Position numbers and translations under genes: made by a program
Shown: piece by piece, positions 1 through 41,694 of the stretch
How positions within the stretch are numbered: the stretch's first letter is position 1
Layout of the letters: each line of letters begins with the position of its first letter
Assembly: GCA_024278375.1 (NCBI GenBank)
Contig: JAJRTH010000002.1
Location: 1-41,694, forward strand
DNA from: an archaeon
GTDB taxonomy: Archaea; Thermoplasmatota; Thermoplasmata; WALJ01
Length of the DNA: 41,694 nt
Direction of reading: 5' to 3'
The notes under the pieces: generated by a model
Database searches by the model: none
The model's input: only the letters and a program-made list of their open reading frames with translations
Told to the model about the DNA's origin: nothing

Positions 1-1
1 C

Positions 2-502
2 CTCTTTGAATCAAAACTGAAAGAGGTTGCTAAATATACTATGTATCTTGAAATAAAGGATAAAAAGAACAGGACATATTATCTTTTGTTTTTCGCTACT
101 AACTCTTTAAAAGGAGTAGAAGTAATGAAAAGAGCAATGTGTAATAATTCCCTTTTTGAGTGTGAATTTGTTTGGTCTGATAGGGTGCCTTTAGACCAAA
201 CAATGCTAATTGAGAAAGAGCCCAATCTAGCATTGATAGAAAAAATTATTATGGAAAAATTTGGTGGAGAAACAGTGAAAGTAAAAGATGTAGAAAATTT
301 CATACTCCTAGAAACCCCCTATCTAAATACACATTACAAAAAACCTCTTGCATCTCTGGAGAAAAAAGGAATAATCGCTGTACCGAATGACCAAAGGAAA
401 GACCCCATACCTATGCCAATCCTGAAATGGAATTATCTTTTAACTGTTGATTTCTTCCCGCAACCCTTATTAACTCCCTGCAATCTTCCATTTTCATGGT
501 AA
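2..502 (+). CDS. C-terminal part of a TcmP-like (three-Cys-motif partner) protein, cut by window edge
   Basis: The reading frame is open from base 2 with no start, so the gene begins outside the window; the first ATG (41) is internal. The segment YYLLFFATNSLKGVEVMKRAM and the later FILLETPYLNTHYKKPLASLEKKG (a short winged-helix-like end) resemble the C-terminus of TcmP proteins, which occur in mobile or defence-like settings beside a three-Cys-motif partner. The match is by eye, not by search. The DNA is much more AT-rich than the GPN gene that follows. The last ~20 residues (after about ILKWNY) look unlike a family end and may be read-through into flanking DNA, so the gene may be 3'-damaged. 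It overlaps the next gene by 7 nt. Confidence 0.55.
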   Translation, partial: LFESKLKEVAKYTMYLEIKDKKNRTYYLLFFATNSLKGVEVMKRAMCNNSLFECEFVWSDRVPLDQTMLIEKEPNLALIEKIIMEKFGGETVKVKDVENFILLETPYLNTHYKKPLASLEKKGIIAVPNDQRKDPIPMPILKWNYLLTVDFFPQPLLTPCNLPFSW

Positions 503-1257
503 AATTGTATGCTGTGGGAACCGCAGGCTCCGGAAAAAGCACATTTGTCGGGGCGTTTGCGGAGTGGATGGAAGTCCAGGGCTTCAGATACTCCATTATA
601 AACCTTGACCCGGGTGCGGACGAACTGCCCTATGAGCCGGACATAGACATAAGGCAGTGGTTCACGCTTCCTGAGATAATGAAGGAATACGGACTGGGCC
701 CTAATGGAGCGCAGATAGTCGGTGCGGATATGGTCGCCCTGAAAATAGACGATATAAAGGAGGGGCTGGAAAGAACCAGCTATGACTATGCTCTTATAGA
801 TACGCCCGGTCAGCTTGAACTCTTTGCATTCAGAGAATCCAGCCGCCATATAACGGAAAAACTCGGGGATGAGGATGCCATGCTGGCCTTTCTTTTCGAC
901 CCTGTTCTGTCCAGGGAACCATCCGGTTTCGCCTCTCTTCTGATGCTTTCGGCAACCGTACATTTCAGGTTCCACCTTCCGTTCGTTAACCTTCTCGGAA
1001 AATCCGACCTACTAAAGCCAGAAGATAGAGACATGATTCTGGACTGGAGCACGGGTGACGATTCACTTTACAATGCGCTCCGGGAACAGGACGATATGAG
1101 AGGCAGCTTCAACTTCGAGATGTTCAAGGCCATGGAGAACATCGGGACATACCGCAAAGTGATACCGCTTTCCTCCGTGACCGGTGAGGGCATTCCGGAT
1201 ATATATTCCATAGCCCAGGGAATTTTTGGGGCTGGTGAGGACCTGAGCGCTGACTGA
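496..1257 (+). CDS. GPN-loop GTPase
   Basis: This is a 253-aa P-loop GTPase of the GPN family (PAB0955/Gpn1-3 type). GTPases of this family work as dimers, and the eukaryotic members help assemble RNA polymerase II; the archaeal role is less settled. Visible motifs are the P-loop GTAGSGKS (residues 8-15), LDPG at 37-40, the diagnostic GPN insertion at 68-70 (GLGPNGA), DTPGQ for the G3 region and an NLLGKSDLL-type G4 region. The length is normal for archaeal members. The start lies inside the end of the preceding AT-rich gene. A weak TATA-like cttattaac near 467-476 would give a leaderless start here, so the gene probably has its own promoter. Confidence 0.92.
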   Translation: MVKLYAVGTAGSGKSTFVGAFAEWMEVQGFRYSIINLDPGADELPYEPDIDIRQWFTLPEIMKEYGLGPNGAQIVGADMVALKIDDIKEGLERTSYDYALIDTPGQLELFAFRESSRHITEKLGDEDAMLAFLFDPVLSREPSGFASLLMLSATVHFRFHLPFVNLLGKSDLLKPEDRDMILDWSTGDDSLYNALREQDDMRGSFNFEMFKAMENIGTYRKVIPLSSVTGEGIPDIYSIAQGIFGAGEDLSAD

Positions 1258-1303
1258 TGCAAAAACTCTAAATCCTGATGGCAATTACTGTGTAGGTGTT
1301 GTT

Positions 1304-2788
1304 ATGGACATGGAAAAGATAAGAAAGGACGCCGAGAGATTCACAAAGGAGCTCGAAGAGGAATACTATCAGAATCTGGGAGGATTCAAGGACGAACTGA
1401 ACATCAGCGCCATATATGGGAGGTATGCCCATCTATTCCGGCGCTCCACTGTGGATTTCGTCAGAGAACTCCGTGATGCCTCGGATGGAGAGGACAGACG
1501 GCAGAACTCCATGCTGTACTCCTTCATAGCGAGCGAATACATAGGCAACATAGTCAAGGAACTGGATGAGAAATATATGACGGAGGACGCCAAGGCAAAG
1601 GTCGATATAGATGGCAAGGAGGTCCCCTACCGCCAGGTATCCATAATGATTTCCAACGAGGATTCCAGGGAGAAAAGGAGCATGATGGACGACCTGACTG
1701 ACCCGATAGTCGAGAAGCACAACGAAATACTGAAAGAGAGGATGCTGAAACTCCACGACCTGGCCCTGGACCTGGGATATGATAACTACATGGCAATGGT
1801 GGAGGACCTTAAAGGCTTCGAGATAATGCCTGTGAAGGAGATGATGGAGCGCTTTCTGAAAGATACGGAGAAGGTCTATGTGAATTCGATGAATTCAGCA
1901 CTCGAAAAATTGGGCATAACCATAGATGAGGCGGAACGGCATGACATCTCGTACCTGTTTCGGGCCAAGGAATACGACAGATATTTCCCGAAGGACGGTG
2001 TGGTTGAGAACTGGAAAGCAACAATGAGGGGCATAGGAATCGACCCGGACAGTCAGAAGAACGTCATTCTGGACACCGAAGAAAGGCCCAAGAAATATCC
2101 CAGAGCCTTCACGATGCCTCTCGAAGTACCGGACAAGGTCATACTCTTCATCACACCTCACGGGGGACAGGACGACTACCAGGCCATGCTGCACGAAGGA
2201 GGTCATACGGAGCATTTCGCACATGCCGATAGAAATCATCCCTTCGAGTACAAGTATCTGGGCGATGTCTCCGTATCCGAGACCTATGCGTTCCTGTTCA
2301 ACTATCTGCCGACAGATGCCCTCTGGCTGAACCGGTATCTGAAAATCGGAGAGGAGCAAGTGAAAGATTACCTGGGCTTCGCATTCCTGAACAAACTGTT
2401 CTTCCTGAGGAGATATGCCTCCAAGATAATCTATGAGGTGGAACTCCACTCCAGAAGAGATATAGACGGAATGGATGCAAGATACAAGGAGATAATGGAA
2501 AAAGGCCTCAGAATAAGGCACAAGGCAAACCGCTATCTGTTAGATGTGGATGACGGGTTCTATGTGTCTCAATACCTAAGGGCATGGATATTCGAGGTCC
2601 AGCTGAGGAAGCACCTTATGGACAATGCCGGAAGAGAGTGGTTCAACTCCCCGACTGCTGGAGAGATACTCAGGAAACTTTGGTCTCACGGCCAGAAATA
2701 TAGTGTGGAAGAGCTGGCAAGGATGGTCGGATATGAGAGTCTGGACACAGGGCCTATGAAGGAGGAGATCCTGGAAAACCTCACTTAA
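1304..2788 (+). CDS. M3-family metallopeptidase (oligoendopeptidase F-like)
   Basis: This is a 494-aa cytoplasmic zinc peptidase; M3 enzymes cleave short peptides produced by proteolysis. The zinc motif HEGGH is at residues 297-301, and the third ligand is probably Glu326 in the SETYAF segment, the normal M3 arrangement. There is no signal peptide. The all-helical N-terminal half and the length fit a compact archaeal oligoendopeptidase. The ATG follows an aggtg Shine-Dalgarno-like stretch. The stop overlaps the convergent surface-protein gene by 8 bp. The exact subtype (PepF or carboxypeptidase-like) cannot be settled from the sequence alone. Confidence 0.87.
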   Translation: MDMEKIRKDAERFTKELEEEYYQNLGGFKDELNISAIYGRYAHLFRRSTVDFVRELRDASDGEDRRQNSMLYSFIASEYIGNIVKELDEKYMTEDAKAKVDIDGKEVPYRQVSIMISNEDSREKRSMMDDLTDPIVEKHNEILKERMLKLHDLALDLGYDNYMAMVEDLKGFEIMPVKEMMERFLKDTEKVYVNSMNSALEKLGITIDEAERHDISYLFRAKEYDRYFPKDGVVENWKATMRGIGIDPDSQKNVILDTEERPKKYPRAFTMPLEVPDKVILFITPHGGQDDYQAMLHEGGHTEHFAHADRNHPFEYKYLGDVSVSETYAFLFNYLPTDALWLNRYLKIGEEQVKDYLGFAFLNKLFFLRRYASKIIYEVELHSRRDIDGMDARYKEIMEKGLRIRHKANRYLLDVDDGFYVSQYLRAWIFEVQLRKHLMDNAGREWFNSPTAGEILRKLWSHGQKYSVEELARMVGYESLDTGPMKEEILENLT

Positions 2789-4613
2789 AACCCCTTTTGA
2801 ATGGCATACCGCCCCTTTTGAATATCGCTAGGGTTACTGTCGCCGCTATCAGGAGCAGTCCTGCGAATATCCACCAGGAGGAGCCTTTCTCTCCGGTATC
2901 CACCCTAACCTCATTGCTTGGTTGGCTCTCACCCATGTCGTTAACCGCCTTAACATAGTAATAATATGTCGTACCTCGTTCTATTGTCCTGTCCGTGTAA
3001 CTGTTGATGCCTGCGTCCACGCTTACGAGATAGCTCTCCTTTCCGGGTTCCTTTCCCCTATATATTCGATATTCCAGTATTTCTGACCCACCATCGTCAG
3101 TAGGGGTCATCCACGTGAGATTCACCTGATCGCCTTCCAGTTCCGCTTTCAGGTCTTCCGGCGGAGAAGGGGGGGTTCCGGGCTTGGCCTTGGCCTCATT
3201 ACTTCTTCCGCTCTCCCCCATGTCATTAACTGCAGTCACATAATAGTAGTAGTCACGGGAAGTGCTCGGCACTCTGTCGTTGTAGTAGGTCCTGGAACCT
3301 ATTACGCTTGCGAGATATTCCTCTGAGCCTGAAGTGGTTCCACGATATATTCGATACTCGGTTATTGTGGTTCCGCCGTCATCGGCAGGAGCACTCCATG
3401 TTAGGTTGATATGGTCGTTCCCGGTTTTGGCCTGGAGAAGCAGAGGCGGAGACGGAACGGATTTCCATATCGAGTAGAGGTTGCCGTCATTGGAACCTAC
3501 ATATATTGCTCCCTCCGGACCTATGGCCGGAGAAGACAGTATGGAATCTCCTGTTTCGAAGGACCATTTTAGAGTACCGTTCGGGTTAAGTGCATAGAGA
3601 TTGCCGTCATATCCCCCGACATATATCGTTCCGTCGGCTGCTATCGCCGGGGAGGACCACCATACGGACGGACCGACATCGGATTTCCATTCCAGGGTTC
3701 CATCGGGACTCGCTGCATAGAGATTGCCGTCCCTTGACCCTATGTAAACGGTCCCGTCGGCTGCTATCGCCGGAGAGGAGGTCATTAAATCCTCAGTTTC
3801 GATGCGCCATTTCATGCTTCCCATCGGGCTCACTGCGTAAAGAGCTCCATCGCCGGACCCTATGTATATCGTCCCGTCGGCTGCTATCGCCGGAGAGGAT
3901 CTGAATCTCTTTCCGATATCCAATTTCCAGAAAAGAGTGCCGTTGGGATTTATTGAATACAGACAATCCGAGCCTATGTATATCCTGCCGTACCTGTCGA
4001 TTGCCGCTGAGGATGCCACAGCATCCCCTGTTCCGAAGGTCCATTTTAGAGTGCCGTTCGGGTTAAGTGCATAGAGATTGCCGTCGTCCGAGCCGACATA
4101 AACGGTCCTGTCATTGGCTATGGTCGGTGAAGAGCGAACGCTGTCATTGGTTTCGAAGGTCCATTTCAGGGTACCGTTCGGGTTAAGTGCATAGAGATTG
4201 CCATCATTGGAACCCACATATATTGTTCCGTCGTAGCCTACTGCAGGTGAGGACCATATGGAATCCCCTGTTCCGAAGGTCCATTTTAGAGTGCCGTTCG
4301 GGTTAAGTGCATAGAGATTGCCGTCGTCCGAGCCGACATAAACGGTCCTGTCATTGGCTATGGTCGGTGAAGAGCGAACGCTGTTACCTGTTCCGAATCT
4401 CCACCTCAGTTTCCCGGGATTGTCGCCAGTATAATAGGGACTCCTTCCGCTGTGAGCTGGATCTCTGTGGAACATGGGCCATATCGAATCCTCCGAGCGA
4501 CCTACTGTCTCCTCTCCGACATTATCCGCAGAGCCGCTTTCCGAGAAAATGGCCATGAACATAAGCGAAACAATGAAGAAACATACCGCCTTTGCTTTGA
4601 GGTTCGGAATCAT
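2781..4613 (-). CDS. Secreted PQQ-type beta-propeller protein with two FN3 domains and a C-terminal membrane anchor
   Basis: The protein has a hydrophobic N-terminal signal segment (AVCFFIVSLMFMAIF). About eight ~40-residue propeller repeats follow, of the form DGTIYVGSxDGNLYALNPNGTLKW, as in PQQ/BamB-like domains. Two fibronectin type III domains come next, each with the YRIYRG...YYYYVxAVNDMGES pattern. A C-terminal hydrophobic helix (WWIFAGLLLIAATVTLAIF) and a basic tail end the protein. It is therefore a cell-surface protein held by a C-terminal helix; its ligand is unknown. I chose ATG 4613 because a gagagg Shine-Dalgarno lies just before it; ATG 4640, 27 nt upstream, would be leaderless below an AT-rich TATA near 4655-4667. 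Adjacent repeats include an exact 122-bp duplication. Confidence 0.85.
   Translation of the reverse strand: MIPNLKAKAVCFFIVSLMFMAIFSESGSADNVGEETVGRSEDSIWPMFHRDPAHSGRSPYYTGDNPGKLRWRFGTGNSVRSSPTIANDRTVYVGSDDGNLYALNPNGTLKWTFGTGDSIWSSPAVGYDGTIYVGSNDGNLYALNPNGTLKWTFETNDSVRSSPTIANDRTVYVGSDDGNLYALNPNGTLKWTFGTGDAVASSAAIDRYGRIYIGSDCLYSINPNGTLFWKLDIGKRFRSSPAIAADGTIYIGSGDGALYAVSPMGSMKWRIETEDLMTSSPAIAADGTVYIGSRDGNLYAASPDGTLEWKSDVGPSVWWSSPAIAADGTIYVGGYDGNLYALNPNGTLKWSFETGDSILSSPAIGPEGAIYVGSNDGNLYSIWKSVPSPPLLLQAKTGNDHINLTWSAPADDGGTTITEYRIYRGTTSGSEEYLASVIGSRTYYNDRVPSTSRDYYYYVTAVNDMGESGRSNEAKAKPGTPPSPPEDLKAELEGDQVNLTWMTPTDDGGSEILEYRIYRGKEPGKESYLVSVDAGINSYTDRTIERGTTYYYYVKAVNDMGESQPSNEVRVDTGEKGSSWWIFAGLLLIAATVTLAIFKRGGMPFKRGFK
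4023..4384 (-). repeat. Exact 122-bp direct repeat within the propeller gene (4023-4144 and 4263-4384)
   Basis: The two 122-bp segments are identical base for base and offset by 240 bp. They each code for the end of one blade, the NLYALNPNGTLKW strand and the start of the next. The intervening copy (about 4145-4262) is similar but diverged. Exact identity at synonymous positions implies recent duplication or gene conversion between blades. Confidence 0.95.
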
Positions 4614-4664
4614 ATATTTCCTCTCTTTACCAAATTGCATCTTTTGAGTATTCGATGATGCTTT

Positions 4665-5603
4665 TTAATTTTTTGGTACGTTCGAATATCCGGTGCAGAA
4701 GATTTCGCCGATTACCCTGCCCGCGATCCTTTCCTCGGGCCCGATTATCGAATCGACCACTTTAGAGCCATTTTCGAGGATGCAGCCGTCCATTATTATA
4801 GAATTGCTTACCTCCGCACTCCCATCTATAATGACGTTCTTCCCTATGGAGGTGTGTTCCGTTACATTCCCGAGGATTTCAGAGCCATTTCCCGCAATAA
4901 GCTTCTTCCCCATGCCCTGGAGTATCAGGGAATTGGCTTCCAGCACCCTTTCTCTTGTTCCGGCATCTGTCCAGTATCCCCGGAATTCCATGCCGTACAT
5001 GCCTTTCTCAACAAGTATCGGCCATATCTCCCTTTCCAGGGACACGACTCTTCCCGGAGGTATTAGATCTAGAACATCATAGGAGAGGGCATACGCTCCG
5101 GCACTTATCAGGTTGGATGGAGCTTCGTTTAGCCGTGGTTTTTCGACGAATCTCCTTATCCATCCGTCTCTCATCTCGACAACGCCGTAGTGGCTGGGGT
5201 CATTCACTCTCCACAGGGATATGACTGCCCCGGCTTTCTTTTCTATAAGGGTGTTGGTGAGCACGGAGGGGTCCAGAGAGGATATGACATCCCCATTGAA
5301 AGCCAGAAAATCCCCACTTATCTCCCTCTCCACATTCTTTATCGCTCCGCCGGTGCCAAGAGGCTCCTTTTCCTCCACCAGTACAAGTTCCCTGCCTTCG
5401 GGCGGGTTCTCTTCGAGATATTTCTGGAGCACGTCCCTCTTATAGCTGACTGCAAGTATGACCTTCTCCACTTTTTGAGGCAGAGAATCTATGATGTGCA
5501 TCACCATCGGTTTATTGGCTATTGGTATCAGAGGCTTTGGAATCTTATACGTAAGCGGCCTCAATCTTGTGCCATATCCGCCGGCGAGAATTACGGCTTC
5601 CAC
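4665..5603 (-). CDS. Sugar-phosphate nucleotidyltransferase (GCD1/RfbA-like)
   Basis: This 312-aa enzyme starts with the family signature AGGYGTRLRPLTYKIPKPL, which binds the NTP, and has FNGDV for the metal/nucleotide site. It should make an NDP-sugar from an NTP and a sugar 1-phosphate, in the cytoplasm, for glycan or surface polysaccharide synthesis. Residues after about 230 form repeated hexapeptides (ILGNVTEHTSIGKNVIIDGS...), a left-handed beta-helix typical of archaeal glucose- or mannose-1-phosphate nucleotidyltransferases. Sugar and nucleotide specificity cannot be read from the sequence. No sugar pathway gene is next to it; an epimerase lies about 23 kb away. It is transcribed in the same direction as the surface-protein gene downstream. 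Confidence 0.88.
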   Translation of the reverse strand: MEAVILAGGYGTRLRPLTYKIPKPLIPIANKPMVMHIIDSLPQKVEKVILAVSYKRDVLQKYLEENPPEGRELVLVEEKEPLGTGGAIKNVEREISGDFLAFNGDVISSLDPSVLTNTLIEKKAGAVISLWRVNDPSHYGVVEMRDGWIRRFVEKPRLNEAPSNLISAGAYALSYDVLDLIPPGRVVSLEREIWPILVEKGMYGMEFRGYWTDAGTRERVLEANSLILQGMGKKLIAGNGSEILGNVTEHTSIGKNVIIDGSAEVSNSIIMDGCILENGSKVVDSIIGPEERIAGRVIGEIFCTGYSNVPKN

Positions 5604-5622
5604 AGTATGGCATGGCGTTCAA

Positions 5623-5843
5623 TTAAAAAATCTTTGTGCCTGACGCCATATCTTCGTTCTCCCGCGAGCCAATATCATACCGGATTTCATAGGCATCCGT
5701 GAGTTTGTCGTTATCCGTGTCCCAGTCTGTCGGATTCAGGCCTCCAGCATATGGGCCGTCTATGCTTACGTCATATCCTTCCGGAATGCCGTGCATTCTT
5801 CATAGTTTGTCAATGTGTCGTTAGGTGTTCCGAGATTTGAAAC
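5623..5843 (-). pseudogene. Remnant of a surface protein with calcium-binding thrombospondin-3-like repeats
   Basis: On the minus strand one frame ends in LNPTDWDTDNDKLTDAYEIRYD, a clear TSP3/dockerin-like calcium repeat, and runs to a TAA at 5623-5625. Just upstream a second frame reads TPNDTLTNYEEC, the end of a neighbouring repeat. The two are out of frame and stops separate them. Only the end of an ancestral protein survives, sitting directly upstream of the nucleotidyltransferase. Similar acidic DSDGDGVYDGIDGAPNDP residues appear in the propeller protein at 7139-8359, so this may be debris of a similar local surface gene. Confidence 0.65.
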
Positions 5844-5872
5844 AAAATCTTGAAAAGGTAACATAGAACTCA

Positions 5873-6064
5873 TCAGGATTCCTCCGAATGTTTATCGATA
5901 AATAATATCATATTGGAATCTAATTTCTTTTTAAATGAGTCTTCATATCCTTCTGCTGTCTCTAGATTATATTCTAAATAATGCATACAAAGTTTATTTA
6001 ATCCCCATACTTGCAGCTTGTTGCGGTTGGGTTCTTCGTTTCTAATAAAAATCTTGTAAGACAA
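5873..6064 (-). pseudogene. Short unrecognised reading frame, probable gene fragment
   Basis: A 63-aa frame starts at a TTG and can be extended upstream without an initiator to about 6097. The amino-acid composition looks protein-like (RNEEPNRNKLQVWGLNKL...), but I recognise no family. It overlaps the opposite-strand frame at 6011-6477, and both lie on AT-rich DNA between dead genes. No Shine-Dalgarno or TATA box is convincing. I treat it as a fragment; a small intact gene is possible. Confidence 0.3.
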
Positions 6065-6477
6065 ATCAGAGTTGGTTATGATCCGTTCTATAGCGACAAT
6101 CTAGGGGTTTATCTCATAATCAAGCCAAAAAATGCCCAATCTTTATTAAAAATCTCAGAGATCATGGCCAAACACTCAATATTATTGGTTGTATCCTCAA
6201 CATATGACTTGGATAAAGACCTTGCTGTCTATTATTTTGTAACTAATCCAGTAAAAATCTCAGAGATATTGGAAGAAATAGAAGCCTTTATAGATAGAAA
6301 ATATGAGATCATAAGTTTTCTGAGGAATCACAGCAAAACCATTCCTTTTTTAATGGGCTCAACTCCAGATACTCCCGTATCAAAAAAATATACTGGGAAG
6401 TCTTCGACCCTGTAAACGTAGAATGGAAATACGAGCATGAAATATATGAAAGAACTCGAGAGGCTTTCGGGAAATCT
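6011..6477 (+). pseudogene. Frameshifted AT-rich gene remnant, possibly a regulator with an ACT-like domain
   Basis: The frame from a TTG at 6011 to 6415 codes for a plausible alpha/beta segment (LGVYLIIKPKNAQSLLKISEIM...). After a run of A residues near 6381-6387 the coding signal appears to move to another frame, reading IYWEVFDPVNVEWKYEHEIYER up to the ABC gene boundary near 6477. That suggests a frameshift in the homopolymer and loss of the 3' end. The N-terminus also appears to be missing. The fold impression (ACT/Lrp-like ligand domain) is weak. Its composition differs sharply from the ABC gene that follows. Confidence 0.4.
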
Positions 6478-7161
6478 CTAATTTCCGTCCCACTCAATCC
6501 TTCCGTCCTTCATTCTCAGAATCCTATTGGCCTTTTTTGCTACATTCGGGTCGTGCGTTACGACGACCAGGGTGATTTTCTCCTTCTCATTGAGCTTTCT
6601 GAATATCTCCATTATCCTCTCCGATGTCTTGCTGTCAACCTCTCCCGTGGGCTCATCTGCAAGGATTATTTCCGGATTGTTTGCCAGAGCCCTTGCTATG
6701 GCGACCCTCTGCTGCTCCCCGCCGCTCAGTTGTCTCGGATAGTGGTCCGTTCTGTCTCCCAGACCAACCTCTTCCAGAAGCTTTATCACCCTCTCTCTTC
6801 TTTCCTTTTTGGGAAGCTTTGCTTCCTTCATTGGGAGTTCGACATTCTCGATTGCCGTCAGGGTGGGAAGAAGATAGAACTGCTGGAAAACGAATCCTAT
6901 CTTTCTAAGTCTCATTTTGGTGAGCTCCTTTTCTTTCAGACCGGAAACCTCTCTTCCGTCGAATATCACCTTTCCGTTTGTGGGTGTGTCTATAAGTCCC
7001 ATTACGTGGAGCAGTGTGGATTTTCCGCTCCCCGAGGGACCTATGACCGCTATGAAATCCCCTCTTTTAAGCTCAAGACTGACCGAATCCAGGGCTTTTA
7101 TGTACCGTTCGCCCATCCTGTATATCTTGCTTACATTTTCAAGTTTTATCATATTTTTCAC
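6478..7161 (-). CDS. ABC transporter ATPase, MacB/LolD type
   Basis: This is a 227-aa ATPase with Walker A GPSGSGKST (~residues 42-50), Q-loop FVFQQFYLLP, signature LSGGEQQRV, Walker B IILADEPTG and a VVTHD switch histidine. Length and motifs fit the MacB/LolD/FtsE-like group that works with FtsX-fold permeases on envelope or extracytoplasmic substrates. It is the last gene of an operon (10862 to 6478) and its start overlaps the end of the propeller gene by 23 bp, which suggests translational coupling. The two permease genes upstream are its likely partners. The substrate is unknown. Confidence 0.92.
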   Translation of the reverse strand: MKNMIKLENVSKIYRMGERYIKALDSVSLELKRGDFIAVIGPSGSGKSTLLHVMGLIDTPTNGKVIFDGREVSGLKEKELTKMRLRKIGFVFQQFYLLPTLTAIENVELPMKEAKLPKKERRERVIKLLEEVGLGDRTDHYPRQLSGGEQQRVAIARALANNPEIILADEPTGEVDSKTSERIMEIFRKLNEKEKITLVVVTHDPNVAKKANRILRMKDGRIEWDGN

Positions 7162-8359
7162 CTCTTTTACGGAGGAGATAAACTATCACAGAAATCGTAG
7201 CGATTATAAATATTATTATCGGAACGATATTCCTCATTATCCAGCTCATTGCTGGATTCTCTCCTATGTATCCCATATAGGGGTCATTCGGTGCTCCGTC
7301 TATTCCGTCATATACTCCGTCACCATCTGAATCTTTCCATTCTCCGGTCGGGTCGTCGATGTAGAACAGGCCTGAACGATTGCTCAATCCGTGGAAGAAC
7401 AGCAATCTGTGCATGTCCGGACTCATGACAGGCATTATGCTGCCGACATCGCTGTTGAAAACACCGGGAACCAGCATTATCTTATTGCTCCCATCTTGAT
7501 TCATCATCCAGATGCTCGGTGCGGAAACCTCATCGCTGTGCGGTGAGACCCTTGCGGAGCTGAATATTATCCTTCCGTCAGGAGTGAATCTGGCCTCGTC
7601 CGGATACCATGATTCATCCAGAATTTTATGTCTGTTCGTTCCATCTGAGTTCATTATCCATATCTCATGTTCTCCGTTTGGTCCGAAGGGCATGTAAAGG
7701 ATTTTTGAGCCGTCGGGAGAGTATGAGGGGTAGCTCGATCCTTTATCTGTTCTCAATATCTGTGTAAGATTGCTTCCATCGGGTTCTATTGTCCATATTC
7801 CGTTATTCTCCGAGTAAAAATGGGCGAAGTCTATGTTGAAAATTATCTTCTTACCGTCAGGAGACCATGAGGGAAACATTATACTTCCCTCTTCGTCCCA
7901 TAGCTGTCTGTATATTTTTTTGTGGATGAGTAACGAAGGATTCCATGAATTTCCGTTTTTAATAAGAAGGTCGATGGACATTTCTCCTTTGCCTGTTGTT
8001 AGATTTTTATATCCCATAATGAACACGATCTCATCCCCGTCTGGACTGAATCTTGGAGGCCCGGAAGTGTAGTCTATGGATTTGTTGGCGTAGAGGATTG
8101 TTCTGTTTGTTCCGTCGGAGTCAATCATTGCAATAACTATAGTTCTGTTGATGACGTCCGTTCCTGTAAGCCCTATTATTTTGCTACCGTCAGGACTATA
8201 CTCTGCCCATCGTAATACTGTTGGCCTACCATATTCATTGGCTAGAGGATGGATGTTTTCTGTGTTGTAGACACTCCATCCAGAATCAGAAGATGCTGTA
8301 AATGGGAAAAGAGAGATGAGGATTAAAGAGCTTAGCATTATTACAATCGCTTTCTTCAT
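7139..8359 (-). CDS. Surface TolB/WD40-like beta-propeller protein in the ABC operon
   Basis: The 406-aa protein has an N-terminal signal peptide (KKAIVIMLSSLILISLFPF). Repeated YSPDGSKI / FSPDGDEIVF / WSPDGKKIIF strands mark TolB-like (PD40) propeller blades. An acidic DSDGDGVYDGIDGAPNDP calcium-binding stretch follows, and a C-terminal helix (IVPIIIFIIATISVIVYLL) with a basic tail anchors it outside the cell. It lies between the permease (4 bp upstream) and the ATPase (overlapping), so it is probably an extracellular accessory or sensor of this transporter. A propeller at this place in a MacB-type operon is unusual; bacterial systems normally have a MacA-type adaptor. Confidence 0.82.
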   Translation of the reverse strand: MKKAIVIMLSSLILISLFPFTASSDSGWSVYNTENIHPLANEYGRPTVLRWAEYSPDGSKIIGLTGTDVINRTIVIAMIDSDGTNRTILYANKSIDYTSGPPRFSPDGDEIVFIMGYKNLTTGKGEMSIDLLIKNGNSWNPSLLIHKKIYRQLWDEEGSIMFPSWSPDGKKIIFNIDFAHFYSENNGIWTIEPDGSNLTQILRTDKGSSYPSYSPDGSKILYMPFGPNGEHEIWIMNSDGTNRHKILDESWYPDEARFTPDGRIIFSSARVSPHSDEVSAPSIWMMNQDGSNKIMLVPGVFNSDVGSIMPVMSPDMHRLLFFHGLSNRSGLFYIDDPTGEWKDSDGDGVYDGIDGAPNDPYMGYIGENPAMSWIMRNIVPIIIFIIATISVIVYLLRKRGEKYDKT

Positions 8360-8363
8360 TTAA

Positions 8364-9605
8364 TCACCCCGTGTATTTCAATGCCTCCAGTATATTCATT
8401 TTCGAGGCTTTCCAGGCCGGATAGAGCGTGAAAAGGGAGCCGAGGATTATCACCTCCAGCAGGGCGTTCTTTATCATCTCCGGTGTGAAAGCGGTGAACG
8501 TCTGGTTTATCCCTATGCTAGAAGCCATGTAGTTGCCCAGGGCTATGGAGCCGAAATATCCGGGTATGAGGCCCAGAAGAGCACCCATAATGACAATCAC
8601 AAATCCCTCCGTGAATATCTCAAGAAATATGGTCTTCCTTGATATGCCTATGGCCCTCATCATGCCTATCTCGTTTGTTCTCTCATAAACCGCCATTATC
8701 ATTATGCTGGCAACGAAAAGAAGGCTTATTATCAGGGCGACCGAGCCTATGACCTGATAGAACACCGAGCTCATGGCGCTGTACTGTGAAGCATCCGCAA
8801 TCATCTCCTTCTTTGTCTTTATGTCCTCAGCATATTCGGGATATGCCGCCTTGAACTTATCGAGAAATGCGTCCACATCCGTTGCCGGTTCCAGAGACAG
8901 CGAGAGTGTGTCCGCACGGTCCTCCTCTTTTATATCTTCATAAGCAAGGATACCCTGAAGTTCGCTGAGCCTCAGGAGCGCTCCGTAGATCTTCAAAGAG
9001 CCCAGTGCACCTTCTCCGGTCAATCTCGTCTCATAATATCCCACTATCCTGAATTCTGTCTCACTCTCACCGACCGCCCCCGCCATTAGTATGGTGTCTC
9101 CCACACTGAGGTTGAAGTCGCTGAGAAAATTGCTTCAGACTATTATTTCCCCTGTGAAAGGCCCGGAATATGTGCCGTCGGAGTAGTACGGGTCATCATA
9201 CGGATCGGAAGTTTCCGTGAACCAGCCGTGGAATCTCTCTTTTTCATCAGCGGACATCATCTCCAGCCCGTATTTCGGAAGCAAACCAACGCATCCGAAA
9301 GGCACGTAATTGCCCGATATGTTAGCCACCGGCATGAGGGACCGGAACACATACAGGTTCACCTCCGTTGATTTCACCTCCTCCCACGATGTCATGTTCC
9401 AGAATATCTCATGGGCATCGTAAAGCGAATGGTCTCCGTAGGGGCTCACAGAGATGTCGACCTTTCCCTCCTCTATGTCCCTTATCGCGTTCTGTCTTAT
9501 CCCTTCCGCAACAGAGAGCATGGATATCAGAAGTGCCATGGCAGATATGACCGCTATGAGGGTCATGGCCGTCCTTCCCTTTTTCCTGGTGATTCCCCTG
9601 AGCAT
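8364..9605 (-). pseudogene. FtsX/MacB-type ABC permease interrupted by one in-frame TGA
   Basis: Two reading-frame pieces (9605-9135 and 9134-8364) are in the same frame, separated only by TGA at 9135-9137. Joined, they give about 413 residues, matching the neighbouring 418-aa permease. The first piece has the N-terminal membrane helix and part of the extracellular MacB domain; the second has the rest of that domain and three C-terminal helices (VIGSVALIISLLFVASIMIM...; EIGMMRAIGISR). The residues around the stop read GEIIV-stop-SNFLSDFNLSVGD, so little or nothing is missing. The start directly abuts the stop of the upstream permease. It is either a recent nonsense mutation, a base-call error or read-through. 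TGA ends many other genes here, so reassignment is unlikely. Confidence 0.85.
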
Positions 9606-10862
9606 TCAATCACCCCTCAGAGCCTTCGAGATGTTTATCTTGGTCGACCAGCGTGCGGGAGCGATGGAGGACAGTATGCCGATTGAGACCGAAAGGAGGA
9701 ATACTTCGAACAAAAGAGAGAGCGTTATCTTCGTGAGCTGAAATCCTTCCGGGAGGTTCTTCGTGGAACTCACTGCGGATTCCAGTGCCATGGCTCCCAG
9801 GGTTCCGAAAAGCACTCCTAGAGCGAACGCTATCAGTGTTATGGCGATACCTTCCAGAACTATTTCTCTCACGATGGTGCCCTGCGAGATTCCTATCGCC
9901 CTCATGGCGGCTATCTCTCTCCTCCTTTCCCTTATTGCTATGTTCATTATCGTGGATATGAAGATTATCCCCACAAGTGTTGTTATCGTGGAAATCATCA
10001 TGGAAAAACCCTGAAATGTGTCCATGAACCTGTTTATCTGACCGATGAACTCCTCCCTGCTCATTGCGGACAGAGGATATTTCTCCTCTATCCATTCTTT
10101 CACCTCGTCGGCCTTCGAAGGGTCATAAAGGTCCACATACATGGTATTTATCGGATCCCCTTTTAGTCCGAGAAAGTACTGTAGCTCGCTTATATGCATG
10201 TAAACTTCTCTAGTATCCGGGGATTCGTAGGCCACGGTGAAGATTCCGTAGACCTTCAGTCTTATTGTGTGGTTCATATCCATGCCTGTTCCCACCAGTA
10301 TCTCCTCTCCCGGCCCTATCTTCAGTTCCTCCGCCAGAGCATCGCTGATCGTGCATTCTCCGGTGAATTCCGGAGATTCGAAGGCTTCCGGCGTGAGATT
10401 CCAGTTCCGATAGTACGTGCTGTTTCTGAAAGGATCGCTGTTCTTATGCGGAACATCACTTCCTTCGATGATGTCGAACCCTCTCAATTGCGCATCTTCA
10501 TCTGGAAATGAACCCGAGAAATAGGCGACCGTTATGTTGTCTCTTCCCGGATTTCCGTTGGATACGAAAAGGCTTATTCCCTCGAGAGATGCGACTATGC
10601 CTCTTATATCCGGGTTTTCCTCTTTTATCTCCCTCGCCATCTCGGTACCGTTGTATACCATGGCACCGCCCATGAACGGATTTCCTCCCTCTCCGGTTAC
10701 GAATATATCGACGCCGGAATCATATACGAGGCTTGCCGCGCTCTCCCTCATCCCGGCGCCTATGGAGAGCATTATGATGAGCATGGTAATGGCTATAGTT
10801 ATCCCGGCTATTGTGAGAGCGCTCCTCGCTGGTCTCCTTTTGAGATTTTTCAGAGGATTCAT
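9606..10862 (-). CDS. FtsX/MacB-type ABC permease
   Basis: This 418-aa permease has an N-terminal basic segment (NPLKNLKRRPARSALTIAGITIAITMLIIMLSIG) with the first helix, a ~220-residue extracellular MacB periplasmic-core-like domain, and three C-terminal helices. The conserved REIAAMRAIGISQGTIVREI coupling region precedes the last two helices. It pairs with the permease just downstream and the ATPase at 6478, so the complex would be an ATPase dimer with two different permeases. It is the first gene of the operon. The transported or released substrate cannot be inferred. Confidence 0.9.
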   Translation of the reverse strand: MNPLKNLKRRPARSALTIAGITIAITMLIIMLSIGAGMRESAASLVYDSGVDIFVTGEGGNPFMGGAMVYNGTEMAREIKEENPDIRGIVASLEGISLFVSNGNPGRDNITVAYFSGSFPDEDAQLRGFDIIEGSDVPHKNSDPFRNSTYYRNWNLTPEAFESPEFTGECTISDALAEELKIGPGEEILVGTGMDMNHTIRLKVYGIFTVAYESPDTREVYMHISELQYFLGLKGDPINTMYVDLYDPSKADEVKEWIEEKYPLSAMSREEFIGQINRFMDTFQGFSMMISTITTLVGIIFISTIMNIAIRERRREIAAMRAIGISQGTIVREIVLEGIAITLIAFALGVLFGTLGAMALESAVSSTKNLPEGFQLTKITLSLLFEVFLLSVSIGILSSIAPARWSTKINISKALRGD

Positions 10863-10934
10863 CCATCCCTCAATCAGTTACCAGTATTAATTGTTTCTCC
10901 CATAGAATCCCAATATCGTGCAAACGAAATGATG

Positions 10935-11219
10935 CTACTGAAATATGAGCCCCATTCCGGAGGCCGCATCGTCCTCCTGTTCCCTGAACTTCTCATATAT
11001 CTTTTCCGGGTTTTCTGGAATTTCAGCAAAGTCAAAGGCTTTCTTCGCTTCCTCTATGGCCTCTTCGGAACCCTCGATGAGAACGTAGGTATGCTCATCC
11101 AGTCCCAGTCCTTCTCCGTCTCTCACGGTTATGCTCTGTCTGCTGATTATGTCTATTTTAAGAGCTTCGTCTATTCTGGCCTTATTCTCCTTCCTGACCT
11201 TGAATATGACATAGTTCAT
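10935..11219 (-). CDS. Small conserved-looking protein of unknown function
   Basis: This is a 94-aa acidic soluble protein. Its start overlaps the stop of the EF-Tu-like gene by 4 bp (ATGA), so the two are translationally coupled. Repeated beta-alpha patterns (MNYVIFKVRKENKARIDEAL; TYVLIEGSEEAIEEAKKAFDF) suggest a ferredoxin-like or small alpha/beta fold. I do not recognise the family. Its position as last gene of a three-gene operon with a translation-factor-like protein suggests a related role, but that is inference. Confidence 0.72.
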   Translation of the reverse strand: MNYVIFKVRKENKARIDEALKIDIISRQSITVRDGEGLGLDEHTYVLIEGSEEAIEEAKKAFDFAEIPENPEKIYEKFREQEDDAASGMGLIFQ

Positions 11220-12130
11220 TCGATCACCTCTAATACCGTCTTTCCTATGATTCTTGGCATGGAGTCCGCCTGTATTAAAAGGATTCCCTCATCATCCCTG
11301 TAAGCAATGGGTTTTTCCAGTCTGATGGTTCTTTCGTCCAGCATCTTACCGGGAACGAACTGGGTTCCGGAAGACAGGTGCAGAACCATACCTTCTCCGA
11401 GCTTTCCCTTCCAGAACGGCGTGAATCTGGGATTCATCCTGAATTCATTCCCTGTTTTCATGCTTCCGGGCTCTGCGAGGGTCATCCCTCTGTCGAGTTC
11501 CTCCGGTTTGATGTTCTTGAGAGCCAGGCCAACCCTTGAGCCGGTACCCGCGGAGTCCACATCTCTGTCATGCACCTGGATGCTTCTGACCTGTACCTTC
11601 TTTTCTGTCGGATATGCCTGGAGTTCCTGATGGACTTTCACCTCGCCCAGCATCACGGTTCCGAGTATAACCGTTCCCACACCTTTAACCGGAAAGAAAT
11701 GATCAACAGGTACCGCGGTCTCTCCCTCCATATGCCTCATGGGTATCGACACGAGCTTCTGCCTTATCTCTATATGGTCGTCCATGAACGAGTAGTTCTT
11801 CATAGAGGTGTCCTTTATGAAAGGCATAATCTGCTCTGGCATCAGATAGTTCTTCAGAACGAATATCCCCTCCTTTATGCCCCTCAAATCGAGTCCTATG
11901 AGCTGCTCGCCGAAATACTTATCTATGCTTTCCACCACAAAAAGAGCGCCGTGCGAGAGGTTCAGAGAATACAGCAGAGGCTGTATCCTTTCGGGATATC
12001 TGTGTGGATGAATGAATGTTATGTCCCCTTCCTGTCCCTTGTAGTTGTACATCGCTATGTCGCTGACCGTCCCCTTTTTCCCTATTTTTGAGGCTACTTC
12101 AGGATTTCCGAGAGCGGCTATGTTTACCAT
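11216..12130 (-). CDS. EF-Tu/SelB-like protein with a degenerate G domain (no P-loop)
   Basis: The 304-aa protein has the layout of a translational GTPase: a short N-terminal alpha/beta domain, then about residues 140-215 an EF-Tu domain II (FPVKGVGTVILGTVMLGEV...VQVRSIQVHDRDVDSAGTGSRVGLAL), then a third beta domain. The N-terminal domain starts VNIAALGNPEVASKIGKKGT, where a GHVDHGKST-type P-loop should be, and no DxxG or NKxD box is visible. It therefore probably does not hydrolyse GTP. Pseudo-GTPase relatives of SelB/EF-1A are annotated in archaea; their role is uncharacterised to my knowledge. It lies 4 bp after the 12135-12521 gene. Confidence 0.75.
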   Translation of the reverse strand: MVNIAALGNPEVASKIGKKGTVSDIAMYNYKGQEGDITFIHPHRYPERIQPLLYSLNLSHGALFVVESIDKYFGEQLIGLDLRGIKEGIFVLKNYLMPEQIMPFIKDTSMKNYSFMDDHIEIRQKLVSIPMRHMEGETAVPVDHFFPVKGVGTVILGTVMLGEVKVHQELQAYPTEKKVQVRSIQVHDRDVDSAGTGSRVGLALKNIKPEELDRGMTLAEPGSMKTGNEFRMNPRFTPFWKGKLGEGMVLHLSSGTQFVPGKMLDERTIRLEKPIAYRDDEGILLIQADSMPRIIGKTVLEVIE

Positions 12131-12134
12131 GCAC

Positions 12135-12521
12135 TCACTTCGACGAGGAATATCTGAGCATTATGTCTGTTTTCAGGGTGTATTTAAACCCCCTCTTTTT
12201 CAGGAGTTTCTCCAGCTTTTCCGCCACAACAGGGATTATCTGATTTCGAGAAGTGTTGTATATGTAGAACTCCACGTGGTCGTTCCTTATCGGAAATACC
12301 ATCTTGACCGCGTTCTGCTTCAGATATCCCTCGGGCTTTTTGTTTGCATTCAGGGCATTCATATCTCTCTGAAGCCATATTTCAAGAAGGTCCGGGTCCT
12401 CCGGCATCTGCTGGGTTTCTTCCAGAAAGGTCTTGAACAGGTCCGGATATATCTCCGCAAGGTCCTTGTATCTTATGTGTTTGTCAAATATGAAGTGAGC
12501 GCTCCTTATCTTTGTCATCAT
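12135..12521 (-). CDS. Conserved hypothetical protein, first gene of the EF-Tu-like operon
   Basis: This is a 128-aa soluble protein of mixed charge with no signal or membrane segment and no motif I recognise. ATG-ATG at 12521/12518 gives two neighbouring starts; the TATA-like ttatttaat at 12541-12549 fits a leaderless transcript from about 12521. It is followed after 4 bp by the EF-Tu-like gene, so the three genes (12521 to 10935) should be one transcript. The promoter is divergent from that of the RHH regulator. Confidence 0.7.
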   Translation of the reverse strand: MMTKIRSAHFIFDKHIRYKDLAEIYPDLFKTFLEETQQMPEDPDLLEIWLQRDMNALNANKKPEGYLKQNAVKMVFPIRNDHVEFYIYNTSRNQIIPVVAEKLEKLLKKRGFKYTLKTDIMLRYSSSK

Positions 12522-12540
12522 GATTGTCCCATGGTGCAGG

Positions 12541-12551
12541 GTTATTTAATG
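12541..12551 (-). promoter_or_regulatory. TATA box of the 12521-10935 operon
   Basis: On the minus strand an AT-rich cattaaataac sits about 20-30 nt before the start at 12521, the normal archaeal TATA distance for a leaderless gene. Confidence 0.5.
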
Positions 12552-12610
12552 TTTTTCGAGATTCATCTTTTTTCGATGTGCTTCATATGTCATACAGAAT
12601 TAGGACATCA

Positions 12611-12621
12611 AAAATCTTATA
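12611..12621 (+). promoter_or_regulatory. TATA box upstream of the RHH regulator
   Basis: The stretch aaatcttatatactc contains a strong TATA element. It lies about 29 nt before ATG 12645, so transcription should start near that ATG, leaving a roughly 57-nt leader before the RHH start at 12702. Confidence 0.6.
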
Positions 12622-12644
12622 TACTCATATTTCATATTCCGGAA

Positions 12645-12677
12645 ATGTCTACGGACGAGAAAACGAATTCGCCCTAA
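12645..12677 (+). CDS. Possible 10-codon upstream reading frame in the RHH leader
   Basis: ATG at 12645 opens a frame coding MSTDEKTNSP followed by TAA. It is at the distance expected for a leaderless start below the TATA box at 12611-12621. It could tune translation of the regulator or be chance. No conservation data are available. Confidence 0.25.
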   Translation: MSTDEKTNSP

Positions 12678-12701
12678 AAATGTCCTACAAGAGGCAGAAA
12701 A

Positions 12702-13112
12702 ATGGCAGAAAGGATCAACGAACGTATGACGGTGAGGCTGCCGGAAGAGACGCTCTTACGAATGGATACCTTTATCGAGGCAATGGGATTCAGGAATCGC
12801 TCTGAATTCGTGAGGGTGGCTGTCGAAGAGTACATGGAAAGGAGAAAGTTCTCTCCACTGTTTTCCTCCCCCGCGGAGGAGGAGAAGATACAGATAGAGC
12901 TCCCGTACAATGCCATAATGACCATGAGATATCTTGCAGAACACAAACATGCACGCATCGAAATGATGTACGGGCACTTTTCGGAGATGATAACGGAATG
13001 GCTGTATGAGTTTCTGGAGAAATATGCGAAAAAGACCCTGGATGATGTGGAAATATTCGTCAGAGAAATCCAGAAGAGCGGCGAAAAGAGCGCGAAACTC
13101 GTCCGTGAATAG
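12702..13112 (+). CDS. Ribbon-helix-helix transcription regulator (CopG/CdrS-like N-domain)
   Basis: This is a 136-aa protein. The first ~45 residues form a ribbon-helix-helix DNA-binding domain: INERMTVRLPEETLLRMDTFIEAMGFRNRSEFVRVAVEEYM. The C-terminal ~80 residues are helical and may bind a ligand or mediate oligomerisation. It lies 28 nt before a FtsZ-like gene in the same direction. In haloarchaea the RHH protein CdrS controls ftsZ and division genes, so a division-linked role is attractive, but this protein is longer than CdrS and the link is inferred from context only. Confidence 0.85.
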   Translation: MAERINERMTVRLPEETLLRMDTFIEAMGFRNRSEFVRVAVEEYMERRKFSPLFSSPAEEEKIQIELPYNAIMTMRYLAEHKHARIEMMYGHFSEMITEWLYEFLEKYAKKTLDDVEIFVREIQKSGEKSAKLVRE

Positions 13113-13140
13113 GATGCACTCAACTCCTAGACCGAGGTGT

Positions 13141-13830
13141 ATGAAAATGGAAAAAGCAACAGAACCGGGAAAAAACGAAAAGGAAGCCCTCCTCCGTGAA
13201 GTCCAGCGATTGCTGGATTCTGGCATATACGGAGCCGTCACCAGGACAAAGACAATCGCCGTTGTCGGGAACGGTGGGGCCGGCGGCAACATTCTGCAGA
13301 GACTCCACAGGATGGGCATAAAATCCATGAAGAACATTGAGACCATAGCCATAAACTCCGACGAAAGAGTACTGGATCTTCTGAAAGATGTTGACAAGAG
13401 AGTCCTAATAGGTAAGAATCTCTACGAACATCCGGAAGGAGCGCATGGAAGGACTGATCTGGCGAGAAAGATGATCGATGCGGCGAGAGAGAGCCTTGAG
13501 GTGCTTATAAACCCCTATCCAGTGCTTGTTCTGATAGGTGCTCTCGGCGGAGGAACCGGCTCGGAACTCATGGTGGAAATGAGCAAGATGGGCGTGGAAA
13601 AAGGGAAGCTTGTCATAGCATTACCGATAATGCCGTTCAGCGCCGAAACTGGAAGAAGGGCCCTTGCAAAGAGAGTAATGAAGAGGCTGGAAAGCAGCGG
13701 TGCTATCATAGCTCCTCTGGACAATGACATGCTGATGAAGGACGAAAGGATAAGGAAACTTAGCATGGCCGAGGCCTTCGAAACACTTGACAGGATAATC
13801 TTTCGAAAGATAAGAGAAGTCCAGGACTAA
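13141..13830 (+). CDS. Truncated FtsZ/tubulin-family GTPase-domain protein
   Basis: ATG 13141 is preceded by gaggtg at good spacing and clears the upstream gene, so I prefer it to the earlier in-frame starts. The 229-aa protein has the FtsZ nucleotide-binding signatures: GNGGAGGN (43-50), NSD (72-74), GGGTGS (136-141) and ND (195-196) before helix H7. It stops at the end of H7, just before where the T7 loop (NxDxAD type) and C-terminal domain would come. FtsZ is normally 350-400 aa. Such a protein could bind GTP but lacks the loop that activates hydrolysis in the next subunit, so it probably does not form ordinary filaments. It may regulate division or be a paralogue with another job. Confidence 0.82.
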   Translation: MKMEKATEPGKNEKEALLREVQRLLDSGIYGAVTRTKTIAVVGNGGAGGNILQRLHRMGIKSMKNIETIAINSDERVLDLLKDVDKRVLIGKNLYEHPEGAHGRTDLARKMIDAARESLEVLINPYPVLVLIGALGGGTGSELMVEMSKMGVEKGKLVIALPIMPFSAETGRRALAKRVMKRLESSGAIIAPLDNDMLMKDERIRKLSMAEAFETLDRIIFRKIREVQD

Positions 13831-13833
13831 AGC

Positions 13834-14070
13834 ATGAAGACCGTGATAAACGAGATAACCAGAGACATCATGGAGAGAATATCGACGGCTTATGAGGAAC
13901 CGGACACGTCGGGCATGGTCCCTTCTGAGATGATTGCCACCAGCATACCCATGGAGGCGCTCACCGCGAGAGCTGGCGGAGCTCTGACGGCCTCGACAGG
14001 TATGGATGTGAAAGACTCTCCTGTCCCCGAGCCGGAGAACGGGCCAAAAATGGATGTCCAATCCACTTAA
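13834..14070 (+). CDS. Small acidic protein downstream of the FtsZ-like gene
   Basis: A 78-aa frame starts 3 nt after the FtsZ-like stop. The first ~20 residues look like an amphipathic helix (KTVINEITRDIMERIST), and the rest is low-complexity, rich in Ala, Thr, Gly and Pro. It does not resemble the missing FtsZ C-terminal domain. Tight spacing suggests co-transcription and coupling. The stop overlaps the convergent membrane gene by 4 bp. Function unknown. Confidence 0.55.
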   Translation: MKTVINEITRDIMERISTAYEEPDTSGMVPSEMIATSIPMEALTARAGGALTASTGMDVKDSPVPEPENGPKMDVQST

Positions 14071-14267
14071 TTTTCATTTTTTTTCCAGTAAAGCAGGGTT
14101 CCGAAGAGCCCGGAAAATACCAGTATGACTGTTATGGCATATACACCCAGGTCTGTCCATGCATTGTACATTGCCGACCATGAAAAGTAGAAGGCTATGC
14201 CCAGCATAAATACCAATAGGTAGAACCACCGCGCAATCGAAGTTGTAATCCGCTCTTCTTCATTCAT
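14067..14267 (-). CDS. Small two-helix membrane protein
   Basis: The start MNEEERITTS at 14267 is preferred over the longer frame to 14339, because a TATA-like cttttatatcat at 14289-14300 (minus strand) sits at leaderless distance. The 66-aa product has two hydrophobic helices (WFYLLVFMLGIAFYFSW; VYAITVILVFSGLFGTLLYW) with a short loop. No family is recognised. It is convergent with the FtsZ-like operon. Confidence 0.6.
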   Translation of the reverse strand: MNEEERITTSIARWFYLLVFMLGIAFYFSWSAMYNAWTDLGVYAITVILVFSGLFGTLLYWKKNEN

Positions 14268-14346
14268 TGAGGTTCGGAAATAGAGCCATGATATAAAAGT
14301 TTGGTAGCGGGTTTTTCCTCGATGGTGCGAACAGGGCATGATTGAG

Positions 14347-14361
14347 CGAAAGTTTTATATA
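14347..14361 (+). promoter_or_regulatory. BRE/TATA promoter of the first Hsp20 gene
   Basis: The sequence cgaaagttttatata is a strong archaeal promoter: a purine-rich BRE followed by a TATA box. It lies about 50 nt before the Hsp20 ATG, leaving a leader of roughly 25-30 nt that carries ggaggtgat (14397-14405) as Shine-Dalgarno. Confidence 0.7.
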
Positions 14362-14410
14362 GAAGTTCAAACAGATTGAATAATGCAGAACATCACGGAG
14401 GTGATGTGGG

Positions 14411-14929
14411 ATGAAGATCATAAGAAAGGACGACAGAAAGGAAAACAAGCCAGCGAAAATGGAGGAAACACATCCCTTCAGCCTGTTCGAGTCCATAGAC
14501 AGGACCTTCGAAGACCTCAGGAACGAGATAGAGAGCCTTTTCTGGGGATATCCGACATATGCACACTACAGAGATATGCAGAGCCTGGATGCCGGGACAA
14601 GGATGCCTTATGCGGATATCATTGACAGAGGTGACGAGATAGTCATAGCAGCGGAAATGCCAGGGATTCCCAAGGAGAACGTTGAGGTCCAGGTGGATGA
14701 GAACAGCGTGGAGATATCCGGTGAAATAGGGCAGGCCAGTGAGGGCAGGGAGAGAGGATACTACAGAAGAGAGCGGGCATACATTTCGTTCTACAGATAC
14801 ATACCACTTCCGGAGGATGTTCGGCCGGAAGGTGTTAAAGCGAAGATGAAGAACGGAGTACTGGAAATAGTGCTCCCGAAGAAAGCACCTGCAAAGGAGG
14901 AGAAAAAGAGGAAAGTAAAGGTGGAATAA
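14411..14929 (+). CDS. Small heat shock protein, Hsp20/alpha-crystallin family
   Basis: This is a 172-aa cytoplasmic chaperone that holds unfolding proteins. The alpha-crystallin domain covers about residues 65-155 (PYADIIDRGDEIVIAAEMPGIPKENVEVQVDENSVEISGEI) and ends in the diagnostic AKMKNGVLEIVLPKK. A charged N-terminal arm and a Lys-rich tail flank it. A strong Shine-Dalgarno (ggaggtgat) fixes the start at 14411. The gene precedes a VAT unfoldase and a second Hsp20, a chaperone cluster likely to be stress-regulated. Confidence 0.93.
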   Translation: MKIIRKDDRKENKPAKMEETHPFSLFESIDRTFEDLRNEIESLFWGYPTYAHYRDMQSLDAGTRMPYADIIDRGDEIVIAAEMPGIPKENVEVQVDENSVEISGEIGQASEGRERGYYRRERAYISFYRYIPLPEDVRPEGVKAKMKNGVLEIVLPKKAPAKEEKKRKVKVE

Positions 14930-14953
14930 ACCCTTTAAATTTATTTATGATAA

Positions 14954-17149
<2,196 letters not shown>

Positions 17150-17187
17150 GCCATTCACTCCTAATATTTTTAAAGGAGGTGAACATC

Positions 17188-17508
17188 ATGTTCAATGACT
17201 ATGGTGACATAAGAGATGAACTCATGAGGGCGTACGAGAACCTTATGCGTGAGCATGAGGAAGAAAGGGAGGAAAAGGATGTCTTCGTGGACATCATAGA
17301 GGACGGTGATGAGATAATCGTCACCCTCTCGCTACCCGGCACAGTAAAAGAGGAGATAGGGCTCTGGGCAAAGGAACTATCTCTGGACATAAGAGCGGGA
17401 GACATAAAGAAGCACATCACCCTCCCAAAGGCAATAGACCCGGATAAGGTCAAAGCAACCTTTAAGAACGGAGTCCTCAGTGTCACTCTGAAAAAGAAAG
17501 GGCACTGA
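17188..17508 (+). CDS. Second, shorter Hsp20-like protein
   Basis: The start at ATG 17188 has the best Shine-Dalgarno in the region (aaaggaggtga, 17172-17182). The 106-aa product has a short helical N-terminus and a compact alpha-crystallin fold (DVFVDIIEDGDEIIVTLSLPGTVKEEI) ending in the typical ATFKNGVLSVTLKKK. It is smaller than the first Hsp20 and has almost no C-terminal tail, so it may co-assemble with it or act alone. It lies 38 nt after the VAT stop and is probably co-transcribed. Confidence 0.88.
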   Translation: MFNDYGDIRDELMRAYENLMREHEEEREEKDVFVDIIEDGDEIIVTLSLPGTVKEEIGLWAKELSLDIRAGDIKKHITLPKAIDPDKVKATFKNGVLSVTLKKKGH

Positions 17509-17510
17509 GG

Positions 17511-17523
17511 TTTTGTTATTTTT
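17511..17523 (+). terminator. Oligo-T terminator after the chaperone cluster
   Basis: The stretch ttttgttattttt directly follows the second Hsp20 stop. T-rich tracts of this kind end archaeal transcription. Confidence 0.45.
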
Positions 17524-17627
17524 CATAATCGATATGGAGAACTGCAAGTTAATTATAATTTACTAATTGTAATTGGATTTCTGGAATGCGAGCACAAACT
17601 ATTTTACCCGAATTTCCATGGTGTCGC

Positions 17628-18770
17628 ATGTACAGGATCATCGTTTTAGGCGGAGGAATGGTCGGCGGAGTCATAGCAAGAGACCTTGCGAAGGAGAAAG
17701 ATATCGAGGTAACGGTCGCGGACAGGGATGAGAACGTGCTCAGGAGACTGAAGGAGAGCGCTCCTCTGCAAACCATAAAGGCAGACCTTTCGGAGCCAGA
17801 GAATGTAAAGAAGATTGTCAGGAATTTTGACCTTGTTGTGGGCGCCGTTCCCGGATTCCTTGGATTTCGAACGCTCAAAGCGGTGATAAAAGCCAAAAAG
17901 AACTATGCAGACATCTCGTTCATGCCGGAAAATCCGCTGGAGCTCGATTCTCTCGCAAAAGAGAACGGTGTTACTGTGGTGGTGGACTGCGGTGTGGCAC
18001 CTGGTCTCAGCAACATGCTCATAGGTCATCTTTCTGCGGAAATGGACAGACTGGAAGAGGTGAAGATATATGTTGGTGGGCTGCCTGTGGCCCGCATATG
18101 GCCTTACGAGTACAAAGCACCGTTTTCGCCCATAGATGTTATTGAAGAGTACACTAGGCCTGTCAGATACAGAAGGGGTGGGAAAATGGTTACCGTTCCA
18201 GCACTTTCAGAGCCTGAATTCATCGATTTCCCAGAAATCGGCACTCTCGAGGCCTTCAATACCGACGGTCTGCGCACACTGCTCGATACCGTAGACTGTC
18301 TGAACATGGTCGAAAAGACGCTCAGATATCCGGGACACAGGGAAAGGATGCTCATGCTCAGGGAAACAGGCTTTTTCGGCAGAGAACCCGTTGAAGTGGG
18401 CGGCAGAGAGATCCGACCGATAGACCTGACCGTGAAGCTTCTTTTCCCGCTGTGGAAACTGAAAGAGAACGATGAGGAGTTCACCGTCATGAGGGTGCAG
18501 GCAAAGGCAGAAAAGGACGGAGAGAAAATTATGCACACATATGATCTCCTGAAGAGGGGAGATGCAGAAAATGGACTCAGCTCGATGGCGATGTGCACCG
18601 GATACCCTGTTTCCATAATGGCCGGTCTGATTCTTAGAGGCAAGTTCCAGGAAAGAGGGGTTATAGTACCAGAATTCATCGGAAAGAACCGTGTGATATT
18701 CAAAGAGTTCATGGAAAAACTGGAGAGAAAGGGCATTGTGTTCGAGCACAGGGTTGAGGAAATACCCTGA
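17628..18770 (+). CDS. Saccharopine dehydrogenase-like / lysine 6-dehydrogenase-like oxidoreductase
   Basis: The 380-aa protein starts MYRIIVLGGGMVGGVIARDLA, a Rossmann NAD(P)-binding motif at the very N-terminus, so ATG 17628 is preferred. An upstream ATG (17586) would add 14 residues and lies at leaderless distance from a TATA-like attataattta (17552-17562), so it cannot be ruled out. Later segments (VVDCGVAPGLSNMLIGHL; GGLPVARIWPYEYKAPFSP) match the saccharopine dehydrogenase superfamily, including lysine 6-dehydrogenases. The substrate is probably an amino acid; which one is not certain. The imidazolonepropionase gene follows but has its own promoter. Confidence 0.82.
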   Translation: MYRIIVLGGGMVGGVIARDLAKEKDIEVTVADRDENVLRRLKESAPLQTIKADLSEPENVKKIVRNFDLVVGAVPGFLGFRTLKAVIKAKKNYADISFMPENPLELDSLAKENGVTVVVDCGVAPGLSNMLIGHLSAEMDRLEEVKIYVGGLPVARIWPYEYKAPFSPIDVIEEYTRPVRYRRGGKMVTVPALSEPEFIDFPEIGTLEAFNTDGLRTLLDTVDCLNMVEKTLRYPGHRERMLMLRETGFFGREPVEVGGREIRPIDLTVKLLFPLWKLKENDEEFTVMRVQAKAEKDGEKIMHTYDLLKRGDAENGLSSMAMCTGYPVSIMAGLILRGKFQERGVIVPEFIGKNRVIFKEFMEKLERKGIVFEHRVEEIP

Positions 18771-18782
18771 TTTCCTGCAAAG

Positions 18783-18793
18783 ATATATTTAAT
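18783..18793 (+). promoter_or_regulatory. TATA box of the imidazolonepropionase gene
   Basis: A strong atatatttaat lies about 25 nt before ATG 18814, the distance of a leaderless archaeal transcript. Confidence 0.6.
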
Positions 18794-18813
18794 ATCTCCC
18801 GCATTCACCTCCC

Positions 18814-20055
18814 ATGTTCGACCTCGTAATCCATGAGAAGCATCTTCTCACGCTTCAGGGATCGAAAGGTCCTAAAAAGGGAGAATTGACCGGACAACTG
18901 GGGGTAATCGAGAGTGGTGCCATTGCCATAAATAACGGGAGAATTGAGGCTGTGGGAACCATCAGGGAGATCGGGGACAACGCCGAGAGGCTCATAAAAT
19001 GGAGCGGCCTTGCCATGCCCGGATTCGTTGACCCGCACACCCATGCCGTCTTCTCCGGAAGCAGGGAAGACGAATTGAAGATGAAGATTGTGGGTAGAAC
19101 ATACCTTGAGATCCTCAAAGCAGGAGGTGGGATACTCAGGACCGTTAAAGCGACGAGGAAATCTTCATTTGAGCAGTTGCTCGAGGAAACAAAGAAAAGA
19201 GCAGATACCATGCTCCTTTACGGGACCACGACGGCGGAGATGAAGACCGGATACGGTCTTGATTTTGACACGGAAATGAAGATGCTTGAGGTCATTAAAA
19301 AGCTCGATGAAACACATCCAATGGACATAGTTCCGACGTTTTTGGGAGCACATGCCCTTCCACCTGAATTCAAAGATGCGGATGAGTACATAGATTTCCT
19401 GATTAACGATGTCATGTCCGAGGTCGGGAGAAGAAATCTGGCAAAATTTGCGGACATATTCTGCGAGAAAGGTGTGTTCGATGCGGAGCAGTCCAGGAGG
19501 TATCTGAGTGCTGCGAAAAAGCACGGGATGATTCCCAAGATCCATGCTGATGAGATAGAGAACCTCGGTGGTGTGAGGGTTGGAGCGGAGCTCGGAACAA
19601 TATCTGCCGAGCACCTTGTGAAGACCTCCGATGAGGAGATAGAACTGATGGCTGAGAAAGGAATGATCGCGGACCTTCTCCCGGGAACTCCACACATGCT
19701 CCTGAGCAATCACTATGCACCTGCCAGAAAGTTCATCGAAAAAGGAGTGCCCGTGGCTCTGGCAACAGACCTGAATCCGAATTGCTGGACTGAGTCCATG
19801 CAGATGGTCATAAATCTCGCATCCCTGAGGATGAGGATGAGTCCGGAAGAGACAATAGTTGCATCCACAATAAATGCTGCGTACTCAATAGGAATGGGCG
19901 ATGAGGTCGGAAGCCTTGAGCCAGGGAAAAAAGCGGATATCATACTGCTCGATGTCCCGAATCACATGCACATTCCGTATCATTTCGGTGTGAACCTTGT
20001 GAATACTGTTATAAAGAATGGGCGCATTGTTGTGAAGGAAGGATGCCTTACATAG
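18814..20055 (+). CDS. hutI: Imidazolonepropionase
   Basis: This is a 413-aa amidohydrolase that opens the imidazolone ring of 4-imidazolone-5-propanoate to N-formimino-L-glutamate in histidine breakdown. It has the metal motif DPHTHAVFSG, the family segments GTTTAEMKTGYGL, PTFLGAHALPPEF and FCEKGVFD, the KIHADE histidine, and ATDLNPNCW near the C-terminus with the catalytic Asp. Length is normal. The other hut genes (hutH, hutU, hutG/F) are not in this window. The GNAT gene follows closely and may share its transcript. Confidence 0.93.
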   Translation: MFDLVIHEKHLLTLQGSKGPKKGELTGQLGVIESGAIAINNGRIEAVGTIREIGDNAERLIKWSGLAMPGFVDPHTHAVFSGSREDELKMKIVGRTYLEILKAGGGILRTVKATRKSSFEQLLEETKKRADTMLLYGTTTAEMKTGYGLDFDTEMKMLEVIKKLDETHPMDIVPTFLGAHALPPEFKDADEYIDFLINDVMSEVGRRNLAKFADIFCEKGVFDAEQSRRYLSAAKKHGMIPKIHADEIENLGGVRVGAELGTISAEHLVKTSDEEIELMAEKGMIADLLPGTPHMLLSNHYAPARKFIEKGVPVALATDLNPNCWTESMQMVINLASLRMRMSPEETIVASTINAAYSIGMGDEVGSLEPGKKADIILLDVPNHMHIPYHFGVNLVNTVIKNGRIVVKEGCLT

Positions 20056-20065
20056 AGGTGGGAGG

Positions 20066-20602
20066 TTGATAAAAACTAAAATTCGATATGGGAAAGAGAT
20101 TCTAATACGAGATGCGGAAAAATATGATGCCTCGGAACTTCTCCGCCACATACAGAAACTGGCAGACGAAAGGATATATCTGCTAATGGAGCCGGAAGAG
20201 ATTCCTAAGACTATCGAAGAGGAGGAAAGATTCATAGAGATATACAGAAAAAAGAACAGAAGACTCCTGGTCGCATTGCTCGACGGGAAGATTGTGGGAA
20301 GTGCGGACTGCAGAATCGGAGGATTTCGTAAAAACAGACATACGGCATCCTTCGGCGTTGCAGTAAGGAAGGAATACAGAGGAGCCGGAATAGGAACTGC
20401 ACTTATGAAAGAGCTTATGAAATGGGCGGAAAATAAAGGTGCGAAGAAGCTCTGGCTATCCGTATTTTCCACGAACGGAAGAGCCATTGCTCTGTATGAA
20501 AAACTCGGTTTTCAGGTGGAATGCGTGAGAAAAGGGCAGTTTAATGTCAATGTAAAATATGTGGATGAAATAATAATGGTAAAATGGGTCATATCACTCT
20601 GA
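20066..20602 (+). CDS. GNAT-family N-acetyltransferase
   Basis: The 178-aa protein opens with a TTG start after gaggtggg and contains the acetyl-CoA-binding motif A FGVAVRKEYRGAGIGTALMKEL, then NGRAIALYEKLGFQVE, the typical motif B. It should transfer acetyl from acetyl-CoA to an amine; the acceptor is unknown. It starts 10 nt after hutI, so the two are probably co-transcribed, though a link to histidine breakdown is not shown. Its stop overlaps the convergent HerA gene by 14 bp. Confidence 0.9.
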   Translation: MIKTKIRYGKEILIRDAEKYDASELLRHIQKLADERIYLLMEPEEIPKTIEEEERFIEIYRKKNRRLLVALLDGKIVGSADCRIGGFRKNRHTASFGVAVRKEYRGAGIGTALMKELMKWAENKGAKKLWLSVFSTNGRAIALYEKLGFQVECVRKGQFNVNVKYVDEIIMVKWVISL

Positions 20603-22082
20603 CGCTCTCCCCCCCGTGTTTTGTCTCTCTGGGGCGCACCTCAACGAAGAGCGGCATGGAGATTCCACCGCCAGTGACTATAGCCACGCCCAGAGGTATG
20701 TGCTGTATGAGGTCGGCCATTCCAGATGTCAATCCTTCCACAGAGGCGACAACGGCTTTTATGTCGTTGGGATTGGTGACCTTGAGGATTATCTGGGTGT
20801 TGCACTGGCTGAGCACATTCTTATCCACCTTTGCGGGTCTCTGACTGATTATTGCCATACCCAGACCGAACTTTCTCCCTTCGGAGGCTATGGTGCGCAT
20901 TATCTTCGATGACATGACCTGTCCCTGCTGCGGGCAGTAGTTATGTGCCTCTTCAACGACCATCATCATCGGCGGTATCTTACCTATCTTTCTGAGCTCG
21001 AAAAGCGCTGTGGCTATGCGGCTGACTATGAGTTCTTGGATGTCCGGAGGCGTTCCTTTCAGGTTTATTATGGATGTCTTTCCTGCCTGTACTATCTCCG
21101 ATATCCTGGTTCCCTGGGGTGCGAAGAGGTTCATCTCCTTCAGATACTCCAGCTCGTTTATCAGGGTCCCGAGCGCATGCTCTTCATCCGCTTCCAGCAC
21201 GGCGATTATGTCCTCTATACCGTACTGCGGTTTAACAGCCCTGAGATAATCGAGGGCTTTTCGGAGAGCAACCATGTATGTCTTGGCGTTCTTTATGTTC
21301 GTAAGAGCGAGGATATCCCGGGCCTCCATGTATCCCAGGGTGAACCTCAGGGGTCTTGCATCGGGGTTTATGTTAGTATCCGGGGAAAATACCATCATCC
21401 TGTCCGCATAGCTTCTCGGAGATACTCCGAATCTCGAATCCGTGATATTTCCCTCGTTTTTCATTGAAGGATACTCGCCATGAGGGTCTATTATCAGAAG
21501 GGTCACGCCGTGCTTCATCATTTCCTCGATTATAACGCCAGTGATGTACGATTTTCCCGCTCCTGTTTTGGCAAGAACGCTCATATGCTTCTGCACTATG
21601 GTGTTTATGTCCAGATAGACCCGTATATTGTGGCCGTTCAAAAGCCCTATGTACGCTCCTTTCTCCGGGTCGTCCTTGAGCCCGACGACATCCCTTATGA
21701 GGTCCTCGCTCGCCCTGTAAACCATCTCGCCTGCCTTGAAAGGAGTCCTCGGAACCTGAAGCAACCCTCTATCATCCCTATAACCTATGACATTTATGGT
21801 TGCAAAGACAAGCTCCTTTATGTCCATCTCCCTTCCTTCGGCCATTTCCTGGGCCTTTTCAAGGGAGAGATCGGTCTTTCTGTTTATCGTATCCACCTGA
21901 CCGAGAACCCAGCCAACCTTCTCATGTCTCATCTGAACATAGTCTGTCTGCTCCACATGCCCGGTTATGTTGCATTTGAACTCTGTAGTGCCGACATCCC
22001 CGTAGATGATGCCGACTGGAACAAGACCTGACGGAACGGAGTCTTCCTGATGAAATCCTGCAATGGTTTCCGAGTGCATCCG
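20589..22082 (-). CDS. herA: HerA-type bipolar DNA helicase/translocase
   Basis: This hexameric FtsK-superfamily ATPase works with NurA, Mre11 and Rad50 in DNA end resection. It has an N-terminal HAS-barrel (VGIIYGDVGTTEFKC), Walker A LAKTGAGKSY, the HerA signature IIDPHGEYPS after it, a late MVVEEAHNYCPQ Walker B, and the RPAKVDKNVLSQCNTQI arginine-finger region. I place the start at ATG 22082, because the TATA box at 22101-22109 gives a leaderless start there; ATG 22100 and 22124 would extend the protein by 6 or 14 residues. Unusually, nurA, mre11 and rad50 are not adjacent. Confidence 0.9.
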   Translation of the reverse strand, partial: RMHSETIAGFHQEDSVPSGLVPVGIIYGDVGTTEFKCNITGHVEQTDYVQMRHEKVGWVLGQVDTINRKTDLSLEKAQEMAEGREMDIKELVFATINVIGYRDDRGLLQVPRTPFKAGEMVYRASEDLIRDVVGLKDDPEKGAYIGLLNGHNIRVYLDINTIVQKHMSVLAKTGAGKSYITGVIIEEMMKHGVTLLIIDPHGEYPSMKNEGNITDSRFGVSPRSYADRMMVFSPDTNINPDARPLRFTLGYMEARDILALTNIKNAKTYMVALRKALDYLRAVKPQYGIEDIIAVLEADEEHALGTLINELEYLKEMNLFAPQGTRISEIVQAGKTSIINLKGTPPDIQELIVSRIATALFELRKIGKIPPMMMVVEEAHNYCPQQGQVMSSKIMRTIASEGRKFGLGMAIISQRPAKVDKNVLSQCNTQIILKVTNPNDIKAVVASVEGLTSGMADLIQHIPLGVAIVTGGGISMPLFVEVRPRETKHGGESVRVI

Positions 22083-22085
22083 ACA

Positions 22086-22109
22086 ATGTATATTGACCAT
22101 GTTTAAATA
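22086..22109. promoter_or_regulatory. Interleaved divergent promoters of herA and the zinc-ribbon membrane gene
   Basis: Minus-strand ttatttaaa (22101-22109) is placed for the herA start at 22082. Plus-strand tgtatattg (22086-22094) is placed for ATG 22114. The two TATA boxes lie inside each other's transcription start zones, so the two promoters may compete. Confidence 0.45.
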
Positions 22110-22113
22110 ACTT

Positions 22114-22632
22114 ATGGAGGGCATAAAGCTTTATTACCCCACATCCTATCTCTCCGGGAACATGTTCGAAAAGGTTTTGCTTGGTGACAAGACGAAACTC
22201 GACATCGATGACCGGGAAGAACTGATATACGAGAGGAAGAAACAGATTGCCAGAGAAACCCCGAAATGGGCGCTCTTCTACCTCGTAACCGGAGCAGTAT
22301 CGTTCATTCTCGGAATCGTGGTTTTCGGCATAAGCGTGTGGTTCTCCCTGAGTCTGTGGATAAGTGCCCTCATATGGACATTTGCGGTGATCCTCATGCT
22401 CATAGGATTCTACCTGAGGGACAAGGCAAAGGAGCTTGAAATAGAGATAGAACTATATGAGAAGGAGAAGCATGAGGCGGAGAAAAAGAGGGTTAGACAC
22501 TGTGTGGAATGCGGAAGGATAATCCCTTACGACGCATCGATTTGTCCGTACTGTGGCCATATATATGATGAGTTTGCCGACCTCCTGCCTCTTCCGGACC
22601 TTAACACGAAAAAGAAGAAAAAGAGGCGCTGA
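22114..22632 (+). CDS. Two-helix membrane protein with C-terminal zinc ribbon
   Basis: The 172-aa protein has a cytoplasmic N-terminal region, two membrane helices (LFYLVTGAVSFILGIVVFGISVW; LSLWISALIWTFAVILMLIGFYL), a charged coiled-coil-like stretch, and then a four-cysteine ribbon (CVECGRIIPYDASICPYCG). A poly-Lys tail ends it. It resembles the many archaeal zinc-ribbon membrane proteins of unknown role. Its promoter is interleaved with that of herA. No enzyme motif is seen. Confidence 0.72.
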   Translation: MEGIKLYYPTSYLSGNMFEKVLLGDKTKLDIDDREELIYERKKQIARETPKWALFYLVTGAVSFILGIVVFGISVWFSLSLWISALIWTFAVILMLIGFYLRDKAKELEIEIELYEKEKHEAEKKRVRHCVECGRIIPYDASICPYCGHIYDEFADLLPLPDLNTKKKKKRR

Positions 22633-22635
22633 AAC

Positions 22636-23853
22636 TCATATTTTCAGTTTGTCGATATCATTTCCGTGTTTTTTGATATATCTGGAGAGGACTATCGGAG
22701 AGATCAGAGTCGTGCTTAAGGTTACTATGGCGAGATAGGAGAATACGGTGACATCGATTATGCCCAGTTCCAGGCCATATGTGGCTATTATGAGGCCCAT
22801 GAGGCCCCTGGAGTTGAGGGCGATACCGAGGCCCAGGGAGCTTTTGTGCGGGATTTCGGACAATCTCGCGCCCGTGTATGCACCAACAGTCTTTCCGACA
22901 ATGGCCACCAGTATGAAAAGAGCCGAAAGCATGAGCACCGCAGCGGCATTTTCGGACGGGTTTATGTAGAAGTTTATTCCGGTATAGACAAAGAATATCG
23001 GCGCGAAAAAACCGTAAGTGATGGCGGAAAACGTGTTTCTTACCTTTCTGTAAACCCTTTCGCCAACCACCCTCTCACCGATGAGCACTCCGCCGTAAAA
23101 TGCTCCTATGATGAAGGAGATGTGAAGGGCTTCTGCCAGGATGGCCAGGGCCATTCCGAAAAGCACTATTATTGCGAACTCTCCCTCCTTGCTCCTGAAC
23201 TTCCTTATGTAATGCTTAACATATCTGGCTACTAAGCCGTATTTCCACCTGAATGCCCTGCTTACCAGATACACAATCCCAAGGAACAGAAGTATCCTAA
23301 GAGTTATGTCAACAAAGGTCAGGACAGACAGGGAGGTCTCGGCACTCGCTATGGAGAACACTATGCCCAGAAGGAACATGCTGAATAGGTCGTCATAGAC
23401 GGCTGAGGTCACGACCATCCTTCCGAATCTCGTCCTCTCCTTACCCATATCGGTGAGAACACGGAGCGCCACCGGGAGTGCGGTTAGGGAGAAAGAAGCG
23501 CCTATGAAAATCCCGACTTCCACGGAATATCCCAAGAATATCGCCATATATATGCCTGCAAAGAACGCTATATTGTTTCCCATGAAGGATATGGGGAGCG
23601 CTTTCCTGGACGATTTCCTTATGTGCGTAAGGGAGAACTCCAGACCTGCCGAGAAAACAAGGAAAAACAGTCCGATGTCGACGAGGGTTCTCAGTCCAGG
23701 CATATCCGGAGATATCCAGCCGAGAATCATAGGGCCCAACAGAATTCCCACAGCCATCTCTCCTATGACCGCCGGAAGACGCCCTCTCTCGAACACCTCG
23801 CCCATCAATCGGGAAAAAGCGAGTATCAGAATCATCGTCAGGATTATCTCCAT
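22636..23853 (-). CDS. Cation/proton antiporter, CPA2 (KefB-like) family
   Basis: The 405-aa integral membrane protein has about 12 hydrophobic helices and the family features GEMAVGILLGPMILG in the first helices, FFLVFSAGLEF (helix 3), TSAVYDDLFSMFLLGI with the transport-site Asp, and NSRGLMGLIIATYGLELGII near the end. It should exchange Na+ or K+ for H+ across the cell membrane. It has no C-terminal TrkA-N domain, so it is the short archaeal type. The gene is convergent with the zinc-ribbon gene. Confidence 0.9.
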   Translation of the reverse strand: MEIILTMILILAFSRLMGEVFERGRLPAVIGEMAVGILLGPMILGWISPDMPGLRTLVDIGLFFLVFSAGLEFSLTHIRKSSRKALPISFMGNNIAFFAGIYMAIFLGYSVEVGIFIGASFSLTALPVALRVLTDMGKERTRFGRMVVTSAVYDDLFSMFLLGIVFSIASAETSLSVLTFVDITLRILLFLGIVYLVSRAFRWKYGLVARYVKHYIRKFRSKEGEFAIIVLFGMALAILAEALHISFIIGAFYGGVLIGERVVGERVYRKVRNTFSAITYGFFAPIFFVYTGINFYINPSENAAAVLMLSALFILVAIVGKTVGAYTGARLSEIPHKSSLGLGIALNSRGLMGLIIATYGLELGIIDVTVFSYLAIVTLSTTLISPIVLSRYIKKHGNDIDKLKI

Positions 23854-23900
23854 CGCAGGAGGATTGTGCTCACCGTTAAATTGTTTTCCCCGTACGAATT

Positions 23901-23917
23901 CGAGAAATCTTTATACC
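23901..23917 (+). promoter_or_regulatory. BRE/TATA promoter of the Cas4-like gene
   Basis: cgagaaatctttatacc has a BRE-like purine stretch and a TATA box. It lies about 25-30 nt before ATG 23940, so the transcript should be leaderless. Confidence 0.6.
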
Positions 23918-23939
23918 CCAGGATATTATCGTTCGCTGA

Positions 23940-24935
23940 ATGAAAAGGATGGTGTCCGCAGGCGAGCTTGAAAAATATGCCTACTGCCCGCTGAGCTGGT
24001 GGCTGAGCAGGGACGAACTCGAGCACTCCCCGAAAGAACTGGAGGGCATTAAGAGGCACGGGGAGATAGAAAAGAAGATAGAAGATATCGTCATCAAAGA
24101 GAAAGAGTCCAGAAACTTGGAGAGGTTCATTTTCTGGTTTTCTTTTGTCGCCACCGCCCTGTCGTTTCTGGGTCTTGTGATATGGCCGCTACCCACAAAT
24201 GAGGACATATCGAGGATTTTACTTTCCGAAGCCCTCCTGTGGCTGATATTTTCACTTTATTTCCTGAGAGAGGTCGAGAAAAGGAAGAGAAAGGGGGAGA
24301 CCAGACTTCAGGAAAGATTGATACTCCTGACATCCGTAGCCTCCCTTCTGATAACCCTTTACGCTGTAGGATTCCTCTTTCCCCAGGACATGGATATGAG
24401 CAGGATAATCCAATCTCTGGCTCTTCTATGGCTCATGGGTGCGACCGCATTCCTTCGGAGAACCGCCGTGCTGGAAAGCGAGGCTAAAAAGGTTCGAAAA
24501 AAGATCAATGTTCCGGAGGGAGAGATCGTCTATTTCGACCTCGATAACGGAAAATCGGAACTTCTGACCTCCGAGAAATACGGTCTGAGCGGGAGGCCCG
24601 ACCACATAATAAAGAAAGACGGCTACTGGATACCCGTGGAACTGAAGACCGGAAGAACGCCAAGAGGTCCTCTGTTCTCGCATATAGTACAGGTTGGCAC
24701 CTACTGCATGATTATCGAGGACATAAAGGGAAAACCCCCGCCGTACGGGATAATAAAATACCCGGAAAAGGGCTTTGAGATAGAGTACAGCGAAGAACTG
24801 AGGGACATCGTGTTGAAGAAGAGGGACGAACTTCTTAGGGACCTTGAGAAAGGCAAAGCCCACAGAAACCACAGAAGACCGGGAAAGTGCAGAACGTGCT
24901 CAAGAAGGAAGAGGTGTCCGGAGACTCTTGCATAA
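23940..24935 (+). CDS. Cas4-like PD-(D/E)XK nuclease with four predicted membrane helices
   Basis: The 331-aa protein carries the Cas4/Dna2 nuclease features: Cys16 in YAYCPLSWW, His40, then GRPD (Asp221), VELK (Glu234, Lys236), QVGTY (Gln251, Tyr255) and a C-terminal cluster Cys317, Cys320, Cys326. Together with Cys16 these could hold a [4Fe-4S] cluster. Between the first Cys and the catalytic core are four hydrophobic helices at about 61-83, 88-110, 124-145 and 152-173, absent from ordinary Cas4. It looks membrane-embedded with the nuclease in the cytoplasm. No cas gene or CRISPR array is nearby. HerA, a resection helicase, lies about 2 kb away. Confidence 0.85.
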   Translation: MKRMVSAGELEKYAYCPLSWWLSRDELEHSPKELEGIKRHGEIEKKIEDIVIKEKESRNLERFIFWFSFVATALSFLGLVIWPLPTNEDISRILLSEALLWLIFSLYFLREVEKRKRKGETRLQERLILLTSVASLLITLYAVGFLFPQDMDMSRIIQSLALLWLMGATAFLRRTAVLESEAKKVRKKINVPEGEIVYFDLDNGKSELLTSEKYGLSGRPDHIIKKDGYWIPVELKTGRTPRGPLFSHIVQVGTYCMIIEDIKGKPPPYGIIKYPEKGFEIEYSEELRDIVLKKRDELLRDLEKGKAHRNHRRPGKCRTCSRRKRCPETLA

Positions 24936-24975
24936 CCATGCCAAATCTTTTTAACCCTTTCATTTTTGCCCTTTC

Positions 24976-26397
24976 ATGCGCCTCGACGAGCTCCCTCCAA
25001 GGGAAAACTTCAACGACTGGTACAACGAGATTGTGGAAAAGGCAGGGCTCACGGACAAGAGATATCCGATAAAGGGAATGAATGTCTGGATACCCTACGG
25101 CTGGAAGGTGATGCAGTCCGTGGACTCGCTCATAAGAAAGGAGTTCGATGCGACCGGACACGATGAGGTATGCTTTCCGACATTGATACCGGAGACGGAG
25201 TTCGCCAAGGAAGCCGAGCACATAAAGGGCTTCGGAAAGGATGTGTACTGGGTCACCCATGCTGGAGAGAACGAGCTGGATGTGAAGCTTCTGTTGAGGC
25301 CGACGAGCGAAACCGCCATGTATCCCATGTTTTCCCTATGGATACGCTCACACTCCGATTTGCCCATGAAAATATATCAGATAGTTAGCACATTCCGCTA
25401 TGAGACAAAGCAGACAAGGGCATTCATCAGGGTCAGAGAGATACACTTCTTTGAGTCCCACACAGCACACAGAGATTTCGAGGATGCGGAGAGGCAGATA
25501 AAGGAGGATCTGGAGATACTGGAAAGGCTCATGAAGAAGCTCTGTCTTCCGTATCTGATACACAGAAGACCCGACTGGGACAAGTTCGCAGGTGCATACT
25601 ACAGCCTGGGCATAGATACGCTGATGGAGGGAAAGATACTTCAGATAGGCTCGATTCACCAGTACAAGGACAATTTCTCAAGACCTTATGATATTCGTTA
25701 CGAGGATGAGAACGGCGAGCACAGATATGTGCATCAGACGACCTTCGGAATGAGCGAAAGATTGCTGGGCGCGATAATAGGGATTCACGGAGACGAGCAC
25801 GGTCTGATACTCCCACCCGCAATAGCACCCTATACTGTGATAATAGTTCCGATACCGAAGAAAGGGCATCAGGAAAAGGTATACGAGGAATGCATAAAGC
25901 TCTGGGATGAGCTGAAGAGCGCTGGATTCAGGGTGCATTTCGATGGCCGGGACCTGAGGCCGGGAAACAAGTACTATTACTGGGAAATCAGAGGAGTTCC
26001 CGTGAGGGTGGAGCTGGGTCTCAGAGATATAGAAAACGGAGAGGTCGTGCTCTTCAGAAGGGACAAGATGGAGAAGAAAAGCGTGAAAAGAGAGAATCTT
26101 GCCGAAGAACTGCGCTCCCTTCTCACTGACATCGAAAGAAATCTGTATGAAAGGGCGGAGAGAAAGATGCAGGGTCGCATCGTGGAGGCCGACGAACTCT
26201 CGGACCTCGATCCGGAGAGCGCTCCGGACATACTCAAGGTTAAATGGTGTGGCAAGGAATCATGCGGAATAAGGATGGAAGAGATAACGGATATGAACGT
26301 TCTCGGCACCTCGGAACCTGAGGAAAAGGCTGACGGGAAATGCCCGATATGTAGCAAAAACGCCGTGAAATACGTTTATCTTGCAAAAACATACTAA
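24976..26397 (+). CDS. proS: Prolyl-tRNA synthetase, archaeal type
   Basis: The 473-aa class II synthetase charges tRNA-Pro with proline. It has motif 1-like IPYGWKVMQSVDSLIRKEF, motif 2 TFRYETKQTRAFIRVREIHFFESH, motif 3-like GIHGDEHGLILPPAIAPY, an anticodon-binding domain (VIIVPIPKKGHQEKVYEEC) and the C-terminal zinc-like cysteines (CGKESCG...CPICSK) of the archaeal/eukaryotic form. Length is normal for an archaeal ProRS without an editing insertion. A TATA-like ctttttaac lies near 24946, and the start is probably leaderless. Confidence 0.96.
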   Translation: MRLDELPPRENFNDWYNEIVEKAGLTDKRYPIKGMNVWIPYGWKVMQSVDSLIRKEFDATGHDEVCFPTLIPETEFAKEAEHIKGFGKDVYWVTHAGENELDVKLLLRPTSETAMYPMFSLWIRSHSDLPMKIYQIVSTFRYETKQTRAFIRVREIHFFESHTAHRDFEDAERQIKEDLEILERLMKKLCLPYLIHRRPDWDKFAGAYYSLGIDTLMEGKILQIGSIHQYKDNFSRPYDIRYEDENGEHRYVHQTTFGMSERLLGAIIGIHGDEHGLILPPAIAPYTVIIVPIPKKGHQEKVYEECIKLWDELKSAGFRVHFDGRDLRPGNKYYYWEIRGVPVRVELGLRDIENGEVVLFRRDKMEKKSVKRENLAEELRSLLTDIERNLYERAERKMQGRIVEADELSDLDPESAPDILKVKWCGKESCGIRMEEITDMNVLGTSEPEEKADGKCPICSKNAVKYVYLAKTY

Positions 26398-26432
26398 CCT
26401 TTTATTCCTTTCATTCTATTGGGTATTAGAAA

Positions 26433-26443
26433 ATTATATATAC
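26433..26443 (+). promoter_or_regulatory. TATA box of the NfeD/stomatin operon
   Basis: attatatatac is a strong TATA element about 35 nt before ATG 26473; the short leader carries ggtga as Shine-Dalgarno. Confidence 0.65.
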
Positions 26444-26472
26444 TCTTAATCTAATGTCGGAACGGTGAAGCC

Positions 26473-26952
26473 ATGGACACCTACAGCATAAGCATAGCAC
26501 TTCTGATAATCGGCGGGATTCTAATAGCTCTGGAACCGGTGGTGCCCGGATTCTTCATATCGGTCCTGGGTACGTTCCTTGGGGTGATGGGTGCAATAGG
26601 TCTGATATTTCCTGGCGCTCTTTACAGCCCAATATCTGTAGTCATTGCGATAGCTGTATCCGTCGCGACTGCCATATCAGTGCTCTACATGTACAAGAAA
26701 ATAGGAGGGAATCAGAACCCCCAGACAATGGTATCCTCCAGCCTTGTGGGGAAAAAAGGCATGGTGAAGAAAAGAGTCGTACCTCACAGCATAGAGGGCA
26801 AGGTAGAGATAGAGAACACGATGTGGAGTGCCACGGCAGACCACGAAATACCCGTCGGAACCCCGGTTGAGGTCACATCCAGCGAAGGGGTCCATGTAGT
26901 GGTCAGAGAGGTGAGAAACTTCTCCGAATCCGGAAAAGAGGTGAAAGAATGA
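26473..26952 (+). CDS. NfeD-like membrane protein (short form)
   Basis: The 159-aa protein has three membrane helices (ALLIIGGILIALEPVVPGFFI; SVLGTFLGVMGAIGLIF; VVIAIAVSVATAISVLY) followed by an OB-fold domain (SLVGKKGMVKKRV...GTPVEVTSSEGVHVVVREV). It is the short NfeD type, without the N-terminal ClpP-like protease. NfeD proteins pair with stomatin-family proteins; here the stomatin gene follows with a 4-bp ATGA overlap, so the pair should be co-translated and form a membrane complex. Confidence 0.88.
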   Translation: MDTYSISIALLIIGGILIALEPVVPGFFISVLGTFLGVMGAIGLIFPGALYSPISVVIAIAVSVATAISVLYMYKKIGGNQNPQTMVSSSLVGKKGMVKKRVVPHSIEGKVEIENTMWSATADHEIPVGTPVEVTSSEGVHVVVREVRNFSESGKEVKE

Positions 26953-28040
26953 TAGAATGGATATTGATTGGCGGAATAATACTCTTCATATTCGTGGTGG
27001 CTATTCTGTCGAGAGCCATAGTGATAATCAAGCCGTACGAAGAGGGGATATACATTTTCATGGGGACCTTCAGGAGGGTTCTCAGGCCGGGACTTAACTT
27101 TGTATCTCCAGTCTTCAGACAGATAATAATAGTCGACGAGAGAGTACAGACACTGGATGTCCCGAGACAGGAGGTCATAACCAAGGACAACTCCCCGACA
27201 AACGTGGATGCGGTGATATACATAAAGGTCGTGGATCCGAAGAAGGCGGTTTTCGAGGTTCAGAACTACAAGGTCGCAACGGTCCTCCTGGCACAGACAT
27301 ACCTCAGAGCGGTGATCGGTGACATGGAACTCGACGAGATACTTTCCAACAGACACCTGATAAACACGAAACTGAGGAACGAACTGGACAAAGCGACGGA
27401 CCCGTGGGGTGTGAAGGTCGACAGCGTGGAGATAAAGGAGGTCGACCCGGTAGGCTCGGTAAAGAAGGCAATGGAAGAGCAGACATCGGCGGAAAGGGAG
27501 AGAAGAGCGGCGATCCTAAGAGCCGACGGTAAGAGAAGGTCTGCGATCCTTGAAGCGGAAGGAGAGAAGCGCTCTGCAATCCTGAAAGCCGAAGGATACA
27601 AGCAGGCCAAGATTCTGGAAGCAGAGGGCAACAAGACAGCCACCATACTGAGGGCTCAGGGGGATGCGCAGAAGCTCAGGATACTCAGCCTCGGAGCGGC
27701 CCCCATGGACCACAAAGCACTAACCGTCCTGTCTCTCGATGCGTTGAAGGCTATGGCGGACGGAAAGTCCACCAAGATAATCTTCCCGTTCGAGATATCC
27801 AAGCTCGTAGAAGGGGCGGCAGAATATCTGGGCGCATCTACAAAGGTTCCGGATAGGCCGTCGAACACGGTGGAACAGCTCGAGAGAATAATCGGAAAGA
27901 TGGACGAGGTACTCGGTGAGATACCTGACGAGAAGAAGATAAAGGAAGAGCTGAGAAGGCTCGAGGAAGAGGAAAGAAAAGTGGACGCAGCCGAGAGAAA
28001 AGAGCTTGAGGCCATAAACAAGACTGAAAAGATGGCCTAA
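26949..28040 (+). CDS. Stomatin/prohibitin-family (SPFH) membrane protein
   Basis: The 363-aa protein has one N-terminal helix (WILIGGIILFIFVVAILS), an SPFH/band-7 domain (GTFRRVLRPGLNFVSP; LDVPRQEVITKDN; VDAVIYIKVVDPKKAVF), and a long coiled coil with repeated AEGEKRSAILKAEGYKQAKIL. Such proteins form oligomeric membrane cages or scaffolds that control proteases and channels. The C-terminal tail adds another Glu/Lys-rich coil. It is coupled to the NfeD gene upstream. Confidence 0.93.
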   Translation: MIEWILIGGIILFIFVVAILSRAIVIIKPYEEGIYIFMGTFRRVLRPGLNFVSPVFRQIIIVDERVQTLDVPRQEVITKDNSPTNVDAVIYIKVVDPKKAVFEVQNYKVATVLLAQTYLRAVIGDMELDEILSNRHLINTKLRNELDKATDPWGVKVDSVEIKEVDPVGSVKKAMEEQTSAERERRAAILRADGKRRSAILEAEGEKRSAILKAEGYKQAKILEAEGNKTATILRAQGDAQKLRILSLGAAPMDHKALTVLSLDALKAMADGKSTKIIFPFEISKLVEGAAEYLGASTKVPDRPSNTVEQLERIIGKMDEVLGEIPDEKKIKEELRRLEEEERKVDAAERKELEAINKTEKMA

Positions 28041-28085
28041 ACCCATTCCCAATTTTTATATGAAAACTTTAAATTACCTGCTCCA

Positions 28086-28856
28086 TTGAAGGCCGTGTCT
28101 GACCGAGAAGTCCTGGATAGAATTGGCAATTATTTCCGTAAAAGGCCGCTGTTAAGGCGTGTTATATTCTTCTTTCTGCCACCCGTACTCGGCGGGCTCT
28201 ATATACTCCTTTTGTGGGTATCCTACTCTCATGACGTTTCCGGCACCATATTGGGAGCCATGACCGCATACTTCTTTCCTCCTCTGGGAAAGGAATCCGT
28301 CATCCCTCTCTCCGTAACATGGCTGAAGAGCCACGGGTATCCGGATGTGTTCCTCAACATGGTTGTTGTTCCTTTCTCGGTTGCGTTCATAGACATAGTC
28401 GTCGCTCTATTCCTGGCATGGAACTTCGACCTTGCCCTCAAAATACCGATACTTGGGAAGTGGATGAAGAGGATGGAGGATGCGGGAAGAAAGAGGATGG
28501 AGCGCTCCAAATGGAGCGGGAGGCTGCTTTTCTGGGGAATAGTTGCCTTCGTGATGGTGCCGTTCCAGGGAAGCGGAGGTGTGGCCGCCACGATACTGGG
28601 AAGACTTGCCGGAATGGACTGGAAGAAGACCGTGCTCGCGATAACCATAGGCGCGATAGCGGGATGCTTCACCATAGGCATAATATCGTACTATGCTGCG
28701 GATGCCCTCATAAAAGCAACGGGAGGTTCGACTTTCAAACTCGCCGCCCTTCTGATAGGAATAATACTTTTAATACTCCTGATATTCTGGTTCATATCCA
28801 ACAGGAAGTACATAACAGACCACATAAGAGGTGCGATGCATGATAATCGAAGGTAA
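28086..28856 (+). CDS. Small multidrug export protein-like membrane protein
   Basis: The 256-aa protein has about six hydrophobic helices. The segment VMVPFQGSGGVAATILGRLAGMDWKKTVLAI fits the Sm_multidrug_ex (PF06695-like) family, whose members are putative small exporters. Direct evidence for a substrate is lacking. A TTG at 28086 and a GTG at 28095 are the possible starts; the TATA-like tttatatg near 28055 and a second AT-rich stretch serve either. Its end overlaps the epimerase start by 17 bp, so the two are coupled. Confidence 0.72.
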   Translation: MKAVSDREVLDRIGNYFRKRPLLRRVIFFFLPPVLGGLYILLLWVSYSHDVSGTILGAMTAYFFPPLGKESVIPLSVTWLKSHGYPDVFLNMVVVPFSVAFIDIVVALFLAWNFDLALKIPILGKWMKRMEDAGRKRMERSKWSGRLLFWGIVAFVMVPFQGSGGVAATILGRLAGMDWKKTVLAITIGAIAGCFTIGIISYYAADALIKATGGSTFKLAALLIGIILLILLIFWFISNRKYITDHIRGAMHDNRR

Positions 28857-29799
28857 AAAGGTCATGGTCACCGGTGCGGCCGGTTTAATGGGGAGCTATC
28901 TCGTTGACAGGCTCCTTACCATGAAGTGCGAGGTAATCGGAATAGACAATCTTTCCTCGGGCAAAGAGGGGTTTTTGAAGGGGGCAAAGCGGAAGAAGAA
29001 GTTTAGGTTCGTAAAGTATGACCTTCTCGAGGACGAGGGTCTGGAAGAATACATGGACGGAGTGAGCATCGTATTCCACCTTGCGGCAAACCCGGATGTG
29101 AGGGTCGGGGAATCAAACAGCTCCGTGCATCTGGAACAGAACGTACTGGCAACCTATGTCGTCCTAGAAGCGATGAGGGCGATGGGAGTCCCGGCTATTG
29201 CGTTCACATCCACATCCACCGTGTATGGTGAGGCCAAACAGGTTCCGACTCCGGAAAACTACGGCCCGCTCGTGCCCATTTCCCTGTACGGGGGCTCCAA
29301 GCTTGCTTCCGAGGCCATGATCTCCGCATATGCGCACACTTTCGACATGAGAGCCGTGCTCTATCGCTTCGCGAATGTGGTTGGTCCGAGAAGCACCCAC
29401 GGAGTTATCCATGATTTCATCGAAAAATTGAAAGAGAACCCGGATGAACTTGAGATTTTAGGTGCGGAGCCGGGCACGAGGAAGTCCTATGTGCATATAG
29501 ACGACACCATCGAGGGAATCATCCACGGTGTTCATGTCTCGATGGACAGGGTTTCCATATACAACATAGGCAGCGAGGACCTTATAGATGTGAAGATGAT
29601 AGCGGACATAGTCTCGGAAGAGATGGGGCTGAAACCGGCATACAGATGGACAGGCGGTGTTGACGGCGGGAGAGGATGGAAAGGAGATGTGAAGCTCATG
29701 CACCTAGATATCTCCAAGCTGAAATCTCAGGGCTGGGAACCGAAGATGACTAGTGCGGAGGCGGTAAGAGCGACCGTAAGAGGAATACTAGGGAAGTGA
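28840..29799 (+). CDS. NAD-dependent nucleotide-sugar epimerase/dehydratase
   Basis: ATG 28840 is chosen because gaggtg (28828-28833) lies 6 nt upstream; the in-frame GTG at 28831 sits within that site. The 319-aa extended SDR enzyme has VTGAAGLMGSYLVDRL for NAD binding, STSTVYG for the catalytic Ser/Thr, and YGGSK for the YxxxK pair. It resembles UDP-glucose 4-epimerases and related sugar enzymes and probably feeds surface glycan synthesis, like the nucleotidyltransferase at 4665. The exact sugar is unknown. Confidence 0.87.
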   Translation: MIIEGKKVMVTGAAGLMGSYLVDRLLTMKCEVIGIDNLSSGKEGFLKGAKRKKKFRFVKYDLLEDEGLEEYMDGVSIVFHLAANPDVRVGESNSSVHLEQNVLATYVVLEAMRAMGVPAIAFTSTSTVYGEAKQVPTPENYGPLVPISLYGGSKLASEAMISAYAHTFDMRAVLYRFANVVGPRSTHGVIHDFIEKLKENPDELEILGAEPGTRKSYVHIDDTIEGIIHGVHVSMDRVSIYNIGSEDLIDVKMIADIVSEEMGLKPAYRWTGGVDGGRGWKGDVKLMHLDISKLKSQGWEPKMTSAEAVRATVRGILGK

Positions 29800-30024
29800 A
29801 ACAACCTATTCTCAATTACTCCACCCTTCCCTTTCTCCTGAACTTCCTGTTCAATGCGAGGATGAAGAGCACAGTAATTTCCCCCAATTATGATTTGCAA
29901 ATTACGATTTTCAGAACAATCAGTCATTCGCTCAATGTAAAAAGCTTCCAGTCCCCACCCACATCGAAAAGCCCTAGGCGAAAACTATAAGTAGATAATC
30001 TACATTATGATATGTGTGATTATC
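29800..30024. other. Intergenic region with possible relic of a membrane-anchor end
   Basis: On the minus strand, 29818-29880 can be read as GEITVLFILALNRKFRRKGRVE followed by a stop, like the last helix and basic tail of a surface protein. Nothing upstream continues it. The right part is AT-rich and holds a TATA-like actataagta (29985-29994) for the ATPase gene at 30025. Otherwise I see nothing in it. Confidence 0.3.
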
Positions 30025-31365
30025 ATGTTCGTAGGACGAAAAGAAGAGCTCGAAAATATAAGAAAACGGCTGAATTCCAGCGACTTTGAGCTTCTGGTAA
30101 TCTACGGCAGGAGAAGGGTCGGAAAGACCAGACTCATGCTCGAAGCCGTGAAAGACATGGAGCACATCTATTATCTTGCGATAGAAGGGGACAATCTCAG
30201 ACATTTCAAGAGAGTTGCGTCCAGAGCGGTACCTGAGATATCCTATCTTGAAGAGGACTGGGAGAATTATTTCAGATTCCTCAAACACAGGACAGTCATC
30301 ATAGATGAATTCCCGAACCTGATAAAGGAAAATAAGGGCGTTCTCTCCATATTCCAGAGGATTGTTGATACCGAACTAAAAGACACGAATACGAAACTGC
30401 TGCTCTCAGGTTCTTCTGTATCCATGATGGGGGAGGAAGTCCTTAGTTATGGAAGTCCGTTATACGGAAGAAGAACCAGCTCGATAAAGCTTAAACCGCT
30501 GAAGTTCTGGGAAATAAAGGGTTTTTTCCCTGACTCCGATCTTAGAGAAATAATAGAGATATATGCTTTTGCGGATGGCATTCCCTATTATCTCGAAAGA
30601 ATTGAGGCACCTTTCTGGGCATGGCTGAAAACTGAACTCGGGAATTCCGGAACTTTCCTCAAAGATGAGGTGGATTTTCTGATAAAATATGAATTTGAAG
30701 AGGTGAACACATACAAGAAGATTCTTGAAGCAATAGCACTGGGAAAAAGAACCCCCAAGGAAATAAGGGATTATCTCGGCCTGAAGCACTCCGATATAAC
30801 TCCATATCTGAGAAATCTCATGGAGACAGAGTTCATAACGAGGGAAATCCCGATTTTCGATGGAGCGAAATCCAAAAAAGGCAGATATTATCTTAAAGAC
30901 AACTTTACCGCTTTCTGGTTCAGATATATCTATCCGAATCTTTCCGCTATAGAGTAAAGAATATTCGAAATAGACCCGATAAAGGCTGATTACCCTACAT
31001 ATCTGGGGAGAATATTCGAGGAAATCTCTAAGGATTTTTTAGTAAAACTCAGAAAAGACGGAAAGACACCTGTCAGATTCACCAGAATAGGAAAATGGTG
31101 GCATCAGGATACTGAGATTGATATCGTGGCGGTGGATGAGACAGATAAAGAGATTATTTTCGGAGAGTGCAAATGGCAGGAAAATGTAAATGCGAAGAAG
31201 ATACTCGAAAAACTCAGGGAAAAAGCAGAGTATTTGGGGTGGAACAAGGATAAAAGAAAAGAATATTACATGATATTCGCAAGGTCTTTCAAAAACAGGC
31301 CGGAAGATTGCTACTGTTTTGATATGAAGGACATGGAAAGACTGGCGTTTCGAAATCATACATAA
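30025..31365 (+). pseudogene. Archaeal ATPase with DUF234 nuclease-like C-domain, broken by one in-frame TAA
   Basis: Residues MFVGRKEELENIRKRL...IYGRRRVGKTRLML (Walker A GRRRVGKT), TVIIDEFPNL (Walker B) and LLLSGSSVSMM (sensor 1) are typical of the archaeal ATPase family with a C-terminal DUF234. The frame ends at TAA 30955-30957 (YIYPNLSAIE-stop) but continues in the same frame as RIFEIDPIKADYPTYLGRIFEEI to a natural end at 31365, including TEIDIVAVD...IIFGECKW, a PD-(D/E)XK signature. Joined, the length (446 aa) is normal. It is a recent nonsense mutation or a base-call error. Members often lie in mobile or toxin-like contexts. Confidence 0.87.
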
Positions 31366-31447
31366 ATATGCTATTATATTTCATCTATAAAAGGCTTGCT
31401 ACCTTTCTGTGAAATTCCTTGTAATGCCTCGATACCCCCCATTCCCT

Positions 31448-31969
31448 CTATTTCCTGTTCTCCCAGAACCTGACGAAAGCATCAACCATCGCATCCACGA
31501 AGCTCTGGCGGTATGTTATGAGAACCTTTGCAACCCGCCCCTCGTCAAGAACATAGTATCTTCCTCTGGCATCTTTTCCTATTATCTCTGCTTCCATCAG
31601 TCTTTTCAGATGGTACGAAAGAGTGGAAGGCGAGATATTGAAGTGTCCTTTCATCTCTCTGTGTGCGGAATGCGGGTGCATCATCAGGTGAAGGACTATC
31701 AGTCTGGGAAGTTCCTGTCTTAGTATGGTGAGGTATTTCTTGTCTCTGGCATCCACCACCTTCCCGCTAGTGGGATAATATGTGACCAGCCTGCCCTCCT
31801 TTTTTTCGACTATCAATCCGTGCTTTTCAAGGAACCTTATCTGATACCTCAGCGTGCCGAGAGCCAAGCCTGTCTTTCTCTGGAGTTCCCTCATGTGAAT
31901 TCCCGGGAATTCCTTGACCGCTTCGAAAACACGCCTTCTGGCCTCCAGCTGAAGCACCTTCTCTTCCAT
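31448..31969 (-). CDS. Transcription regulator with two winged-helix domains
   Basis: The 173-aa protein holds two ArsR/MarR-like winged helices. The first is MRELQRKTGLALGTLRYQIRFLEKHGLI with a wing at VEKKEGRLVTYYP; the second is REMKGHFNISPSTLSYHLKRLMEAEII with RGRYYVL as its wing. A C-terminal helix (YRQSFVDAMVDAFVRFW) may dimerise. The first gene of the pair, a three-helix membrane protein, ends 1 nt before this start. The arrangement suggests a membrane-coupled regulator, but the signal and targets are unknown. Confidence 0.85.
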   Translation of the reverse strand: MEEKVLQLEARRRVFEAVKEFPGIHMRELQRKTGLALGTLRYQIRFLEKHGLIVEKKEGRLVTYYPTSGKVVDARDKKYLTILRQELPRLIVLHLMMHPHSAHREMKGHFNISPSTLSYHLKRLMEAEIIGKDARGRYYVLDEGRVAKVLITYRQSFVDAMVDAFVRFWENRK

Positions 31970-31970
31970 G

Positions 31971-32228
31971 TCATTCCTTTCCGAACAACATTACAAGGAG
32001 AAACACGACCATCATCAGGTCCAGGCCCGCCCACAGCTCATATGTGAATCTCTGTATCCCTGCCATATCCGCGAAGATAAGTATTCCTTTCACCATCAGG
32101 ACCCCGGATATCAGGGATATGGATAGTATCCGCCTTATGGCCGTTCTTCTGTAAGTCACCAGGGAAAATACGAGCAGAAGAGCGCTCGCCGCCGTCATTA
32201 TACCCGCAATCACAGGAAGGGTGTCCAC
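31971..32228 (-). CDS. Small three-helix membrane protein paired with the regulator
   Basis: The 85-aa protein begins at GTG 32228, with ggtgat as Shine-Dalgarno and acctataaacg (32241-32251) as TATA box. It has three hydrophobic helices (GIMTAASALLLVFSLVTY; ILSISLISGVLMVKGILIF; WAGLDLMMVVFLLVMLF). Together with the double winged-helix protein immediately downstream it forms a two-gene operon, an arrangement also seen in other archaea as far as I recall. Function unknown; it may control the regulator. Confidence 0.72.
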   Translation of the reverse strand: MDTLPVIAGIMTAASALLLVFSLVTYRRTAIRRILSISLISGVLMVKGILIFADMAGIQRFTYELWAGLDLMMVVFLLVMLFGKE

Positions 32229-32287
32229 AATATCACCACACGTTTATAGGTTCGCATTAAAATTAGTTTTGGTCTGGAGTTCGAGCA

Positions 32288-33178
32288 TCATCCCTCCATC
32301 CCCCGGACAATATTCATCATCACCCGGTTGTACGGTGCATCCATTCCCTTTTCCTCCGCTTTTCTTACGAACGCACCGTTTATCTCCCTTATTTCGGTCC
32401 TCTTTCCCTTCATTATGTCCTGGAGAGCGCTCGACATGTTCTCACCCGTCCTTTCGGCAACGGTCTTCCACTCCTTTACGGGGTTTTCAGGCATGTTTAT
32501 CCCGTGGGCCTCTGCGATTTTACTGCACTCCTCCGCTATCGAATCTCCCAGTTCCCGCAGAGCGGCGACCTCGAGAAGAGCGGCATTTCTCACGCCCAGA
32601 ACCGCTGTTATCGGGTTAATCACCGAATTTACGGCACCTTTCAGCCATATCTCACCAGCGATGTTATCACTCACCTCTGTCAGCATACCCGCGTTTGAAA
32701 GCACATATGCAAGGGCTCGAACCCTCATGGAAACCCTGCCGTCCAGCTCGCCTATGACCGTTCTTCCAACACCGGCATGCCTTATCCTGCTAGGTTCCAT
32801 AAAGGTGATGCCGTGGGATGTCACACCGCCAACCGCATCTATGCCCATGTCTCTCAGTATAAGCTCGTTCTCGATACCGTTTTGAAATGAAAGCACAGGC
32901 ACATCCGGGAGAACATCCAGTATCTCCCTACCTGCCTGCTCTGTCTGATATGCCTTGACAGTGAGGATTATCCAGTTGGGATAGAAGGGTGAATCTTTCA
33001 GTTTCTCTCCAACTCCGGGTTTGAAAGTCCCTTCCGTGTGCCCTTCAACCCGCAGCCCGTCCCTGGCGACGACATTGACATGCTCTCTCCTGCCAACCAT
33101 ATAGACCTCGTTCTCCCTAGATAGGAGCGCTCCGAAGAGGCTCCCGAGAGCGCCGGCGCCAAAGACGATGATGCGCAT
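32288..33178 (-). CDS. panE: 2-dehydropantoate 2-reductase (ketopantoate reductase)
   Basis: The 296-aa enzyme reduces ketopantoate to pantoate with NADPH for coenzyme A synthesis. It has the N-terminal Rossmann motif VFGAGALGSLFGALL, SFQNGIENE, the catalytic lysine in IWLKGAVNSVINPITAVLG, and a C-terminal segment ENMSSALQDIMKGKRTEIREINGAF that matches the family. It is the last gene in the purS-purL-endoV-panE run (9-nt gap from the fusion gene). No other CoA genes are in the window. Confidence 0.92.
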   Translation of the reverse strand: MRIIVFGAGALGSLFGALLSRENEVYMVGRREHVNVVARDGLRVEGHTEGTFKPGVGEKLKDSPFYPNWIILTVKAYQTEQAGREILDVLPDVPVLSFQNGIENELILRDMGIDAVGGVTSHGITFMEPSRIRHAGVGRTVIGELDGRVSMRVRALAYVLSNAGMLTEVSDNIAGEIWLKGAVNSVINPITAVLGVRNAALLEVAALRELGDSIAEECSKIAEAHGINMPENPVKEWKTVAERTGENMSSALQDIMKGKRTEIREINGAFVRKAEEKGMDAPYNRVMMNIVRGMEG

Positions 33179-33187
33179 ACCACCACA

Positions 33188-34084
33188 TCACCTTCTCATT
33201 AATCCTTTTTTTGCCATCTGGTGTGCTCTTCTTGTTGGCTCGGGTATCCTGTGACCCATGAAACTTTCCGTTATCTCCCTCGCCTTTTCGAGAGATATCA
33301 TGTTTCCCGGCGATACATATACCGGATTCTTCGCTTTTCCTCCTAGAAGCGCATATCCGACCACTTTATCATTCAGTATAATCTCTCCCTTTTTAACATC
33401 CGGCCATCGAAACTCCCCGCACAGAAGGTTTTTTGCAACTCCGATGGTCGGAATTCCCGCTTTTATGCCGACATATGATGCCAGACCCAGGTGTTCTGGA
33501 TGAAGTATCCCGTTTCCGTCCACCATAAGCGCCTCTATCTTGTGGGAGGATCCCGATATCGCTTCGAGAATCAGCGGACCTTCTCTGTATGAGAGGTAGG
33601 TCGGTATGTAGGGTAAGCTCACGGTAGTCTCTAAAATCTCATCCCAAAGGCGGAGACCCGATATTTCGAAGCAGGATAGTGCCACAAACGCATTATTCCC
33701 CGAATACGCCACGTCCACACCCACAATCCTGTCGAACTCATAATCGTTAAGGTCTATGGAGGAGCGCATATTTTCCTGCTCCTTCCTGAGCTTTTTCAGT
33801 ATTCCTGTTCCCGATGCCATGAAATCATTGAATATCGGGGCTTTGGCCTTTCCGTCGATTACTGTGATTTCTCTCAAAGCTCTGCTATCGAGGATGCTCA
33901 TGTCCTCTCTTACCACCCTCCAGAAAGGCCCGTCTATGGAAGGCAGCATCCGGGCTATGGCCCTCACGGCCCTCCTGTCTCCCAGCACATCCGCTATATC
34001 TGTGAGTCTGGCAACCGTTCCCTCAGGAATCTGACATATGGCGCTCTCCAGTTCCTTTCTGAATTCTAACCCATAATCTTCCAT
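33188..34084 (-). CDS. Fusion of an alkyltransferase-like domain (no catalytic Cys) and endonuclease V
   Basis: Residues 8-65 form the helix-turn-helix end of O6-alkylguanine-DNA alkyltransferase (IPEGTVARLTDIADVLGDRRAVRAIARML), but the active-site PCHRV is PFWRVV (53-58), so both the acceptor Cys and the His are gone. Residues ~115-298 are endonuclease V, which cuts next to deoxyinosine: VGVDVAYSG (Asp124), PYIPTYLSYREGP (Glu168), MVDGNG (Asp189) and HPEHLGLASYVG. An active alkyltransferase-endoV chimera is known from Ferroplasma acidarmanus; here only the endoV half should be catalytic, and the front half may only bind alkylated bases. The gene overlaps purL by 19 bp. Confidence 0.87.
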   Translation of the reverse strand: MEDYGLEFRKELESAICQIPEGTVARLTDIADVLGDRRAVRAIARMLPSIDGPFWRVVREDMSILDSRALREITVIDGKAKAPIFNDFMASGTGILKKLRKEQENMRSSIDLNDYEFDRIVGVDVAYSGNNAFVALSCFEISGLRLWDEILETTVSLPYIPTYLSYREGPLILEAISGSSHKIEALMVDGNGILHPEHLGLASYVGIKAGIPTIGVAKNLLCGEFRWPDVKKGEIILNDKVVGYALLGGKAKNPVYVSPGNMISLEKAREITESFMGHRIPEPTRRAHQMAKKGLMRR

Positions 34085-36384
34085 ATTGCCTCTTTCCAGA
34101 CAGAATATGACCTTTCCATGCCGACATCAAACAGCAGTCTCTCGAAGTCGGAAATCCCTATGTGTTTTCCGCCGACCCGCCCTATCCTCATGGCATCTTT
34201 CACGATGCTCCGGAATTCCTCTTCTTTTTTCCTGTCAACCTCAACAAGCCATCTGGAAGGACTCTCCGAGAATATCTTGATGTCTGCCCTCACCCTGCCT
34301 ATCTTTCCCACGTCTATGTCCGCACCTATCTTTCCTCCGAAACACATCTCCGCGAGAGCAATCGCTATTCCGCCCTCACCCACGTCATGAGCTGCCATGA
34401 CCATACCCTTTTCCATGGCGTTCAGAAGAGAATCTGCGTTTTCCTTCAAAGCTCTGATATTGACCTTTGGCACCGTAGCGCTCTTTCCTCCGGAAAGCTC
34501 GTAGTATATGCTTCCTCCCATCTCAGTGCCCGTTTTTCCGATGATATATATCGGATTGTTTTCCCTCCTGAATGCACTTGTAATTGCCTTTCTGACATCT
34601 TCCATTATTCCAACACCCATAACTGTGGGGGTCGGAGGTATGGCACCTGCAGGGCTCTCGTTGTAGAAGCTGACATTTCCTGAGGCATACGGGACGCCCA
34701 GTGCTTTTCCCGCCTCACCCAGAGCTCTAACCGATTCCCTGAACTCCCAGAAACGATGCGGGTTCTCAGGGTTTCCGAAATTCAGGCAATCCGAAAGGGA
34801 GTGGGGTTTTGCCCCAACGGAGATCAGGGCTCTGTATGTCTCGTCGACTGCGTTCCATGCACCCCAGTACGGATCCATCTCGGATATTCTCGGCGCAATT
34901 CCGGTTGATATCGCCAGACCTTTCCACGAATTCTCTCTCGGTTTGATTATCGCGGCATCTCCGTGCGACTCATGGCCCACAACACCCTGCATCGGCGTTA
35001 AAACCGTGGAGCCCCTCACCTGATGGTCGTACTGCCTTATGACCCAATCCTTCGATGCGACATCCGGATGGGAGAGAATCTTCAGAAAGAGTTCCTCGTA
35101 ATTCTCTGGCTCGGGAGGTGTGAATTCCTTCATCTTTCTCCGGGGTTTCGTGTATTTTCTCCTGTAAACCGGGCCTGCGGTGTAAAAGTCGAGGTCAAGG
35201 TCTATTACAACTTCGCCCCCGTACTTCACCTTTATCTGACTTCCTTTGACAGCCTTTCCTATCGGGTTGGCCAGAACATCCCATTTCTCGAATATCTTCA
35301 GAACTTTATCCACATTTTCAGGCTTAACCGCCAGCATCATCCTCTCCTGGCTCTCGGAAATCCATATCTCCCACGAAGCCATGTCCTCCTCCTTTAAAGG
35401 AACGTCGTCAAGTTCGACCTCCGCTCCGAGTCCCGCGGCGAGAGCCATCTCGCCTACACAGCTGGACAAACCACCGCCACCCAGGTCCTTCATTCCCTCC
35501 ACAAGCCCCATCTCATTGGCTTCGAAACACGCATGGAATAGAGGTTCCTCGGTTATAGGGTCTCCGAGCTGCACGGCACCCCTGGATTCCTCCTCCGATT
35601 CCTCGTGTAAGGTTAAGGATGCGAATGTGACACCGTGTATCCCATCCCTGCCTGTCCTCCCGCCTGCCAGAACAAAGATGTCTCCTGCCTGACCCACCCT
35701 ACTGTGGAGTATCCTGTCCTTTCTGACGATGCCGACACAGCCGACATTGACAAGCGGATTCCCTGTGTATCCTCTGTGGAAATATGTTATGCCGTTGACC
35801 GTTGGGATGCCCATCCTGTTGCCATAATCTCTTATCCCCGCCACCACTCCCGCAAAGAGATATCTCGGGTGCTTGACACCTCTGGGAATCTTCTCGTAAT
35901 CCGTGTCGAGTTCTCCGAAGAATATCGGATCTATGAGGGCTATCGGTTGTGCACCCATACATGCAATATCCCTGAGTATTCCTCCGACACCTGTAGCAGC
36001 ACCACCATAAGGCTCTATGGCAGACGGATGGTTGTGGGATTCTATCGCAACTGCATAGGCATACTCATCATCGAAACTCATGAGACCAGCGTCTTCGTTC
36101 GCAATGAAATCCTCATTTTTAAGGGAGAATATGAATTCCTTGAGAAGGGCTTTTGAGCTCTTATAGCAGGAGTGCTCGGACCACGCCTGACCTATGGCCT
36201 GCAGTTCTGCATCTGTCGGATTTCTCCCGAGTTTCCCGAAGTAATCCCTTACTTTTTTCATCTCCTCCACGGATAAAGCCAACCCCATCTCCTCGCTTAT
36301 GGATTTCAGTTCCTCATCGCCTGCGTCTTCAAGAACAACTTCGTACAGTTCGAACGGAGCATCCTTTTTCAGATATCTCTCCAT
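34066..36384 (-). CDS. purL: Phosphoribosylformylglycinamidine synthase, large subunit
   Basis: The 772-aa protein is the synthetase subunit for the fourth step of purine synthesis (FGAR to FGAM). It has the N-terminal AWSEHSCYKSSK segment, the ESHNHPSAIEPYGGAATGVGGILRD ATP/Mg region, DLGGGGLSSCVGEMA, and the repeated C-terminal half (AAHDVGEGGIAIALAEM). The length fits the small archaeal form, which needs separate PurS and PurQ subunits. PurS is encoded immediately upstream, 1 nt away; purQ is not in the window. Confidence 0.95.
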   Translation of the reverse strand: MERYLKKDAPFELYEVVLEDAGDEELKSISEEMGLALSVEEMKKVRDYFGKLGRNPTDAELQAIGQAWSEHSCYKSSKALLKEFIFSLKNEDFIANEDAGLMSFDDEYAYAVAIESHNHPSAIEPYGGAATGVGGILRDIACMGAQPIALIDPIFFGELDTDYEKIPRGVKHPRYLFAGVVAGIRDYGNRMGIPTVNGITYFHRGYTGNPLVNVGCVGIVRKDRILHSRVGQAGDIFVLAGGRTGRDGIHGVTFASLTLHEESEEESRGAVQLGDPITEEPLFHACFEANEMGLVEGMKDLGGGGLSSCVGEMALAAGLGAEVELDDVPLKEEDMASWEIWISESQERMMLAVKPENVDKVLKIFEKWDVLANPIGKAVKGSQIKVKYGGEVVIDLDLDFYTAGPVYRRKYTKPRRKMKEFTPPEPENYEELFLKILSHPDVASKDWVIRQYDHQVRGSTVLTPMQGVVGHESHGDAAIIKPRENSWKGLAISTGIAPRISEMDPYWGAWNAVDETYRALISVGAKPHSLSDCLNFGNPENPHRFWEFRESVRALGEAGKALGVPYASGNVSFYNESPAGAIPPTPTVMGVGIMEDVRKAITSAFRRENNPIYIIGKTGTEMGGSIYYELSGGKSATVPKVNIRALKENADSLLNAMEKGMVMAAHDVGEGGIAIALAEMCFGGKIGADIDVGKIGRVRADIKIFSESPSRWLVEVDRKKEEEFRSIVKDAMRIGRVGGKHIGISDFERLLFDVGMERSYSVWKEAIWKIMG

Positions 36385-36385
36385 C

Positions 36386-36631
36386 TCACTCCCTCTTCAC
36401 TTCCACAGTGTATTTGTGAATAACAGGGTTTGCCAGGATCTTTCTGCACATCTCCTTTCCCGTATCCAGGGCCTTCTCTTCATCGCTCTCATCAACCTCA
36501 ACCTCAAAGACCTTTACGCTCCTAACCTTTTTTACCTCGAAACCGAGAAGTTCCAGAGCTTTCTTTGTGTTTTCACCTTCGGGGTCCGCAACGCCCTTTT
36601 TGAGCTCAATCCTGACTTCAAGTAATGTCAT
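36386..36631 (-). CDS. purS: Phosphoribosylformylglycinamidine synthase subunit PurS
   Basis: The 81-aa protein (LLEVRIELKKGVADPEGENTKKALELLGF...NPVIHKYTVEVKRE) is the typical PurS subunit that links PurL and PurQ. Its stop is 1 nt before purL. A TATA-like cccttaaaacc (36653-36663, minus strand) sits at leaderless distance from the ATG. That promoter is directly beside the left copy of the 17-bp island repeat. Confidence 0.93.
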   Translation of the reverse strand: MTLLEVRIELKKGVADPEGENTKKALELLGFEVKKVRSVKVFEVEVDESDEEKALDTGKEMCRKILANPVIHKYTVEVKRE

Positions 36632-36668
36632 GCTTCGCCCTAAATGTAGGATGGTTTTAAGGGTATCG

Positions 36669-36685
36669 CTATCCGAAGAAATCTT
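36669..36685. repeat. Left copy of the 17-bp direct repeat bounding the RiPP island
   Basis: The sequence ctatccgaagaaatctt is identical to 39797-39813. It lies between the purS promoter and the exporter stop codon and codes for nothing here. Read on the minus strand it repeats the last five codons and stop of tsr3. Confidence 0.92.
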
Positions 36686-36691
36686 TTTGTT

Positions 36692-38326
36692 TTATGTAGG
36701 TTGTTCAGATTTAGCATCTGCTATTGTATCTACAGGAGTTGCTGTGATTTTTTGCATTATCTCTTGGAATTTTTTACAAACATTTGGCCATTTGAAGTCA
36801 CAAACTATCCGTCCTCTGGATAGAACTATGACCCTCTCCATCTGCTGAATTGTAGAAAATCTGTGAGAAATCACAATAAAAGTGGGCACTCTTTCTTTAA
36901 TAATATTTATTATCTGTGTTTCCAATTCTGGATGTACTCCAGACATAGCTTCGTCCAATATCAGAACATCGGGCTTTTTATTTAGTGCACGGATAATGGA
37001 GACTCTTTGCCTCTCCCCCAGAGATAACTTGCGTTCTGCTCCGGGTCCTATCTTCTCATCTAAGGACATATCAAGAATTTCGGGAATCGTCTTTCCCATT
37101 ATATTTTCTCCATAAGTGCCACCAAAAATGGGCTCTTCACCAGTTACAAGGACGATTCTCCCTCTAAGAGATTTTAAATCATATTTTTCGGCTGATATTC
37201 CATTTATTTCGTAACTCCCTTTATCTGGGAGATATAATCTATTTAGAAGCCTAGCTAATGTTGTTTTACCACTTCCAGTTGGTCCAACTATACCTATTTT
37301 CTCACCTCTATTTATATGTAAATTGTATTTCATTCCTAAGTATTCTCCAGAGAAATGCATCGTATTAATCCGCCTCAATTTTTTATTTCCTCCTTTTTCA
37401 TTAGGAATGTCAATAATACTTCGAACACGCTCAAGAGAAGGTATCATCTGAGGTATAGCACCGATATCTGTTGCAAGAGTTGCCAGAGGTTCCATCACAT
37501 TTCCAGAGAAATAAAAATAAACAATTATTGCTGCTGCATCAATAGCCGTAATTTTGGATAACATAAAAAGAACGATAAGGGGGATGACCATAGAAAGAAC
37601 CGAATAAAGAAAAACATAAGAACGTAAGATCCCGACAACTTTCTTGGACCGAGAAAACCATTCTTCGGTTTCTTTTTTAAGAGTTAATGCGGATTTTTTT
37701 TCCAGCCCCATACTTTTTATGGTAGGTATCGCCTCTACTTTTGCCCTTACGCTTTCTACAATGCTTGAAAAGGCATTTCTCTCCTGAAACGAGGCCTTTA
37801 TTAGGATATTGGATTGTTTCAAGTAGATTAGAATAAAAAGAGGTACGAAAAGAAGAATGAGAAATGGCAAATAAATATTTAATACGTAAAGTGCCAAAAG
37901 ATACCCAATAAATCTCAGTAGATTTATTATAATAGCTGGCCATAGAGCACCTACAACATTTCCAGCCATTTCTGTATCTGATAAAAATTTTGCAATAAAA
38001 TCTCCAGGTGTGGTTGTTCTAAGCTTTTCCAAAGGTGCTGATACAAGTTTTTCATACATAGAAGAAAGCAACCGCATCTGCACCAATTTCTTGACTATAT
38101 CGACTATATATGTTGCTACTGATGAAGTCAACACAAAAAGAATTCCGATACCGATAGCCAGTATGAAAATAGTAGGATCTCCCCAATTATTAATAAATTG
38201 CTTAAGTACTAATGCATAATATATCCCGATCATTACAGACAATAATTGAACGAGAACCATTATGGATTGATACTTTCTAATGCCCGTAAGCTTGCTATAT
38301 TCCCATATTAATTTCATTGTTTTCAT
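36692..38326 (-). CDS. ABC exporter, fused permease-ATPase, for the RiPP
   Basis: The 544-aa half-transporter has six predicted membrane helices in residues ~20-280, followed by an ATPase domain with Walker A GPTGSGKTT (348-356), Q-loop-region GEEPIFGGTYGENI, signature LSLGERQRVS (433-442), Walker B DVLILDEAMSG and switch VISHR. It should work as a homodimer and export the modified peptide. It has no N-terminal C39 peptidase, so leader removal must be done elsewhere. The stretch between Q-loop and signature is short. The start is 1 nt after the maturase stop, and the stop is 6 nt from the island's left repeat. The gene is AT-rich. Confidence 0.9.
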   Translation of the reverse strand: MKTMKLIWEYSKLTGIRKYQSIMVLVQLLSVMIGIYYALVLKQFINNWGDPTIFILAIGIGILFVLTSSVATYIVDIVKKLVQMRLLSSMYEKLVSAPLEKLRTTTPGDFIAKFLSDTEMAGNVVGALWPAIIINLLRFIGYLLALYVLNIYLPFLILLFVPLFILIYLKQSNILIKASFQERNAFSSIVESVRAKVEAIPTIKSMGLEKKSALTLKKETEEWFSRSKKVVGILRSYVFLYSVLSMVIPLIVLFMLSKITAIDAAAIIVYFYFSGNVMEPLATLATDIGAIPQMIPSLERVRSIIDIPNEKGGNKKLRRINTMHFSGEYLGMKYNLHINRGEKIGIVGPTGSGKTTLARLLNRLYLPDKGSYEINGISAEKYDLKSLRGRIVLVTGEEPIFGGTYGENIMGKTIPEILDMSLDEKIGPGAERKLSLGERQRVSIIRALNKKPDVLILDEAMSGVHPELETQIINIIKERVPTFIVISHRFSTIQQMERVIVLSRGRIVCDFKWPNVCKKFQEIMQKITATPVDTIADAKSEQPT

Positions 38327-38327
38327 G

Positions 38328-39584
38328 TTATCCCTCTATAAAATGGCTGTAGTATTTAGATATGCTTTTTATAATTTTGCATTCCTCATCATAGGGGGCC
38401 GAAATATCCCCTTTGATTAGATACCTCTTTCCTAGGCATTGTTTACAGGTATATCTCAGCCAGCATGAATGGCATTTTTTTGATTCGGATTTTGTATTAT
38501 TTAACAGAGATTCTCGTATACTCCAAAATTTTTCATCAGGAAAATTTTTTAGAATATTTCCCATATTAAAATTTGGATACATTAACCAATAACAGGGAAA
38601 AACATCTCCCCTTGGATCTACTGTTAAGGTGTCAATACCTGCCATACATGGCCATGGTGATATAAGATTTGCACTTAAAAGACCCCTCCATTCATTCAAA
38701 CTTTGTGCCTCTTTATTATTTTGACCGAGATATTTCATTAATTCTTTCATTTGGGTAAAGATATGAGCATAGTACTCTTTGCTATTTTTCAAAGAAAATT
38801 CCCAAACAATATAAACATCATCGAAACCCAGAGATTTTATATGCGTCCAGACATCAACCATACTGACTTTACTTTCTATATGTTTGTGTGTATATGTTAC
38901 TTCAGCTATTATTTTCCCTTTTCTGGGCTTATTGAGTATTTCTTTTAAGCCTTTGACAACAATCTCATATGTCCCCTCGCCATTGAGAAATACTCTATTC
39001 AAATCGTTAATTCTTTTTGGACCGTCTAGACTAATATAGATTAAGTCTATATTCTCTGCTAAAAACTGAGCTGTATCTGTATCGATGAGTGTGCCATTAG
39101 TGTTTAGGATATATTTTACATATTTAAAATTATTTTGTTTTAAGTGAGAAATAATATATTTCATAGTATCTATATTAAATAGTGGCTCACCTCCAAAAAA
39201 TTGTATAAATCGAAAAGATTTATTTGAAAGTTTTCTTATTTTCTGGAGGGCAATCCTTGCAGTTTTTTTGGACATCAGTTCGTGACTCTTTGTTTTATAT
39301 ATATCATTTGTATAACAATATTTACATGCCAAATTACATCCTGTCGTCAGAATAAAAGTTAATTTATCAATATATATTTCTTCTGCATATCTAATATTTG
39401 TTTGTATGTTTTTGGCAGGCAATCTCTCATCTTCATAGATTTTTGAAATATCTCTCAATAGTTCAGACAGACTAGATCCTTCTATCTTCCAAAGAGAAGC
39501 TGTAGGGATGTGGTAGTATAGAGACCCTGACATATGAAAAAAATTAAAAAATGATAATATATTTTTTTGTGGGATATGTGCCAT
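38328..39584 (-). CDS. Radical SAM/SPASM peptide maturase
   Basis: The 418-aa enzyme starts at ATG 39584, with gaggtga overlapping the precursor stop. Residues 1-75 form an N-terminal domain that may recognise the leader (HMSGSLYYHIPTASLWKIEGSS), as in Cys-rich-peptide maturases. The radical SAM core has the CNLACKYC cluster motif (Cys83, 87, 90) and GGEP at 131-134. A SPASM domain carries seven cysteines: 313, 331, 371, 374, 380, 383 and 402 (CHSCWLRYTCKQC). Such enzymes form thioether or related crosslinks in small precursor peptides; sactipeptide or ranthipeptide chemistry is the best guess. The exact bond is not readable. Confidence 0.93.
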   Translation of the reverse strand: MAHIPQKNILSFFNFFHMSGSLYYHIPTASLWKIEGSSLSELLRDISKIYEDERLPAKNIQTNIRYAEEIYIDKLTFILTTGCNLACKYCYTNDIYKTKSHELMSKKTARIALQKIRKLSNKSFRFIQFFGGEPLFNIDTMKYIISHLKQNNFKYVKYILNTNGTLIDTDTAQFLAENIDLIYISLDGPKRINDLNRVFLNGEGTYEIVVKGLKEILNKPRKGKIIAEVTYTHKHIESKVSMVDVWTHIKSLGFDDVYIVWEFSLKNSKEYYAHIFTQMKELMKYLGQNNKEAQSLNEWRGLLSANLISPWPCMAGIDTLTVDPRGDVFPCYWLMYPNFNMGNILKNFPDEKFWSIRESLLNNTKSESKKCHSCWLRYTCKQCLGKRYLIKGDISAPYDEECKIIKSISKYYSHFIEG

Positions 39585-39593
39585 ACTTTCACC

Positions 39594-39710
39594 TCAGGTC
39601 AAACAACCTGCCCCACATATTCCCGGCCCTGAAATGCATCCTACCACACATGCACCCATTGCAGGTTCCGGTTGTGATCCGGCTTTGGTTATTGCGATTT
39701 TTGTAGCCAT
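39594..39710 (-). CDS. Cys-rich RiPP precursor peptide (38 aa)
   Basis: ATG 39708-39710 is preceded by aggtga at 4 nt, and the frame ends at TGA 39594-39596, 9 nt before the maturase ATG. The peptide has a 20-residue leader (MATKIAITKAGSQPEPAMGA) and a core with the symmetric pattern CVVGCISGPGICGAGC: two CX3C pairs 6 residues apart (Cys21, 25, 32, 36), then Leu-Thr. The Gly/Cys/small-residue composition and the CX3C spacing recall sactipeptides such as thuricin CD. It is too short for normal gene finding. Cleavage before Cys21 at the Gly-Ala is possible but inferred. Confidence 0.88.
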   Translation of the reverse strand: MATKIAITKAGSQPEPAMGACVVGCISGPGICGAGCLT

Positions 39711-39754
39711 TTTTTCACCTTGCCTATTGAGGCATAAAGGGAGATAGAGAGCTT

Positions 39755-39765
39755 CTATATATATC
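39755..39765 (-). promoter_or_regulatory. TATA box of the RiPP operon
   Basis: On the minus strand gatatatatag lies about 45 nt upstream of the precursor ATG. Transcription should start near 39733 with a leader of about 20-25 nt that holds aggtga (39715-39720). The promoter is inside the island, so the cluster brought its own. Confidence 0.68.
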
Positions 39766-39796
39766 GATTAACTGTTCCGAGATTTCCATGTCAACT

Positions 39797-39813
39797 CTAT
39801 CCGAAGAAATCTT
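39797..39813. repeat. Right copy of the 17-bp direct repeat, equal to the 3' end of tsr3
   Basis: ctatccgaagaaatctt on the plus strand is the reverse complement of the last 17 nt of tsr3, from its stop codon (39797-39799) inward. The identity with 36669-36685 stops at both ends: flanks are tcaact / cctcct here and gtatcg / tttgtt there. Confidence 0.92.
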
Positions 39814-40330
39814 CCTCCTCTTCCCTGACCTTTTCAGGGCTGTCGGCCATGGCGTATGCTTGCAGCGGCTCTTTATTCAATATGAAGAAATTCTCTCCCC
39901 ACTTGAACTTCGACATTATTTTCCTTGCCTGCTCCCGAAAGCCGATGATAAAAAGGGCTGCTGCAAATGCCTCTGCCGTGCTGAGCCTGTAGGGTTTTCC
40001 ATAGTTTATCGGGTTCGCCGCAAGAAGTATGGGCAATCTCCGGGATATGTGTCTTCTCGTCTGAAAATAACTCCTTTCCTCCTTGTTCCATGAAGAGTCG
40101 ACAGCGGATATTCCCCTTAAAACTGCTGTCTGCCTGTCCCCCTTCCAGAGCACATCCTCCACAAATGGATTAAGGAGTATCGAGCCTGATGGAAGCCTGC
40201 CGATATTTCTGAATTCCTTTGCAAATCCGAATCTGGCCATCTTTCTTCCAGTTGACTTCCTCGGATCATCCTCTCCTGCCTGAAATATGTAAAGGCGAAT
40301 ATCAGAAGTCGAAGAGGGTTTTCTGGGCAT
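39797..40330 (-). CDS. tsr3: Tsr3-type rRNA aminocarboxypropyltransferase
   Basis: The 177-aa protein matches the Tsr3/DUF367 family: RLYIFQAGEDDPRKSTGRKMARFG at the front, ILLNPFVEDVL, AVDSSWN and LPILLAANPINYGKPYRLSTAEAFAAAL. In eukaryotes Tsr3 transfers the aminocarboxypropyl group of SAM to a modified pseudouridine of small-subunit rRNA; archaeal homologues are expected to do the same on 16S rRNA. Its start overlaps the end of the PHP gene by 29 bp. Its final bases are one copy of the 17-bp island repeat, and the frame is intact. Confidence 0.92.
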   Translation of the reverse strand: MPRKPSSTSDIRLYIFQAGEDDPRKSTGRKMARFGFAKEFRNIGRLPSGSILLNPFVEDVLWKGDRQTAVLRGISAVDSSWNKEERSYFQTRRHISRRLPILLAANPINYGKPYRLSTAEAFAAALFIIGFREQARKIMSKFKWGENFFILNKEPLQAYAMADSPEKVREEEEDFFG

Positions 40331-41513
40331 TTCTCTCCCTTTCCGGCTTTTCGAGGCTTATCTTACCGTACTTTCCTCCTCCGCCGGGTATGAGGTGTAT
40401 CTTTCCTGTTCTGAATTTCTCTACGGCATCACCCACTTCCGGGCTCGCCTCTTTTTTCACCTCATCAAGCGGTGCGTCCACAAGCACATTGACCTCATTG
40501 CCAAATTTCGTTATCAGCCTTTCCCATTCTCTCTGCACCTTCTTCGTCATCGGAGATGATGTGCCGAAGGCCATTGAGATTATCTCCGCGAGAGGTATGA
40601 GTCTGAGATAGGGTGGTCTGTGCTCCGGATGCTTGGGCTCCTTAAGGTCTGACAGCTCGTTAACCCTGTCCTTAACGCCCTTCTTTATCCTTCCTCCGCA
40701 GAGAGGGCATTTCCACCTTGCCATTTCGGCCTCTTTCAGAGTGTAGTGTCTATAGCAGCGTGTGCATGCAGTCTCATTATACTTTCCCTCCTCAGGAGGC
40801 AAGCCCACATTCAGCACAGTCTTTCTTCCCTTTTCCCTTAGTATTGCCATATTTATCTCTTCGAATGTCGCGTCTTCCACCTCAAAGCGGTTGAATTCCC
40901 TGGCGAGCCTGAAAGGATATGGAGAATGTGCGTCGGAGTTCGTGAGAAATGACAATCTGTGCAGTTCCGAAATCCTGTCAGCATAATCGGAATCGGCGCT
41001 CAGCCCCAGCTCAAGGAATGAGACATAATCCGCCATCTCTCCATAGCACGATTTCAGGGAATCATGAGCGGCATACATTGCTGTCCAGGGTGTGAAGGCA
41101 TGGCATGGTCCTATGAGAGCTCCAACATCCTTTGCAATCTCCGCAATCTCCCAACCCTCCATGAATACATGGGGTCTGCCATCATCATCTATGTTGTTCG
41201 ACCTAAGTTTAAGGCGCTCCTTCATGTCTTCCGCTGCGCTCAATGACGGAAAAATCACCAGATGATGTACCCTGTGGGTGTCCTCAATCTCCTCTGTCAT
41301 TATGAAGCGCATTCCATTGAGCTCGAATGTCCCCTCATCCACTCTCTCCATGGACTTTATCTCCTTCAGCCATATCGGATGGAGGCAATCTCCTGTGCCC
41401 AGCAGGTGTATGCCTTTCTTTTTCGATTCTATGGAGAGCACGTCAAGTGTCATGTTCTCGCTGACCCCACCGGAAAATCGGCTGTGGATGTGGAGGTCTG
41501 CATTTATACGCAT
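40302..41513 (-). CDS. PHP-domain phosphoesterase-like protein with a zinc ribbon
   Basis: I start at ATG 41513 because MRINADLHIHSRFSGG puts the PHP metal motif HIH at the very N-terminus; an upstream ATG at 41579 adds 22 residues that read through the direct repeat and look non-native. The 403-aa protein has further metal ligands (GTGDCLHP, GPCHAF, SDAHSPYP) and a CTRCYRHYTL...CPLCGGRI zinc ribbon, followed by a basic C-domain. It fits the conserved archaeal/bacterial PHP family TIGR00375; members are thought to be nucleases or phosphoesterases. Substrate unknown. It overlaps tsr3 and is co-transcribed. Confidence 0.85.
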   Translation of the reverse strand: MRINADLHIHSRFSGGVSENMTLDVLSIESKKKGIHLLGTGDCLHPIWLKEIKSMERVDEGTFELNGMRFIMTEEIEDTHRVHHLVIFPSLSAAEDMKERLKLRSNNIDDDGRPHVFMEGWEIAEIAKDVGALIGPCHAFTPWTAMYAAHDSLKSCYGEMADYVSFLELGLSADSDYADRISELHRLSFLTNSDAHSPYPFRLAREFNRFEVEDATFEEINMAILREKGRKTVLNVGLPPEEGKYNETACTRCYRHYTLKEAEMARWKCPLCGGRIKKGVKDRVNELSDLKEPKHPEHRPPYLRLIPLAEIISMAFGTSSPMTKKVQREWERLITKFGNEVNVLVDAPLDEVKKEASPEVGDAVEKFRTGKIHLIPGGGGKYGKISLEKPERERNAQKTLFDF

Positions 41514-41564
41514 CGGGGCATGAACTGAGAAAGGGTTAAAGGTTTTTGCTATATGATTTAAATC

Positions 41565-41615
41565 TTCTTCGCACGGCATACGGAAACATTAGCATATTTC
41601 TTCGCACGGCATACG
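41565..41615. repeat. Imperfect tandem repeat in the divergent PHP / next-gene promoter region
   Basis: ttcttcgcacggcatacg occurs at 41565-41582 and again at 41598-41615, 33 bp apart; both copies are followed by (g)aaacatt. The pair lies between the PHP TATA-like region (near 41546-41560) and tttataaag (41621-41629), the likely TATA box of the plus-strand gene. It is a candidate operator; a spacing of about three helical turns would fit two protein dimers. Confidence 0.6.
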
Positions 41616-41649
41616 AAACATTTATAAAGAATTTTTCCATTACAAGTTT

Positions 41650-41694
41650 ATGCCCGAAGAGACCTTGATGCTCATGAACCCGTGGTGGAGCGAA
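41650..41694 (+). CDS. Start of a gene cut by the window edge, possible AAA ATPase
   Basis: ATG 41650 opens a frame (PEETLMLMNPWWSE) that runs off the end. A TATA box (tttataaag, 41621-41629) lies at leaderless distance. The NPWW stretch near the start is seen in some archaeal AAA ATPases of the DUF4143-like type, but 15 codons are too few for more than a guess. Confidence 0.45.
   Translation, partial: MPEETLMLMNPWWSE

What the first reader, a model, noticed from the sequence alone, without database searches (positions are those of the whole stretch)
36692..39763. Complete archaeal RiPP cassette: Cys-rich precursor, radical SAM/SPASM maturase and ABC exporter
Three genes on one strand, with 9-nt and 1-nt gaps, share one TATA box. 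The SPASM maturase has all expected cluster cysteines, and the exporter lacks a C39 peptidase. Radical SAM RiPP systems are well known in bacteria but few archaeal ones are characterised, so the product may be a new archaeal thioether peptide, perhaps an antimicrobial or signal.
Basis: partly seen in the sequence, partly recalled or inferred. Interest (0 to 1): 0.93.

Follow-up and report, generated by a model that had tools for sequence, protein, structure and literature searches.

The report
Mobile archaeal modified-peptide gene cassette
A complete set of three genes for making, chemically modifying and exporting a small cysteine-rich peptide sits in an archaeal chromosome as a recently moved 3.1-kb island, and two distantly related archaea carry the same set, so it is a real but untested archaeal peptide system that spreads between species.

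Summary
Precursor (38 aa), radical SAM/SPASM maturase (418 aa) and peptidase-less ABC exporter (544 aa) lie on one strand, with 9-nt and 1-nt gaps, behind one TATA-like box. It is not chance: two genomes from other families of the same class carry the same genes in the same order, with maturases about 36% identical and a short ORF directly upstream ending in CxxGC-x(2-6)-CxxGC. The maturase's closest relatives are ranthipeptide (thioether) maturases of the PapB and SCIFF/CteB types. It scores far below every curated family cut-off, and the precursor matches no family. It is 34% G+C in a 48% G+C window, and an exact 17-bp direct repeat flanks it. That repeat is the 3' end of the neighbouring tsr3 gene. 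One congener has the empty site (tsr3, single copy, purS). Another has the island at the same site, with island ends 99.4% identical over 309 bp against 91% in the flanks, so the island moved after the species split. No recombinase is inside. Best reading: a non-autonomous, site-specifically integrated cassette for an exported, probably thioether-bridged archaeal peptide. The thioether chemistry, product and function are untested.

The parts
39594..39710 (-). precursor peptide, 38 aa, MATKIAITKAGSQPEPAMGACVVGCISGPGICGAGCLT
   Evidence: ORF and translation; homologous short ORFs directly upstream of the maturase in G093 (L034:4794-4892) and G320 (L045:7609-7725); pattern is rare; no NCBIfam or Pfam match
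38328..39584 (-). radical SAM/SPASM peptide maturase, 418 aa
   Evidence: Pfam Radical_SAM and SPASM; NCBIfam best PapB 183 bits, SCIFF maturase 157 bits, both below cut-off; PDB best CteB 5wgg by sequence and by fold
36692..38326 (-). ABC exporter, fused membrane + ATPase domains, 544 aa, no C39 peptidase
   Evidence: Pfam ABC_membrane and ABC_tran; MsbA/peptide-exporter relatives
39756..39764 (-). TATA-like box (ATATATATA), about 50 nt upstream of the precursor start; 10 bp longer (TA repeats) in G003
   Evidence: sequence; alignment with G003
39797..39813 (.). left copy of the 17-bp direct repeat CTATCCGAAGAAATCTT (last codons and stop of tsr3), attachment-site-like
   Evidence: the repeat finder D6; only two copies in the genome even with 2 mismatches; shuffles never exceed 13 bp
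36669..36685 (.). right copy of the 17-bp direct repeat, between the exporter and purS
   Evidence: single-copy empty site in G001
36686..39796 (.). A+T-rich island (coding part 34% G+C, rest of window 48.5%) carrying only the three genes
   Evidence: island ends 2 differences in 309 bp between G000 and G003 versus 8.6% in flanks
39797..40330 (-). host gene tsr3 (DUF367, 16S rRNA aminocarboxypropyltransferase family) whose 3' end is the insertion site
   Evidence: NCBIfam PRK02287 over cut-off
36386..36631 (-). host gene purS, on the other side of the insertion; directly next to tsr3 in G001
   Evidence: NCBIfam TIGR00302 over cut-off; G001 order

Best explanation
A self-contained archaeal RiPP cassette carried on a small non-autonomous mobile island. 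The 38-aa precursor is made; the radical SAM/SPASM enzyme, most like ranthipeptide maturases, probably installs one or more intramolecular Cys-to-carbon thioether bridges in the C-terminal CxxGC...CxxGC core; the dedicated ABC exporter moves the product out and may also protect the producer. The leader is either kept or removed by a host protease, since the cassette encodes none. The 3.1-kb unit entered the tsr3-purS intergenic site by site-specific recombination at a 17-bp block equal to the 3' end of tsr3, restoring that gene, and has moved between congeneric species after they diverged. Shown: gene content, conserved synteny, empty and filled sites, lower divergence of the island ends. Inferred: thioether chemistry, export of the modified peptide, recombinase acting in trans.
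For: Same three genes in the same order in three families of the class: G000, G093 and G320. Ten invariant maturase cysteines and a shared CxxGC...CxxGC core in the precursors. Nearest curated maturases are PapB and SCIFF thioether formers for all three members; best PDB match CteB by sequence, 2e-46, and by fold. Mobility: G+C 34% against 48.5%; exact 17-bp flanking repeat; empty site in G001; both junctions in G003, with 2 differences in 309 bp of island against 238 in 2,764 bp of flank; sporadic occurrence, 3 hosts among roughly a thousand genomes of the class and phylum; absent from G001, G002 and G004.
Against: No experiment; chemistry is inferred from maturases only 24-30% identical. The N-terminal 70 residues do not model and do not match the leader-binding domain of SCIFF maturases, so leader recognition is not shown. 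No protease and no recombinase in the island. Only 309 bp of the G003 island are assembled, and its maturase is not in that assembly. The two repeat copies in G003 differ at two positions. The structure search is biased because the alignment used for the model was made of SCIFF-type maturases.
Confidence: 0.74

Rival explanations
1. A real RiPP cassette, but the maturase does not make thioethers: it epimerises, forms C-C or other bonds, or the cysteines bind a metal in the product.
For: No family cut-off is met; SPASM maturases do many chemistries (PMC8326336). G093's core has six cysteines, so the pattern tolerates variation.
Against: Closest families are thioether formers. The core has no aromatic residue, which disfavours cyclophane-type C-C links, and no Asp/Glu in G000 and G320, which disfavours PapB's exact Cys-Asp/Glu links. 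Cysteines are the conserved core residues.
Confidence: 0.25
2. The three genes form an operon, but the short ORF is not a precursor; the maturase acts on another protein, as QhpD or sulfatase maturases do.
For: Some close relatives (QhpD/PeaB, anSME) modify full-size proteins.
Against: Cys-rich short ORFs with a shared core lie directly upstream of the maturase in all three cassettes and are rare elsewhere; no dehydrogenase or sulfatase gene is in the cassette; the island carries only these three genes.
Confidence: 0.05
3. The flanking repeat is a target-site duplication of a transposon, or the island was moved by homologous recombination, rather than by site-specific integration.
For: No integrase gene in the island; direct repeats are also left by transposons.
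Against: The repeat is 17 bp and ends exactly at the stop codon of tsr3; the search listed no inverted-repeat pair joining the two ends. Divergence rises from 0.6% to about 9% at the repeats on both sides, so homologous exchange through the flanks is unlikely. In G003 the right copy keeps the stop TAA found in G001 and the left copy has TAG, as attL/attR hybrids would.
Confidence: 0.2
4. The island is ancestral to G000 and G003, was lost precisely in G001 by recombination between the repeats, and its ends are merely under strong constraint.
For: Precise excision between repeats would also give the G001 site; the precursor is under constraint.
Against: The 120 bp at the right end include the exporter tail and non-coding DNA, yet are 100% identical, while the purS-side flank differs by 8.8%; the island is otherwise absent from the family genomes searched.
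Confidence: 0.12

Closest known systems
SCIFF ranthipeptide system (ScfA/ScfB; CteA/CteB, PDB 5WGG)
   Same: Short Cys-rich precursor just upstream of a radical SAM/SPASM maturase; CteB is the best PDB match by sequence and fold.
   Different: Precursor lacks the six-Cys SCIFF core; maturase 157 bits against a 425-bit cut-off; dedicated ABC exporter; SPASM run CX2CX5CX2C; no recognisable leader-binding domain.
PapB ranthipeptide maturases (freyrasin type, NF047865)
   Same: Best-scoring curated maturase family for all three members.
   Different: 136-183 bits against a 340-bit cut-off; no Asp or Glu acceptors in the G000 and G320 cores for CX3D/E crosslinks.
Sactipeptides (thuricin CD, streptosactin)
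   Same: Small hydrophobic, Gly- and Cys-rich core; streptosactin shows unnested rings with a Gly acceptor (PMC8172795), a layout that would fit the Gly-rich CxxGC repeats.
   Different: Cysteines run to the third-last residue, so the classical nested hairpin of most sactipeptides is unlikely; maturase is not closest to sactisynthase families.
Predicted archaeal radical-SAM RiPP clusters (PMC12144867)
   Same: Same broad category, reported from antiSMASH mining of archaeal genomes including Thermoplasmatota.
   Different: The passages read report category counts, with only lanthipeptides characterised; no family with this precursor core and no mobile cassette is described in them.

Membership tests
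RiPP biosynthetic cassette | ribosomal precursor gene next to a modifying enzyme, conserved as a pair | tested here: met
   three genomes of different families, same order
RiPP biosynthetic cassette | leader recognition domain (RRE) in or beside the maturase | tested here: inconclusive
   N-terminus not modelled (pLDDT below 50) and no profile match to the SCIFF-maturase N-terminus
RiPP biosynthetic cassette | post-translational modification of the precursor | not testable with these tools
   needs mass spectrometry
RiPP biosynthetic cassette | leader-removing protease in the cluster (common, not universal) | tested here: not met
   no protease gene in the island and no C39 domain on the exporter
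SCIFF (TIGR03974 maturase, six-Cys peptide) | maturase above curated cut-off | tested here: not met
   157, 135 and 121 bits against 425; a true SCIFF maturase scores 784
SCIFF (TIGR03974 maturase, six-Cys peptide) | six cysteines in about 45 residues with the conserved SCIFF core | tested here: not met
   four cysteines in G000 and G320, six in a different pattern in G093; SCIFF peptides seen look different
PapB family (NF047865) | maturase above curated cut-off | tested here: not met
   183, 148 and 136 bits against 340
PapB family (NF047865) | CX3D/E crosslink motifs in the precursor | tested here: not met
   no Asp or Glu in the core of P0003 or P0008
Radical SAM/SPASM enzymes | CX3CX2C plus seven-Cys SPASM pattern | tested here: met
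   ten invariant cysteines, Pfam Radical_SAM and SPASM over cut-off; last spacing CX2C instead of CX3C
Ranthipeptide (radical non-alpha thioether peptide) | Cys thioether to a non-alpha carbon | not testable with these tools
   chemistry only inferred from nearest maturases
Site-specific integrative element | direct repeats at the ends matching the target, with target restored | tested here: met
   17-bp repeat equals tsr3 3' end and tsr3 remains intact; empty site in G001
Site-specific integrative element | own integrase | tested here: not met
   none in the island; six Phage_integrase matches elsewhere in the genome

The most novel reading that the evidence does not exclude
A transferable archaeal RiPP cassette: a new family of exported, radical-SAM-modified peptides whose three genes travel as a recombinase-less unit integrating at the 3' end of the conserved tsr3 gene with a trans-acting integrase, so that producer and non-producer strains of one archaeal genus differ by this one island, as in bacteriocin-style competition.
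Probability: 0.4. Interest if true: 0.72.

Novelty: new variant of a known kind. Interest (0 to 1): 0.57.

Why it matters
According to PMC12144867, only two archaeal lanthipeptides had been experimentally validated before that study, and its own products are lanthipeptides too. This minimal three-gene unit is small enough to express directly, comes with two diverged homologous cassettes as controls, and has congeners with empty and filled sites. That makes it possible to test whether archaea exchange peptide weapons or signals as mobile cassettes.

Tried and rejected
Single-sequence scans of genome contigs and viral contigs with the maturase found nothing. Phage and plasmid collections hold only distant relatives, the best listed at 24-27% identity. 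Direct repeats around the G093 and G320 cassettes: none of 12 bp or more within 1.5 kb. RRE homology of the maturase N-terminus: not supported. Defence-system models: only weak generic radical SAM and ATPase matches. Organism name not available; archaeal origin rests on CDC48, DUF367/Tsr3 and PurS; class Thermoplasmata is my guess from the sizes of complete genomes in the class.

Full report
Observation. The three genes are present at the stated coordinates on the minus strand: precursor 39594-39710, maturase 38328-39584, ABC exporter 36692-38326, with gaps of 9 and 1 nt. A TATA-like ATATATATA lies about 50 nt upstream of the precursor and a GGTGA site precedes the precursor and the maturase. 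The exporter has ABC_membrane and ABC_tran domains and no C39 peptidase.

Is the cassette real? A maturase search of related genomes found one close relative, in G093 of another family of the same class, and a class-wide search found a second, in G320. Both lie in the same cassette: short Cys-rich ORF, maturase, ABC exporter, same order and strand. The maturases share about 36% identity and ten invariant cysteines: C83, C87, C90 of the radical SAM cluster and C313, C331, C371, C374, C380, C383, C402 of the SPASM domain. The three precursors, MATKIAITKAGSQPEPAMGACVVGCISGPGICGAGCLT, MVEEVKLSTTANGAKIAGGGGCAVGCIGVGICGVGCMM and MISEIKLSGHNPQPCGGDCCLGCGACLGGCKE, share a short leader-like start and a C-terminal CxxGC-x(2-6)-CxxGC core. 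In 1.3 Mb of held sequence a short frame with this pattern occurs at these three cassettes and once elsewhere. The precursor reading is therefore well supported.

What does the maturase do? NCBIfam ranks PapB ranthipeptide maturases first (183 bits, cut-off 340), then SCIFF maturases (157, cut-off 425) and QhpD (154, cut-off 453); no cut-off is met. The two relatives also score PapB first, at 148 and 136 bits. Bacterial relatives found by scanning genomes are 24-30% identical and mostly SCIFF-type maturases with a SCIFF peptide upstream. By sequence the best solved structure is CteB, the SCIFF maturase. An AlphaFold model has a confident barrel, and its best PDB match is also CteB, but the alignment behind the model was built from such maturases. 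Residues 1-70 do not model and do not match the SCIFF leader-binding domain. SCIFF and PapB products carry Cys-to-side-chain thioethers (PMC8326336, PMC9413430), so a thioether product is the best inference. The G000 and G320 cores have no Asp/Glu acceptors of the PapB kind, and none of the three has aromatic residues. With cysteines up to the third-last residue, the classical nested sactipeptide hairpin is unlikely; small unnested rings, as in streptosactin (PMC8172795), would fit. This step is inference.

The island. The cassette genes are 34% G+C in a window otherwise at 48.5%, with third-position G+C of 26-33% against 54-57% in neighbouring genes. An exact 17-bp direct repeat, CTATCCGAAGAAATCTT, stands at 36669-36685 and 39797-39813. 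The second copy is the last codons and stop of tsr3, the first lies just upstream of purS. It occurs nowhere else in the genome with up to two mismatches, and shuffled flanks never share more than 13 bp. In congener G001 tsr3 is followed by one copy and then directly by the purS upstream sequence: the empty site. In congener G003 both junctions are present on two contigs. The island sequence there differs from G000 at 2 of 309 bp (plus one 10-bp TA-repeat length change), while the flanks differ at 238 of 2,764 bp, and the change in divergence falls at the repeats. A first Fisher test, using tsr3 alone as the flank (37 of 534), gives p = 5e-6. In G003 the right copy ends TAA like the empty site and the left copy ends TAG, as expected if the element brought its own version of the block; in G000 both copies end TAG, so this last point is suggestive only. 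The island holds no recombinase, and the repeat search listed no inverted-repeat pair joining its two ends; the genome has six phage-type integrase matches elsewhere. The simplest reading is a non-autonomous, site-specifically integrated unit that moved after G000 and G003 diverged. Sporadic occurrence elsewhere agrees: single hosts in the orders of G093 and G320, none in G001, G002 or G004.

Known or new. Radical-SAM RiPP clusters have been predicted in archaea in bulk, Thermoplasmatota included, but the passages read describe only lanthipeptides as characterised (PMC12144867). The precursor and maturase here belong to no curated family. I file this as a new variant of a known kind: a new archaeal radical-SAM RiPP family, works-like a ranthipeptide system but not shown to be a member, on a recombinase-less mobile cassette.

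Limits. No product, transcript or mass data exist. The G003 island is only sampled at its ends. Organism names are withheld for the archaeal genomes; archaeal origin rests on CDC48, DUF367/Tsr3 and PurS.

Noticed in passing
39745-39765: The TATA-like box of the cassette is 10 bp longer in G003 (extra TA repeats) while the rest of the promoter is nearly identical; repeat-length change could tune expression.
   Followed up: no
30007-30957: ATPase_2 family protein ('predominantly from Archaea') in a second A+T-rich stretch (about 40-41% G+C); PADLOC PDC-S27 match of unknown meaning.
   Followed up: partly
33188-34084: One ORF joins an O6-methylguanine methyltransferase DNA-binding domain to endonuclease V, a fusion of two DNA-repair domains.
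   Followed up: no
L047:5563-7275: Clostridium sp. SIG253 carries an orphan radical SAM/SPASM maturase (30% identical, below all cut-offs) behind two near-identical 39-aa ORFs ending GYGFGCNCQ/GYGFGCACS, a likely separate uncharacterised RiPP.
   Followed up: partly
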